Assembly (NCBI GenBank): GCA_946497955.1
Contig: CAMMMH010000006.1
Span: 1 to 57,527, forward strand
Direction of reading: 5' to 3'
Length of the DNA: 57,527 nucleotides
Source: an uncultured Mycoplasmatota bacterium
Lineage (GTDB): Bacteria > Bacillota_I > Bacilli_A > RF39 > UBA660
Part shown: positions 1 through 57,527 of the stretch, piece by piece
How the letters are laid out: each line of letters starts with the position of its first letter
Numbering within the stretch: the first letter of the stretch is position 1
Position numbers and translations under genes: made by a program
Notes under the pieces: generated by a model
What the model saw: only the letters and a program-made list of their open reading frames with translations
Database searches by the model: none
What the model was told of the DNA's origin: nothing

Positions 1-124
1 GAGTTTTGGTCATAAAAGTATTTCTATTGAACTGTACTAATTCTTCTGGCTCATAGTTTTTTAAATAAGTTAGTAAGTCCATTTGTTTTACTTTTTGAAT
101 AATCTCTGGTGGGTAGTAAGCCAT
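1..124 (-). CDS. DUF3991/TOPRIM-like mobile-element protein, N-terminal fragment (cut by window edge)
   Basis: Only the first ~41 codons are in the window, so the ORF track missed it. The minus strand reads MAYYPPEIIQKVKQMDLLTY and continues in frame to base 1. This opening resembles the CHC2-like/DUF3991-TOPRIM primase-like proteins carried by Firmicutes conjugative elements, which act in element DNA replication. The ATG sits at 124-122 behind GGAAAGG about 8 nt upstream. The stop codon of the preceding DUF3848-like gene falls close to this ribosome site, so the two are probably co-translated. The family call rests on the N-terminal sequence alone. Confidence 0.6.
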   Translation of the reverse strand, partial: MAYYPPEIIQKVKQMDLLTYLKNYEPEELVQFNRNTFMTKT

Positions 125-132
125 ATATATCA

Positions 133-468
133 CTACCTTTCCATAGATTTATTCTTTTCTTTTTGTTCTCTTTTTAAAGTTTCTATTGTATCATCTATAC
201 TATATTCTAATGACTCGTGTATTCCTCCATCAAAATCCATCCATCCTTGATAAAGTTCTTCAAGTGGCTTTTCACATTTATTTAATGCTTTAATATCACT
301 AATATCATACTTCTCATATTCTGGATAAAACATTGAAACAAGTTCCTCTTTCATAACTTTTTCATAGGCACTATCTATAATTTTTTCCGGAGATAATTGT
401 TTTAAATTCTCAATAAAAAGATCATACTCTTTTTCCATTTTACTATATAATTCTTCTCTAATATTCAT
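133..468 (-). CDS. DUF3848-like conjugative-element protein
   Basis: About 111 aa, acidic and helical, with no membrane segment. The pattern (short helical N-terminus, a KIIDSAYEKVMKEEL-type stretch, then an acidic 'GWMDFDGGIHESL' region) looks like the DUF3848 proteins found beside the big helicase in Firmicutes integrative elements; their function is unknown. The ORF track starts at a GTG (480), but that GTG is part of the Shine-Dalgarno AAAGGTGG. The ATG at 468 has the correct spacing and is the better start. It is followed almost immediately by the TOPRIM-like gene. Confidence 0.55.
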   Translation of the reverse strand: MNIREELYSKMEKEYDLFIENLKQLSPEKIIDSAYEKVMKEELVSMFYPEYEKYDISDIKALNKCEKPLEELYQGWMDFDGGIHESLEYSIDDTIETLKREQKEKNKSMER

Positions 469-502
469 AATATTTTCCACCTTTCTTTGTTTTTAATTGC
501 AA

Positions 503-534
503 TAAAAAAAGCAACTAGATTTCTCTAATCGCTT
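503..534 (-). terminator. Rho-independent terminator after the XRE pair
   Basis: On the minus strand an 11-bp stem (AAGCGATTAGA / TCTAGTTGCTT, two G-U pairs) with a GAAA loop is followed by seven T. It overlaps the last codons of the 525-764 gene and separates the regulator pair from the DUF3848-like gene. Confidence 0.8.
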
Positions 535-764
535 TCCCTTTCAGTAAAGAATTTTACTATTGGAACATTTAGAATAATTGATATATTCTCTACTAAAACA
601 AGTGTTGGCTCTTTCTTATATTTTTCTTGTTCCAAATTTTCTATAAACTTTTTTGTCTTACCAAGTCTTACTGATAATTCCTCTCGACTTAAATTATTTT
701 GCTCTCGATAATATTTAATATTGTTTGTAACTATTGTTTTCAACCTACAATTATTATCACTCAT
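525..764 (-). CDS. Small XRE-like helix-turn-helix protein (copy 2)
   Basis: 79 aa with a single HTH_3-like fold: 'IKYYREQNNLSREELSVRLG' followed by 'KKFIENLEQ'. This family binds operator DNA as a repressor or activator. The ORF track start lies too far upstream; the ATG at 764 has GGAGGG 8 nt before it. It begins one base after the stop of its neighbour (TAA A ATG), and its ribosome site lies inside that neighbour's last codons, so the two are translationally coupled. The two proteins are paralogues (same length, HTH position and C-terminal layout), suggesting a tandem duplication. A terminator follows directly. Confidence 0.75.
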   Translation of the reverse strand: MSDNNCRLKTIVTNNIKYYREQNNLSREELSVRLGKTKKFIENLEQEKYKKEPTLVLVENISIILNVPIVKFFTERESD

Positions 765-765
765 T

Positions 766-1026
766 TTAAATTCCCTCCATAACAATTTTTTGAAAATAAT
801 TTTCTCCTATTAAAGATTCCAAACTGGTATTTAATGTTTTACATATATCTATTACAACAGCCACAGGAGGAATCTTTTTCAATTTAAGGCTTTCTAATCT
901 TTCAATATAATCTTTGGGTTTGCCTATAATTATTGATAATTCTTCTTGACTCAAGTTGGCTTTTATTCTATAAATCATAATGTTTATAGACAATTTATTC
1001 ATCAATTCAAAATCTTCACTTGACAT
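766..1026 (-). CDS. Small XRE-like helix-turn-helix protein (copy 1)
   Basis: 86 aa. The HTH core is 'IMIYRIKANLSQEELSIIIG' then 'KDYIERLESLKLKKIP', as in Cro/CI-type regulators. The ATG at 1026 was chosen over the upstream alternative because AGGAAAGGAAG precedes it by 7-8 nt. It lies about 60 bp downstream of the helicase gene and is coupled to the second XRE protein. Likely a local regulator of the mobile element; the operator is not identified. Confidence 0.75.
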   Translation of the reverse strand: MSSEDFELMNKLSINIMIYRIKANLSQEELSIIIGKPKDYIERLESLKLKKIPPVAVVIDICKTLNTSLESLIGENYFQKIVMEGI

Positions 1027-1087
1027 ATAATTCTTCCTTTCCTGCAACCATTATAAATAATCAAAAGAAGATAAACAAATGTGCAAA

Positions 1088-4000
1088 TTATCTTGCATAA
1101 GCCTTTTCGTAGGTTTGACACTCTACTTCTTCATTATCAGAGAAATCTATTACTTCTTTTTCCTTATCATTCATATTTAATTTTATATTTAATTCATCTA
1201 ATCTTTTAGATTTTTCTTTTAATTCTTGCTCTTGTTTGAAAGGTCTTTTTGCTTCTTCTTTTGCATTTTCAAATTGTAATTTGGTATCTTCTAGTGATGT
1301 TATAGTATCTTTTAATATTTCGTTTATATCTTTTAATTTATTATCAATACGTGTAATATTTCCACTAGGATCAGTTCCTAAACTAACTTCATAAGACAAT
1401 TTATTTTTTAAAATCAAGTTAAAAGTTCTTCCTATTTTATCGAACTCAATACTTGTTTTAAATCCTTTATATTCTCCCAATTCTATTGGCTCTGGATTAG
1501 TCATACCTTTACAAATTTCTAATATTTTATTTCCTGCTTCCATTCTATCTGTATAGGTTTTATCTTTAATAACCATACTATCAAACTTGATTTCTTCAGT
1601 CTGCAAATGACTATTTAATAGTCCTATATCTTCTTTTAAATCTAATATTTTTGTTTCTAATCTTTTAATTTCATTAGGATAATATTTAATTATTTTATCT
1701 TCTATTGCATATATCTGACTTAAATGACTTTGCTTTAATAATTTTAATTTAGCAACCTCTGTATCAAGTTCTGTCTTTTCAATTATTAGAGGATTACCAG
1801 AAGCAAGAGATTTAATTTCAGCATAAGATAAAGCTGTTTCATCAATATCTTCTGCACTTCTTACTGGGGTTTTAGATGTCATTATTTGTGAAATAAATCT
1901 TTGTTTATTTTCTACCAACTGATAAAGATATGCGTCAAATGTTCCCTCAGTTACATAGCGATAGATAAACACCTCTGGATTATTATTTCCTTGTCTGACA
2001 ATTCTTCCAGAGCGTTGTATTAAATCGCTAGGTCGCCACGGACAGTCAAGATCGTGTAATGCTATAAGTTTATCTTGGCAGTTAGTTCCAGCACCCATCT
2101 TCTGGGTACTGCCCATTAAAACTCTGGTAATTCCTTTCCTAACTTTTGCAAATAATTCTTTCTTTCTAATATCAGTATTTGCATAATGAATAAATTGTAC
2201 TTCATCTTCTGGTACACCCATTTCTTCTAGTTTTTTCTTTAAGTCATCATATACATTAAACTTACCGTCATTGTGTGGAGTGGACAAGTCACAGAATACA
2301 AGTTGAGTAAGTTTTTGGTCTTTATTTTCTTCCCATATACGATAAATATTTTTAGCACAGGTAGCCACTTTACTGTTTGGATCATCTGGTAATATTTCAT
2401 TCATAAGTCTTTGGTCTAGTGCTAATTTTCTACCATCATTCGTAATTTTAAGCATATTATCAATAGATGAGTCCACCATTTTATTCCTTACTCTTTCAGC
2501 ACGCTCTGCAAGTTCTGCAACCATTTCTTTTTGTAATTCAGTAGGCTTTACCACAACATTTTCATAGTTTGCTTTTGGTACTGGTAGATTAAGCATATCT
2601 GATGTTTGAATATCAGCAACTTCTTTAAACATTGCAAGTAATTCTGGTAGATTATAGAATTTTGCAAATCTTGTTTTAGCACGATAACCTGTACCCTCTG
2701 GTGCAAGTTCTATGGCAGTTACTGTTTCTCCAAAGGTCGAAGCCCAAGCGTCAAAGTTTTGGAGATTTCTTTTTTCAAGTTCTGCATACTGCAAATATCT
2801 TTGCATTGTATATAATTCTACCATACTATTACTTACTGGTGTTCCTGTGGCAAACGTAACACCTTTTCCATCAGTTAATTCATCAAGATAGCGACATTTC
2901 ATATATAAATCACTAGATTTTTGTGCTTCTGTTTGGGCAATACCACCCACATTTCTCATCTTTGTATAAAGAAAGAGATTTTTATAATAATGTGCTTCAT
3001 CAACAAATATTCTATCGACACCTAACTCCTCGAATGTGACAACATCATCTTTTCTTGATGTGTCATTTAATTTCTTTAATTTTGTTTCCAAAGTCTTTTG
3101 TGTTTTCATTAACTGTTTGATAGTAAATCTTTCTCCGTGATTTTCTTTTAAATCTGCTATGCTTCGCATAATGTCATCTATTTGCTTTTGTAGTATTTGT
3201 GTTTGTCTTTCAACAGACATTGGTATTTTTTCAAATTGACTGTGTGAGATAATAACTGCGTCATAATCTCCTGTTGCGATTCGTGAACAAAACTTCTTTC
3301 TATTACCAGTTTCAAAGTCTTTCTTTGTCGTTACGAGAATGTTCGCAGATGGATATAATTGCAGAAATTCTGAACTAAACTGTTCCACAATATGATTAGG
3401 TACTACAAACATACTTTTATTACATAGTCCTAATCTTTTTGCTTCCATAGCTGCAGCAACCATTGTAAACGTTTTCCCTGCTCCAACTTCGTGTGCTAAT
3501 AAGGTATTACCTCCATAAAGTATTCTTGCTACTCCATTTATTTGATGTTTTCGTAGTTTTATTTCTGGATTCATTCCATTAAATCTAATATGTGAGCCAT
3601 CAAATTCTCTTGGTCGAATTGAATTAAATTTTTCATTATATATTTTACATAGTCTTTGTCTACGTTCTGGATCAGTCCATATCCATTCTTCAAAAGCACT
3701 CTTTATTTGTTCTTGCTTTGCTTGTGCAATAGCCGTTTCTTTTTTATTTAATTCTGGTACTCGCCTACCCTCATCATCTATTGTATAATCATAAACTCTT
3801 ACATCTTTTAAATTAAGTGTTTCTTCTATAATTTTATAAGCATTTACTCTATGAGTACCAAAAGTAGAATTGGCTTTTACATTTCCTCTATCATAGTTTT
3901 TATTTTCAATACTCCATTGGGCTGTACTTTCCATATAATGAACTTTCACACTATCTTTTACATACCAAGATGGAGTTAGTAAATACCACATAAATTCTTC

Positions 4001-7000
4001 TATATCTTCTGGTGGCAACCACGTTGCACCTAATCTTACGGCAATTTCACTTGCTTCTAAATCTTTGGGTTGTACTTCTTTTAAATGTTTTACATTTGTT
4101 TCAAACCTTGAATCTGTTTTAGAAAATTCTTCGGCTATTTTTAATTTTTCTCTAACATTACCACTCAAATATTCATCAGCAGTTACCCATATATTTGGAT
4201 CACCGTAAGTTGGAACATTGAATATCTGTCCCTCTAAATCTTTTATCATTTTATCCATATCCATACCAGTTAATTTTTGCATATAATCAAGGTCAACTCT
4301 TGCCTTTTCAGATATAGATACAACTAATGCTTCTTGGGCAGTATCAACTTTTGTTATTTCAATATTTGGCTTAATAGTTCTTTTTGTGAACATATCAGCC
4401 TTGCATTTTAATTCTTTATTTTCATCTAATATTTCTAACGAACATAATAAATAAAAACTATTATCGTTAGAAAAAGCAGAGGTATTTGCTCTGCTATTGA
4501 TAAGACCATATTTTTTTGTAAAATTATCATATAAAACATTTAACTTTCTTTGTTCTTGCTTTATATCTTCGTCTGGATAATCTTCTGTTTGTAGTTCAAT
4601 TAAAGTTCTAACACAATCTCTAATTTCAATTAAGCCTTTTATTCTATTTTGAGTAGTAAGTGGTAATTCTTGTGGATACATTCTACTGTTTTCACGATAA
4701 TATATTTTATTATCTACTAATGTGTATGAGAAGTTTCTAACACTTACATCAGCAGGAATTGATAAATCTTCCTCATTTTCTTCTATGTCATCAAATTCAT
4801 ATTCTTTTATTTCAGCGTGTATATTTTGAATTGCTTTATTTAATTGTTCTTCAAGTGTAGTATCTTCATTTGCTTTACAAGCAGAGTCCATACCAAATTG
4901 TGTAGATTCCATTACCATATTTCCACAAATCATCTCTGGATGATCTATGAAATATTTATTCATTTTGATACCATCTTCATTTGTATCTAAATGCACCCAC
5001 TCTGGCTCTAAATCTGTGATAGAATCTCTTTTTTGTAGGAATATAATATCTGAAGTTACTTTTGTTCCTGCGTTTGCTTTGAAAGTATTATCCGGCAAAC
5101 GAATAGCACCTAAAAGGTCTGCTCTTTGAGCAATATATTTTCGTACAGTAGGACTTTCCTTATCAAGTGTACCTTTACTCGTGATAAAAGCAATAACTCC
5201 TCCCGGTCTTACTTTATCTATGGCTTTCGCAAAGAAATAATCGTGAATCAAAAAATTGTGTTTATCATACTTTTTATCTAGTAATTTAAAATCTCCAAAT
5301 GGGACATTTCCAATACAACCATCAAAAAAAGAGTCTGGAAGTGCAGTATTTTCAAATCCTTGTACTGCAATAGAACTCTTTTGATATAATTGTTGGGCTA
5401 TTTTACCAGATATTTTATCAAGCTCTACTCCGTATAATTTACATTCATTAAGAGTTTCTGGCAACATTCCTATAAAATTACCCGTACCACACGCAGGCTC
5501 TAGGATATTTGCCGTTTTCATACCCATTTGTTCTAGTGCTTTATACATTGTTCTAATAACTACTGGTGGTGTATAAAAAGCAGTTAAAGTTGATTCCATT
5601 GCTGATTTATATTCATCTTCATCTAGCAAATTCTTTAATTCTAAATACTCACTCGCCCAAGAACTATTTTTCTCATCAAAGGCTTGTGGTAATCCACCCC
5701 ATCCAACATATTGAGATAACACTTTTTGTTCTTCTGGTGTAGCAAAACGATTTTCTTTTTCACACAATTTCAAAACTTTAATTGCTTCAACATTTCGATT
5801 AAACTTTTCTCTATCTGTTCCAATACCTAACATATCATCAGTAATATGAAAATTGTGCCTATCTTCATTTTTAATTTCTGGGTGTAAATCAAAAGTAGTA
5901 ACTTTCGATTTTTTCTTTTTTTCAAAAGCAGGTACAAATTCTGTCTTTTCTTTTTCAGTCAGTAATTCTTTTACATAGTCTATATTTTCTTCTCTAAATA
6001 TAGGAAAGCCAGTTGCACCTTGAAAAGTAACATCTCTTAAAGATACTCTATCATTATGGATAGTATCAACAATAAACTCTCTATTATCTATTGTTAGATG
6101 TTCTCCCACAAGATCATCAACTTGTGGTGTTTGCTCCTGTATTTCTTCTTTTGTTTCTTCTTTTGGAGTTATTTCTTCTACTGTCTTACTTTTCTTTACC
6201 TTTAAATGGTCATTAGCAGGATTTTCTTGAACTTTCCTATCAAATTCTTCTCGTGTCATTTCCTTATTAAACAAAGGATATTGATAATCATATAATCTAA
6301 CTGTGTTTTCATCAAATGAAAGAATTTCGTATTCTTCTGCACCAATATATACTTTATCTCCTAAATGATACTCATATTCTTCAATAAAATCTTCTTGTTG
6401 TTCTACTATTTCAATATCATTTTGTTCTTCTTGTTCTAAAACATTTTCATCTTTATATTCTTCTCTTTGACTATTTTCATATTTTTCTAACCACGTTGGA
6501 TAATATTCTTTTTCTTTTGGGTTTAGATAACGATCCAAACTTATTAGTTCTTTTAATCGTTTTTCAATAGTATTCCATTTCAATAATACTTCTATCTCAT
6601 CTGCTTCATATCCTCGATATAAAGTAATTCCTTTACCATTGCTATTAAACCCAACACCAGAGCCTTTTACCGTATGACTACTTCCACTTATTCCATAAAG
6701 ATTTTTTAAAAATGTTATATTATCACTTGTAGATAAACTGCTTTGTAATTGTCTATAAATATAATACTTTCTTTCAGAGTTTTGCTCTTGAAAAAAAGTA
6801 TCTATGAATTCTTGTGAAAATTCTAACTCTGGTCTTTCTTGTTCTTCAGTAAGGTCTAGTAATGATAATTGTTCTTTTTCAGTAGGTAACTTCTGTTTTC
6901 TATCATATAACTGTTTCAACAATATCATTGAATTATAATGTTCAGTTAAATCTTCCCAACTTATAAAACTTTCGGTATCTCTTGATAAGAAGTTTCCTTT

Positions 7001-8446
7001 CCAAATTAAAAGTCCATTGTCAAATGCTTTATACCCATATAATTCAGTACCGACATAAATACCAACATAGACATTATCAAAAGCATTTTTTAAATATTCT
7101 GCTCTTTTAGTTTTATCTTTTTCGGTTTCAAAATAATTTCTAATTTCTTCATTAGTAACTTTTAAATTAGCAGAACTTAATATTTGATTTACTTTTGCGT
7201 CTATAACGACATAAGGACAGTGATGACTGTCCTTATCAAATACTCCTAATTGTAAATTAGTTCTTTCATTGTTATCTCCTCTGCTATCATCTTCAAGTTG
7301 TTCATTAAGCCTACCCACTTCATCTGGTCTTGTTGTTTCAATTCCTCGTTGATATTCTCTTTTATCATCATCTGTGATACTAATTGTTCCACTCTCATTT
7401 CTGATTGTTCCTGTATCTCTGATAGATGTTCCATCAACTGGTCTTTCATTAGGAGTGTTGTGTATAATGCTTTCTTGTGTTCTTTTAGGTAGTTTAGCCT
7501 CATCAATGCGTATTTCCCATTGACTTCTTTCCTCTCTTTCGGTGGCAACATTAGGTCTGGTATTTTGTAATCTCCCTGCATTGTGTAAGTTACTTTTTGC
7601 ATATTCCTCGCTCCTTTCACTTTCAATATTTCTGTTTTCACTTATATCATAATCTATTTGTTTTTCTTTATCAAATGTGCGAATTTTATCTATTTCATTT
7701 TTTCGTACATTTTTAATAGTAGCATATATTTCACGCAAACCCATTTCAGATATATCACTTGTAGCAATACCTAATCTAGTTATTGTGTCATAAGTATTGA
7801 ACTCTTGTATATCTTTAAAATCATCTGCTTTGAAATATTCAGTAGGATCAATACCACATCTTTTCATCATCATAAAAGCAACACTATTTGATAATAAAGT
7901 CTGATATGTTGCTTTAATATGGTTATCATCTTGCGAGCCTAACATACTATTATCAGAAAATTGTTTCAAATCTTCTAAATAATCGGGCAAGTTATCCTCT
8001 ACCATATTATATGCAGATGAAATAATTGCAGTAGCAAGAGAGGTTTTATTCTCTAATTCTCCATATCTGTTTTCTAATGCTTCTATAACATTTTCTTCAT
8101 AAGCCTTTGTTACTGTCCAAAGAAGAAAGTTTTTACCTAATCTACTATTAGTATCTGATACATCAAACACATATCTTAAAAACGGATACCCATTTTTTTC
8201 GGTAAGTAGAGCAATACCAGTTGCTCCTTTATTTACCCATCTTTTAAAACTTCGATTCCAAGTTTCAATTTCAGCACAAGCAACAGTTTCTGGCTTTTGG
8301 GCATATATAAGTGCTTGATCGGAGAAAGAATATTTATAATTCATTGCAGCACATTCCATAAATGAAAGCCACTCATCTGGGCTTTTGCTTATTTCTTTTA
8401 ATGTTTCTCCATATAATTCTGTAATATCTCTAATTCTTCTAGCCAA
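1088..8446 (-). CDS. Giant mobile-element protein: ArdC-like N-terminus, N6-adenine methylase, SNF2-type helicase
   Basis: About 2452 aa. The N-terminus ('SFSDQALIYAQKPETVACAE') is typical of the large helicases of Firmicutes conjugative elements. A linker of ~130 residues rich in charged residues and Asn follows, then acidic repeats. A methylase domain has motif I LEPACGTGNF (~residue 985) and NVPFGDF in place of NPPF (~1050). A superfamily 2 helicase has Walker A HEVGAGKT (~1655), VDEAHYYKN (~1820), ATGTPVSNS (~1870) and QRSGRIVRQGN (~2150), then a coiled-coil tail. The track's ATG lies inside the Shine-Dalgarno: GGAGGTGA sits 6-7 nt before TTG at 8446, giving (M)ARRIRDITELYG, the usual start of the family. 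Likely role: element maintenance or anti-restriction during transfer. A TnpV-like gene is nested at 7246-7602. Confidence 0.85.
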   Translation of the reverse strand: MARRIRDITELYGETLKEISKSPDEWLSFMECAAMNYKYSFSDQALIYAQKPETVACAEIETWNRSFKRWVNKGATGIALLTEKNGYPFLRYVFDVSDTNSRLGKNFLLWTVTKAYEENVIEALENRYGELENKTSLATAIISSAYNMVEDNLPDYLEDLKQFSDNSMLGSQDDNHIKATYQTLLSNSVAFMMMKRCGIDPTEYFKADDFKDIQEFNTYDTITRLGIATSDISEMGLREIYATIKNVRKNEIDKIRTFDKEKQIDYDISENRNIESERSEEYAKSNLHNAGRLQNTRPNVATEREERSQWEIRIDEAKLPKRTQESIIHNTPNERPVDGTSIRDTGTIRNESGTISITDDDKREYQRGIETTRPDEVGRLNEQLEDDSRGDNNERTNLQLGVFDKDSHHCPYVVIDAKVNQILSSANLKVTNEEIRNYFETEKDKTKRAEYLKNAFDNVYVGIYVGTELYGYKAFDNGLLIWKGNFLSRDTESFISWEDLTEHYNSMILLKQLYDRKQKLPTEKEQLSLLDLTEEQERPELEFSQEFIDTFFQEQNSERKYYIYRQLQSSLSTSDNITFLKNLYGISGSSHTVKGSGVGFNSNGKGITLYRGYEADEIEVLLKWNTIEKRLKELISLDRYLNPKEKEYYPTWLEKYENSQREEYKDENVLEQEEQNDIEIVEQQEDFIEEYEYHLGDKVYIGAEEYEILSFDENTVRLYDYQYPLFNKEMTREEFDRKVQENPANDHLKVKKSKTVEEITPKEETKEEIQEQTPQVDDLVGEHLTIDNREFIVDTIHNDRVSLRDVTFQGATGFPIFREENIDYVKELLTEKEKTEFVPAFEKKKKSKVTTFDLHPEIKNEDRHNFHITDDMLGIGTDREKFNRNVEAIKVLKLCEKENRFATPEEQKVLSQYVGWGGLPQAFDEKNSSWASEYLELKNLLDEDEYKSAMESTLTAFYTPPVVIRTMYKALEQMGMKTANILEPACGTGNFIGMLPETLNECKLYGVELDKISGKIAQQLYQKSSIAVQGFENTALPDSFFDGCIGNVPFGDFKLLDKKYDKHNFLIHDYFFAKAIDKVRPGGVIAFITSKGTLDKESPTVRKYIAQRADLLGAIRLPDNTFKANAGTKVTSDIIFLQKRDSITDLEPEWVHLDTNEDGIKMNKYFIDHPEMICGNMVMESTQFGMDSACKANEDTTLEEQLNKAIQNIHAEIKEYEFDDIEENEEDLSIPADVSVRNFSYTLVDNKIYYRENSRMYPQELPLTTQNRIKGLIEIRDCVRTLIELQTEDYPDEDIKQEQRKLNVLYDNFTKKYGLINSRANTSAFSNDNSFYLLCSLEILDENKELKCKADMFTKRTIKPNIEITKVDTAQEALVVSISEKARVDLDYMQKLTGMDMDKMIKDLEGQIFNVPTYGDPNIWVTADEYLSGNVREKLKIAEEFSKTDSRFETNVKHLKEVQPKDLEASEIAVRLGATWLPPEDIEEFMWYLLTPSWYVKDSVKVHYMESTAQWSIENKNYDRGNVKANSTFGTHRVNAYKIIEETLNLKDVRVYDYTIDDEGRRVPELNKKETAIAQAKQEQIKSAFEEWIWTDPERRQRLCKIYNEKFNSIRPREFDGSHIRFNGMNPEIKLRKHQINGVARILYGGNTLLAHEVGAGKTFTMVAAAMEAKRLGLCNKSMFVVPNHIVEQFSSEFLQLYPSANILVTTKKDFETGNRKKFCSRIATGDYDAVIISHSQFEKIPMSVERQTQILQKQIDDIMRSIADLKENHGERFTIKQLMKTQKTLETKLKKLNDTSRKDDVVTFEELGVDRIFVDEAHYYKNLFLYTKMRNVGGIAQTEAQKSSDLYMKCRYLDELTDGKGVTFATGTPVSNSMVELYTMQRYLQYAELEKRNLQNFDAWASTFGETVTAIELAPEGTGYRAKTRFAKFYNLPELLAMFKEVADIQTSDMLNLPVPKANYENVVVKPTELQKEMVAELAERAERVRNKMVDSSIDNMLKITNDGRKLALDQRLMNEILPDDPNSKVATCAKNIYRIWEENKDQKLTQLVFCDLSTPHNDGKFNVYDDLKKKLEEMGVPEDEVQFIHYANTDIRKKELFAKVRKGITRVLMGSTQKMGAGTNCQDKLIALHDLDCPWRPSDLIQRSGRIVRQGNNNPEVFIYRYVTEGTFDAYLYQLVENKQRFISQIMTSKTPVRSAEDIDETALSYAEIKSLASGNPLIIEKTELDTEVAKLKLLKQSHLSQIYAIEDKIIKYYPNEIKRLETKILDLKEDIGLLNSHLQTEEIKFDSMVIKDKTYTDRMEAGNKILEICKGMTNPEPIELGEYKGFKTSIEFDKIGRTFNLILKNKLSYEVSLGTDPSGNITRIDNKLKDINEILKDTITSLEDTKLQFENAKEEAKRPFKQEQELKEKSKRLDELNIKLNMNDKEKEVIDFSDNEEVECQTYEKAYAR
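6114..6150. repeat. 37-bp direct repeat, copy 1 (in helicase gene)
   Basis: Identical over 37 bases to 12922-12958. Here it encodes EEIQEQTPQVD in an acidic linker of the helicase. In the other copy the same peptide lies in the linker of the 201-aa membrane-anchored protein. Identity at DNA level suggests a recent duplication or conversion between linkers. Confidence 0.9.
7246..7602 (-). CDS. tnpV: TnpV-like transposon protein nested in the helicase gene
   Basis: 118 aa in a different minus-strand frame within the helicase gene. The protein reads 'GDYKIPDLMLPPKERKEVNG', then 'LNYLKEHKKALYTTLLMKDQ', 'DQMKWVGLMNN' and ends 'AEEITMKELIYN'. This ordered set of motifs is that of the transposon-encoded TnpV family of Firmicutes elements, whose function is unknown. 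The ATG at 7602 has AAAGGAG 8 nt upstream, inside the host gene. The ORF track start at 7641 is upstream of that site. In the host frame the same DNA encodes the low-complexity charged linker, which can tolerate overprinting. Expression is not proven. Confidence 0.72.
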   Translation of the reverse strand: MQKVTYTMQGDYKIPDLMLPPKERKEVNGKYALMRLNYLKEHKKALYTTLLMKDQLMEHLSEIQEQSEMRVEQLVSQMMIKENINEELKQQDQMKWVGLMNNLKMIAEEITMKELIYN

Positions 8447-8481
8447 TATAGTCACCTCCATTCTGTTTTATATTTTGCTTC

Positions 8482-8817
8482 TTATTCATTATTCATTTCT
8501 TGTTTTTTTGCTTCTCTTACCTTTTGTAGGACTTCAAAATAATTGGTACTAATATCTAGGTCATCTACATTGTAAATTAGCATATATATAATTTCTGACG
8601 CTTCATTAGGATAAAATCTAATATCAACTTTTGTATCTTGTTCTTCCTCTGTTCTTGGAATACTATATCTTAATAGTTTATCTTTCATTTTGGTTGCAAG
8701 TTGTGCAACTCTTTCATCACTCATTTGTGTATATCTTGTAAGCATTTCCACTAATAAATTAAATTTTTCTATACTTAATTCCACTTTTACAGGTGGTATT
8801 CTTTTTTGATATGGCAT
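8482..8817 (-). CDS. Conserved small mobile-element protein, unknown function
   Basis: 111 aa, basic N-terminus ('MPYQKRIPPVKVELSIEKFN'), then a helical region and an acidic tail. No membrane segment or catalytic motif is seen. Proteins with this opening are common just upstream of the giant helicase in related elements, but I know no function. AAAGGAG lies about 8 nt before the ATG. It sits between the 64-aa gene and the helicase in one operon. Confidence 0.65.
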   Translation of the reverse strand: MPYQKRIPPVKVELSIEKFNLLVEMLTRYTQMSDERVAQLATKMKDKLLRYSIPRTEEEQDTKVDIRFYPNEASEIIYMLIYNVDDLDISTNYFEVLQKVREAKKQEMNNE

Positions 8818-8832
8818 TTTATAATCTCCTTT

Positions 8833-9027
8833 CTATCTTTCTAAATCTCTATTTTCTTTTACTTTGCTGACTAAAGAAATATTATTTTGATATTTTTCTA
8901 ATGCTTCTTTCAAAGCAGTATTTGCTAGTAATTCATCTACTTTTGATTGTGCTTCTTTTTTATTATGAGCTTGAACTTCAAAAGTAATTTTTCCATTTAT
9001 ATTTACATCTACTTCAAATGTTTTCAT
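8833..9027 (-). CDS. Small protein, possibly DpnD/PcfM-like
   Basis: 64 aa: an N-terminal beta-rich part (KTFEVDVNINGKITFEVQAH) and a helix with 'NKKEAQSKVDELL'. This layout resembles the short DpnD/PcfM fold (beta strands followed by an 'A..EEA...V' helix), but similarity is weak and the assignment tentative. The start ATG overlaps the stop of the upstream gene (ATGA), so translation is coupled. Part of the small-gene cluster between sortase and helicase. Confidence 0.55.
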   Translation of the reverse strand: MKTFEVDVNINGKITFEVQAHNKKEAQSKVDELLANTALKEALEKYQNNISLVSKVKENRDLER

Positions 9028-9257
9028 TTGCTCTCATTTCCTTTCTCATAATTTCCACTTAAAAAAGCAATTATCTTTTTATTTTTAATTGCTTCTTTGA
9101 ACTCAATAATAGTCATTATTTCGGCAGAAGATAATGTTGGTATTTTTTTTAAATCTGCCATTTGCATTGCAAGTATTTTTTTATCTGTATTAAAACCTGC
9201 TTTAAATAATTTTTCTAATGTTTTTGTAATTAGATTTAAACTATACTTTACCTCCAT
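9024..9257 (-). CDS. Small hypothetical mobile-element protein
   Basis: 77 aa, helical, Lys-rich, with 'MQMADLKKIPTLSSAEIMTI' in the middle. No family recognised. The ATG at 9257 is preceded by GGAGGG at 6 nt. It overlaps the next gene by 4 nt and follows the sortase gene by 12 nt, so it is in the same operon as the surface protein, sortase and helicase. Confidence 0.6.
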   Translation of the reverse strand: MEVKYSLNLITKTLEKLFKAGFNTDKKILAMQMADLKKIPTLSSAEIMTIIEFKEAIKNKKIIAFLSGNYEKGNESK

Positions 9258-9269
9258 TTTATCCCTCCT

Positions 9270-9920
9270 CTATATCTTTTCTACTAATTCACATATAATT
9301 ACTATTTGTTTATTAGTATTATGTCTGCACGTTATTAGTGTTAAAGTACTTTTTTGGGCATTTCTTGTTATCTCAACACTTCCAGTTTTTTCTACATCAT
9401 AAGTATTTATCATTCTGTACTTATACTCATATCCATTGTAGAAAATACTAACCGTGTCATCTATTTGTAATTTATCAAGATTTTTAAAAAATGCTGTTCT
9501 TCCATTTCCACTATGTGCAGCTAAAATAACATTTCCATTTTCTTGATCAGGCATATCTGATTCATCTAGTATTTTAATGTTTCGATTTACATTATTATAG
9601 TAACTATCTTTAGCAACTAATCCTTTTTCTAGTCCTATACTAGGTATTTTTAAAACTGCAATATAATCTAGGGAATTTGTACTTTTTGCTTGTTCAGTTG
9701 TATTATCTGTTTCTTCTGTTTCAGTTGGTATTTCATTATCAATTTTTTCTTGTTCTTCATAAAATTCTACCAAAGCAATATCTTCTAAATTATCTGCTCT
9801 TACATCAAGGAATATTTTAATTCCAATTACACTAATACCAATTAAGATAAGCAAAGAGCCAACTATTAAAAGTTGACTCTTTTTGCCTTTCTTATTGTTG
9901 TTTTTTTCTTTTTTTAACAT
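9270..9920 (-). CDS. Sortase (cysteine transpeptidase)
   Basis: 216 aa from the ATG at 9920, chosen because AGGAG lies 9 nt upstream; the track start is a TTG without a site. Basic N-terminus, one membrane segment (~residues 15-35), an acidic Thr/Glu linker, then a sortase fold with catalytic His in AAHSGNG (~134) and Cys in TLITC (~197). Sortases cleave an LPxTG-type signal and join the protein to the cell wall. The usual Arg on the strand after the Cys is not obvious (the strand reads IVIICELV); the nearest Arg directly follows the Cys. The gene overlaps the 3' end of its likely substrate gene by 29 nt, so the pair is co-translated. Confidence 0.85.
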   Translation of the reverse strand: MLKKEKNNNKKGKKSQLLIVGSLLILIGISVIGIKIFLDVRADNLEDIALVEFYEEQEKIDNEIPTETEETDNTTEQAKSTNSLDYIAVLKIPSIGLEKGLVAKDSYYNNVNRNIKILDESDMPDQENGNVILAAHSGNGRTAFFKNLDKLQIDDTVSIFYNGYEYKYRMINTYDVEKTGSVEITRNAQKSTLTLITCRHNTNKQIVIICELVEKI

Positions 9921-12663
9921 AAACAACAACTCCTATTCCACTTATAATTAGTAATCCACCAACAATTTCAAGAATATGATAATCGTTAATTCCTGTATTT
10001 GGAACTTCAACAACAACTTTTTCATTTTCCATTGTGGCTTTTACAATTTCTCCATCCTCAAGAATTTCAAAATACATTCTTTCTTCATTAAGGATATAGC
10101 CCTCTGGTGCCTCTTTTTCTAAAATATAATAGCGACCATATCTCATTTCTTCAATAACAATTTTTCCATTTTCATCAGTTCTACCACTAAATACTAATTC
10201 ATCTTTGTCATTATAAATTTCTATTAGTGTATTTGGTAATGGTGTTCCTGTTGATAAATCTACTTTTGTAAATTCAAGAGTACCTGTAATAGGTTTATTT
10301 TTCATTTCTGCTTTAATTACCTCGCCATCTTCTGTGATTTCAAAAGTAACTTTTTCATCTGTTATTACATAGCCAGTTGCACTTTCCTTTTCTAAAATAT
10401 AGTATTTTTTTCCTGCAACTAGGTCAGTAATTTTAATTTGACCATTCTCATCAGTTACTCCTGTGAAAATTAGTTCATCTGTATCTTCTACATAGATTTC
10501 AATAACTGTATTTGGAATAGGCTCTCCATTTACTAAATCAGTTTTTGTAAATTCAAGTTCTCCCTTTTTCAATTCATTTTTTAATTTTAATGTTTCAGAT
10601 ACAATAGCAGTTTTATTATCAATTTCAGTTAATTCAATTTTGTGTTCAGTTGTATCAATAACGTGATTATCTACTGTCTTGGTTTCCTTAATTAGATATT
10701 TTCCTAAATAAAGGTCAGTAAATGTGGCAGTTCCCTCTGATCCTGTTTCAATGGATTTTATGAACTCGCCCTTTTTATAATGAGTAACACCATCTGGTGT
10801 AATAATGTCCTCATCTGCATAAATTGAAAACTCTACTCCACTTAATTTGATTTCTTCATAAGAGTATTTTCCATCTTCAATAGTAAATGCTTCTCCTGTT
10901 TTTTCGATTACAACTTCGCCCATTATTTTATCATTAGCAAATTCAACTTCAATATATTTGCCATAATCATCATCTTCGATAATTGTACTATTCTCATCTA
11001 ATCTAAATACAATACCTTCTTCATTTAAAAGATAGCCAGACGGACTTGTTAGTTCCTCGATTTGATAAGTGGCACTTGTTAAAGGGTATGGAGTAATAAA
11101 TACACCGTTCTTATCAGTTTTAAACTCACAGATTTCTTCTTTATCTGGATAAGTTACTTTTTGACATACATATTCTCCAGTATCAAGATTTTTAATTTTA
11201 AAGGTTACATTTTCATAAGGTATAACTTTTCCAGATTCAGAATCTGTCTTTACAAGTTTTAATTTTGCTGTAATTGGAGCATTTGATAATGAATATCTTA
11301 TTGTTTCTGGTGAATTTCCATTAACAACTATTTTAAAGTCTTTTACTTTTTCGTGTCCATCTGTTGCATTAAGTTGTTTTACTGTATAAGTGCCATAAAC
11401 GAGATTAACTTTTGAGTAACCTTGTTCATCTGTCTTAACAGTTGTAACGTGATTTCCCTTACTATCATAAATACCAAATTCGATATTGACTTCTGGCTTT
11501 AAAATTCCTGTTTCTGCACTTGCATAATACTTATTGATTTCAACATCTCTTTTAATGATTTGCTCATACACACTAATTGCAGGGTGTAAATCTTCGGTAG
11601 TAATTTCAAAATAGTATTTATTTGTGTCTAATTCATAACCTGTACTTGGACTAATTTCTTGTAAATAGAATGTTCCAATGTCTGGTAAAATTGGACTTGT
11701 TACTGTACCATCTGCTTTTGTTGTAACTTTTTCTACTAATTCATCATTAAGATTATAAATACCATAAACTGCTCCCTCTAGTGTTGCTTCAACACCTTGT
11801 GGCTCGTTTGTTTGAGTATCATTATCTTTCTTTTCTACTGTTACATCTCCACCTTTGGTATCGACTTTAACAGAAGCAACTACTGGATCAGAAAATCTAA
11901 AATAACCCATTTTTTGAGAATTTACTCCATTTCCTAAATACACAATAGTTGTAAAATTATCGTAATGTTTTCTTACGACATTTAATGTTTGCTCACCAAC
12001 TTCAAGTGGTGTGACATATATATCATTTCCATCTATTCTAACAGAAAGTCCATCAGAACTATAAACTTCATATTCACTTAATACACCATTTGTATCAGTT
12101 AGTTTAAATTCTTGACCTATTACTGCTTCTTGTGTTGTTCCATTGAAGCTAGGTTTATTATAATGAGAATTTACTAATCTCATTATTTCATTTTTCTCTG
12201 CGTCTATGTTGATATAATCCCCATATCCAGAGGCTTGAGTCCAAAATTCTACAATTTGACCACCTGTTGTTTCCCATATAAGGGCTTGTGCAGCCATTCT
12301 ATATCTTAATGTTTGATGTCCGGGATAGTCATATCCATAGTGACCAATAAGTTCTATTTTTTTATTGATCTCATCACTATATGGAGATGACTGTAATCCA
12401 TCATAGCCTAAATAACTTGTTGTAGCAATATCAATTCCCGGCTCTATGCAATAGACAACCTTTCCGTTCATCGTATAAGTTTCATATTGTGCTGACATAT
12501 ATGGCTTTCCACCACCACGTCTTGTGTACCATACATCTGGTACTTTTGGATGTGATAATGTTTCATTTGTCGCTGCACTTACTATTGCTGGTATAGAAAA
12601 AGCAAATACTTCAAACAAAGTAAGTGCTATTAACAATACTGATAATAATTTTTTCTTTTTCAT
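9892..12663 (-). CDS. Cell-wall-anchored thioester/Cna-B repeat surface protein
   Basis: 923 aa. Signal peptide ~1-31 (KKKK then hydrophobic to VSAA). An N-terminal thioester domain has Cys72 in VVYCIEPG and Gln126 in YRMAAQALIW, the pair that forms the Cys-Gln thioester used for covalent host binding. From about residue 270 follow several Cna-B/SpaA-like Ig repeats ('LEFTKTDL', 'YYILEKEAPEGYILNEE'), the last ones nearly identical in layout. The C-terminus has a VPNTG sorting signal, a hydrophobic segment and a KKRKKQQ tail. The adjacent sortase is the likely anchoring enzyme. Probable role: adhesion or mating-pair contact of the mobile element. AGGAAAGGAAATG precedes the ATG with a rather long gap. 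Confidence 0.88.
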   Translation of the reverse strand: MKKKKLLSVLLIALTLFEVFAFSIPAIVSAATNETLSHPKVPDVWYTRRGGGKPYMSAQYETYTMNGKVVYCIEPGIDIATTSYLGYDGLQSSPYSDEINKKIELIGHYGYDYPGHQTLRYRMAAQALIWETTGGQIVEFWTQASGYGDYINIDAEKNEIMRLVNSHYNKPSFNGTTQEAVIGQEFKLTDTNGVLSEYEVYSSDGLSVRIDGNDIYVTPLEVGEQTLNVVRKHYDNFTTIVYLGNGVNSQKMGYFRFSDPVVASVKVDTKGGDVTVEKKDNDTQTNEPQGVEATLEGAVYGIYNLNDELVEKVTTKADGTVTSPILPDIGTFYLQEISPSTGYELDTNKYYFEITTEDLHPAISVYEQIIKRDVEINKYYASAETGILKPEVNIEFGIYDSKGNHVTTVKTDEQGYSKVNLVYGTYTVKQLNATDGHEKVKDFKIVVNGNSPETIRYSLSNAPITAKLKLVKTDSESGKVIPYENVTFKIKNLDTGEYVCQKVTYPDKEEICEFKTDKNGVFITPYPLTSATYQIEELTSPSGYLLNEEGIVFRLDENSTIIEDDDYGKYIEVEFANDKIMGEVVIEKTGEAFTIEDGKYSYEEIKLSGVEFSIYADEDIITPDGVTHYKKGEFIKSIETGSEGTATFTDLYLGKYLIKETKTVDNHVIDTTEHKIELTEIDNKTAIVSETLKLKNELKKGELEFTKTDLVNGEPIPNTVIEIYVEDTDELIFTGVTDENGQIKITDLVAGKKYYILEKESATGYVITDEKVTFEITEDGEVIKAEMKNKPITGTLEFTKVDLSTGTPLPNTLIEIYNDKDELVFSGRTDENGKIVIEEMRYGRYYILEKEAPEGYILNEERMYFEILEDGEIVKATMENEKVVVEVPNTGINDYHILEIVGGLLIISGIGVVVYVKKRKKQQ

Positions 12664-12690
12664 ACTCTATCATTTCCTTTCCTAAATTAA

Positions 12691-12720
12691 AAAAAGCAAC
12701 CGTTTTATTGGTCGCTTATA
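12691..12720 (-). terminator. Rho-independent terminator upstream of the surface protein gene
   Basis: Minus-strand stem AAGCGACC / GGTTGCTT (one G-U), 8-nt loop, then seven T. It ends the transcript of the 201-aa gene and closely resembles the terminator at 503-534. Confidence 0.8.
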
Positions 12721-12737
12721 ACTAAAATTTTATTTAA

Positions 12738-13343
12738 TTATTCCATTGGATTTGTATAATCAATGTGTAACTTATATCCTAACACTTCGCCTTTATAAAT
12801 TATTTCTTGACAACTAAAACCCAATATATTTACTGTGTCTGCAAAGGCTTTTTCAAAACCTGCTTTCTGGCATTCCTCGTAAGTATCATATTCCACCTGT
12901 TTTTTTAACCTTTCATATTCCTCATCAACTTGTGGTGTTTGCTCCTGTATTTCTTCTTGAACATTGCTAGTAGTTGGTGGATTTTGAGTTGGTAATTGTT
13001 CTTCTTGAATTTGAGATTTGTTTTCGCTTTGCTCCGTTTTAACAGACTGTTTCGTTTCCTCTTTTGGAGTTACAGTAGTTTGTTTTTCGGTATTCCTTTG
13101 AGCCTCTTTATTTTCTTGCTCCTCTTGTTTTTCTTCTGTCGCTCCATTTGAAGTTTCTGCCTTTTCTGTTTCATTAACCGTTTCTATATTTTCTTTCATC
13201 TCATTTGTTTCTTCAATTTCACTTCCCACGTTCACTTTTTCTTCCACCTCTGTTTTCGCATTTTCTCTGTTTAGTGTAAATATTGCAACACCAATAGCAA
13301 TCAAGAGCACAAAAATAATTACAACTACAACTTTTTTTCTCAT
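12738..13343 (-). CDS. Membrane-anchored protein with acidic linker
   Basis: 201 aa. MRKKVVVVIIFVLLIAIGVA is a single N-terminal membrane anchor; a long Glu/Thr/Gln-rich extracellular linker follows, then a ~60-residue folded C-terminus ('EECQKAGFEKAFADTVN', 'YKGEVLGYKLHIDY') with two Cys. No family recognised. The start at 13343 (ATG) is favoured over the track's GTG because AAAGGAAGTG lies 9 nt upstream. It contains the second copy of the 37-bp repeat shared with the helicase gene. Its position between parB and the surface protein suggests an element-encoded cell-surface role. Confidence 0.65.
   Translation of the reverse strand: MRKKVVVVIIFVLLIAIGVAIFTLNRENAKTEVEEKVNVGSEIEETNEMKENIETVNETEKAETSNGATEEKQEEQENKEAQRNTEKQTTVTPKEETKQSVKTEQSENKSQIQEEQLPTQNPPTTSNVQEEIQEQTPQVDEEYERLKKQVEYDTYEECQKAGFEKAFADTVNILGFSCQEIIYKGEVLGYKLHIDYTNPME
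12922..12958. repeat. 37-bp direct repeat, copy 2
   Basis: Identical to 6114-6150; encodes EEIQEQTPQVDE in the linker of the membrane-anchored protein. Confidence 0.9.
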
Positions 13344-13488
13344 ACCAATCACTTCCTTTGGTATTAGTATAATCTAAAATATTTATTCTTGCATTTGTGT
13401 AATTATATATTTTTTTTCAGTTAGTATTACAGTTAGTAATATACTAGGGAGGTTTGTAAGGAGGGATTTACCGTAAAAGATACTCCCA

Positions 13489-14427
13489 CTACCTTGCTTC
13501 CATACTTCGCTTTTTTTCCAAATACCTGTTGTAAAAGTCCAATGCTTTGTAAATGTGATCGGCATATTTCTCCTTTGGCATACCTCTTGGCATTTTTGGA
13601 GTTAGGTTTTTGAAATCAAGTTTTAATTTTTCTACTTGATTTGGCTTTTGTTGGCTCAAAAGTTCTTCGATTTTATCTTCATCTAAATTCCCACTTTGAC
13701 TTAATCGTTTCATTTCTTGTGCCTGTGATAATGATGGTGTAGCAACATTACATTCAATACTATTCATAAGCCATTTTTGTTCTTGCTTTGTTAAGAATGA
13801 AAGTTCTACTGCTGGACTAAATGCAATTTCTTCATTATCGACCATATCAAGCAATGGCTTTATTAGTTCAGTAAGTCTTATATATCTTTGTATTTGTGAT
13901 TTGCTATCTGGACTATTAGCAGATAATTTTTCTACTGATGTCAACTTCTCCCCAACTTGGTCAGAAGTTAAATCATTTCTCTTGCCTTGATGTGTCATTG
14001 CTTCTAATTTCATTTTATAAGCAAATGCTCTTTCACTAAATAGTATTTTTTGTCTTTGTTGCAAGTTACTATCAACCATTATAATTGCAGCCTGCTCATC
14101 AGTTAAATCTCGAACAATACAAGGCATAGTATTTTTATTTGCAATTTCACTTGCTTTCTTTCTTCTATGTCCAGAAATCATTTGATATTTACCATTTCCT
14201 ATTGATCTTACTAACGCAGGCTCTCGTACGCCATCTTTTTCTATACTACTTGCCATTTCTTTTAATTCATCATTTACAATAACTCTAAATGGGTGATTTG
14301 GAAAGTCCTCAATTTCTGTTATTGGTATATCAATAACTTTTTCTAAATTAGCCGTTTGTCTTTCTTCCTCTGTTGTAAATAACTCATCTAACTTTGGTAA
14401 CGGCATTTTTGCTTCGTTCTTTGCCAA
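13489..14427 (-). CDS. parB: ParB/RepB-like partition protein
   Basis: 312 aa. N-terminal ParB domain with 'ITEIEDFPNHPFRV', 'SIEKDGVREPALVRS', the SGHRRKKASEIA box and 'MVDSNLQQRQ', then a helix-turn-helix and a basic C-terminus. ParB proteins bind centromere sites and, with ParA, segregate low-copy replicons; integrated elements carry them for stability after excision. The track ORF is open for 43 codons before the true start. TTG at 14427 has AAAGGAGG 9 nt upstream and gives (M)AKNEAKMPLPKLDELF, the usual start for this group. It overlaps the 3' end of parA by 44 nt. Confidence 0.88.
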   Translation of the reverse strand: MAKNEAKMPLPKLDELFTTEEERQTANLEKVIDIPITEIEDFPNHPFRVIVNDELKEMASSIEKDGVREPALVRSIGNGKYQMISGHRRKKASEIANKNTMPCIVRDLTDEQAAIIMVDSNLQQRQKILFSERAFAYKMKLEAMTHQGKRNDLTSDQVGEKLTSVEKLSANSPDSKSQIQRYIRLTELIKPLLDMVDNEEIAFSPAVELSFLTKQEQKWLMNSIECNVATPSLSQAQEMKRLSQSGNLDEDKIEELLSQQKPNQVEKLKLDFKNLTPKMPRGMPKEKYADHIYKALDFYNRYLEKKRSMEAR

Positions 14428-15208
14428 TATCAACCACCTCCTTTGCAAATGAAGAATATGCTTCTGCCACCTTGCTATTTTTGTCATAGGTAAATATACT
14501 TTTACCTCGTGAAGTAGATTCTGCTGTTTTAATTGCAAGAGGTATTTGAGTATCAAAAAGTTTTAATAAACTTCCGTAATTCTCTTGTAATTGTACTTTC
14601 ATTTCTTTTGATAAATTTGTCCTTTTATCTACCAAAGTTAATAATGCACCATCTACTTTTAAATCTGGGTTAATTTGTCTTTTTACTTTTGAAATTGTTT
14701 TCAATAAATGTGTCATACCTTTTGCAGCAAGATATTGCGACTGTATCGGTATAATTACACTATCAGCACTAGCAAGAGCATTTATTGTTACCATTCCTAA
14801 ACTAGGCATACAATCTAAAATAATATAGTCATAATCTTTTTTGACTTCTGATAAACAATTTCTCATAGTGTACTCCCTACTCATTGCATTTACTAATGAC
14901 ATTTCCATTGCCGATAAATCAAGATTAGATGGAATTAAGTCTACATTCTCTTTATGGTGTAATATCGCTTCCTTTGCCCTTATTGGCTCATCATTCATAG
15001 ACTGTTCCATTAGGTCTGCTAATGTTAATGGCAATTTATCTTGTTCATACCAACCCATATAAGTTGTTAAATCGCCTTGTGGATCAGCGTCCACTAAAAG
15101 AACTTTCTTACCCATTTTTGATAATGCTACTCCTAAACTAAAAGTTGTAGTAGTTTTACCAACGCCACCTTTTTGATTTGCAACAGCAATTACTCTACAT
15201 TGTGACAT
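14384..15208 (-). CDS. parA: ParA-type partition ATPase
   Basis: 274 aa. Deviant Walker A NQKGGVGKTTTT near the N-terminus, 'LLVDADPQGDLTTYMG' (Walker A'), and 'DYIILDCMPSLG' (Walker B). These MinD/ParA ATPases position DNA using ParB. The ATG at 15208 lies 8 nt from AAGGAGG; the ATG at 15214 is too close to it. Forms an overlapping operon with parB. Upstream are two hairpins and the small 48-aa gene. Confidence 0.92.
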   Translation of the reverse strand: MSQCRVIAVANQKGGVGKTTTTFSLGVALSKMGKKVLLVDADPQGDLTTYMGWYEQDKLPLTLADLMEQSMNDEPIRAKEAILHHKENVDLIPSNLDLSAMEMSLVNAMSREYTMRNCLSEVKKDYDYIILDCMPSLGMVTINALASADSVIIPIQSQYLAAKGMTHLLKTISKVKRQINPDLKVDGALLTLVDKRTNLSKEMKVQLQENYGSLLKLFDTQIPLAIKTAESTSRGKSIFTYDKNSKVAEAYSSFAKEVVDIGKERSKNAVTKVR

Positions 15209-15236
15209 TTTCATCTCCTCCTTTCTTTTTATATTT

Positions 15237-15282
15237 AGCCATCTTAAATAAATAAAATGGCTATGTACTGCCTTTCAAGGCA
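15237..15282. promoter_or_regulatory. Tandem inverted repeats upstream of parA
   Basis: Two perfect inverted repeats lie between the small leader gene and parA: TAGCCAT/ATGGCTA (15237-15243 and 15257-15263, 13-bp spacer) and TGCCTTTCAAGGCA (15269-15282). They could be a ParA operator, leader hairpins, or partition sites. Only the symmetry is directly seen. Confidence 0.5.
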
Positions 15283-15314
15283 CAAAAAAAGAACTGATAT
15301 TTTATTACCAGTTC
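15283..15314 (-). terminator. Rho-independent terminator after the 48-aa gene
   Basis: Minus-strand stem GAACTGGT / ATCAGTTC (one G-U), 8-nt loop, followed by a run of T. It lies just after the stop of the small gene and upstream of parA. Confidence 0.75.
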
Positions 15315-15333
15315 AAAATATGTTATATGTTAT

Positions 15334-15480
15334 TTATTTTTTATCTACTAATCTTAATAATAATTCATCAATAGGAGATGTATCTTCTTTTTCTCTTAAT
15401 AATTTATTTCTTAATTCAACTAATCCGTTCACAAGCATTCCGTATTCTATATTATCCACTTTTAATTTTATTTTTTTCAT
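15334..15480 (-). CDS. 48-aa conserved mobile-element protein (missed by ORF track)
   Basis: Reads MKKIKLKVDNIEYGMLVNGL then 'VELRNKLLREKEDTSPIDEL' and ends LVDKK. The layout (short beta start, 'EYGMLVNGLVELRNKL', 'PIDELLLRL') matches the tiny proteins often encoded next to parA in Firmicutes conjugative elements; function unknown. The ribosome site is weak (GAGAGTG). It is bounded by a palindromic promoter region and a strong terminator, which supports it as a real transcription unit. Confidence 0.65.
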   Translation of the reverse strand: MKKIKLKVDNIEYGMLVNGLVELRNKLLREKEDTSPIDELLLRLVDKK

Positions 15481-15504
15481 CTTTATCACACTCTCATTTC
15501 ATAT

Positions 15505-15522
15505 AAGTATAATACTATACTT
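15505..15522 (-). promoter_or_regulatory. Palindromic promoter/operator for the element's end operon
   Basis: AAGTATA-ATAC-TATACTT is a perfect inverted repeat that overlaps TATAAT/TATACT-like -10 candidates about 25-40 nt upstream of the 48-aa gene. A regulator such as an XRE or ParA protein could bind it; this is inference from symmetry and position. Confidence 0.4.
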
Positions 15523-15840
15523 TTTTAGCAAATGAAAATGTGTAACAACTATTTTCTTGTTGCAAGGACAATTTTTTATGGGGTTGCAATGACGTAATCA
15601 CCATTCTAATTCCCATCATAAATATCATTAAATTTGCTATATTTTTATCTATTTTGAATGATTTTAGGCTTTTTTTATCAAAAATGTGCAAGATCAAAAA
15701 TCAAGGAAAGCCTTTATTTATAAGGTTTTTGCTAGGGGTTGCAATAAATCGTAATCAACCATTGCACTATTTGCTTATTTTCATTCATTTGAACCACTTT
15801 CCATTTCTAATTTCATTTTTGAAGTTTTATCTAATTATAT

Positions 15841-15864
15841 CATTTTGTTGATTTCAACAAAATG
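15841..15864. repeat. 24-bp palindrome (TTGTTGA-TT-TCAACAA core)
   Basis: CATTTTGTTGA and TCAACAAAATG are exact inverted arms around TT. The inner 16 bp recur with small changes at 15912-15927. Confidence 0.85.
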
Positions 15865-15911
15865 CTTAAGTACATTAAATTTACTATTTTCACTTTTAAT
15901 TACAGATTGAC

Positions 15912-15927
15912 TTGTTAACCTCAACAA
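15912..15927. repeat. Second copy of the palindromic core
   Basis: TTGTTAACCTCAACAA, matching the core at 15845-15860 at 13 of 16 positions and keeping both outer arms. Confidence 0.75.
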
Positions 15928-15973
15928 TCCAATCATTTCTTAATATTAAATTTATTTTATCAAATTAATTTAA

Positions 15974-15996
15974 TTTAGTCAGCATCGCCGACCAAA
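15974..15996 (-). terminator. Terminator-like hairpin after the RhuM gene
   Basis: Minus-strand stem TTTGGTCGG / CTGACTAAA (two G-U), 5-nt loop, directly after the stop codon at 16002. The following tract is AT-rich but not a clean T run. Confidence 0.5.
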
Positions 15997-16001
15997 TTTT
16001 A

Positions 16002-16994
16002 TTAAACTTCATTATTATTTGGTAAAGACTTCATCATTAAATCAAAATCACTTTGTAACTCTCTCATTTCTCTTTCTCGATATAGAGCAAATTCTTTTTC
16101 TGCTTTTTTAATCGCTTCTTCGTGAGATATTTTTCCCTTACCTTCCAAAACTTTCCTTCTATTAAGCAAAATTTGGTTATCTAGCTCTTCTACCCAATCA
16201 CTCATTTTCATTGGTCTTTGTTCCAAAGCTTGTAGTTCTGCATAGTCTAAAAACTGTGATACTAGCAAGTTTAATCTTTGAAGTTCTATCTCAGATAAGT
16301 AATTTTTAGCAATTTTAACATCATCTATTGTAACATAATCTCCTTTAAAATTAGTCATTCCAACATATGGCTTTTCATTATCTACTCTTTCATGAATAAG
16401 CTCTGCCGCAGTATGTTCATGAACAGCATAATGTAATTTATTTTGAACTGTAGCAAAGAACTTTTTTGTTATATTACTTCTTGGGTCATAATCTATAGAA
16501 GTTGCATAGATATCTGTTACTTGTTGATAGAAGTTTCTTTCACTAGAACGAATATCTCTAATTCTCTGTAATAGTTCTCTAAAATATCTATTACCGCCTT
16601 GTTTCAATCTCTCATCATCAAGTGCAAAACCTTTTTGTATATACTCATGTAATCTTTTTGTTGCCCATATTCTAAATCTAACTGCAACATCAGATTGAAC
16701 ACGATAGCCTAAAGCGATTATCATATCTAGATTATAATGGTCTATATTTCTTTTAACATTTCTATTACCTTCTTTTTTAACTAACAAAATTTTTTTGTGA
16801 GTTGAAATATCTTGTAACTCTCCATCTTTATAAATATTTTTAATATGAAAACTAATATCTTGTTGTGAAGTCTTATATATTTCTGCAATTTGATTTTGAG
16901 TTAACCAAATATCTTCATCAATAAATTTAACGCTAACTTTAGTAACACCGTCTTTATCTTCATAAATCATAATATTATTTTGCTTATCACTCAT
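16002..16994 (-). CDS. RhuM-family protein
   Basis: 330 aa, full length for the family. An N-terminal winged-helix-like part ('DIWLTQNQIAEIYKTSQQDI'), then 'NLDMIIALGYRVQSDVAVRF', 'WATKRLHEYIQKGFALDDER' and 'RFRELLQRIRDIRSSERNFY'-like sequence are hallmarks of the virulence RhuM family. RhuM was named from a Salmonella pathogenicity island; the molecular role is unknown, but genes of this family sit in mobile and defence islands. It ends a three-gene operon (17698 to 16002) and follows the 134-aa gene by about 10 nt. Confidence 0.85.
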   Translation of the reverse strand: MSDKQNNIMIYEDKDGVTKVSVKFIDEDIWLTQNQIAEIYKTSQQDISFHIKNIYKDGELQDISTHKKILLVKKEGNRNVKRNIDHYNLDMIIALGYRVQSDVAVRFRIWATKRLHEYIQKGFALDDERLKQGGNRYFRELLQRIRDIRSSERNFYQQVTDIYATSIDYDPRSNITKKFFATVQNKLHYAVHEHTAAELIHERVDNEKPYVGMTNFKGDYVTIDDVKIAKNYLSEIELQRLNLLVSQFLDYAELQALEQRPMKMSDWVEELDNQILLNRRKVLEGKGKISHEEAIKKAEKEFALYREREMRELQSDFDLMMKSLPNNNEV

Positions 16995-17003
16995 ATTTTC
17001 ACC

Positions 17004-17408
17004 TCATTTATAAGTTTCTCTAGCTTTAAATATAAAATTTTGCAAGGCATCGAGTACTTTTTGACTTTGTTCTTCTCTTAATCTTAACTCTTCTTTATAT
17101 TCATCTACTGTATATTTCTTTAATCTTTTCAAAACAAAGCTTCTATTTTCTTCTAAAACTTCAATAATATTTTTTATCATTACTAGTTCTTGATAAGTTA
17201 TCTCCTTTTCAGATAAAAACTGTGTATCTAAAACAAATTCATAATGAAAATCTTTATCAGTACAAACTGGTTTTGCAATTATTATTAATTTTGATTCAAT
17301 ATCTACTAAAAATTCAGAACTACTAAAATTGGTTTTATATTGATATCCTGGAATAATAAACTTATCAATTATCTTTTTTATTTCTTTAACACTATTTATT
17401 TTAGTCAT
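17004..17408 (-). CDS. Hypothetical protein (134 aa) of the RhuM operon
   Basis: Mixed alpha/beta N-terminus (KIIDKFIIPGYQYKTNF, 'LVDIESKLIIIAKPV') and a charged helical C-terminus. Not recognised. The ATG at 17408 has AAGGATG about 9 nt upstream; the track's GTG lies within the ribosome site. The upstream gene's TGA overlaps this site, so translation is coupled. The pairing with a 91-aa helical gene upstream could suggest a toxin-antitoxin pair, but no known toxin motif is visible. Confidence 0.6.
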   Translation of the reverse strand: MTKINSVKEIKKIIDKFIIPGYQYKTNFSSSEFLVDIESKLIIIAKPVCTDKDFHYEFVLDTQFLSEKEITYQELVMIKNIIEVLEENRSFVLKRLKKYTVDEYKEELRLREEQSQKVLDALQNFIFKARETYK

Positions 17409-17422
17409 TATCATCACATCCT

Positions 17423-17698
17423 TCACTTTTCATTAATAATATCTAAATAAAGTTTTTCATAATCATCAGCACTTTTTAAATCAATATCTTTATAATATTC
17501 AAGTAAACTATAATACAATTCTCTTATATTTTCACCATACCAATATACTAAATCTAATATATTATCTAAAGTAAATTCTATCTCTTTTTTATCAGATATT
17601 TTATTACTAATTATATAATCTACTTTATCTTTAAGAATATCTATTTTTTTATCTAATAATACTTTTATTTTTTTTATTTCTGTTACTATTTTCTTCAT
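17423..17698 (-). CDS. Small helical hypothetical protein (91 aa)
   Basis: Predominantly helical, Lys/Glu/Ile-rich, with 'FTLDNILDLVYWYGENIREL'. Start chosen at the ATG (17698) with GAGG 5 nt upstream; the track's TTG has no site. First gene of the RhuM operon behind a good promoter. Function unknown. Confidence 0.6.
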   Translation of the reverse strand: MKKIVTEIKKIKVLLDKKIDILKDKVDYIISNKISDKKEIEFTLDNILDLVYWYGENIRELYYSLLEYYKDIDLKSADDYEKLYLDIINEK

Positions 17699-17737
17699 CG
17701 ATGCCTCAATCAATCTAATAAATAATTAATTAAATTT

Positions 17738-17766
17738 ATCTTATCATTAGAATAATTGTTCGTCAA
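17738..17766 (-). promoter_or_regulatory. Promoter of the RhuM operon
   Basis: TTGACG, 17-bp spacer, TAAGAT on the minus strand, about 40 nt before the 91-aa gene. Confidence 0.75.
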
Positions 17767-17805
17767 CACTTTTTGAAATATTTTTGATACGAGTTTTCGT
17801 AAATA

Positions 17806-17843
17806 AAACTAGGTACTTTCATACTTCAGATAATACCTAGTTT
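17806..17843. repeat. 10-bp inverted repeat between divergent promoters
   Basis: AAACTAGGTA and TACCTAGTTT are perfect arms with an 18-bp loop. It lies between the promoters of the RhuM operon and the 305-aa gene. It may be a relic terminator or an operator; there is no T run that fits either gene. Confidence 0.6.
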
Positions 17844-17899
17844 AAATTTATTCTATAATTTTAAAACATAATCTTTATATGTCTATTAAAGCTAGTTAA

Positions 17900-17928
17900 T
17901 TTACAAAAATAATTATATATGTTATTAT
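17900..17928 (+). promoter_or_regulatory. Promoter of the 305-aa gene
   Basis: TTTACA, 17-bp spacer, TATTAT, about 28 nt before the ATG at 17956. Confidence 0.65.
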
Positions 17929-17955
17929 GTTTTATAATAACAAAGAGGTGGATAT

Positions 17956-18873
17956 ATGTTTAAACAATTATTAACTCAAGTTCAAAATAAGTATAAAGAA
18001 AAGGTAGAAGAAAATGAAAAGTATAAAGAAATATTAAATAAAGTGAACACACTTCCTAAATTTTATAATTATTCCCATACTGGAAATGATAAACCAACTA
18101 TAAGTTATAAATTACTTATGGATATATGTCCTAATTTAAATGAAAATGATGCAATTATTTTAAGAGAAGTTATTCCAATAGATGAACTTATATTATCTTG
18201 TGTTTATGCAAATGAGTGTAAAACTTACGTTAAATTTTACTTTGTAGCAACTACGAAATATCTATGGCTTGTTAATACAGAAGGATATATTAAATATAGC
18301 TACCAAGACCTTACCATAGAAGTTATAAAAAATAGTATATTAAGTAAAACTATATTACTTAGTAATATGCTATTTAATATTAATGGTTCTAATGAAATGC
18401 TTTTAGCATTTATAAAGCTATTTCAAGATTCTAACTACAGAGAAGAGGAAATTAATAAAAAGTTAGAGAGTCTATGTAATACTATACCTAGAATTTTTTA
18501 TCTAAACGACCTAGCCTCTGGTATTAGTATTGGTATAAATAATGAAGTTGTTTTTCATACAAAAACATTCCATTATAAATACAATATTAAAGATATTAAA
18601 AACTATGAATTATTACTAGATAATACTGTTGTAGAAGATAAAAAAAGCAATCATAAAAATAGAATTATTGCCAATAAAAATAGTTGTTATGAAATGACAA
18701 TACGTATCACTACTGATAATAATACATTTCTTATTCCTATTTTAGAAAAGAATGATTTTTCTACTCTATATTCATATACTAGTAAAGAATTTAGAGAAAA
18801 TAAAGAATTTGCATCTAATATAATTGATATATTAGATGACTTAGATAACAAATTACTAAATGGAGAGTTATAA
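17956..18873 (+). CDS. Hypothetical protein with a possible PH-like domain
   Basis: 305 aa, no membrane segment. The stretch 'VKFYFVATTKYLWLVNTEGY' followed by strands and 'MLLAFIKLFQD' looks like a bacterial PH-type beta sandwich, and a second beta-rich part comes near the C-terminus. This is a fold guess. AGAGGTGG lies 6 nt before the ATG. It ends 2 nt from the end of lepB, converging with it, with no room for a separate terminator. Confidence 0.6.
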   Translation: MFKQLLTQVQNKYKEKVEENEKYKEILNKVNTLPKFYNYSHTGNDKPTISYKLLMDICPNLNENDAIILREVIPIDELILSCVYANECKTYVKFYFVATTKYLWLVNTEGYIKYSYQDLTIEVIKNSILSKTILLSNMLFNINGSNEMLLAFIKLFQDSNYREEEINKKLESLCNTIPRIFYLNDLASGISIGINNEVVFHTKTFHYKYNIKDIKNYELLLDNTVVEDKKSNHKNRIIANKNSCYEMTIRITTDNNTFLIPILEKNDFSTLYSYTSKEFRENKEFASNIIDILDDLDNKLLNGEL

Positions 18874-18875
18874 CT

Positions 18876-19382
18876 TTATTTAGTACTACCTATTCTATTA
18901 AATGGTAAAATGATTAGACTAGTTCTACCTAATAACTGGTCTATTTTCATAAAACCTAACTCTCTACTATCTAGAGAGTTTTCTCTATTATCTCCCATAA
19001 TTAAATAAGAGTCTTCTGGAACTGTATCACTACCTAATTCTTTTATGTTAAAATCTTCTGTCTTACCATGTTTAAAGTTTTCTTTAACTTTCTTACCATC
19101 TACATATAAAGTATTATCCTTATATTCTATATGTTCTCCAGGCAATCCTATAACTCTTTTAATTAAGTATTCATCTGGCATATCTACTACAACTATATCA
19201 AATCTTTTAGGGTTATTAAAGTAATATGCAGTCTTATTTAAAATCATAATGTCTCCTTCTTCAAGGGTAGGATGCATTGATTCTCCATTTACTTTAATAG
19301 GTGTAACTATAAAAGCTTTAATAAATAAGACAACAACTATAATAATTATATATGGTAAAAATGGTTTTATTTTCTCTTTCAT
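18876..19382 (-). CDS. lepB: Signal peptidase I
   Basis: 168 aa, short Gram-positive type. One N-terminal membrane segment (~9-25), catalytic Ser35 in GESMHPTL, catalytic Lys75 in YLIKRVIGLPGE, and box E GDNRENSLDSRELG. It removes signal peptides from exported proteins on the outer face of the membrane. The ATG has AAAGGAT at 7 nt. It lies downstream of rplS, the order seen in many Firmicutes, and has its own -10 behind the rplS terminator. Confidence 0.93.
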   Translation of the reverse strand: MKEKIKPFLPYIIIIVVVLFIKAFIVTPIKVNGESMHPTLEEGDIMILNKTAYYFNNPKRFDIVVVDMPDEYLIKRVIGLPGEHIEYKDNTLYVDGKKVKENFKHGKTEDFNIKELGSDTVPEDSYLIMGDNRENSLDSRELGFMKIDQLLGRTSLIILPFNRIGSTK

Positions 19383-19407
19383 ATCTAATCCTTTCTAACA
19401 CATTAAT

Positions 19408-19436
19408 ATTATACATCTAATTTAAGCTTTAGAAAA
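19408..19436 (-). promoter_or_regulatory. Promoter of lepB
   Basis: Minus-strand TATAAT with a weak -35 (TTTTCT) at 17 bp, located after the rplS terminator. Confidence 0.5.
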
Positions 19437-19464
19437 GAAAAAAGAGAACTATTGTTGTCCTCTT
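19430..19464 (-). terminator. Terminator of rplS
   Basis: Minus-strand stem AAGAGGAC / GTTCTCTT (one G-U) with a 7-nt loop containing the stop codon, followed by TTTTC TTTTC. Confidence 0.75.
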
Positions 19465-19796
19465 TCTTTAATACGATATTGACCTTTACTATTTCTTAAA
19501 ACATTTCCTAATTTAGCACGTCTTACTTTACCATGTCTTAAGACAGTAATTTTAGCAATCTTAGGTGAGTGAATTGGGAATGTTCTTTCAACTCCTACAC
19601 CACTACTCATTTTACGAACAGTAAATGTTTCACTAACACTACCACCACGACGAGCGATTACAATTCCTTCAAAAGCTTGGATTCTTTCACGTTTACCTTC
19701 GATAATCTTAACGTCAACACGAACAGTATCTCCAACTCTAAATTCAGGAATGTTCTTATTAATTTGTTTGTCATTAATTTTGTCAATTACGTTCAT
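19449..19796 (-). CDS. rplS: 50S ribosomal protein L19
   Basis: 115 aa, standard length. Reads '[20 protein letters not shown]', '[20 protein letters not shown]', '[15 protein letters not shown]' and '[15 protein letters not shown]', diagnostic of L19, which sits at the 30S-50S interface. The ATG at 19796 follows GGAGGATCTTAT; the track start is in the leader. Strong own promoter. Confidence 0.97.
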
Positions 19797-19862
19797 ATAA
19801 GATCCTCCTTTACCTATAACCAATGCTCATAACCAAAGAGCCAGCGGAACATTTTTTTGACG
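19797..19862 (-). promoter_or_regulatory. rplS 5' leader, candidate L19 leader RNA
   Basis: About 65 nt between the predicted start of transcription and the ATG, with 'CCGCTGGCTCTTTGGTTATG' and related self-complementary pieces. Short autoregulatory leaders precede rplS in other Firmicutes. I cannot confirm the consensus fold here. Confidence 0.35.
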
Positions 19863-19868
19863 TCTCTA

Positions 19869-19898
19869 ATTATATCATAGTATTAATCATTTTGTAAA
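19869..19898 (-). promoter_or_regulatory. Promoter of rplS
   Basis: TTTACA, 18-bp spacer, TATAAT on the minus strand; the -35 overlaps the last codons of the ymfH-like gene. Confidence 0.8.
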
Positions 19899-21187
19899 GG
19901 ATTATTTTCACTTATTACTCTAACAATCGCTCTATTAGTAAAATCTAAGCTATTAATTACTTCTTTCATTGTTGTAATATTCATATTCTTAATAAGTTCT
20001 ACATAGTTAGTAATAACTTTATGATAATTAATCATATCATCTACTACAGTATCTACAATACTATCGGCATAATCACTTTTAATTACTTCACTAGATATCC
20101 AAACTTTTTTAATTCTCTCTAAATCTTCTTCTAATACATCTAAATTATTAAGATAATTCTCTAATTCTTTTAAATATACAGGATAATTCAAAACATCTGC
20201 TTCTACCATAAAAGTAACGATATTACCTATATCTTGAAAATAGTAACCACTTCTACTAACTAGATGTCTTTTTCTTATCATTTCTCTAAACTCTGAACTA
20301 GCACCAAAGCAAAGAGAAATTAACATATTAAGATATAAGTCTAAGGTAACTTTATTTTTTATAGGAAACTTTGATTTATCCATTTTAAAACCAATAGCAA
20401 GTTTTTCTACTTTTACATCTTTTTTTATCTCTTCATAGTCTTTAACTACTTTAACTGGTTCTTTATAATTTTTTATTTTAATATTATCACTTTTCTCTAA
20501 ATTAAATCTTGCTAAGGTATTGGTAGCAATTTTAACAACTTCATCTTGATCAACTGCCCCGCCTACTACTAAGAACATATTACTAGGACGATAGAAAGTA
20601 TTATAACAGTTATATAAGTCATCTTTAGTGATTTCTTTTATACTTTCTATAGTTCCAAGTATTGGTGTATTATAAGGAGATACTTTATAAAGATTTTTAT
20701 TAATAGTTTTATATGCTAAATAATCAGGACTATCATCATTCATCGCTGCTTCTTCACATATTATTCCTTGTTCTTTCTCTACATTTTCATCTGTGAAGTA
20801 AGGACTATTAACAAAAGTTAATAAATACTCTAAATTTTCTTTCATCTTCTTATTACCAGTTACAACATAACAAGTATTTTTATAACTAGTAAAAGCATTA
20901 ACATAACTACCTGTCTTAGCATAAAAATCAAAAGGCTTTATTCCATCTCTACTTTCAAACATCTTATGTTCTAAGAAATGAGCGATACCACTAGGAAAAG
21001 AAGTCATTTTATTTTTCCCAACAGGAACAAATTCATTAATAGCGGCTCCATAGTAAGTAACATAACTAAAGTAATAATTTTTCTTCTTACTAATCTTATC
21101 ATTAGGAATAATAATAATCTCTAAACCATTATCTAAGACTTCTCTATAAATAAATTTATCTACATTCTTTATCTCAATTTTCTCCAT
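19883..21187 (-). CDS. ymfH: M16 (pitrilysin-like) metallopeptidase YmfH
   Basis: 434 aa. The inverted zinc motif HFLEHKMFESRDG is intact (HxxEH) with a downstream Glu in 'EQGIICEEAAMNDD'. Two M16 domains are visible. In Firmicutes this peptidase is always beside an inactive M16 partner and is annotated as associated with EF-P modification (YmfF/YmfH). Start at ATG 21187 is favoured because AAGGAAG lies 8 nt before it; GTG 21196 and ATG 21193 are too close. Overlaps the partner gene by 14 nt. Confidence 0.9.
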   Translation of the reverse strand: MEKIEIKNVDKFIYREVLDNGLEIIIIPNDKISKKKNYYFSYVTYYGAAINEFVPVGKNKMTSFPSGIAHFLEHKMFESRDGIKPFDFYAKTGSYVNAFTSYKNTCYVVTGNKKMKENLEYLLTFVNSPYFTDENVEKEQGIICEEAAMNDDSPDYLAYKTINKNLYKVSPYNTPILGTIESIKEITKDDLYNCYNTFYRPSNMFLVVGGAVDQDEVVKIATNTLARFNLEKSDNIKIKNYKEPVKVVKDYEEIKKDVKVEKLAIGFKMDKSKFPIKNKVTLDLYLNMLISLCFGASSEFREMIRKRHLVSRSGYYFQDIGNIVTFMVEADVLNYPVYLKELENYLNNLDVLEEDLERIKKVWISSEVIKSDYADSIVDTVVDDMINYHKVITNYVELIKNMNITTMKEVINSLDFTNRAIVRVISENNPLQND

Positions 21188-22445
21188 TATCATCACTTCC
21201 TTCTAGAATATAAATTGTATTAATTTTAACTTTCTTAGCAACAGCGATGATTTCATCTTTTGTTACCTTTAACATCTTCTTACGTTTAGTCTCAATATCA
21301 TCTACTCCAAGTAGTTCTATCATATAATAACTCTCTATTATTTGAAAAGGGCTTTCAATAATATCATCAATGGCACTAGTATAGTATTCTTTCGCTTTCT
21401 CTACTCTATCATCATCTATTTTACCTGCTTCTAAGTCTTTTAATATCTTTTTTATTATATTAACTGCATCCATACTTTTATCTTTAGTAATACCACCTCT
21501 AATAATAATTAAATTATCTAATTTATTAGGAGTACTACTAACATAATAGGCAAGAGAATTCTTTTCTCTAACTTCACTAAATAATAAAGATTCTGAACCT
21601 CCACCAAGTATAGCATTATATAAAGAAAGAGGATAATTTCTTTCATAATCTGTTAAGTTATTAAGAGATAAAGTTATTATTAAGTTATCTTGTTCTGCTT
21701 CTACTTTTTCTTTAACAGTTTTAATTCTAGATACTTTTAAGGGCTCTACTAAAGCTTTTATAGGTTTCTTTTTAAAAGTATTTATCTTAAATTTTTCTCT
21801 TATAATATTGGTAATTTTCTCTTCATCTATATCTCCTAAAACAAAGATATCAACAAAGTTATGACTAATAACATTCTTATAGTAATCATATAAGTTTTCT
21901 TTAGTAATTTTCTCTAAGTCTTCTAAATAACCAATACCTCGATAACTTATAACACTTTTATTATCTGTAGCTTCTAAACCTTTAATTAAAGCGTAAGTCA
22001 TTTTATTTTCTACTAAACTACTAAGGTCTGCTTTATATTCTTCATAAACGGTATTAAAGTCTACCTCATCAAAGGCATTATTAGTAACTTTAGGGTTGAA
22101 GATAAGGGAGTCTAATAAATCTAAACTCTTCTCAAAGTTACCTTCTTCTGTATATTTATCATGTAATACTTTAAGACTAATTCCAGTATCTAAATAGTTA
22201 CCTATTCTTCTGTTAGTACTTGATATATTAACAGCATATAAGTCTTGTTCAGCTTTAGTAAGTTCTACTTTAGTTTTATAGTCATTACTTCCTAACATCA
22301 TCATCCGACTTAAGAAATTACGTTTCGTAATATTTTCTTTTAAGGCTTCTTCTCTAAAAAATATCTTAACAGTAATAGTCTTATAAAGGTTTGTTTTTAT
22401 TATATGAAGATTATAAGCTCCTAAATCTTTCTTTACATAATCCAT
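21174..22445 (-). CDS. ymfF: Inactive M16 peptidase-like partner YmfF
   Basis: 423 aa, M16 fold but no HxxEH motif in the N-terminal domain, as expected for the YmfF partner. 'LYNAILGGGSESLLFSEVRE' and 'SLAYYVSSTPNKLDNLIIIR' are typical of the C-terminal M16 domain that supplies substrate-binding residues. It likely forms a heterodimer with YmfH. GGAAGGTG lies 4-6 nt before the ATG. 15 nt after deoD. Confidence 0.88.
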   Translation of the reverse strand: MDYVKKDLGAYNLHIIKTNLYKTITVKIFFREEALKENITKRNFLSRMMMLGSNDYKTKVELTKAEQDLYAVNISSTNRRIGNYLDTGISLKVLHDKYTEEGNFEKSLDLLDSLIFNPKVTNNAFDEVDFNTVYEEYKADLSSLVENKMTYALIKGLEATDNKSVISYRGIGYLEDLEKITKENLYDYYKNVISHNFVDIFVLGDIDEEKITNIIREKFKINTFKKKPIKALVEPLKVSRIKTVKEKVEAEQDNLIITLSLNNLTDYERNYPLSLYNAILGGGSESLLFSEVREKNSLAYYVSSTPNKLDNLIIIRGGITKDKSMDAVNIIKKILKDLEAGKIDDDRVEKAKEYYTSAIDDIIESPFQIIESYYMIELLGVDDIETKRKKMLKVTKDEIIAVAKKVKINTIYILEGSDDNGEN

Positions 22446-22460
22446 ACTGCACCTTCCTTT

Positions 22461-23174
22461 CTATATAATCGCAGCTTCTAAAGCTAGAGTAATCATTTGA
22501 TTTAGTGACTGTTCTCTTTCTTCACTAGTTAGACTCTTCTTATCATAGAAAGAATCAACCACAGTCATTAGGCAAGAAGCTTCTCTATTAAACTTCTTTG
22601 CTATATAAAATAGTCCAAAAGCTTCCATTTCTACTGATAAGAAATCTTCATCTGGAAAATTGGATTTAAATTCATCAAGAGAACTACTATATAAATCAAA
22701 CACATCACTAGTAATAGTCTTACCAATTTTTAAAGGAATATTCGCAAGTTTAGCGGCTGTTTTAATATTTTCATTTAATTCTTCACTTGATGTAATAAAA
22801 TCAACTTCTTTACCATCTAATAGTTTTGGAAAATATGTTTTACAGTAAGCTCCACTAGATAATACTACATCTAGTACTTTAATATCTTTATTGAATGAAC
22901 CACTTGTACCAATTCTAATTATTTTCTTTACATCATAGAATTTATATAATTCATAAGAATATATTCCAATACTAGGAATACCCATACCTGAGGCAAATAC
23001 TGTTACTCTTTTACCTTTATAATAGCCAGTATAGCCAAACATGTTTCTAACTTTATTGACTATTTTATAATCAGTTAAGAAATTTTCAGCGATATACTTA
23101 GCTCGTAATGGGTCTCCTGGCATAAGTACTACCTCGGCAATATCTTCTTTTTTACTTTCAATATGAACTGTCAT
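22461..23174 (-). CDS. deoD: Purine nucleoside phosphorylase, DeoD type
   Basis: 237 aa, standard for the hexameric DeoD type. 'VVLMPGDPLRAKYIAENFL' binds phosphate, 'IIRIGTSGSFN' and 'LSVEMEAFGLFYIAK' form the ribose/base site. It splits purine (deoxy)nucleosides into base and (deoxy)ribose-1-phosphate in salvage. AAGGAGG lies 6 nt before the ATG. A terminator-like hairpin directly precedes this ribosome site (see 23192-23224). First gene of an operon with ymfF and ymfH. Confidence 0.95.
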   Translation of the reverse strand: MTVHIESKKEDIAEVVLMPGDPLRAKYIAENFLTDYKIVNKVRNMFGYTGYYKGKRVTVFASGMGIPSIGIYSYELYKFYDVKKIIRIGTSGSFNKDIKVLDVVLSSGAYCKTYFPKLLDGKEVDFITSSEELNENIKTAAKLANIPLKIGKTITSDVFDLYSSSLDEFKSNFPDEDFLSVEMEAFGLFYIAKKFNREASCLMTVVDSFYDKKSLTSEEREQSLNQMITLALEAAII

Positions 23175-23186
23175 AATAACCTCCTT

Positions 23187-23224
23187 AAAAAAAGATTATA
23201 AAAATGTTAACTTTTTATAATCTT
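23187..23224 (-). promoter_or_regulatory. Terminator-like hairpin in the deoD leader
   Basis: Perfect 13-bp arms (AAGATTATAAAAA / TTTTTATAATCTT, 7-nt loop) followed on the minus strand by a T run that touches the deoD Shine-Dalgarno. It may terminate transcripts arriving from upstream, act as an attenuator, or house a TATAAT -10 for a very short leader. Confidence 0.55.
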
Positions 23225-23342
23225 ATTATTAACACTTCCTATTAAAATTATAACTTAATTAATTTAAAAAAGGAAGTTAAAAAATCTTAATATGTTAAAT
23301 AAAAGTAACTATTCACAGTCCAAAAAATAAATAACTGGAAAA

Positions 23343-23372
23343 ATCAGCCAATTTATTAATTGTTGGCTGTTT
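23343..23372 (-). terminator. Terminator of the IS66 transposase remnant
   Basis: Minus-strand stem AGCCAA / TTGGCT spanning the stop codon, followed by GATTTTT. Confidence 0.65.
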
Positions 23373-24746
23373 TTAAATTTCTAAGTTCATCAACGGTATA
23401 TGGGCTATTATCAAATAATCTCTTTATCTCTTCATATTTATTAACACCATAGTTACCACAAGTTTCTGTGTAAGTTATAATATTGGCAAAACACTTAGCA
23501 GATTCTAGATTTTGAAATTGATAACTTATCTTCATCTTGGTCTTCAACATTCTAAGTAATCTTTCACATAGATTATTTGAATATGGTAAAGAAAAGTCTC
23601 TAACCCACTCAGTTATTGGTCCTTTGAAGTCTCTAATAAACTCTAATAGATTCTCTTCTTTAGTAAATTCATATTTATGATTGAACTCTATATATTCTTT
23701 AAAACCATCTTTAATAATAGAGTCATACTTACTATCAAAGTCTTTAATTTTCTCTTCACTAAAAGACTTAATTTTCTTTTCACTATATTCTTTTCTTTTT
23801 GTTAAAGTACTTTCCAATAACTCTTTCATTTTGTCTGCCCAATCATGTTTAGTATTTTCTACTATGCTTTGTAATTTCCTTGTTATATATGCATTACATT
23901 CTATGTTTTTATAACTATAATCTTCACAATAGTTATGTAATAAATGATCATGCATAACAGTACAATCACTAGGTAAGTTTTGCAATATACCATCTTCATC
24001 CATACCATCAGTATTTTTTGCAAGATGAGCTTTATACAAAACTTCTTTTCCATTAGTATAACCTCTAATACATCCTTTATCTTTTTCTCCTATTTTTGCA
24101 ACGGTATCATCCCAGTAATTTAATTTAGACTCTAATATCTTTTGTTTTACATCAAAAGTAAAATCTTTAAGCATAGAAGATGCTTTCTTTTGCAGTTTAA
24201 CAAGGTACCCTTCTTAAAGTAGTGTCTTCTTTTTATTATAGTAATTTTAAAATCTAATTCATCTCTTACTTTAACATTTATTACTTTAATATTTTTACTA
24301 TTACAATTAGGGCATTTATCCATAGTATGATTTACTTCTTCTGTTATTTCGTCATCATTAAATTTTTCTAATTTATGTTTTTTATGATCAATCTGTCCTC
24401 CTTTACTTTTATCAGTTTCTTTTCTTGAATTACATATTTTAGTTTTATATATAGTCTTTACTGCTAGGTAAACTTGAATTGTTTGAGTTAATGTTAAGTC
24501 TTTGTTCTAGTTCAAAAATTCTTTGATCTTTTTCTTTTATTATTTTCTCATATTTTTCAGATACTTCTTTAACTGCTTTAGTCAAAGCGGTTTCTAACTT
24601 TTTATCAAAACTTTCTTCTAAATATTTTAGTTTAGATGTTAGTGATTTTTTCTCTTCTATTAATTCAGAGTTTTTATCTTGTAATTCCACTAACTTCCTT
24701 TCTAATTCATTAACTCCAGTTTGTAATTTACCTAATGTATTCCCAT
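23356..24746 (-). pseudogene. IS66 transposase, frameshifted and internally deleted
   Basis: An ATG at 24746 with AAGGAG upstream hits a stop after four codons; the coding frame continues as 'LGKLQTGVNELERK'. The coiled-coil and 'LEQRLNINSNNSSLPSSKD' stretch (ORF 24445-24690) is the IS66 N-terminus. A second frameshift then leads into 'KSKGGQIDHKKHKLEKFNDD' and the zinc finger CPNCNSKN. A third break and a probable deletion precede ORF 23356-24174, with 'HDHLLHNYCEDYSYKN', 'ECNAYITRKLQS' and 'NNLCERLLRMLKTKMKISYQ', the IS66 catalytic core and C-terminus. The protein cannot be made in one piece. Confidence 0.9.
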
Positions 24747-24874
24747 ATTTAAAACTCCTTTTATTTTCACTATTATCTTATCATATAATTATGGGATTTT
24801 ATCAGAATAATTGTGTAAAAAAGTAACTATTTCACTTTAGGGATGTGAATAGTTACAAATATATTTGTAAAAAC

Positions 24875-25901
24875 TTATTTATTAGGGCTAACTAATATCT
24901 TAACTGCTCCATCATTACCACTAGTTAATCTAAGATAAGCATTTTGTACTTCATCATAACTTACAATATCATCAACAAACTTCATAACTTCTATTTGTTT
25001 ATTGCTAATTAAATCAAGACAAGTTGCAAATTCTTCTTTAGTATAGGCAATAGCACCTTTTACAGTTAATTCATTCATAACAGCAACAACAGTTGGAATA
25101 CTAATAGGTCCAGTTGCTACGCCTACTAATACAACTACTCCACCTGGTCTAACTGTAACAAGTGATGATGTAACTGCACTAGCATTACCACAACACTCTA
25201 TTACTATATCAAAGCCTCCATTAGTATCAGAGATTACTTCATTAAGCATATTTTCATCAGTTGCATTGTAATATTTATCAGCAACACCAAGGCTTACTGC
25301 TTTCTCTCCTCTTTTGAGATTAGTTTCACTGACTGCAACAAAACTAGCTCCTTCTTTTTTAGCAAACATGGCACTTAAAAGTCCAATAATTCCTCCACCA
25401 ATTACTAAGACTTTAGAGCCTACTTTAACATCAGCAAGATGAATTCCATGTAGAGCAACAGCAGTAGGTTCAACCATAGATGCTTCTTCATCACTAACAT
25501 TATCTGGTACTTTTAAAACCATATCACTTCTTACTTTAATCTTTTCTGTCAAAGCTCCAGGATTATCTAAAGAAAGTCCTACAGCATGGGTCCAAGGTAC
25601 TTTTACAGTACTGGGGATTACCACTTAAACAAGCAGGACAATTACCACATGGAGAAATAGGTAAAGCCGTAACTCTATCACCTACTTTTAAATCAGTTCT
25701 GTTACCTGGATTAATTACTTCTCCACAAAACTCATGCCCCATTACTAATCCTACAGGTTCCCCCATCTCAAAATAATGTAAATCAGAGCCACATATACCA
25801 GCTTTTAATATTTTAATAACAACTTTCTCATTATCAATAACTGGTTCTTCTATCTCTTTTAATTCAAATTCTCTTTTACCTTTTAATGCAACAGCACGCA
25901 T
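24875..25901 (-). pseudogene. Zinc-dependent alcohol/polyol dehydrogenase, frameshifted
   Basis: Two ORFs form one medium-chain dehydrogenase of ~345 aa. The N-terminal piece has 'AGICGSDLHYFEMGEPVGLV', 'GHEFCGEVI' and the structural zinc cysteines in CGNCPACLSGNPQYC. The C-terminal piece has 'WTHAVGLSLDNPGALTEK', 'VEPTAVALHGI' and the NAD site VLVIGGGIIGLLSA. They switch frame near 25594; removing one T from the AA/TT pair there would give CKSTWTHAVG and restore the protein. Such enzymes oxidise sorbitol, threonine or butanediol-type substrates; which one is not resolvable. Start ATG 25901 with AGAGGTG at 6 nt. Either a recent inactivation or a sequencing error. Confidence 0.85.
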
Positions 25902-25941
25902 CTTAATCACCTCTAGTTTAAGTTTAACATAAACAAGAAAG

Positions 25942-25975
25942 AAAAAGTGTAAAGTTTACTTATCTTTACACTTTA
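25942..25975 (-). terminator. Terminator of the tyrosine phosphatase gene
   Basis: Minus-strand 11-bp perfect stem AAAGTGTAAAG / CTTTACACTTT, 9-nt loop containing the stop codon, followed by TTCTTTCTT. Confidence 0.8.
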
Positions 25976-26411
25976 TATAATCAAATAAAGCTCTACACCC
26001 TTTATCTACCTCTTCATAAGTAATAGTAAAGTTATGAGTATACCAAGGGTCATCTATCTCTTTACTATTCTTAGTAAAGTCTAATAGTTTATACACTTTC
26101 TTATCAGTACCAAATAACTTTTTCATAGATAGAACATTATAATCATCCATGCCAATGAAGTAATCAAACTTTTCATAATCACTTTTTAATAATCTAGTAG
26201 CATAATGCCTAGTATAAGGAATATTATGTTTATCTAGGATACTTTTAGTACCAGGATGAATATCATTACCAATTTCATCATCACAAGTACCACGAGACTC
26301 AACTAAAAACTCATTCTCTAATCCTTCTTTTTTTACCAAATCTTTAAATATAAACTCAGCCATTGGACTTCTACAAATATTACCTAAACACACAAAACAA
26401 ACTCTTATCAT
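25956..26411 (-). CDS. Low-molecular-weight protein-tyrosine phosphatase
   Basis: 151 aa, standard length. The P-loop CLGNICRS (Cys8 and Arg14, CX5R) opens the protein, and the general-acid Asp lies in DDPWYTHN near residue 120. These cytosolic enzymes dephosphorylate tyrosine (or arginine) residues. The gene follows the SNF2 helicase gene by 11 nt, so they are co-transcribed. Confidence 0.93.
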   Translation of the reverse strand: MIRVCFVCLGNICRSPMAEFIFKDLVKKEGLENEFLVESRGTCDDEIGNDIHPGTKSILDKHNIPYTRHYATRLLKSDYEKFDYFIGMDDYNVLSMKKLFGTDKKVYKLLDFTKNSKEIDDPWYTHNFTITYEEVDKGCRALFDYIKCKDK

Positions 26412-26422
26412 GCTACACCTCT

Positions 26423-29400
26423 TTATTCATTATTAAATTTTAGTAACTCTCTAATATCATCAACAGATAAGTTTTGAAAACTCTTATACTCATCACCATC
26501 ATTTTCTATTAACTTATCACTAAGTATCTTCTTCTTTGCTTGTAAATCAAGAATCTTCTCTTCAATAGTTCCCTTAGTAATTAGTTTAATAACTTCAACA
26601 GTATTCTTTTGTCCTATTCTATGGGCTCTATCAGTCGCTTGATTCTCTGCTTGGGGATTCCACCATAAGTCTAAGTGAATTACGATATCAGCACTAGTAA
26701 GGTTTAAACCAGTACCACCACTTTTTAACATAATTAAGAAGATATTAGTATCATCTGTATTAAACTTATCTACTAATTCTTGACGTTTCTTACTACTGAC
26801 AGAACCATCTATAACGTAACTAGTAATACCTTCTTTAGTAAGATTATCTTTTACGATATTTAAAGCCGTTCTAAAACTAGTAAATAAAAGTATTTTATGG
26901 CCATTAGACACTGCTTCCTTAACAACATCTGTTAAGTGTTCTATTTTAGAAGATGTTTTATTAAAGTTATCAAAGATAATCTTAGGGTCAATACAAACTT
27001 GTCTAAGTCTTGTTAATAATGTAAGTATCTGCATCTTATTCTTAGAAAAACCTGCACTTAATAACTCTTCCATCTCTTCCTTAGTCTCTTTAACTAAAGC
27101 CGCATATATCTTCTTTTCTTCATCACTTAAATCTATATAAATATTATTCTCTATCTTATCAGGTAAATCTTTTAAAACTTCATTTTTCTTACGTCTTAAG
27201 ATAAAAGGTTTAACTTGACTTCTTAATTTACTTAAAGTCATATTAGTATCATCATCAAAGTTTTCTCCTATCTTATATTTCTCACTAAACTTAGATTTAT
27301 TAGCAAGAAAACCTGGCATAATGTAATCAAAGATACTCCATAACTCTATAATAGAGTTTTCAATAGGTGTTCCTGTTAAAGCTAATTTTATTTCACTATT
27401 AATACTCTTAACCGCTTTAGTTAACATAGCCGTAGGATTCTTAATATTTTGTGCTTCATCTATAACCATAACTTTAAAGTTCATCTCTTTATAGATATCT
27501 AAATCTTCTCTTAATAATCCATAACTAGTAATATAAACATTACCATTATAGATTTTTAATTTATTATGTCTATCTTTCTTTAATCCTACAAAGATACTTC
27601 TTTTAATATCATCACTGAACTTCTTAAATTCATTATCCCAGTTATAGACTAAAGCCGTAGGACATACTATTAATATTTTAGCATTCTTATCTTCTTCTAA
27701 TACTCTTCTAATAAAAATAATAGTCTGTAGGCTCTTACCAAGTCCCATCTCATCAGCAAGTATACCTCCAAGTCCACATTTATAAAGATTATAAAGCCAT
27801 TTAACCCCCTCTTTTTGATAGCCTCTAAGTAGTTTATCTTCACTCTTAGTAAAGTTAACATCTATATCTTTATATTCTTTAAAGTTCTTAACAAATTCAT
27901 CAAATAAATTATTAGTCTTAATAAATCTATTTTTACTTCTTAAACTATCAAGATAAAGGGCTCTAAACTTAGGTATTTCTCCCCTTTCTTCATCAAGGTC
28001 TAAATCTTCTTTTAACTCCTCTAACTCTTTAAGAGAAGGGTCTAATAAGTCTAAGATATCACCACTTTTTAATCTATAGTACTTCTTCTTATTCTTTAGA
28101 TTTAAAAAGATATCATCCAACTCACTAGGACTTACATTATCAAGTTTAAATTCATAATTTAAGATATTATCAGTACCTATACTAAAAGATGTTGAACCTT
28201 TTACTTTCTTAATTAAACTTGTATTCTTTAACTTCTCACTAGTAAATACTTCATAAGTATCAGTTAACTCATCTATCCCATTTTCTAAAAAATAACCTAC
28301 TTCATCTATATCATGAAGTTTAAGTTCACTATCAAAACCATACTTAGTAAGTTCTAAGAAGACACTTCGCTCAAACTCTTTATCTCTAACAACATTACTA
28401 TTATCTTTATCTAAATAATTTACCTCTATATCACCATAAGTAAAGATAATTTTACATTCTATATATAACTCTAAAATATCAAAATATAACTTTACAGAAG
28501 GAGTCTTAACTATAACTAAATCATCTACTGATTCATCAAGTTCTACTTTATCTTTTATACTAGGAATTACATAATCTTTAAAGCCTTTAAAATTCTTATC
28601 AGAGAAAGTTAAACTATCTACCTCTTCTTCCATAATATTACTAGCAAGTATAGTTTCTTTTTCATTTAGTCTATAAATACCATTCTTATCTATTAAGTAA
28701 CTATAATCATTAGTTAACTTCTTTAACTTTGTTAAATCATAGTCTATTTTTAAGATATGATTATCATCTTCTTTAATAATTTTAAAAGTAAATGGCAAAT
28801 GATTAACAACAGGTAATTCTCTATTAATATTAAATCCTTCTACATAAATACTATCAACTATAGAAAATAAGTCATCTAAACTCGTTTTAGTAGGTACTAA
28901 GTATGAATCATATCTATAAAGTCTTGAGTATGCAAGTTCTATAAAGTTTATTAGTCTTTTACTTTCACTATTAAAATAGTATTCTTTATTACTAAATGCA
29001 AACTCTTTACCAAACTTAACTTCTCCTCCATTACGATATCTATCTATAAAAGCATTAACTTTAGTACCTAACATATAAAGTTTATTAGTACCCACTTTAA
29101 ATCTTAATTCAAAAGATTCACTATCATAGTAACTATAATAATTATAGTAACTTTCAAATTTTAAATAAGGAATAACTCTTGCTTCTTTTTTAACAATGTT
29201 TTTATCAAGAGAAGTTCTCTTTAATTCATTTAGTAAAACAGAAGCAAGAATGTTATTATGTTCTTTTTCATCAAATAAAAAGTATTCTCCTTGAAACTTA
29301 GTAAGGACAGCAGCGACATGTTTACATGAGTCTGTCAAAGAAAATTGAGGACAAGTACAGGAAATATCAGATATTTCTTTATCATCACTATCAACTTCTA

Positions 29401-29566
29401 TTGTAACTATATAAGACTTTAAGGTATGTTCAGATGATACAATAAATCTATGAGTGGTATATCCTAAATCTTGATAACTACCTACATATCTTACTTTCCT
29501 ATTATCATAGTTTAAGCCTTTATCTAAATCACTTGGATTAACATATCTTAATAATTCTTCAGTCAT
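26423..29566 (-). CDS. SWIM zinc-finger SNF2-family helicase
   Basis: 1047 aa. An N-terminal SWIM finger (C70-x-C72 ... C81-x-H83 in ISCTCPQFSLTDSCKH), a long middle region, then SNF2 ATPase motifs: ADEMGLGKSLQT (~605), VIDEAQNIKN (~700), LTGTPIENS, 'LLTRLRQVCIDPK', 'KSGGTGLNLTSADIVIHLDLWWNP' split across its C-terminal RecA lobe, and 'DRAHRIGQ'. Bacterial SWIM-SNF2 proteins are thought to remodel protein-DNA complexes; the exact role is unknown. AAAAGGTGG lies before the ATG. This is a common chromosomal gene in Firmicutes rather than clearly accessory. Confidence 0.92.
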   Translation of the reverse strand: MTEELLRYVNPSDLDKGLNYDNRKVRYVGSYQDLGYTTHRFIVSSEHTLKSYIVTIEVDSDDKEISDISCTCPQFSLTDSCKHVAAVLTKFQGEYFLFDEKEHNNILASVLLNELKRTSLDKNIVKKEARVIPYLKFESYYNYYSYYDSESFELRFKVGTNKLYMLGTKVNAFIDRYRNGGEVKFGKEFAFSNKEYYFNSESKRLINFIELAYSRLYRYDSYLVPTKTSLDDLFSIVDSIYVEGFNINRELPVVNHLPFTFKIIKEDDNHILKIDYDLTKLKKLTNDYSYLIDKNGIYRLNEKETILASNIMEEEVDSLTFSDKNFKGFKDYVIPSIKDKVELDESVDDLVIVKTPSVKLYFDILELYIECKIIFTYGDIEVNYLDKDNSNVVRDKEFERSVFLELTKYGFDSELKLHDIDEVGYFLENGIDELTDTYEVFTSEKLKNTSLIKKVKGSTSFSIGTDNILNYEFKLDNVSPSELDDIFLNLKNKKKYYRLKSGDILDLLDPSLKELEELKEDLDLDEERGEIPKFRALYLDSLRSKNRFIKTNNLFDEFVKNFKEYKDIDVNFTKSEDKLLRGYQKEGVKWLYNLYKCGLGGILADEMGLGKSLQTIIFIRRVLEEDKNAKILIVCPTALVYNWDNEFKKFSDDIKRSIFVGLKKDRHNKLKIYNGNVYITSYGLLREDLDIYKEMNFKVMVIDEAQNIKNPTAMLTKAVKSINSEIKLALTGTPIENSIIELWSIFDYIMPGFLANKSKFSEKYKIGENFDDDTNMTLSKLRSQVKPFILRRKKNEVLKDLPDKIENNIYIDLSDEEKKIYAALVKETKEEMEELLSAGFSKNKMQILTLLTRLRQVCIDPKIIFDNFNKTSSKIEHLTDVVKEAVSNGHKILLFTSFRTALNIVKDNLTKEGITSYVIDGSVSSKKRQELVDKFNTDDTNIFLIMLKSGGTGLNLTSADIVIHLDLWWNPQAENQATDRAHRIGQKNTVEVIKLITKGTIEEKILDLQAKKKILSDKLIENDGDEYKSFQNLSVDDIRELLKFNNE

Positions 29567-29613
29567 AAAAACACCACCTTTTCACATCATGTATTAATAT
29601 AACATAAAAGGAA

Positions 29614-29644
29614 GAAAAAAGCATCTAATAATTAAATTAAATGC
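29614..29644 (-). terminator. Terminator of the 36-aa membrane protein gene
   Basis: Minus-strand stem GCATTTAAT / ATTAGATGC (one G-U), 6-nt loop, then TTTTTTC. Confidence 0.75.
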
Positions 29645-29747
29645 CTTTAAACATTACTACAATGAATAATACTATCGTCAAAATAAGAGCGATAATTGTT
29701 AAAGCAAAGATTAAATCTTCTTTCTTCTTTTCAATATCTTTATTCAT
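29637..29747 (-). CDS. 36-aa single-pass membrane protein
   Basis: MNKDIEKKKEDLIFALTIIA, then hydrophobic to VVMFKGI: a charged head and one membrane helix. The ATG at 29747 has AAAGGAG 9 nt upstream, far better than the longer track ORF, whose N-terminal part is not credible. A clean terminator follows, so it is an independent small transcript. Function unknown. Confidence 0.65.
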   Translation of the reverse strand: MNKDIEKKKEDLIFALTIIALILTIVLFIVVMFKGI

Positions 29748-29850
29748 AGATTGTTCTCCTTTCTCTAGAATAATAAATATCGCCCAAAAGAATATTAGAT
29801 GCTTCAATATTATAGTATCAGATTGTAATCTTTTAATCAAGAGAAACTAT

Positions 29851-32232
29851 CTAAATTATTTCTATTTGTCCGTTAGAATATCTTTCTACTACATTATCAT
29901 ACTCGACTATTTCTTTTATAAAACTGGATCTTTCTTTATAAGAGTATGGACATAGTATATATACCTTATTCTTAGTCCTAGTTAATGCTACATAGAATAA
30001 CCTTCTCTCTTCTGGATAAAGAATTGGTTCGCACTTTTCTTTTGATAATAAAGATATTACAGGTTCATCTTTTATCATACTAGGAAAGCCTCTTTTAGCA
30101 TTAATAGTATTAAGAATTATTACTTGATCAAAACCTAAACCTTTAGATTTATGAATAGTTAAATATGTTATATCAATTTTTTTATTATCCTTTAGTATAA
30201 CATGATCTCCATCACCTTTTTTAAATAGTGATACATCATAAAAGTAATCTATATCTTTATTATATCTACCTAACAAAAGAATTTTATCACGAGGATTATC
30301 TTTATATATATCTAAAATTATATCTTTTAAAATCACTTCAATCTTAGCACTATCTAAATTATTATCATAATAGTTTATTACAACAGGATTTTTTAAATGT
30401 TTTTTAGTAATTAATCTCTTATCTATTTGATAATCATTTTTAGAGATGAAAGTGTAGGCAACATCAACAAGTTCTTGACTATTTCTATAAGTATTAATAA
30501 TTTTTAAAATATCAGCATAACCCATAAGTTCATAAAAGTTTGTAAATAAAGACATATCTGCTAGGGAAAATGAGTAGATAGACTGATAATCATCCCCTAC
30601 TGCTACAATCTTTGCATTAAATAAAGTCGAAAGTTCTTTAATAAAATTATATCTTTGATAAGAGATATCTTGATATTCATCTACAAATATATAATCATAT
30701 TCAATTTTTTTAGTTTTAAGTAAAGATAGTTTTTTATAAGCATAATTAATCATATCTTGAAAATCAATTTGGTATTTACTATGAATATAATCATTATAAT
30801 AACAATAAACTTTTCTAATAAATTTTAACTGTTTTACTACTATTTCATCATCAGTATTAGTTATTAATGTATCAAAGTCCTTTAAAGTTAAATTACTAGC
30901 TTTAAATTTATTAATAAACAATCTAATTATCTTCGTAGCTTTAAAAAATATTGTATCAGTAGATGTTTCTAAAATCCTAAAATACACTTCATCTAAACTT
31001 TTCTCTATTAACTTTATATTTCTCTTTTCTAATTCTTCTTTTAATTTATTTATATAGTCAGTACCATCATCATATTCACTATACAATTCAATTAAATCAG
31101 TATTATATTTATGATGGAGTTCACGTTTCTTTTCAACTAGTCTATTATAATAATTAATATCATCAAGTGTATAGTTCCCATCTTCATTATATTTTGTAAG
31201 TCCATAAAACTCTATATATGTTTTTTTACCATTAACATCTATGGTAAAGTCTGGAGAATAACTAGCTTTATTGAAGAGATTATATGGATAAACTTCTTCA
31301 TAATGATATGGAATGTTATTACGATATAGAAAATTAGCAATGCGTGCCTCTCCTAATGATTTAACATATTCCCCATTAATAGTTCTATTATATCTAAGAC
31401 GTCTATCTATTTTGTTTTTAACTACTTCTAATAGATTATCCTTTTCTTTATGATATTTCTCTTGCATATAAAATTTATAATATTCTTTAAATGTAGGATA
31501 AGAAAAAGCTTCATCTTGAAAATTAACTTTTGATTTAAAAGCATCAATAAACTCTTTTAAAAGGCTTTTATTTTCAAAGACTACTTCTTTTATATAACTA
31601 TTAAGTATTGCTATCATTTTATTATCATCTATTATTTGTAAAGGTTTATCTGTTAGTTCTCTTAAAATAGAGATACCAAGTTTATGAAAAGTTAACACTT
31701 CTATATTAAGATTAAAATCATTATTTATTCTAAGAGAAAGTTCATCCTTTGCTTTATTAGTATATGCTAAAACTATTATTTTACGAGGATCTACTTTAAG
31801 CTTATCTACTAAATATTTAACTTTAGCGGCGATCACTGTTGTTTTACCACTTCCTGCTCCTGCAATAACTAGAGAATAATCTTCATCACTAACAATTGCC
31901 TTTCTTTGATAATTATCTAAAAGAATATTAGAATCTATTTCTTTAAACATATTATCAAAATAATCTTTATATGTAATTAAAGCATTATTAATAAAATAAG
32001 TATTATAGTTTTTAATCATATTATAGCCATTATTTATAATTTGTAACATTTTATTTTGATTATCTAAAGATAAAACACTTCTATTACTATTAAACATTTT
32101 AAATACATCTTGGTATCTATCTAAGAATTCATCAAATACTTTTTTAGAGATAAATTTATTCTTAGTAAACAAGCTTTCAAATTCAGACAAACAATTAGAT
32201 ACTGCTACACTATAATAATCATTACTATTCAT
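29851..32232 (-). CDS. UvrD-like helicase with inserted PD-(D/E)XK nuclease-like domain
   Basis: 793 aa. Superfamily 1 motifs: VIAGAGSGKTTVIAAKV (~126), VDEYQDIS (~520), VGDDYQSIYSFSLAD, NTYRNSQELVDV, 'YLTIHKSKGLGFDQVIIL' and 'RRLFYVALTRTK'. Between the first RecA segments, about residues 290-350, lies 'GEARIANFLYRNNIPYHYEE' ... SPDFTIDVNGKKTYIEFYG, a Vsr-like nuclease insert also found in helicase IV/HelD-like relatives. Likely unwinds and trims DNA ends or stalled complexes. The track start is 16 codons too long; AGGTGG lies 5 nt before ATG 32232. Confidence 0.9.
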   Translation of the reverse strand: MNSNDYYSVAVSNCLSEFESLFTKNKFISKKVFDEFLDRYQDVFKMFNSNRSVLSLDNQNKMLQIINNGYNMIKNYNTYFINNALITYKDYFDNMFKEIDSNILLDNYQRKAIVSDEDYSLVIAGAGSGKTTVIAAKVKYLVDKLKVDPRKIIVLAYTNKAKDELSLRINNDFNLNIEVLTFHKLGISILRELTDKPLQIIDDNKMIAILNSYIKEVVFENKSLLKEFIDAFKSKVNFQDEAFSYPTFKEYYKFYMQEKYHKEKDNLLEVVKNKIDRRLRYNRTINGEYVKSLGEARIANFLYRNNIPYHYEEVYPYNLFNKASYSPDFTIDVNGKKTYIEFYGLTKYNEDGNYTLDDINYYNRLVEKKRELHHKYNTDLIELYSEYDDGTDYINKLKEELEKRNIKLIEKSLDEVYFRILETSTDTIFFKATKIIRLFINKFKASNLTLKDFDTLITNTDDEIVVKQLKFIRKVYCYYNDYIHSKYQIDFQDMINYAYKKLSLLKTKKIEYDYIFVDEYQDISYQRYNFIKELSTLFNAKIVAVGDDYQSIYSFSLADMSLFTNFYELMGYADILKIINTYRNSQELVDVAYTFISKNDYQIDKRLITKKHLKNPVVINYYDNNLDSAKIEVILKDIILDIYKDNPRDKILLLGRYNKDIDYFYDVSLFKKGDGDHVILKDNKKIDITYLTIHKSKGLGFDQVIILNTINAKRGFPSMIKDEPVISLLSKEKCEPILYPEERRLFYVALTRTKNKVYILCPYSYKERSSFIKEIVEYDNVVERYSNGQIEII

Positions 32233-32280
32233 AAGACCACCTACTATAATAATAGTAACACAAAATTTGTATAAGTGCAT

Positions 32281-32305
32281 TTAAAAACATCTCATTAGAG
32301 ATGTT
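32281..32305 (-). terminator. Terminator of the DUF362 operon
   Basis: Minus-strand stem AACATCTC / GAGATGTT with TAAT loop then TTT. It begins at the stop codon. Confidence 0.75.
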
Positions 32306-33191
32306 AGTTGTCAATTTCTATAAGTTCATACTCACGGTTACCTACACCAAGGTCATAAGCTGCTTCTACAGTATGTATACCATGAAGTGATTCAATTCTA
32401 CTAATTAGTTTATCTTTACCAGGATCAGTAGAGTTATATACAAAGTCAAGGCAAGCTTGATCTATTGCTACTGGATCAGTTGATGCAAGTATACCAATAT
32501 CTTGCATACAAGGAGCTGAGGCATTACCATCACAGTCACAATCTATTGAAATATTTTTCATGACATTAATGTAAACAGCATTACCTTTAAAGTAATCTAC
32601 TACAGAACTAGCAGCATCTGCCATTGCCTCTAAGAATCGATCTTGTTCTGGTAAGTTACCAAATAGTTTTGTTTGGTCATTTGTAACACCTGCTGTATGA
32701 ATTAGTGTTTTACCAGCTGATGAAGCACAACCAATAGATAATTGTTTTAAAGCTCCGCCATATCCTCCCATAGCATGTCCTTTAAAATGAGATAGAACAA
32801 GTAATGAGTCATACTTTGCTAAGTCTTTTCCTACATAGTTTTTCTTTAAGACTTTACCATTAGGAATATCTAGTTCCATATCAGGTCCTTCAGCATCTAA
32901 TAAATCAAATGGAAAATATTTATCCCATTCATGTTCTTTAATTAATTCACGATGTTTTTCTGTAGAGTTTCTAGCTCCTTCATAAGCAGTGTTACATTCA
33001 ACAACAGTACCATGAACATAGTTAATTACATCTTTAACAAACTCTGGTCTTAGATAGTTCTTATTACCTTTCTCTCCAGAATGCATTTTAACGGCTACAT
33101 TTCCTTCTAATTTTTTTCCAACAACCCCATAAGCCTTAATAATGTTTTCAGGAGTTATCTCCTTAATAAAATATACTTTTGATTTTTCCAT
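32304..33191 (-). CDS. DUF362 domain protein
   Basis: 295 aa. 'AVKMHSGEKGNKNYLRPEFV', 'VVECNTAYEGARNSTEKHRE', 'SHFKGHAMGGYGGALKQLSI' and 'IDCDCDGNASAPCMQDIGIL' are diagnostic for DUF362, proteins often fused to ferredoxin domains; no ferredoxin part is present here. A metal or iron-sulfur role is suspected for the family but the reaction is unknown. Last gene of an operon with the cupin and carboxymuconolactone-decarboxylase genes. Confidence 0.88.
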   Translation of the reverse strand: MEKSKVYFIKEITPENIIKAYGVVGKKLEGNVAVKMHSGEKGNKNYLRPEFVKDVINYVHGTVVECNTAYEGARNSTEKHRELIKEHEWDKYFPFDLLDAEGPDMELDIPNGKVLKKNYVGKDLAKYDSLLVLSHFKGHAMGGYGGALKQLSIGCASSAGKTLIHTAGVTNDQTKLFGNLPEQDRFLEAMADAASSVVDYFKGNAVYINVMKNISIDCDCDGNASAPCMQDIGILASTDPVAIDQACLDFVYNSTDPGKDKLISRIESLHGIHTVEAAYDLGVGNREYELIEIDN

Positions 33192-33236
33192 AATTTATAT
33201 TTCCTCCTTTATTTGGTATATATCGTTTTTTATATT

Positions 33237-33653
33237 TTATAATTTATTATACTTTTCATCAGTTACAGGTTCACACCATTCATTTGAAGTTTCTTCGCCT
33301 GGTACTTCAATTGCTAAGTGGCTAAACCAAGAATCTTTCTTTGCTCCATGCCAATGTTTTACATTAGCAGGAATAGTAATAACCATACCAGGTTTTAGAC
33401 TAACTGCCTCTTTTCCTTCTTCTTGGTACCATCCTTCTCCATCAACACAGATAAGAATTTGTCCACCACCATTTTTAGCATGATGAATGTGCCAATTATT
33501 ACGACAAGCTGGTTCAAATGTAACGTTAGCGATGAATAGACTTGTCTTATTAGGATCAGTTAAAGGATTTAAATAACTTTTACCTATAAAGTATTTGGCA
33601 TAAGCCGTATTTTCTTCTCCTAAACCAAAGTCTCCTCCATGTTTCTCATTCAT
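33237..33653 (-). CDS. Cupin-domain protein
   Basis: 138 aa with one cupin barrel. Metal ligands appear in 'NNWHIHHAKNGGGQILICVD' (H, H, Q) and 'PANVKHWHGA' (H). Small cupins of this kind accompany carboxymuconolactone-decarboxylase proteins in stress-induced operons and may bind or transform reactive carbonyl compounds; the substrate is unknown. The ATG overlaps the upstream stop by 1 nt (TAATG). Confidence 0.9.
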   Translation of the reverse strand: MNEKHGGDFGLGEENTAYAKYFIGKSYLNPLTDPNKTSLFIANVTFEPACRNNWHIHHAKNGGGQILICVDGEGWYQEEGKEAVSLKPGMVITIPANVKHWHGAKKDSWFSHLAIEVPGEETSNEWCEPVTDEKYNKL

Positions 33654-34315
33654 TATTTATCACTTCCTTTAATAGTTATATTCTTAATTAAATTAATTGT
33701 ATTTAAACTTATAGGAAAGCCTAAATAAGGAACCAAATTCTTTACTACTTCTATCAATAACTCTTTACTATTGCCTAAAGCTAGATTAGCATTGATGTGA
33801 GATGAAAGCTGTGGGGCAACATCCTCGTAAGATGCTAGAGTTGCAAAAGTAACTAGTTCTCTTTCTTGATAATTTAAATAATCTCTTGTATAAAAGTCGC
33901 CAAAACAATAACTTGCCAAATAATCCCAAATAAATTTAAAATCTTCACTTTCTCCATCTCTTGATTTATCAATATTTTCTTTACCAAAAAGATTGTACTG
34001 TGTTTCTAACCCTTTAGAATATCTATCTTCATTTGTTGTAGTAGAAGCTGAATTTATTTTTCCTAAAACTTCTTCTGCTGTTACAAGAAATGGATAAACC
34101 TTACCATACCCTAGATATGGAACAGTCTGATATACTGCTTCCTTCAATGATTCTTTATCTACATGAGTTACCGCCTCACTTAACTTATCTTTAAATATCT
34201 CTTTACTATTAGTAGATATTAAAGCTGGTAATATAGTAAGATATTTACTTCTTTCATCAAGGTTGCTTTTAATATCATTATTTATAAAATTATTTACAAT
34301 ATTCTCTATTTCCAT
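33653..34315 (-). CDS. Carboxymuconolactone decarboxylase family protein (AhpD-like)
   Basis: 220 aa with two repeats of the all-helical CMD fold: 'LKEAVYQTVPYLGYGKVYPF' and 'LIEVVKNLVPYLGFPISLNT', and 'FGDFYTRDYLNYQERELVTF'. The AhpD-type CxxC is absent (only one Cys at CFGD), so an alkylhydroperoxidase reaction is unlikely. GGAGGAG lies before the ATG. First gene of the operon behind a MerR-type promoter. Confidence 0.88.
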   Translation of the reverse strand: MEIENIVNNFINNDIKSNLDERSKYLTILPALISTNSKEIFKDKLSEAVTHVDKESLKEAVYQTVPYLGYGKVYPFLVTAEEVLGKINSASTTTNEDRYSKGLETQYNLFGKENIDKSRDGESEDFKFIWDYLASYCFGDFYTRDYLNYQERELVTFATLASYEDVAPQLSSHINANLALGNSKELLIEVVKNLVPYLGFPISLNTINLIKNITIKGSDK

Positions 34316-34343
34316 TACTCTCCTCCTTATTTCTTACAAGATA

Positions 34344-34374
34344 ATTCTATCACTTAGACTTAACTCCAAGTCAA
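34344..34374 (-). promoter_or_regulatory. MerR-type promoter of the CMD-cupin-DUF362 operon
   Basis: Minus strand TTGACT, a 19-bp spacer, TAGAAT. The spacer contains an imperfect dyad (ACTTGGAGTTAAGTCTAAGT). An over-long 19-bp spacer with internal dyad is the hallmark of promoters activated by MerR-family regulators. No merR gene is in the window. Confidence 0.75.
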
Positions 34375-34381
34375 GAGAAAA

Positions 34382-34693
34382 TTACTTAGTTTCCTCTTCT
34401 ATCCACTTTAAATAATCATTACTTGGACTAGTTAAAGGAAAAACGGCAAATTCAAATACTTCATAACTATGAATTTCTTTTATTACTTTATAAACTTCAT
34501 TAATTAAAGACTCTTTTGTCTTCATAAAGACTAAATACCCTTTATCGCTTTCAAGCTCTCCATTATAATTCCAAATACTATCACTAGTTAATACTTGTAA
34601 ACTTGCTACTAACTTTTCTTTTAAAAGTTTTTCTTCTGTTAAATTAACTTCTTCCTTATTATTAAAAGCAACTTCTATCATTACGTATTTCAT
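34382..34693 (-). CDS. cutA: CutA-like divalent-cation tolerance protein
   Basis: 103 aa. Ferredoxin-like fold of the trimeric CutA family: 'LLKEKLVASLQVLTSDSIWN', 'YLVFMKTKESLINEVYKVIK' and 'EIHSYEVFEFAVFPL'. Linked to metal tolerance in E. coli, but the true role is debated. AAGGTGAC lies 5 nt before the ATG. Confidence 0.88.
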   Translation of the reverse strand: MKYVMIEVAFNNKEEVNLTEEKLLKEKLVASLQVLTSDSIWNYNGELESDKGYLVFMKTKESLINEVYKVIKEIHSYEVFEFAVFPLTSPSNDYLKWIEEETK

Positions 34694-34711
34694 TTTGTCA
34701 CCTTCAAGTAT

Positions 34712-34740
34712 ATTATATAAAATTAAATTCTTATATTCAA
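34712..34740 (-). promoter_or_regulatory. Promoter of cutA
   Basis: TTGAAT, 17-bp spacer, TATAAT on the minus strand. Confidence 0.7.
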
Positions 34741-34788
34741 TTATTTCTATATTTTTCCATATTTTTCCAATTTATAGTAAAAGAAAAA

Positions 34789-35811
34789 CTAGTCTTGGAA
34801 ATGTCCAAATCTAGCTTTTTCTTCATAACATGTATTTAATAAATCTAAGTCCTTTATAATATTTTTAGGAGTACACTCTAAATATAATGACTCTTCTGGT
34901 TCAATATAGCCTTTATCACTATTAATATATATTGATAGAGGTTTATCTATACCAATAGCATAACTAATAACAACTTCACACCAAGATAAATTATATTTAG
35001 ATAAATAATCTTTAGCGACTAATCTTGCTTTATAAGCTGCACTTCTATCTACTTTAGTAGGATCTTTTCCAGAAAAAGCACCTCCACCTACTCTTGCAAA
35101 TGATTGATAAGAATCAACTACTATCTTTCTTCCCGTAAGACCAGAATCTCCTTCAAAACCACCTATTTCAAATCTACCAGTAGGATTAATTAAAAACTCT
35201 TCTATTTCAATATCATAATCTTTACATATATTAATACATACCTCTTTTATTAAATTATCTGTATAGTCACGATGTTCTTCATCATTTTGATAAGAGATAG
35301 TAAAATATTTTATTCTCTTTAATTTCATATTATCATCGTAATAACCTGTTATTTCTGCTTTACCATCACTTCTTAGATAAGAACAATTTAGTCTTTCTTT
35401 ATCATACCATTTACTAAATCTTTGAAGTATTACCATAGCAGTAGGAAGTAGTTCTTTAGTATCATTACAAGCATAACCAAACATCATTCCTTGGTCCCCT
35501 GCACCTCCCACTTCATCATTTGTACCCATTGCAATATCAAAACTTTGCTTACCTAAATTATTAATTATTTCATAGTTAGTATCATAGCCAACATCTTTCA
35601 ATACTCTTTTAACAACACTCTCTACATCAACATCTACTTTACTAGTAACTTCTCCTGTAATAAATATTTTGCCTTTACCACCCATTACTTCTATACCACA
35701 TCTAGAGTGTTTATCTTCTTTTAAATAAGCATCAAGTAAAGCATCACTAATTTGATCACACACTTTATCAGGATGACCACGAAATACTATTTCATTTGTA
35801 TATAATCTCAT
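34789..35811 (-). CDS. metK: S-adenosylmethionine synthetase, short divergent form
   Basis: 340 aa. Makes S-adenosylmethionine from methionine and ATP. 'GHPDKVCDQISDALLDAYLK' (ATP site), 'GTNDEVGGAGDQGMMFGYAC' (GDQG), 'NPTGRFEIGGFEGDSGLTGR' and 'GGGAFSGKDPTKVDRSAAYK' are all present. It is some 40-55 residues shorter than typical bacterial MetK, with trimmed loops, and the first motif reads IVFRGHPDK rather than SVTEGHPDK. A ribosome site (AAGGAAG) is unusually far (~13 nt) from the ATG. No SAM riboswitch is seen in the short upstream gap. Confidence 0.92.
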   Translation of the reverse strand: MRLYTNEIVFRGHPDKVCDQISDALLDAYLKEDKHSRCGIEVMGGKGKIFITGEVTSKVDVDVESVVKRVLKDVGYDTNYEIINNLGKQSFDIAMGTNDEVGGAGDQGMMFGYACNDTKELLPTAMVILQRFSKWYDKERLNCSYLRSDGKAEITGYYDDNMKLKRIKYFTISYQNDEEHRDYTDNLIKEVCINICKDYDIEIEEFLINPTGRFEIGGFEGDSGLTGRKIVVDSYQSFARVGGGAFSGKDPTKVDRSAAYKARLVAKDYLSKYNLSWCEVVISYAIGIDKPLSIYINSDKGYIEPEESLYLECTPKNIIKDLDLLNTCYEEKARFGHFQD

Positions 35812-35840
35812 AACAACATCATCTTCCTTAATCGATTAAA

Positions 35841-35868
35841 TAAAGTTAACAAATTAATGCTAACTTTA
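35841..35868 (-). terminator. Hairpin between the SEC-C gene and metK
   Basis: TAAAGTTA / TAACTTTA arms, 12-nt loop, starting at the stop codon of the SEC-C gene. The trailing tract is ATTTAAT, so termination may be weak. Confidence 0.5.
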
Positions 35869-37839
35869 CTTACCACAACATTTTTTATATTTTTTTCCAC
35901 TCCCACATGGACAAGGATCATTTCTACCTACTTTTTTCTCTTTAGGCATAGAATTAACTTCTTTTTTAGTATAACCATTAAAAGCCCATATAGGTATATC
36001 ATTCTTATATTTATTTATAATATTATTTATATTCTTATAGTCTGTATTACTAGCTTTAATCTTATAATCTTCAAAAATAGGAATTAAAATATCAGGTACA
36101 TAACAATTCATATTTATTAAGGTAATAATATACATACCAATCTCTCTTGCATCATCTTCATTTTTACATAGTTTATTTATATAACTACGTAATTCGCTCT
36201 CTAAAGTATTCAAAAAATCAAGTTCATAATAACTATCAAAATCAACCTCTTTATACTTTTTAAAGTTTTTCTTACTAGGCAATAAAAATTTGTCTATTAC
36301 TTCATCAGTTTCATCTAGAACACAATAATAATTGTCTATACTATACATATCTAAAGTTTTAATAACTGTATCTAATTCATCAATCGTATACTCTAAATCA
36401 TGATTTTCTTGAAGTAATCTTTGTAATATCTTTTTTTCAATAATACCATTATAAAGCATATATAGATTTAGTATTTCTCTATCATCCAAACCATTAAAGC
36501 CATAATCATCACTTAAATCAAAATTATTAATTATCTCTTTAATTTCATCAGGAATTATTACCCTAACTTCTTCTTTATCTTTATATATATAAGCATATCC
36601 ATTTATAATAAAGCTTGTTATAGTATCATTTCCATTATAAGGTTCATTATCTAAAGATAAAATATCTTGTATTTCCTCATATTCATCAAAATAATTTATT
36701 CCTTCTTCTTTAAAATCATCAATTATAGCATCTTCTATTTCATATGTATCATCTAAATAATATGAATCTAATAACTGTGCTAATCCCTCATTTGATAATT
36801 TATTTAAACATTCTTTTAAAGTTGTTTTCTTAGGCTTTTCTTGAAGCATTAAATTTTCTATTTTACCTTCATCTATAGTATTTCCACCATTTTCCCAAAA
36901 TCTTATATTATCATATTCTTCATCAATTATTTCTTCTAACTTCTTTTTGTCCTTTTTACTTAAATTAAATTCATCACTAAAGTCTTTTAAAATTTCCAAA
37001 GAATCCCTTTCTTTTAATAATAATTTAGATATTATTACATTCATTGCTTCTTTACGAGGAATATCTATAATATTAACAATAGTTTCTACTAATAGCATAA
37101 TTCTCATCATATATGAAACATAATCTTGAATTTTTCTTTTAATGTATCTTCTATTTTCTAAATTAATAGCATATTCATCTTTATAAGGTATATCTTTAAG
37201 CCATAAATACTTTTTATTATTTATATCTTTAATAAGAATAGCATCTTTTATTTCCTTAAGTAACTCTTCTTTTGTAAATAAATTATCAAAATTACCATAA
37301 TAATCAAAAATAAAATCTTCATCTACAAGACCCATACTAAAAAACATTGAAAATAGTTTTGTAACTACTTCACTTTTTAAAGCAGTAGCTTTATCTTCTT
37401 TAGTAACTTTTTCTAAATATATTTTTTTAATATCATTAGGAAGCACATAAATAACTTCTTCTTTTTTATTTAAATAACCATAAACTATACCAGCATATAC
37501 AAACACTTGAGCGATAGCATCAATTTCCTTATTATTAGCTAAGTTTTCAATATTAACATATTGTTTATATGGCATACCACTCAAAATATCTAAAAAATTT
37601 TCTTTAATTTTTCTATCTAAAAGTTTTATTAACTCATTATCATGCTTATTATTTAATTCATCTCGTTCATAATAAGCCTTTGCTACAATATACAACTGTT
37701 CACTACTTAAAGCCTTTAAAAAATCTTTTAGATTTCCTTCAACTTTATTTTCTAAAAACAAACATTCTACAGGATACATTTCCATTAATTCGTCAATATT
37801 ATCAATTATATTATTACTTAATTCTTTTTCTTTTAACAT
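35866..37839 (-). CDS. SEC-C zinc-motif protein coupled to Wadjet
   Basis: 657 aa, mostly helical, acidic, not recognised apart from the C-terminal SEC-C motif [15 protein letters not shown] (CxCx8CC, zinc binding). SEC-C tails occur on SecA and on many accessory proteins where they mediate protein or nucleic-acid contacts. AGGAG lies 8 nt before the ATG, within the end of jetD; the genes are separated by only 3 nt. It is therefore part of the Wadjet transcript and could be an accessory subunit, though a chance neighbour is possible. Confidence 0.8.
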
Positions 37840-37842
37840 AAA

Positions 37843-39072
37843 CTACTTCTCCTCTAATTTCATTTTAATAAATTTTTCTATAAATAACAAGTTATTTTCT
37901 TGATAACCACACTTTTTATTTTCAAATAGTAAACTCTTAACTTCTTGTAACTCTTTTGACTTAACAAGTTCTAATTTATGAAGTCTATTATTACCAACAC
38001 TAACACTAGGTTTAGTATTAAAGTAACTTTTCCCATCATAAAGAAATAATTTAATATTACTATATTTATTATTTAGTTTATCTGCTATTAATAATCCTTC
38101 AGGATCATAATCTCCATTATAATAAAGAGTTGTATCACTAGTAATATTTTCTAATAATTTATAGAAAGCAAGATTAGGAATACCAGATGTTATTATAATA
38201 GAAATATCTAAATCCTTATTCTTAAAATAATTTAAAATAGAAGGATTTTCAAAGATAAATATCTTATTACTCTTGCCAGTTATATTATTTAATTTAAAAA
38301 TATTATCAATATTTAAGTTCATAACATCAAAAGGCATTTCTTTATCATAAACTAGGTTATATGTAATAACATAATTACTAAGCGAATCTATATAGACATT
38401 TATCTTTTCTAATAGTTTAGTCTTATCTAAATTAGTATTAGGTATATCACATTCTAAAATATTACTTAATATTCTATAGAAAAGATTACTACTCTTAGCA
38501 TTATAATCTAAATAATGAGGATTAGAGGTTATTGAAGCATAAATTGGTAAATAAGTTATCTTATCTGGAATATTACTTAATAGTTTATCTATCATAAGTA
38601 ATTCTTCTTTTAAAGCTTTTTTATTTTGTTTATATTTACTTTTTATATTACGCATAGTACTAAAGTTTTTATTTATATTTCTTTCAAAAAAATCTTTAAG
38701 TTTCTCACTCGTAAGTTCTAAAAGTAAATCTTCTATAAATGAAACAAACTCTTCATGAAATTTTCTCTTCTTTAAGGTATTAGTAAGATAAGAAAAATCA
38801 TCATAGGTATTATAGAAGTAATCAGTAAACTCAAAGTCTTGAAATTTGCTTTTATCAAGTACTTTATTAAATTCACTTATCTTTATTTTATAAGTCTTAC
38901 CTTCTTCAAATTTTCTAGCAAAGAAATCTGTTAGACTAACTGCTTCTTCATAAGTTATATTATCAAGAGTAATAATCCCTGTTACCCTACCATAACTTTG
39001 ATACTTCTCTTTAGCTTTTACCATAAACCTTTCAAAACCTTTATTATTCTTAAAATAATCTAAATAATCCAT
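37843..39072 (-). CDS. jetD: Wadjet nuclease subunit JetD (type II, TOPRIM)
   Basis: 409 aa, matching the TIGR02679/DUF2399 group. The C-terminal TOPRIM half has the acidic residue in IFIFENPSI (~274), 'IIITSGIPNLAFYKLL' and GDYDPEGLLIADKL (~322, DxD). In characterised Wadjet systems JetD cleaves the plasmid DNA that JetABC has loop-extruded. The start ATG immediately follows the jetC stop (TAG ATG). Complete, with catalytic residues present. Confidence 0.9.
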   Translation of the reverse strand: MDYLDYFKNNKGFERFMVKAKEKYQSYGRVTGIITLDNITYEEAVSLTDFFARKFEEGKTYKIKISEFNKVLDKSKFQDFEFTDYFYNTYDDFSYLTNTLKKRKFHEEFVSFIEDLLLELTSEKLKDFFERNINKNFSTMRNIKSKYKQNKKALKEELLMIDKLLSNIPDKITYLPIYASITSNPHYLDYNAKSSNLFYRILSNILECDIPNTNLDKTKLLEKINVYIDSLSNYVITYNLVYDKEMPFDVMNLNIDNIFKLNNITGKSNKIFIFENPSILNYFKNKDLDISIIITSGIPNLAFYKLLENITSDTTLYYNGDYDPEGLLIADKLNNKYSNIKLFLYDGKSYFNTKPSVSVGNNRLHKLELVKSKELQEVKSLLFENKKCGYQENNLLFIEKFIKMKLEEK

Positions 39073-42000
39073 CTATTCCACACTTTCTCTAACTAATCCA
39101 TTCCAACGATATCTTTTAATACTTACAGTATCTGCTGCCTGAGGCTTAATAAGTTCACATATTGAAATATCTTTTATTTCTTTATAATCACACCATAATG
39201 CTTGACTTGTTAAGATATAATCTAAATCAAAACTTGCAAGGATTGCAAACATTTCTTCAATATTAACTTCATCTACACCTGCAAAGGCTTCATCTAAAGC
39301 GATTAATCTAGGAGATGAAGGTGCTGCACTATCTAATTTAGCATAGATACTTGCAAATAATGGAACATACATAGTCTTAGCTTTCTCTCCTCCACTAAAG
39401 ACAGAAAATATCTTATCAGTTAATTCTCGTTTTTGATTACCATCTTTTTTATAAAAGAGTTTAAAAGTAAACCAATTACGATAATCTAAAATATTAAAAA
39501 TCATTTGGAAGTACGTTATATTATTAGTAAGCATAGACTCTTCTTCTCTTTTTATCTTAGATCTAAAATGCTTAATTAATCTATTAGTATCTTCAGGCTT
39601 TATAAAATTACTTGGCATCATAAATATCTCTACTAAATCTTTAGTATCCATTTCTTCTAGTGTCTCTCCACTTTTAGGTTTCCAATCCAAGTAAAAAGAT
39701 AAATTACTATTTTGTTGTTTTATTTCCATAATATTATTAATCTTTTTAACCCAATCTCTTGCTTCTATTATTTTCTCTTTAATCTTAGTCCCAATAGTTC
39801 TAAGTAAAATATCTTCAAACAAATGTCTATCTTGTTCATTAAGATAAATCTTATCTGCCTCATAACTTTCTAATAAAGCATTAGAAAGTTCATAGATATT
39901 TAACTTCTTACCTTGATAACTAGTTAAAACATCTTGTCTTTTCGCATCGTTATATATGTTAATAACTCTTGTTCTATCAGATACTTTATCACTATAATAA
40001 TTAATTAAATTATCTCTTTCATTAAATAAAACTACATCTTGAATATTATACTCTAATAATTCCTGACGATATTCATTAAAAGAACGGTAATAGTTCATAG
40101 TAACATCTTTCAAATCTTTAGTTTTAGCATCATTATTTCTTAAAAAGTTCTTAATAGTTTTAAAGTCTACTTCTAAATCTTTAACAACATAACCTAAATC
40201 TAGTTCTTCTTTTAAAATATTAGATAGTATTTCTAAAAAAATCTCTTCTTCTTTTTTCTGTTCTTCTAAAGACTTAAGTTGTTCTTCTTCTCCTTTAAAG
40301 CTCTGTTCTAAAACACCTAATCTCTTTGATAAATTAGCACTCTTAAAAGGATAATCTTCAATAGTCTTTACAATTTTCTCTATTTTTTTACTAAGTTCAA
40401 GATACTCTTTAGTATTAAGAATCTTTAAAATAGTATTAAGTTCTATTTCTCGTTTTTTCTTATCATTAACTAAACTAGATATAGTAGCATACACTTCATC
40501 ATGATTAGTAGTTAAATCATCTAATCTTTCTTTATTAGTCATTAATAATTCCTTTTTCTGATTTAATTTATCATAAAGAGCATTTAACTCTTTAGTAGTA
40601 TCTAAAATATCTCTAATTACAACACTAGCTTTCTCATAAGTTACAAGGTTAAGAGGAATATTACTTCGATATTGCTCTAATTCTTTAATAACTTCTTCAA
40701 TTTGTTGTTGATACTTTCTAATTTCCTCTTCAAGTTCCTTTTCTTTATTATTAATAAAATCAAGTTCTAAATCTGTTTCTTTAATCTTAGCTGTAATTTC
40801 TTCTAATATTCTATTACTAGGAAATAATTTACTTTCATTATTTAAAGTATTTATAGAAGTATCTAATGTATCTAATTCAAGTTCTTTTTTTCTAATAACT
40901 TCTTTAATAGCATCAATCTTCTCTTCCTCTTCTTTTATAAGTAATTGATGTTCTTCTTTTCTTTTTAAAACTCCTATATATTTACTATTATAATCACCTT
41001 TAATATTACCTTTAATAAAGTCAAAGTTATAATTATTTTCATTAATACTAATAACATCACTATCACTAGTACTAATAGATTCTAATATTGAAGTAATAAA
41101 CTCATTACTAAAAACTTCATTAGGATATGCTTTTAAATATTTAGTCAAGTTATCTTTCTTTTTACTACTTTTCTTAAAGTAAGAAATATTCATATTTTCT
41201 ATCTTTCTTAAGTCTTCATCTCTAAATATCTTAGTATTTAAAATCCCTGATGAATATAGCACTTCTTCTAATTTATTTTTAGTATCATCATCTATTCCTT
41301 CTTTAAATTCTACTACTTGATAAAGTGCAGCATAAGGAATATTTTCTTTATCTAAATAATCTATTGTCTTTCTAGTTAAATCATCTTCTTCTAGTTTTAT
41401 CTCTTCCATTTCTAATAATTCTTTTAATAATAACTCTTCTTTACTTAACTTATCTTTCTCAGTTAAAAGTTCAGTTTTCTTAAAAGATACTTCTTCTAGT
41501 AATTTACTATACTTAATCTTATATATTTCTTCATACTTCTCTTTAGATTTTAAATAACCTTCACTACTATATTCATCTAAATAACTAGCAATTTCCTTCA
41601 TATCATCACTTAATAAAATAAGAAATTTATTATTAGTTCTAATATTATTTAATGAAATAAAGAATAGTTCAAGTTCATTATCTAGTTCTTGATAAAAACC
41701 ATCTCTTATCTTTTCTTTTTCTAAATAATCTGTTTTTAATTTTTCATATTCATTAGACTTAATATTTTGACTCTCTAAAAGATTTCCTTTTCTTATAAGT
41801 AGTTCTTTAGTCTTTTCTATTTCCTCTTTCTTAAAATTTATCTTTTCAATAATATAACTAACTTGAGTTTTCTCTTTTATAAAAGGAATTAAATCTTTTA
41901 ATTCATCAAAACTAATCTCATCTCCTAAATCACTTAAGTTAGTGATTAAATTAGTTATTTCTTTATCAAGGTTAGTAATATCATCTTCATTATCGTTTAT

Positions 42001-43110
42001 TAAAGAAGTTATCTCACTCATCTTCTGTTTCAAATTATCAATTACTTCTTCTTCTTTAACAAGTCTTTCTTTAAGTATCTCCAACTCATTATCAAGTTCT
42101 ACTTTTCTTTTACTTTTTTCTTCTAAATCAGTATTGTTTAAATGTTCTTTCTCCTCTTTAGCAGTATTAAATTCATCTAATAGTACTACCTCTTCTTCTT
42201 TTAGTCTAGTAATCTCTTCTTCTAAACTAGTAATAGCATTAGTTTTCTCAGTAATTTTAACCTTTATATTTTCAAGAGCTTGGTACTCTTTATAATAATT
42301 AGTCGCTTTAGCAAGTAATACTGCTTCGTTATAATTTTTAAAGACTTTAGTAAAGTTAGAAAGAATATCAATGTTATTTTTTAACTCATTAATCTTTTCT
42401 TTAGTAGCATTTAAATTTTCAATAGTATCAGATAAAGGTCTTAAAGTCTCATCTGATAAAGGTGGTAAAACTTCATTTAATACTTCCATTAATTTAGTAG
42501 GCTTATACTCTTTAGATAATTTTGGACTCCTAATTTGTAAGATAATATTGATAAATTCATCAAAAGTTTCTATATTTCTAAATTTAAATAGATTATCATT
42601 AACTAACTTTTTATATTCTTTAGCAGTTTCTACTAAATTATTAGAAATACCTAAAGCACTTCTTAACTCTAATTTTGTTAAAGGCGTCTTAGTAAAACCA
42701 TCTTTTGTCTTATATAAGAAGAAATCTTTTCCTACTCTTCTACCATCTTTTAAGATAAAACCAAAGAAGTCAGTAGGCTTACCCCTTCTCGCTCTAAGTC
42801 CCATACCAATAGTAATATATCTATCTTCTAAACCATTATAAAACTCCATATATAAATAACCAGTAGAATCATCTTTTTCATTATTTTCTCCAAGTAAATA
42901 ATATTCTATATGTTTGTCAGTAGAACCAAAAGTATCTAATCTTTTAGGAGATTTATTACCATCTAATATTAAGGGAATAAATGATTGCATAGTAACAGAC
43001 TTTCCTGATCCATTTTGTCCTCTAAGTAAAAGTTTACCATCATAAAAATTAAATACTTCATCATCATATAACCAAAAGTTTATAAGTCCCATTCTTGTAG
43101 GTTTAAACAT
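39073..43110 (-). CDS. jetC: Wadjet SMC-like ATPase JetC (MukB-like)
   Basis: 1345 aa, the TIGR02680 group. N-terminal 'PTRMGLINFWLYDDEVFNF' and Walker A RGQNGSGKS (residues 30-38); a coiled coil from about 230 to 1150; C-terminal ABC signature FSGGEKAK (~1238) and Walker B LIALDEAFAGVD (~1273). JetC is the motor that extrudes DNA loops to sense small circular DNA. Start at ATG 43110 with GGAGGTGAAGAAG upstream; the track's TTG lies before that site. Overlaps jetB by 8 nt. Confidence 0.93.
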   Translation of the reverse strand: MFKPTRMGLINFWLYDDEVFNFYDGKLLLRGQNGSGKSVTMQSFIPLILDGNKSPKRLDTFGSTDKHIEYYLLGENNEKDDSTGYLYMEFYNGLEDRYITIGMGLRARRGKPTDFFGFILKDGRRVGKDFFLYKTKDGFTKTPLTKLELRSALGISNNLVETAKEYKKLVNDNLFKFRNIETFDEFINIILQIRSPKLSKEYKPTKLMEVLNEVLPPLSDETLRPLSDTIENLNATKEKINELKNNIDILSNFTKVFKNYNEAVLLAKATNYYKEYQALENIKVKITEKTNAITSLEEEITRLKEEEVVLLDEFNTAKEEKEHLNNTDLEEKSKRKVELDNELEILKERLVKEEEVIDNLKQKMSEITSLINDNEDDITNLDKEITNLITNLSDLGDEISFDELKDLIPFIKEKTQVSYIIEKINFKKEEIEKTKELLIRKGNLLESQNIKSNEYEKLKTDYLEKEKIRDGFYQELDNELELFFISLNNIRTNNKFLILLSDDMKEIASYLDEYSSEGYLKSKEKYEEIYKIKYSKLLEEVSFKKTELLTEKDKLSKEELLLKELLEMEEIKLEEDDLTRKTIDYLDKENIPYAALYQVVEFKEGIDDDTKNKLEEVLYSSGILNTKIFRDEDLRKIENMNISYFKKSSKKKDNLTKYLKAYPNEVFSNEFITSILESISTSDSDVISINENNYNFDFIKGNIKGDYNSKYIGVLKRKEEHQLLIKEEEEKIDAIKEVIRKKELELDTLDTSINTLNNESKLFPSNRILEEITAKIKETDLELDFINNKEKELEEEIRKYQQQIEEVIKELEQYRSNIPLNLVTYEKASVVIRDILDTTKELNALYDKLNQKKELLMTNKERLDDLTTNHDEVYATISSLVNDKKKREIELNTILKILNTKEYLELSKKIEKIVKTIEDYPFKSANLSKRLGVLEQSFKGEEEQLKSLEEQKKEEEIFLEILSNILKEELDLGYVVKDLEVDFKTIKNFLRNNDAKTKDLKDVTMNYYRSFNEYRQELLEYNIQDVVLFNERDNLINYYSDKVSDRTRVINIYNDAKRQDVLTSYQGKKLNIYELSNALLESYEADKIYLNEQDRHLFEDILLRTIGTKIKEKIIEARDWVKKINNIMEIKQQNSNLSFYLDWKPKSGETLEEMDTKDLVEIFMMPSNFIKPEDTNRLIKHFRSKIKREEESMLTNNITYFQMIFNILDYRNWFTFKLFYKKDGNQKRELTDKIFSVFSGGEKAKTMYVPLFASIYAKLDSAAPSSPRLIALDEAFAGVDEVNIEEMFAILASFDLDYILTSQALWCDYKEIKDISICELIKPQAADTVSIKRYRWNGLVRESVE

Positions 43111-44278
43111 CTTCTTCACCTCCAAATAAATCCATCTGTTTTGTATTATCTTTTATAAGTTTAGCATTAAACCTAGCGATAGTTGGTAATACTAAATAAG
43201 TATTATCCTCTTCTTTTAAGAAAGAATACTCTATCATATAATTTACTACTTCATCAAAGAATTTCTGTAAAGATAAATTAATATACTGTTTACTTAAGTA
43301 TTCTTTATTATTAGTCTTAATGTCTTTAATAATCATCTCTAAACTTTCTTTTTTTATTCGTCCTATCTCTTTATCATCAAGAGATATTTCTTTATTTTTA
43401 ATCATTTCATAAAGTTTAGTATTTATCATTAAAACTATATCTGTAATTTTCTTATTATTAGGAAAATTATCTTTAGAATTACTTGTTTCATATTCATAAA
43501 GAAAAGCCATATTCTTTGTAACTTCAATTTCGAAGTTCAAATTAGAAAACTCATTTTCTAAATAACCACGCATCTTCTTAATATAATCAATTTCTGCTTC
43601 TGTTAAGTTATAAGAAAAAACAGCAGGAGTAAATAAAAGATTACGATAAACTTTATATCTTCTAACATCACCTTTTTCTAAAGTTTGATATTTCCATTCA
43701 TCATTTAAGAAATCATTAGTATCTTCTATTTCAAAAATATCGTTTGTAAATAATCGCATTACATAGTTAGCAAGACCTGTTACTTCATATAAAGCTTCAG
43801 CATTTTGATCATCTTTAAAGCTTATCTTTTCAGCATCTTTAACCTTTATTACTGATATTTCTGTTAAGAAATCTATTACTCTAACTAAACTTTGTCTATC
43901 ACTTCTTAAATTCCAATCTGGTATTGTCTCAAGATTTAAGGTAACCGCGGTATTTTTAACATAATCTATTAGTGATGATAAAACAAAGACTTCACCTCTA
44001 GTTTTATCTTCTAAAAATAATAGAATTATACACAAAATGACATAGTCTTGTTTTGAATTAAAGTTATCTATTCCTAGATTATCAACTCTACTACTAGGAA
44101 TCTTTTCAAGTTTAACAAATCTATCATGAATAATTAATTTACTACCAAGAGTCTTAGTAACAAAGTCTTTAATAATATTTTGTTTTCTTTTAACGTCATA
44201 GTATAAGTCAGGATTATCTTCTTTTAAAATCCAAAAGTTAGTTAAAAGTTCTCTTATTTCATTTTCAATTGATTCCAT
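43103..44278 (-). CDS. jetB: Wadjet subunit JetB (TIGR02678-type)
   Basis: 391 aa. 'RELLTNFWILKEDNPDLYYD' at the N-terminus, 'SRVDNLGIDNFNSKQDYVIL', 'IPDWNLRSDRQSLVRVIDFL' and 'YEVTGLANYVMRLF' match the TIGR02678/DUF2398 family. JetB is the MukE-like kite protein that bridges the SMC and kleisin. Start at ATG 44278 (AAGGGGG at ~5-6 nt); the ORF track uses a TTG. Overlaps jetA by 14 nt. Confidence 0.88.
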   Translation of the reverse strand: MESIENEIRELLTNFWILKEDNPDLYYDVKRKQNIIKDFVTKTLGSKLIIHDRFVKLEKIPSSRVDNLGIDNFNSKQDYVILCIILLFLEDKTRGEVFVLSSLIDYVKNTAVTLNLETIPDWNLRSDRQSLVRVIDFLTEISVIKVKDAEKISFKDDQNAEALYEVTGLANYVMRLFTNDIFEIEDTNDFLNDEWKYQTLEKGDVRRYKVYRNLLFTPAVFSYNLTEAEIDYIKKMRGYLENEFSNLNFEIEVTKNMAFLYEYETSNSKDNFPNNKKITDIVLMINTKLYEMIKNKEISLDDKEIGRIKKESLEMIIKDIKTNNKEYLSKQYINLSLQKFFDEVVNYMIEYSFLKEEDNTYLVLPTIARFNAKLIKDNTKQMDLFGGEEDV

Positions 44279-45749
44279 CATAACCCCCTTCAAAAATAAT
44301 ACTTAAACTAGGTAAAGTAAATATTCCATCATCACTAATAATTCTACAAGTAGTATTACTATCATTAAAATTAACTTTATAGTTAAGTCCAAATAAAGGT
44401 TCTTTAAAATAATTAGTACTATTTCCTGCTTTACTTATTAGATTTAAAAGATATCCTCTTTCTTCTTTAGTTAATCTAACTTCATCTTTTAACTCTACTA
44501 CTTTAGTTTGAACGAACTTCTTTAACATTTCTTTTTTTCTAGCTTCTTCCTTCTCATATAACTCTAATATTTCTTTTTTCTTACTAGTTTTATCTACTAT
44601 AGTACTATGACGTTTTTCTGCTCTAATTTTTTTATCATTAGGTAATACTGATATTATTGTTGGCTTTACTTCATAAGAATTAACTAAAGAGTCAGTATCT
44701 TTTTTACTAATACCTTTAAAGTGTTTAACTCTATAAATTCCAAAGACAGCATTAGATAAATCTCTTACTTCAGTTAGATTAGTTTTTTTATCAAAAAGTT
44801 TACAAATATACTTATACTCTTCTTTACGTTTTATCATATTACCATGAAGTTCTATGAGACTACTAGCACATTTAGTAATTCTACTGATAAGATTACTAGT
44901 AACTTCTAAAAGTCTATCACCTTCACTCTTTTCTTTAGTATTAACAAACCATTTATAAATACTTCTCCATTTACCCAAATTAACTTGATTAAATTTCTGA
45001 TAATTAAAGTCTAAAGCTATTTTAGGAATACCTCTTTCTGCTTCTTCTAATCTTTTAATAAGATTATCTTGAAAGTTATTATCCATACTCTTTAAAATTT
45101 CTCTTATAACTTCAGCTTGATTTAAGTACCCTGTTATAAAATCTTTTAAGTACTGAATCATTTTATTTTTATATTCTAGAAAGACTGTACTTTGTAAAAG
45201 TTCTTCAGTTTTTGACTCTTGAAACTTCTTTAAAAAGTCTTGATAGTTTCTATTAATATCACTAAATTCATTAGTAATTCTCTCCCAAGTATCAAGTAAT
45301 TCTTCGTTAGATAGAGAATCTAATTTTTTTATCTTTTTTAATAAGTCTCTTAATACTTCAAATCTTTTAGGAGATAAAGATGCAACCTTTACTTCCATTT
45401 CTTCAAGTTCAATAGTCATACGTTCTATAGCGATAGCATAATCTGTTAATTGATATCTATATTTTTTATATTTAAAGTCGGCAAGCGAGTTAATATTATT
45501 AACATCTTGAACAGTAGTTAAACTTAAATTATCTACTAAAAACTCTAAATCTCGTTCTAAATCTTCCATAGTATAGTTATCTATTTTATCCTTTAATTCA
45601 TCATAGATATCTTCTTTAAAAAGCCAATTCTCTGCTTCTTCATATTTATGATAGAAAAAACGCATAATAGGTCTATAACGATAAGTATTTTCTTGTGATA
45701 AATATTTAGTCTCCGTAATAGCTTTTTGTAGTACTTCAAAATTATCCAT
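44265..45749 (-). CDS. jetA: Wadjet subunit JetA (TIGR02677-type kleisin)
   Basis: 494 aa. 'QENTYRYRPIMRFFYHKYEE' and 'YRYQLTDYAIAIERMTIELE' are typical of the TIGR02677/DUF2397 family, the MukF-like kleisin of type II Wadjet. The C-terminus 'VRLTKEERGYLLNLISKAGN' is also characteristic. ATG 45749 follows GGAG by 5 nt; the track's GTG lies in the site. First gene of jetABCD plus the SEC-C gene, all overlapping or nearly so. Confidence 0.88.
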   Translation of the reverse strand: MDNFEVLQKAITETKYLSQENTYRYRPIMRFFYHKYEEAENWLFKEDIYDELKDKIDNYTMEDLERDLEFLVDNLSLTTVQDVNNINSLADFKYKKYRYQLTDYAIAIERMTIELEEMEVKVASLSPKRFEVLRDLLKKIKKLDSLSNEELLDTWERITNEFSDINRNYQDFLKKFQESKTEELLQSTVFLEYKNKMIQYLKDFITGYLNQAEVIREILKSMDNNFQDNLIKRLEEAERGIPKIALDFNYQKFNQVNLGKWRSIYKWFVNTKEKSEGDRLLEVTSNLISRITKCASSLIELHGNMIKRKEEYKYICKLFDKKTNLTEVRDLSNAVFGIYRVKHFKGISKKDTDSLVNSYEVKPTIISVLPNDKKIRAEKRHSTIVDKTSKKKEILELYEKEEARKKEMLKKFVQTKVVELKDEVRLTKEERGYLLNLISKAGNSTNYFKEPLFGLNYKVNFNDSNTTCRIISDDGIFTLPSLSIIFEGGYDGIN

Positions 45750-45770
45750 AAACACTCCTTTATGGCTATT

Positions 45771-45799
45771 ATTCTATCATATGTTCTAGTTAATGTATA
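45771..45799 (-). promoter_or_regulatory. Promoter of the Wadjet operon
   Basis: TATACA, 17-bp spacer, TAGAAT on the minus strand, ~20 nt before jetA. Confidence 0.55.
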
Positions 45800-46199
45800 G
45801 TTATTTTTTTGCATTTTCCAAATGTTACCAAAAAAAAGAAAACTATTAGTATAGACTTCTCAAAGTAATTATTATAATACTTGTAATAATTCATATCTCG
45901 TAGCATGTTTATTACATAATTGAACACTTAAGTCTAAAATCAGCTCTTTATAAGATTACTGACTATTATTCATATCTTCCTTTTTTATAGCATTAAAAAT
46001 ATTATTATACATTTTTTCTATTCTTTATTATTATATTTACTGATATTGTCAAAAAAATTACTCTAGAAAGTAATTTTTTTGGTTTTTTCTTAATTTATTA
46101 CTGTAGTACCTTCTTATATATTTTAAAGTTTATTATTTTTAATTAAAACAGTTTCTATTAAGACGTCTAAAGTATTACTCGCATCGTTATTATTAATTA
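45800..46199. other. Noncoding gap between Wadjet and the GmrSD-like gene
   Basis: AT-rich, no ORF with a ribosome site. It contains the bidirectional terminator at 46051-46080. Nothing else recognised. Confidence 0.6.
46051..46080. terminator. Bidirectional terminator
   Basis: AAAAAAATTACT / AGTAATTTTTTT perfect 12-bp arms with CTAGAA loop; A and T tracts on both sides. It fits the end of the GmrSD-like gene. Confidence 0.8.
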
Positions 46200-48029
46200 T
46201 TATAATTCAAACTCTTTCATAAAAAAATCTACTAATCTATTTGTTCTTTCCTTTATGTCTTCGATATGCCAAGCATCTTTACTAACTACATCGTCATTCA
46301 ATTTTAATCCATTTTTATAACCAATATAATTACCATCTTTATTAACTCTATTCTTTTTCTTTTCGAAAGACAAATTACTTAAGTTTTGGTTATATCCAGT
46401 TATAGTTAAATTTCCTAAAATATGTACATAATTATTTAAATATTCAATTGCTAAATTTTTATCACCATTTGCAATCATATTAACCCACTCTACTGGAATA
46501 TTTTCTCCTTCAGGAAAAATATGCTCTATAGTCCAAATATATTTATTACTACTATCTCTACTCCACAAATTAGTATATATTTCATTTGTTTTAAATTTAT
46601 CTTCATAATAACATAGTAAAAATCTTGTAGCATCTGGATTATCTAAATATATTGATCCTTTTAATTTTGCTTCAAATATTTCATCAGATGATGAATTATC
46701 TTTTAAGTTATTGATAATCAAATCATATATTTCAGTACCTTGTTTATCCTTAATTAGTGCTACTAAATCCATAAATATCTTTGTTAGATTTCTTGTATTT
46801 GGATAATCTGTAATATTCCTTCTAACAAAAAACTTTGTTAAATAGTTAATAATATTTGCAATAATTTCATTATTTAAATTTAATTCTTCTTTTTTTGACA
46901 TCAAATATAAAAGTAAAATATATGCAGGTGCTCCTTGAATTTTATCTAAATTAAATAATGGCTGTGCTAATTCTTCAATAACATAATCTTCACTTGCGTT
47001 GTTAATTAGAATTGAATAATTTCTAGCTTCTTTTTCAACTCTATTTAAAAATTTTTCATAATCTGTCTTAATTAATTTTTCATAGATATCTAGTATTGTA
47101 CTTTTTGTAGCTAGATAACCTAATGCATATTTTACTTTTCCTTCTGCTTTATATGGTGCGTTTAATTCATCTCTATAAGCATTATAAAATTGTCTAAAGA
47201 ATCTTTCTTGTACGCTATAATCATCGCTTAAATAAGAAAGTATCTTTTTCCATTTAGAATAAGCATCATCTGATTTACCATCAGCATCTGATACACTAAT
47301 TAATAAATTTTTGATTAAATCAATAGCAGATAAAGGAACTCCTCTATTATTCAAGGATTCAAATAGCATATACGCATCTTTATGTGTTTCTACCTGAATA
47401 GATACTAAAATAGCAGAATTAAATTTGTTTACTAACTCAAATAAAATATCTATTTCATTTAAATTTGAATCTTCTTTTTGAATTTCTTCTATATATTTAT
47501 CAATTAAATTAGAAAAGTAATAATAGGCTCTATATATTCTTCTATTACCAGCATTATTCTTCTTTTCATAGTCCAAAAGTAAATCATTTTCACATAATAA
47601 ACTAAAATAGTCATCTCTATTATTATTTTGAACTTGTGGCTTTAATCTTGAAATGTTTTTACCATTTCTTTTAACAACTAATTCTCTTTTAATATTATTT
47701 AAATCTGTAAATCCATCTTCATCTAATTGACTTTTCTTTTTATTCAATTTATTGTATAAAGCTATTAATAGAATAGAAATAGATGTTAATCTTTGTTGTC
47801 CATCAATAACTTCTAATATAGCATCACTCCAAGCACTGACACTATCATCTACACAAATAATAGAACCTAAAAAATATCCTTTATCATTTTCAATTACATC
47901 ATTAAATAATAATCCCCATTCTTTTTGTCCCCATGTATATTCTCTTTGATATTTTGGTATGTTATATAGAATACTTTTTTCATTAGAAAATATTTGAGCT
48001 ATATTATTTGGCTCTGTATATTTAATCAT
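46200..48029 (-). CDS. DUF262/DUF1524 protein, GmrSD-like modification-dependent restriction enzyme
   Basis: 609 aa. N-terminal DUF262: 'NIPKYQREYTWGQKEWGLLF', 'FLGSIICVDD' and IDGQQRLTSIS, the nucleotide-binding GmrS-like half. C-terminal DUF1524: IWTIEHIFPEGENIP and 'VHILGNLTITGYNQNLSNLS', the His-Me/HNH nuclease half. In GmrSD and relatives a fusion like this cuts DNA with modified bases, using NTP hydrolysis. ATG 48029 has AGGAG 10 nt upstream; the track's GTG is too near it. Complete and in the defence island. Confidence 0.88.
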   Translation of the reverse strand: MIKYTEPNNIAQIFSNEKSILYNIPKYQREYTWGQKEWGLLFNDVIENDKGYFLGSIICVDDSVSAWSDAILEVIDGQQRLTSISILLIALYNKLNKKKSQLDEDGFTDLNNIKRELVVKRNGKNISRLKPQVQNNNRDDYFSLLCENDLLLDYEKKNNAGNRRIYRAYYYFSNLIDKYIEEIQKEDSNLNEIDILFELVNKFNSAILVSIQVETHKDAYMLFESLNNRGVPLSAIDLIKNLLISVSDADGKSDDAYSKWKKILSYLSDDYSVQERFFRQFYNAYRDELNAPYKAEGKVKYALGYLATKSTILDIYEKLIKTDYEKFLNRVEKEARNYSILINNASEDYVIEELAQPLFNLDKIQGAPAYILLLYLMSKKEELNLNNEIIANIINYLTKFFVRRNITDYPNTRNLTKIFMDLVALIKDKQGTEIYDLIINNLKDNSSSDEIFEAKLKGSIYLDNPDATRFLLCYYEDKFKTNEIYTNLWSRDSSNKYIWTIEHIFPEGENIPVEWVNMIANGDKNLAIEYLNNYVHILGNLTITGYNQNLSNLSFEKKKNRVNKDGNYIGYKNGLKLNDDVVSKDAWHIEDIKERTNRLVDFFMKEFEL

Positions 48030-48069
48030 TACACTCACACTCCTAAAGCTATTTTAGCATATATTTATA

Positions 48070-48101
48070 ATAAAAAGAAATTATTATAATTTCATTTCTT
48101 T
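48070..48101 (-). terminator. Terminator after the RelA/SpoT-like gene
   Basis: AAAGAAAT / ATTTCTTT arms on the minus strand, 12-nt loop, then TTATT. It lies between the long RelA/SpoT-like gene and the DUF262 gene, so they may be separate transcripts. Confidence 0.55.
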
Positions 48102-48194
48102 GGTTAAAAATAATTATTTTCAATTTTTAATATGTGAAACTATAAAGAATATCTGTTATTTATAAAAATCACAATTTACACAATGTATCATTAA

Positions 48195-51011
48195 TTATTC
48201 CTCACTCTTTTTGTTTTCAAGATTATATTTAGTTTCTTTGATTATTTTATCTTTATCTTTTTTATTTTTTTCATCTTGATATAGTATTTTAAATCTCACA
48301 ATTTCCTTATTAACAAATTCTTTAACTTTTTTATCTTTTGGTTTTAATTTTTTAAAAAAAGCGTATTTATCATGAAAAGAATTTGCAATACCATATTCTC
48401 CCTTAACAACTCCAGTATTAAATACTAGACATTCAATCTTGTTTAATAATTCATCATTAGAGGCAATCTTAGATATTATATATTCATATATTTCCCAACA
48501 AGATATTGATACGTCATATAATCTACATAAATCAATTACTTTTACGTAATTATCATAATTGTCATTTTCTTTTAAATACTTAAGTATATCGCTACATAAT
48601 TCATTGTTATATTCGCCAAGTAAATAATATATATAGTTAGATATTTTATAATAATTATTTTCAGTCAATAATTCTATACACAATTTTAAATTATTATATC
48701 TTTCTTCTTTATAATTATTACAAGTTGTTAGATTAACATATCTAAAAAAATTATATAAATTACTATTTGGATTATCTGTTATTTTTTCTTTAAGCAATAG
48801 CCTTAAATCTTCTGGATATTTTTCAAACAAATCATTTAAGAAAAACTCATCTAACCTATTAAATTCACTATACCTAAAATTTTCTAATAATATACAAACA
48901 TCAGCATAGTTATATTCTTCTATAATCATTTTCTCAGTATTAGGATTATATAATACTTCTCCAATAATTCCTTTAGTAATACTATTATACTTTTTTATTT
49001 TATTTAGTAAATAATTTTTATATTCTTTATTATTTACTAAATCAACATTATTAGAAATAAGCTTTAATATCTTAATTTCTAAATTCTCATTTTTATTATT
49101 TTCAACAAATTCTATTAAATTATTTATAATATTCAAATCTATATTACCTGTTTGTAGCATAGCTTGAATAATTTTATCAGCTTTTATGTCATTATCAATT
49201 ATATATTCATAATTTTTATCTTGTCTAATTACCCCAAGTAAGATAAATTCATTCCATTTAGTCTTTATTATTAATTTTCCATAATTTTCTAGTGTTCCAA
49301 TGCCAATTAAAAATCTTCCTGCATTAAAAAAATTCGAATTACTAATTTTTTCATTATCCAATATATCCAATATAGCTATAATCTCTTTAACATTACTCTT
49401 TTTAAAATTTTTGGTATATTCATTTAAATAATTAGTTCTAAATTCTTCATTTTCAGAATCATCAGCACATGGTATTTCATTAATAAAAAAATTGAATAAC
49501 ATTGCATATAAATTCTGAATTTTATCATTTTTTAGTTTTTTATAAAATTTGCTATCTTTTAATTTTGTATTTTTCCAAGCACATACAGATTTATATAGTT
49601 CGTTTTTACTATACACATCAATTTCATCATAATTATTATTGAAAAAATCATATATTGGATTATAGTCAAATATGTTTGTGTTTCTCTCCAACTCACAATT
49701 TATGTTAATTAAAGCATTTAAAGCTTCCTTCGAATGTTGATTAAAAAATATATCTAATATCACTTCTATTGCCTTATATATTTTATTTTTATAATTTTCA
49801 CTAGGGCTTACTTTATTATTTACAAAAGATATCTTATCCATGCCGACTTCTTCACAATAATTATAATTTATATTACAAAAATATTCAGCCAACTTTATTC
49901 TTACATATACATCTAAATCTTTTTCAAAAATTAATAAATAAGCAATTTCGTGAATATTATAATCAGCATAGCCTCTGTTAGAATCAGCTTTATCAGAAAC
50001 TATTAGATTCTCTATAAATTTATCAAACTTTTCTAACATATTATTATTAGTTGATATTTTATATAAAGTAGAAATTATTCTTTTAAAATCACTAAGCCAT
50101 AAATATTTATAGCTTTGTAAAAATTCTAACATTTTACTAAATTTATATTCATATGTATCATAATTCAAGAATTTAGCTGTTTCAATAGGTAATTCACTAA
50201 ATTTTTTTACTATTGAATAAATTATACCTGAATCATAAATTTCTTTGTACTTTTCTTCGTATTCATTAATTAAGGGAATAACTTCTATCATTTTATTAAT
50301 TATTTCTTCCAGCTCATTTAAAGATTTAACATTCTGCAACTTTTTACCGAAATCATCTCCTAATAATATCGCTATATTTTCTGCCCCCTTTTTAATGCTA
50401 GATACACGTTTATTAATAAACTCTAGGCTTGCCATTATCTTCAAAGTTTCTTTTCTTACATCTTCAAAAGTAGACTTAATTCTATTATATTCTTTGCTAT
50501 CCTTTGATTGTAATTCATCTACATCCTTATAAATTATATTATGCCCAAATTCATTCATGGCATGAGCCAACAATGTTGTTAATTGTATTTCACATAATAA
50601 ACCTTTAAACTTATTAAAATCATTTTTTAACGAAATTGTTATGTTAATTCCATCATATTCCATAATATCTTTTGATGGTCTATATGATTCAACATTAAAT
50701 TCATCGTAGATAATATTGTTAAATTTTTTTAATTCATCTTCATCATAAAAAATAATTCTTACGCCACTAAGGTCGTTTAGTTTTTTTATATTTTTGCAAA
50801 TGCCATTTATAATTTTCTCTGTTAACTTGTTTTCCAACGAATCATAAGATTTAACTCGACTATTTAAGGACTGATATTTTATACCATTTTCAATAAGAAT
50901 ATTTTTTACCTTATTCTCAATATAAGATGTAAATTCAACATAGATTAACTGAGATGATAAATATTCTTTTAACATTTGTTCTTTTACTTGTTTAAGTTTT
51001 TCAGATGTCAT
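48195..51011 (-). CDS. Long RelA/SpoT-domain protein with helical repeat-like C-terminus
   Basis: 938 aa. Residues ~45-165 resemble a (p)ppGpp-synthetase-like nucleotidyltransferase: SRVKSYDSLENKL (R52, K54, S58), 'LNDLSGVRIIFYDEDEL', 'EYDGINITISL' and 'CEIQLTTLLAHAMNEFGHNI' (E141, Q143, H157). At the usual Y-x-S-x-H motif it has Y-D-G-I-N, so Ser and His are replaced. About 750 residues follow, helical, Asn/Lys/Leu-rich and repeat-like (HEAT/ARM-like guess), with no other domain recognised. Its place between a GmrSD-like gene and a restriction-modification pair suggests defence, perhaps a nucleotide-modifying toxin with its own sensor. AAGGAGG precedes the ATG and a strong promoter lies upstream. 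Confidence 0.75.
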   Translation of the reverse strand: MTSEKLKQVKEQMLKEYLSSQLIYVEFTSYIENKVKNILIENGIKYQSLNSRVKSYDSLENKLTEKIINGICKNIKKLNDLSGVRIIFYDEDELKKFNNIIYDEFNVESYRPSKDIMEYDGINITISLKNDFNKFKGLLCEIQLTTLLAHAMNEFGHNIIYKDVDELQSKDSKEYNRIKSTFEDVRKETLKIMASLEFINKRVSSIKKGAENIAILLGDDFGKKLQNVKSLNELEEIINKMIEVIPLINEYEEKYKEIYDSGIIYSIVKKFSELPIETAKFLNYDTYEYKFSKMLEFLQSYKYLWLSDFKRIISTLYKISTNNNMLEKFDKFIENLIVSDKADSNRGYADYNIHEIAYLLIFEKDLDVYVRIKLAEYFCNINYNYCEEVGMDKISFVNNKVSPSENYKNKIYKAIEVILDIFFNQHSKEALNALININCELERNTNIFDYNPIYDFFNNNYDEIDVYSKNELYKSVCAWKNTKLKDSKFYKKLKNDKIQNLYAMLFNFFINEIPCADDSENEEFRTNYLNEYTKNFKKSNVKEIIAILDILDNEKISNSNFFNAGRFLIGIGTLENYGKLIIKTKWNEFILLGVIRQDKNYEYIIDNDIKADKIIQAMLQTGNIDLNIINNLIEFVENNKNENLEIKILKLISNNVDLVNNKEYKNYLLNKIKKYNSITKGIIGEVLYNPNTEKMIIEEYNYADVCILLENFRYSEFNRLDEFFLNDLFEKYPEDLRLLLKEKITDNPNSNLYNFFRYVNLTTCNNYKEERYNNLKLCIELLTENNYYKISNYIYYLLGEYNNELCSDILKYLKENDNYDNYVKVIDLCRLYDVSISCWEIYEYIISKIASNDELLNKIECLVFNTGVVKGEYGIANSFHDKYAFFKKLKPKDKKVKEFVNKEIVRFKILYQDEKNKKDKDKIIKETKYNLENKKSEE

Positions 51012-51090
51012 TTAGAATCCTCCTTATAAAAGAAAAATTTAATATACCTAATGAAAAAGTTGTTTATTACTATGACTGCAAATATAGGAA

Positions 51091-51119
51091 ATTATAACAC
51101 TTTAGAAATATATAGACAA
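51091..51119 (-). promoter_or_regulatory. Promoter of the RelA/SpoT-like gene
   Basis: TTGTCT, 17-bp spacer, TATAAT on the minus strand, leaving a leader of about 75 nt. Confidence 0.75.
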
Positions 51120-51242
51120 GCAAGTATCATAGTGATTTAATATCAAAAAGTATTAAAACTTATGTAATATTCAAACTGAAGTAATAAGGTAATTACAACT
51201 TGACTAAAAAAATCTAATATAAAAATAAAGTGAATATTTAAT

Positions 51243-52331
51243 TTACTTCTTTCTTTGTGCATAAAATCTTACACTCGGATATTCTTTTTTCATTTTTACA
51301 ATATCATAGTATGTATACACATAAAATTTTGGAAATTTTTCTTTTACTTCAGTAACCATGTACAATACATATGAGTCTTTATATTTTTCCATAAACTTTA
51401 TCTCTCCACTAGACATATTAAAGATTGGCTTAGTTTCAGATGTTGACTTTACTTCTACATATTTCTTTTCTCCATCTACAATATATTCCATATCATATGG
51501 AGATTGTGGAAAGTCTAAGCTAGTATGATATAACTCATTATCATCATCTAACTTTTCCCTTAATAATTTATATATAAACTCTTCTCCTAGCCTTCCATTT
51601 TCTAATCTAGATTTATTGATTAATTCATAAGTTATAGTTGTAGATTCTTGAATATCTGGATTTTGTCCAACCACTACAACATAGTCATTATCTACCACTT
51701 TATTAGGATCTATAATTAATTTTTTTCCTACACCTTTTTTCCTTCTAAAGACAGTTGATAGAGGTATTCCATTTGGTCCTATTAAAGAGGTTATAAAGTT
51801 TAAAGTCTTAGTATCTTGGTAATACTCAAACCCTCTAACTACAAATGCAAATCCTCCATTTTGTTCCATAATTGAATTTAAAACAGCCTTATTGTCAATA
51901 TTATAACCATCTGCTTTAAAACTAAAAGTTATTGGATAATGAAGTTTTATTCTTCCTAAATGTGTATTATTAACTTTACTTCCATTTAACTTAGTTATAA
52001 CATGATCTGTTTCTCTTTTAAAATACATAGCAAATTGAAATTTAGTATTTAATTTTATTCCATCCAATAAGAAATTACTAAATATAAACACATTATCAAT
52101 ACTATTTCCAGAATGTGAAGAACTTTGACATTTATGAATTAGCATGGCCGGTGGATTAATAACATTACAATTATATTTTTTTAATTCTAATATATCTTTT
52201 CTCCATTTATTTTCATCTTTGCTTTGATTTAGTGGTGTTGAGACTGTCGCAGTTTGACCTTTTGCATAATCATTATATGTTCCTAAAAATAAAGATTTTT
52301 CATCAATTTTAAATCTAATTTTATTTTTCAT
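51243..52331 (-). CDS. DUF3883-type PD-(D/E)XK restriction endonuclease
   Basis: 362 aa. The C-terminal ~120 residues have 'ENGRLGEEFIYKLLREKLDD', 'SPYDMEYIVDGEKKYVEVKS' (D ... ExK) and 'FMEKYKDSYVLYMVTEV', a DUF3883/NO VEIN-like nuclease core. The N-terminal part, 'QSSSHSGNSIDNVFIFSNFL' and 'FRRKKGVGKKLIID', is probably the DNA-recognition domain. It overlaps the methyltransferase gene by 11 nt and the ribosome site GGAGGTAGTA lies within that gene, which supports a type II restriction-modification pair. Confidence 0.8.
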   Translation of the reverse strand: MKNKIRFKIDEKSLFLGTYNDYAKGQTATVSTPLNQSKDENKWRKDILELKKYNCNVINPPAMLIHKCQSSSHSGNSIDNVFIFSNFLLDGIKLNTKFQFAMYFKRETDHVITKLNGSKVNNTHLGRIKLHYPITFSFKADGYNIDNKAVLNSIMEQNGGFAFVVRGFEYYQDTKTLNFITSLIGPNGIPLSTVFRRKKGVGKKLIIDPNKVVDNDYVVVVGQNPDIQESTTITYELINKSRLENGRLGEEFIYKLLREKLDDDNELYHTSLDFPQSPYDMEYIVDGEKKYVEVKSTSETKPIFNMSSGEIKFMEKYKDSYVLYMVTEVKEKFPKFYVYTYYDIVKMKKEYPSVRFYAQRKK

Positions 52332-53427
52332 TACTACCTCCTGTATTTAAATTCAACCAATCTTCGTCAAAATCCTTAAGTTGCTTAAATATAAATTCTA
52401 ATAATATTGTAACTAAATTAACATCCCAACCATTACCAGCTCTTTTAGATAATTGCGTATATGATTGATTTCCAAATACAATATCAACTTTTCTCCCTTT
52501 GATATTTAAGCCTTCAAGCCCCATCAATCTAAATTGCTCAGTAACTGACATTTTTCTTACAACCTCTTTATTTCTATTAGGTTCTATAACTCTTAAGCTA
52601 TTATGTTCAGGCATAGTTATTGTAATAGAATATCCGTCTGTTTTGATTTTTTTATTATATACATCAAAACACAAAGCTTTTTTTACTTTAAAACTATCAA
52701 TTTTATGTTTTTCTTTTAAGTGCTCTATTTGCTTATCCGACAAATACATCTCTTTTGGAACGTATTCTTTAGGATCTAAAAAATCTGCCATTAATAATCC
52801 TGTTATATTTTTAGGGGGTTCCATCGAAAAGTTTTTTGGTAAACCTCCAAGCTTTGCAAACATCCAAACCCTTTCGCGATTTTGAGGAATACCATAATCT
52901 TTACTATTTAATAAAGCAACCCTTAATGGAGATTCATCTTTATCATTTTTATCTGCAACATACCCCATCTCTCTTAGCATATCTTCCATTTGTTTTCTAG
53001 TTGTCTGAAACTTTTTTGAAAAAAATCCTTTAACATTTTCAAGCAATATATATCTTGGCTTTTTTGCATCACATATTCTCATAATATGTTGAAATAAAGT
53101 TCCTCTTCCATAAGGATCATCTATGCCTTTTTGCATTCCTGCAGTTGAAAAAGGCTGACATGGAAAACCACCCATAAAAATATCAAAATCAGGAACATCA
53201 TCAGGATTTAGTTTAGTAATATCTCCAAAATTTTTAATATTTTTCCCATTTTTATCTTTATGATTTAAATTGTATAGCTCACACGCATATTTATCAATTT
53301 CAGAATATCCAATTACTTCAAATAAAAAATCAGGATATTTTTCTTTTAATCTGTCTAAAGCAAAATGTCCACCGCCATATCCTGCAAAGCCTTCAAAAAC
53401 CCTTAATACTTTTTTGTTTTTGTTCAC
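52321..53427 (-). CDS. DNA (cytosine-5) methyltransferase
   Basis: 368 aa with the full m5C set in order: I VFEGFAGYGGGHFALDRL, IV GGFPCQPFSTAG with catalytic Cys, VI LLENVKGF, VIII QNRERVWMF, and X 'KRAGNGWDVNLV'. It protects host DNA from the partner nuclease; the recognition site is unknown. The track ATG lies upstream of the real site: AGGAGG sits 7 nt before GTG 53427, giving (M)NKNKKVLRVFEG. It has a strong promoter. Confidence 0.93.
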   Translation of the reverse strand: MNKNKKVLRVFEGFAGYGGGHFALDRLKEKYPDFLFEVIGYSEIDKYACELYNLNHKDKNGKNIKNFGDITKLNPDDVPDFDIFMGGFPCQPFSTAGMQKGIDDPYGRGTLFQHIMRICDAKKPRYILLENVKGFFSKKFQTTRKQMEDMLREMGYVADKNDKDESPLRVALLNSKDYGIPQNRERVWMFAKLGGLPKNFSMEPPKNITGLLMADFLDPKEYVPKEMYLSDKQIEHLKEKHKIDSFKVKKALCFDVYNKKIKTDGYSITITMPEHNSLRVIEPNRNKEVVRKMSVTEQFRLMGLEGLNIKGRKVDIVFGNQSYTQLSKRAGNGWDVNLVTILLEFIFKQLKDFDEDWLNLNTGGSNEK

Positions 53428-53504
53428 AATGTTGCCTCCTAACTTTGGTAACTTAATAATCATATTTTTTATTATATGTTTATTAGAATACCTCTTACAT
53501 TTAT

Positions 53505-53533
53505 ATTATAGCATGTATATTTTAAGATGTAAA
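53505..53533 (-). promoter_or_regulatory. Promoter of the restriction-modification operon
   Basis: TTTACA, 17-bp spacer, TATAAT with an extended TGC, minus strand. Leader about 70 nt. Confidence 0.75.
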
Positions 53534-53632
53534 TCAATGAAAAAACATAGTTTTCATTTTATACCAAAATTTACATGGCTAAAACTTAATTATATCAAAC
53601 TCATTATATAATTAGTAAAAAATTATTTAGTA

Positions 53633-54013
53633 TTATTCAAAATGACTATTTCTGCACAATTTATCTACATCACTGACATCTGGAATAGGGGGTAATTTTT
53701 CAATGCCATATGGATAAAGTTTTCTAATCTCTTTAACATTTTGCAAAAATTTATTACTAGACCATAAATTAATAAAATCTTTATCACTCAACATTGAAAC
53801 TGCTGTTTTGCCATCATATATAATGCCATTATATATATTCATCTTTAGTTTACTATTTTTACAATGCAAATGAGGAAAAGATGGATTAATATCAGAATCG
53901 CCTTTTTTAAAGTACCAGTTCCTTTTGCTTAATTTAAATGGTATTGGGCCAAAGAAAAGTGGCTCACTAAAAAACGAGAGCAATTGCCAAAGTATTAGTT
54001 TTAAAATGTACAT
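53633..54013 (-). CDS. Orphan protein next to the restriction-modification genes
   Basis: 126 aa. The core 'FKKGDSDINPSFPHLHCKNS' and 'KLKMNIYNGIIYDGKT' looks like a conserved small domain seen near restriction genes, function unknown to me. The hydrophobic start (MYILKLILWQLLSFF) has no clear ribosome site, so the true start may be further in or the gene may be a 5'-truncated remnant. Confidence 0.45.
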   Translation of the reverse strand: MYILKLILWQLLSFFSEPLFFGPIPFKLSKRNWYFKKGDSDINPSFPHLHCKNSKLKMNIYNGIIYDGKTAVSMLSDKDFINLWSSNKFLQNVKEIRKLYPYGIEKLPPIPDVSDVDKLCRNSHFE

Positions 54014-54087
54014 ATATTCAAATCACTACTTTCAAAATTATATTATTATATTTTTTATGAACATATTTTCAGAATCAAAAAACACTA

Positions 54088-54924
54088 CTAAAATAACTCT
54101 TTCACAATTAAATCTTCAGAATGTAAATTATTATTTTTTCCTAATAATAAATTCTCATAAAACTTAATTAAATAACCTTTATCTTCTTTAATGCCTAAAT
54201 CATTATTAAAATAATTACTTCTAACTAATGCATTTCTAAAATATACTGATTTATCTTTAAATAAAGTATTATCTACGTTATAACCTAAATTAATTAAATA
54301 CTTTTCTATAAATAAAGCTGTAGTTCTAGTATTACCTTCTCTAAAAGGATGTACTTGCCATATACTAGAAGAAAAATCAGTAATATTTTTAATCACGTCT
54401 ACAATAGACATATCTTTATAGTTTTTATCTTTTTCTAAACTTATGTCATATTCTAAAGATTCTTTTAAAGTCTTATAATCTCCATAAGCTACAGAATCAT
54501 TATTTAATATTTTTTCATGTTTAGAAAAATTAATATCTCTAAACTCTCCTGCAAATTCATAAACATCTTGAAATAAATATTTATGAATATACTTTAAATA
54601 ATCTACTGATAACTCAAAATTATCTTTTTCTAATAACTCAACTATTCTCATAGATACAAAGTCACATTCTAATTCATTATGATTAATATTATTTTGTTTT
54701 GATTTTTCTACATAATACTCTTTTAGACTTTTCTCTACTTCTTCTATTGATAATTCTCCTAAAACATTCTTTTCTTTAATCTGTTCTAGATATTTAGATG
54801 GTTTTAAATTATCTACCTCTTGTAAACCAATAGCCATATCCCACTCTAATTGTTTAACATAGCCTTTAGGATTATCTATCTCATTATATTGATTTATACT
54901 AGAATCAAAATCTCTTTCACTCAC
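54088..54924 (-). CDS. Fic-domain protein with VbhA-like N-terminus
   Basis: 278 aa. Residues ~18-75 ('EWDMAIGLQEVDNLKPSKYL', 'LGELSIEEVEKSLKEYYVEK') resemble the VbhA-type antitoxin domain that inhibits Fic proteins. The Fic core follows: 'IHKYLFQDVYEFAGEFRDIN' and the active-site HPFREGNTRT (~195), where the usual GNGR is GNTR. Fic enzymes AMP-modify target proteins such as gyrase. A fused inhibitory domain would make this a self-contained toxin-antitoxin. Start GTG 54924 with AAGGTG 5 nt upstream. Clearly accessory, near a tRNA gene. Confidence 0.85.
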   Translation of the reverse strand: MSERDFDSSINQYNEIDNPKGYVKQLEWDMAIGLQEVDNLKPSKYLEQIKEKNVLGELSIEEVEKSLKEYYVEKSKQNNINHNELECDFVSMRIVELLEKDNFELSVDYLKYIHKYLFQDVYEFAGEFRDINFSKHEKILNNDSVAYGDYKTLKESLEYDISLEKDKNYKDMSIVDVIKNITDFSSSIWQVHPFREGNTRTTALFIEKYLINLGYNVDNTLFKDKSVYFRNALVRSNYFNNDLGIKEDKGYLIKFYENLLLGKNNNLHSEDLIVKELF

Positions 54925-55043
54925 AACATCACCTTCATCTAATACAATTATAGCATATAAATTTAATATTATAGTAAAATAACTTAAATTAATTGATATA
55001 AAGAAATAATTTAATTACCAAACATTACCAATTACTTTCTAAC

Positions 55044-55073
55044 AAACAAAAAATCGACTCATAAGAATCGACT
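55044..55073 (-). terminator. Terminator after tRNA-His
   Basis: Minus-strand stem AGTCGATTC / GAGTCGATT (two G-U), TTAT loop, then TTTT. Confidence 0.7.
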
Positions 55074-55107
55074 ATATCATTAAGTCTTTACGACTAACTT
55101 TCCATTA

Positions 55108-55184
55108 TGGGGCGGTATAAGGGAATCGAACCCTTGCATACTGGTGCCACAAACCAGCGTGTTAACCACTTCACCAATACCGCC
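55108..55184 (-). tRNA. tRNA-His (anticodon GTG)
   Basis: Minus strand 77 nt including an encoded CCA. Acceptor GCGGTAT pairs with ATACCGC, with the extra G-1 opposite C73 that is unique to tRNA-His. Anticodon stem CTGGT/ACCAG with loop TTGTGGC; T-arm AAGGG-TTCGAAT-CCCTT. It has its own promoter and terminator. Confidence 0.97.
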
Positions 55185-55201
55185 ATCTGAAATACATACC
55201 T

Positions 55202-55231
55202 ATTATAACCATAAAACTATTAAATAAGCAA
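55202..55231 (-). promoter_or_regulatory. Promoter of tRNA-His
   Basis: TTGCTT, 18-bp spacer, TATAAT. The insertion sequence begins 17 bp upstream of the -35. Confidence 0.75.
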
Positions 55232-55322
55232 GTTTTTTTTGCAATATCAGCAAAAAAGAGTAAATTTCTTCGCAAAGAAAATCTGATATAATTATTACTA
55301 CAGAATAAGAAAGGATGTAGTA

Positions 55323-56780
55323 ATGAAAAAAAGAAGTAAAAAGGAAGAGGAAAAATTACAGGAAGAAATAAAGAAATATGCAAATGAACCAAGAAGTGTA
55401 AGAAGAAAAAAAGAAAGAGAATTAAAGAAAGAATATAAAGATAAATCTATTACAATTAAATCAGGTAAGAAATTCAAGAAAACTAAAGAACCTCTTACTA
55501 GAAAACAAAGAAGAGAACTTTTAAAAGATAAAAATCTATTAAAGGAAGTTTTAAAGATAATTAGAAAATATTTCCCACAGTTAGAAAACTTATTTAGTAA
55601 ATTAACTGATAAAAGACATAAAAGTTATATTACTTATAAGATGAGAACTATTATAATGACTAGATTATTATCTTTAATTTGCGGTATTACTACCATGAAA
55701 GGTATTAATCAAAAATTTAATACTGATGAAGCTATTAAAAATTTATCTTCTATTTGTAACCAAGAACTTAAAGAAGTTCCTGATTGGCAAACTATTCAAG
55801 ATGTTATTGAAACTCTTTCTATAGAAGAAATAGAAGATATTAGGAAATATATGGTAAAGGCTTTAATTAGAAGTAAAATGTTTGATAGATTTAGATATAA
55901 AGGTGCTATTCAAGTATTAGTAGATGCTACTGGTCTATCTAGTCATGATTATAACTTAAATGGTAATTGTATTTCTAGAACTAAAAGTGGCATTATTAAA
56001 TACTATAAATATGTCTTAGAAGCTAAAATTGTTTTTGGTAACATTGTTATTAGTATTGATTCTGAATGGATAGAAAATAAGGAATTAAATAATGAAAACG
56101 AGAAACAAGACTGTGAAGTTAATGCTTTTAAAAGAATGGCTCCAAGACTTAAGAAAAATTATCCTAAAATGAAATTTATTATTACAGGGGATGCTTTATA
56201 TGCTACTACTCCTATGATTGATATTTGTAAAGATAATAAGTGGTATTATATCTTTAATCTTAAGAAAGATAGACTTAAAAATGTCTATGAACAATTTACG
56301 GATAATGTTAACTACTTTAATGAAACTAATAAAGAAAACTATTATTTATCTAAAAATGTAGAGTTTAATGATAATGTTTTTGATGTGTTTAAATATATAG
56401 AAGTTACTAATAATAAAACTACTACTTTTCACTATGTTAGCAATCTTAATGTTAAAGATAGTAATATAGAAGAAATTGTTAATATGGGTAGACGTAGATG
56501 GAAGATAGAAAATGAAGGCTTTAATCAACAAAAAAATGGGACTTTTTGTATTTCCCATATGAGTAGTAGACATATTGTTGGTTTAAAGGTCCAATATTAT
56601 TTAATACAGATCGCCCATATTATAAGACAACTATTAGAATATGGTTCTATTATAATAAAAGAGATTCGTGATATAACAAAAAAGGAAATAAGCGACAAAA
56701 TTTCCACCATGCTTACTTCCAACAAAATCTCAAATTTTAATTGTTTGGATTTGAATTTTCAATTAAGATTTGATGGTTAA
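55323..56780 (+). CDS. DDE transposase of the insertion sequence
   Basis: 485 aa, highly basic N-terminus. Catalytic residues likely Asp in LVDATGLSSHDY, Asp in FIITGDALYATTPM and Glu in 'RRRWKIENEGFNQQKN' (Y/R-x-x-x-E signature of the IS4 superfamily). The group (IS4, ISNCY or IS1202-like) cannot be settled by eye. AAAGGATG lies 6 nt before the ATG. Complete. Confidence 0.88.
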   Translation: MKKRSKKEEEKLQEEIKKYANEPRSVRRKKERELKKEYKDKSITIKSGKKFKKTKEPLTRKQRRELLKDKNLLKEVLKIIRKYFPQLENLFSKLTDKRHKSYITYKMRTIIMTRLLSLICGITTMKGINQKFNTDEAIKNLSSICNQELKEVPDWQTIQDVIETLSIEEIEDIRKYMVKALIRSKMFDRFRYKGAIQVLVDATGLSSHDYNLNGNCISRTKSGIIKYYKYVLEAKIVFGNIVISIDSEWIENKELNNENEKQDCEVNAFKRMAPRLKKNYPKMKFIITGDALYATTPMIDICKDNKWYYIFNLKKDRLKNVYEQFTDNVNYFNETNKENYYLSKNVEFNDNVFDVFKYIEVTNNKTTTFHYVSNLNVKDSNIEEIVNMGRRRWKIENEGFNQQKNGTFCISHMSSRHIVGLKVQYYLIQIAHIIRQLLEYGSIIIKEIRDITKKEISDKISTMLTSNKISNFNCLDLNFQLRFDG

Positions 56781-56826
56781 AGTGTAACATATTTCAGGGG
56801 AGTTGAAAACTAGTGGTGGAAATTTT

Positions 56827-56850
56827 TACAGTGTATTTGACACTTCTTTT
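56827..56850 (+). terminator. Short terminator-like hairpin after the transposase
   Basis: AGTGT-ATTTG-ACACT followed by TCTTTTTT on the plus strand; only 5 bp of stem. Confidence 0.45.
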
Positions 56851-56874
56851 TTGCATGGTTTATTTATGCGAAGA

Positions 56875-56918
56875 AAAAGATTTATGTTATTTTTCAATCT
56901 TTTGCACATAAATCTTTT
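56875..56918. repeat. 13-bp inverted repeat inside the insertion sequence
   Basis: AAAAGATTTATGT and ACATAAATCTTTT, 18-nt loop, near the right end. It may act as a terminator shielding the transposase from outside transcription. Confidence 0.7.
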
Positions 56919-56994
56919 CTTTTTTAATTAAATTTGCTCTTTTTTACTGTGCAATATTGTATAAAAAATAGAAATATGTAAATAATAAAAATAA

Positions 56995-57021
56995 TTAGCA
57001 CTTTAACTTGACAAGTGCTAA
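56995..57021. promoter_or_regulatory. CIRCE operator (HrcA site)
   Basis: TTAGCACTT-N9-AAGTGCTAA, the CIRCE consensus with one symmetric change. It overlaps the -35 of the hsp20 promoter, so HrcA binding should repress it until heat stress. Confidence 0.92.
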
Positions 57022-57036
57022 AAACAGTGGTATAAC
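57008..57036 (+). promoter_or_regulatory. Promoter of hsp20
   Basis: TTGACA, 17-bp spacer, TATAAC; consensus -35 inside the CIRCE element. Confidence 0.88.
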
Positions 57037-57068
57037 ATAATTGTAATGAGAAAGGAAAGTGATAATAT

Positions 57069-57458
57069 ATGTTACCAACAAGATTTTATTTTGATAATGC
57101 ATTTGATCAATTATTTGGAAATGAAGGAAGTAAGATGATGAATTGTGATATCTATGAAAAGGATAACACATATCATGTAGAGATGGATTTACCAGGATTT
57201 AAGAAAGATGAAATTAAAGTAGAATGTAACAAAGGAAACTTAGTTATAACTGCTGAAAAATCATCTAATGAAGAAGATAAAGATGAAGATAAAAAATATC
57301 TACGTCGTGAAAGAAGTTATGGTAAATATTCTAGAAGTTTCTATCTAGGTGATATTAAAGAAGATGCTATTGAAGCTAAATTCGATAATGGTACATTAAG
57401 TATTTCTATTCCAAAAATTGATGAAAATGAAAATAAAAAACTTATTGATATAAAATAA
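57069..57458 (+). CDS. hsp20: Small heat-shock protein, Hsp20/alpha-crystallin family
   Basis: 129 aa. The alpha-crystallin domain starts with 'NCDIYEKDNTYHVEMDLPGF' and 'KKDEIKVECNKGNLVITAEK', and ends with the family's 'AKFDNGTLSISIPK' (G-x-L). These ATP-independent chaperones hold unfolded proteins. AAAGGAAAG lies ~8 nt before the ATG. HrcA/CIRCE control is directly visible; a terminator follows. Confidence 0.95.
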   Translation: MLPTRFYFDNAFDQLFGNEGSKMMNCDIYEKDNTYHVEMDLPGFKKDEIKVECNKGNLVITAEKSSNEEDKDEDKKYLRRERSYGKYSRSFYLGDIKEDAIEAKFDNGTLSISIPKIDENENKKLIDIK

Positions 57459-57498
57459 AAGAAGGCAGCTAGCAATGTTATTAACTTAAGAAAAATTA

Positions 57499-57527
57499 AG
57501 ATAAAGGATTTAATCTTTTGTCTTTTT
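57499..57527 (+). terminator. Terminator of hsp20
   Basis: AGATAAAGGA / TCTTTTGTCT (two G-U), 5-nt loop, then TTTT to the window end. Confidence 0.7.

Follow-up and report, generated by a model that had tools for sequence, protein, structure and literature searches.

A candidate NmlR/AdhR-like MerR regulon that takes in a CMD-cupin-DUF362 operon in an uncultured Mycoplasmatota bacterium

Introduction

Does the string at 34344-34374, ahead of three poorly understood genes of an uncultured Mycoplasmatota bacterium, act as a switch-type promoter, and if so, which protein operates it and what signal does it obey? Promoters controlled by MerR-family regulators have a spacer of 19-20 bp and a dyad centred 7-8 bp past the -35 box, and the bound regulator brings the two boxes back into line by distorting the DNA (PMC5045206, PMC9909328). 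A first-pass annotation of the window, by which we mean the whole stretch of 57,527 nucleotides analysed here (contig CAMMMH010000006.1 of assembly GCA_946497955.1), had read TTGACT-N19-TAGAAT with a spacer dyad as a promoter of this class. It had placed the three genes behind it under common stress control by a regulator of the NmlR/AdhR type, and had placed the regulator itself outside the neighbourhood.

Results

The promoter and its operon

The features concerned are as follows, from upstream to downstream on the minus strand.

34382-34693, minus strand: cutA, ending 7 bp upstream of the promoter
34344-34374, minus strand: predicted MerR-type promoter, with -35 TTGACT (34374-34369), 19-bp spacer (34368-34350) and -10 TAGAAT (34349-34344), from sequence and pattern counts
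34353-34370, no strand: imperfect dyad of 18 bp, CTTGGAGTTAAGTCTAAG, to which an NmlR/AdhR-like MerR protein is proposed to bind, with the same dyad at the regulator's promoter and across the genus
34320-34328, minus strand: ribosome-binding site for CMD, AAGGAGGAG, from sequence
33653-34315, minus strand: CMD, tandem-type protein of the carboxymuconolactone decarboxylase family, 220 aa (PF02627, E 2.2e-10)
33237-33653, minus strand: cupin, 138 aa (PF07883; PDB matches 2f4p, 4bif and 4uxa)
32304-33191, minus strand: DUF362 protein, 295 aa (PF04015, E 3e-50), with a predicted LarA-like fold

On the minus strand the full promoter string reads TTGACT-TGGAGTTAAGTCTAAGTGA-TAGAAT. The halves of the dyad, CTTGGAGTT and AAGTCTAAG, pair at seven of nine positions; the dyad begins within the -35 hexamer and its centre falls 7 bp past TTGACT, so that both this position and the 19-bp spacer lie within the ranges known for MerR promoters. 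The ribosome-binding site and the start codon of CMD at 34315 follow at normal spacing, 59 bp separating the site from the gene. The cupin is related to the Mn-type or (R)-mandelonitrile-lyase-like cupins, with a score below the cut-off for NF049940.

Further along the window, and on the same strand, a complete Wadjet-type JetA2-JetB2-JetC2-JetD2 plasmid-defence operon (37843-45755) lies two genes upstream of metK, and a 612-aa protein (46200-48038) matches the Orf5/HEC-06/SspE defence models (both by padloc). The latter is followed by an open reading frame (48195-51011) with, as judged by eye, a RelA/SpoT-like look, which suggests a possible defence island.

The hexamers by themselves are weak evidence for a promoter. 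TTGACT-N17..20-TAGAAT has a single match in the whole window against a chance expectation of 0.2, and at least one match arose in 18 of 100 shuffles; since chance produces the hexamers in about one shuffle in five, a promoter claim requires evidence from outside this locus. The same 18% is one argument for reading the site as an ordinary housekeeping promoter with a fortuitous dyad, or as part of a cutA terminator, the operon then being expressed constitutively or by read-through from cutA. Another is that only 7 bp separate the end of cutA from the promoter and that a search revealed no terminator between them. The terminator version was rejected on the absence of a T-run after the dyad. What speaks against the remainder is that, as set out below, one gene set carries the 31-bp site at several loci that are not homologous, that the site is conserved in relatives where cutA is truncated, decayed or missing (L133, L140 and L143, in which the promoter is intact), and that the spacer is 19 bp everywhere with no better-scoring alternative of 16-18 bp, none being present near the window site either. 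We accordingly regard this explanation as extremely improbable.

Recurrence of the site within the genome and genus

Searching with the 31-bp pattern, allowing up to three mismatches and using the reversed pattern as control, revealed exactly three full sites in the 1.72-Mb genome. These are the window site, the promoter of a merR gene on contig C4, and a TTGACT-N19-TAGAAT site on contig C28 ahead of larC, which has genes for an MFS protein, an aldo-keto reductase, an alpha/beta-hydrolase and a cyclophilin-like protein after it. Three further genome hits were set aside: C4:52440 is intragenic, C8:20949 adjoins a transposase (IS605/TnpB-like) gene, and C43:9379 was dropped with C8:20949 on the strength of its near-identical palindrome. 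The palindromes at these last two positions have the form CTTGTCGTTA[CT]CTCCAAG (L013 1500-1520 and L024 1500-1520), and the one beside the IS605/TnpB-like gene is probably a transposon-end hairpin.

Of the 35 genomes of the genus (Candidatus Onthousia) that were scanned, 28 contain the site, with 52 copies in all, and the reversed pattern had no match in any of the 35 or in the genome of the window. Recurrence of so long a pattern means that the site is more than a product of chance. CMD orthologues were gathered from proteins rather than from sites to avoid circularity, and all 17 full-length ones have the site upstream of their operon, the 19-bp version being the best-scoring promoter-like site in each. 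At 13 of these 17 loci it stands 515-546 bp ahead of CMD, an interval that in most cases holds a complete or shortened flavodoxin gene. The other four loci, those of the window genome, G010, G025 and G027, have no flavodoxin gene, and their distance is 59 bp. Individual members of the gene set also possess site copies of their own, namely DUF362 in G022 and G024, cupin in G003, aldo-keto reductase in G027, hydrolase in G013, G022, G032 and G034, and the gene for the cyclophilin-like protein in G002 and G009, the last two by sequence likeness only.

The promoter string and spacer dyad of the first-pass annotation are thus borne out by their recurrence in this genome and its congeners, and the lack of conservation upstream of orthologous operons that it named as a refutation is contradicted by the 17 of 17 just described. 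The three genes that it grouped together belong to a wider candidate regulon, which also takes in flavodoxin, aldo-keto reductase, alpha/beta-hydrolase, cyclophilin-like and larC genes. Together these comparisons support the view that 34344-34374 is a genuine switch-type (MerR-class) promoter of the CMD-cupin-DUF362 operon.

Sites outside the genus

The scan was widened to 193 genomes of 148 genera in the wider family. Of 16 extra-genus sites examined in detail, 15 precede merR, DUF362, CMD/cupin, flavodoxin or aldo-keto reductase genes; six weaker matches with three mismatches look like chance. One case is a 5.7-kb contig from another genus of the family (L172), where merR, CMD, larC, cupin, flavodoxin and DUF362 are codirectional behind TTGACT-N19-TATAAT. 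That genus has a further merR-like gene (L240; G100:C91:178-208), which matches at 86% over 52 aa, runs off the end of its contig and is likewise preceded by a site with a 19-bp spacer. Elsewhere a lone DUF362 gene stands behind TTGACT-TAAAGTGAACTTTAAGGAC-TATAAT in Erysipelatoclostridium An173, and an aldo-keto reductase gene behind TTGACT-TGGAGTGCGCTCCAAATGC-TAAAGT in Beduini. Because the sites recur at the same gene set, which is not expected of random promoters, gene set and promoter travel together.

At more distant CMD loci a first dyad scan returned only AT-rich chance palindromes, and a consensus scan located true sites in L163, L172 and L184; at CMD loci of 34-40% identity (Methanobrevibacter, Lachnospiraceae and others) the site is mostly absent. 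The MerR genes of L159, L161 and L184 lack Cys52 and were set aside as a different type.

The candidate regulator

A family search of the assembly (1.72 Mb, 81 contigs, 92% complete) found two MerR proteins only. One, of 121 aa (G000:C4:11331-11693), has NmlR (NF041849) as by far its best NCBIfam family, with 139.9 bits and E 3.7e-41; as this is short of the 175-bit equivalog cut-off, it is NmlR-like and not classed as NmlR proper. Its sole cysteine is Cys52, a residue shared by all 26 orthologues and family members examined and the only cysteine in nearly all of them. Its gene is preceded by TTGACT-TAGACTAGACTCTAAGTGA-TAATAT, in the same arrangement and with the same 19-bp spacer as the window site. 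The other, on contig C33, has 386 aa and a large C-terminal effector domain in a TipA/BmrR-like layout.

Congeneric genomes contain 21 merR orthologues of the C4 type, every one with the site upstream, and the seven genomes that are free of sites are also without such an orthologue. It was not found in G003, G012, G013 and G020 (at least 92% complete) despite their sites, and since these are draft metagenome-assembled genomes, the gene may have fallen into a gap, or another regulator may have taken its place. Sites other than merR's own occur in 16 of the 21 genomes with merR and in 7 of the 14 without it, a co-occurrence that is not significant (Fisher one-sided p = 0.11).

These gaps lend some weight to the C33 protein as regulator of the window site: the assembly encodes no third MerR protein, and a MerR of the long type is present in G012 and G013, two of the site-bearing relatives in which no NmlR-like gene was found. 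Nevertheless, the dyad fronts the NmlR-like gene in 21 of 21 genomes, the C33 gene has no site in its vicinity, the distant one-operon arrangement of L172 includes an NmlR-like gene, and many site-bearing genomes have no match to the long type. The C33 protein is on these grounds a very unlikely regulator, and the C4 protein is, from sequence comparison, very probably the cognate one. The check proposed in the first-pass annotation, a search for MerR genes with the same dyad in their own promoter, finds the C4 gene, and the statement there that the regulator is not nearby agrees with the position of C4 merR on a different contig. As for the NmlR/AdhR-type class, Cys52 and the best-scoring family uphold it, short of membership in the NmlR equivalog itself.

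Mechanism and inducer

We propose that the C4 MerR protein binds the dyad, distorts the spacer on an electrophile signal and so activates the CMD-cupin-DUF362 operon, a reading to which we give a probability of roughly 0.88 on the comparative sequence evidence. According to the model, a dimer of the protein would occupy the 18-bp dyad inside the over-long 19-bp spacer. In the uninduced state the sigma factor would meet -35 and -10 boxes that are out of phase, and the promoter would be weak. On the action of a reactive electrophile, in all likelihood an aldehyde or some other carbonyl compound, on Cys52, the protein would kink and untwist the spacer so that transcription can start. It would in addition control the merR gene itself and the operon of larC, aldo-keto reductase and hydrolase. 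Distortion of this kind is established for MerR proteins, and by analogy with them we infer binding and distortion at the window site. The assignment of an aldehyde or electrophile as inducer, through Cys52, follows a parallel with Bacillus subtilis AdhR, which requires Cys52, has the CMD gene yraC among its targets and responds to formaldehyde and methylglyoxal (PMC4776306, PMC11577753).

It is nonetheless conceivable that the regulator type is right and the signal is something other than an aldehyde, either an oxidant, with quinones and hypochlorous acid among the candidates, or a metal, for instance nickel. NmlR-clade proteins sense several oxidants as well as carbonyls (PMC4776306), and flavodoxin and CMD appear in oxidant responses too (PMC7464077); nickel is suggested by the LarA-like DUF362 protein together with larC, which belongs to the regulon in all four larC-bearing genomes of the genus. 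Against this, the nearest characterised relatives and the lone Cys52 favour carbonyl electrophiles, and aldo-keto reductases are typical carbonyl-reducing enzymes. We consider a different signal a serious alternative, though on balance the less probable one, and retain carbonyl electrophiles as the preferred inducers.

The DUF362 protein and larC

DUF362 and LarA share Pfam clan CL0471 (PMC11770544). An AlphaFold model of the window protein (pLDDT 77, pTM 0.84) has as its top six Foldseek matches in the PDB LarA or LarA-like nickel-pincer enzymes, the best with E 4.9e-4 and TM 0.44. Residues H139, K149 and H165 are invariant, and their spacing of 10 and 16 residues equals that of His174, Lys184 and His200 of LarA1, which have roles at the NPN site (PMC11770544). 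Sequence matches are fainter. A weak match to Lar_N covers residues 119-170, over the cofactor region, and scores 12.3 bits in the window protein and 17.3 in a relative, below the Pfam cut-off of 23.3. When a LarA (L256) is compared with DUF362, the best ungapped block of 27 residues falls on the H/K/H residues with a score of 34 against 28 +/- 4.4 for shuffles, which is not significant by sequence alone, and hhalign of DUF362 with a single LarA finds the correct block locally, again without significance.

Of the 35 genomes of the genus, four carry larC, each time directly behind a MerR-type promoter, a link that L172 repeats. On C28 the LarC (L060:2828-3580) is an orphan comprising the N-terminal half only (PF01969 positions 1-234 of 375). 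LarE was found in none of the 35 congeneric genomes, and larC is absent from several genomes with DUF362 in the regulon, for example G004, G022, G024 and G027. The lack of LarE, the half-length LarC and the DUF362 genomes without larC all count against a working nickel-pincer pathway.

To place a LarA-clan enzyme within an NmlR-type regulon is thus speculative. It is unlikely that the regulon DUF362 proteins are LarA-clan nickel-pincer-like enzymes made under electrophile stress and loaded with metal by half-length LarC in the absence of LarE; were it so, aldehyde detoxification would include a redox or isomerase step that depends on nickel and is induced by stress.

Discussion

From a single promoter-like string the analysis arrives at a defined candidate regulon, made up of genes that look suited to detoxification, and a candidate regulator in an uncultured gut lineage. 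Under this reading NmlR/AdhR control would reach genes for DUF362, cupin, flavodoxin and LarC; our literature search found a published MerR link for none of them. That DUF362 has come under this promoter repeatedly and independently offers a physiological context for an uncharacterised family, and the predicted LarA-like fold combined with the regulon context turns this into a concrete enzyme hypothesis.

The likeness of DUF362 to the LarA lactate racemase superfamily lies in the shared clan, the leading structural matches and the spacing of the cofactor-site residues; it differs in the shorter length of the window protein, in a Lar_N score below cut-off and in the missing LarE of the genus. 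With the metal-responsive promoters of CueR, ZntR and MerR the window site has in common the spacer class and the position of the internal dyad. The sequence of the dyad and the targets differ, however, and the C4 protein is without the metal-loop cysteines, Cys52 being its only one.

NmlR of Haemophilus and Neisseria (adhC-estD) belongs to the same clade and has a conserved cysteine (Cys54 in NmlR), and structures of HI_0186 (HiNmlR) are among the best PDB matches of the C4 protein; neither adhC nor estD is among the genes found behind the sites. The B. subtilis regulator AdhR (YraB; adhA-yraA, yraC) likewise is a MerR protein with an essential Cys52 and a CMD-gene target (PMC4776306, PMC11577753). 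No yraA or adhA was seen behind the sites, and in place of the AdhR regulon the putative targets here are tandem-type CMD, cupin, DUF362, flavodoxin, aldo-keto reductase, alpha/beta-hydrolase, cyclophilin-like and larC genes.
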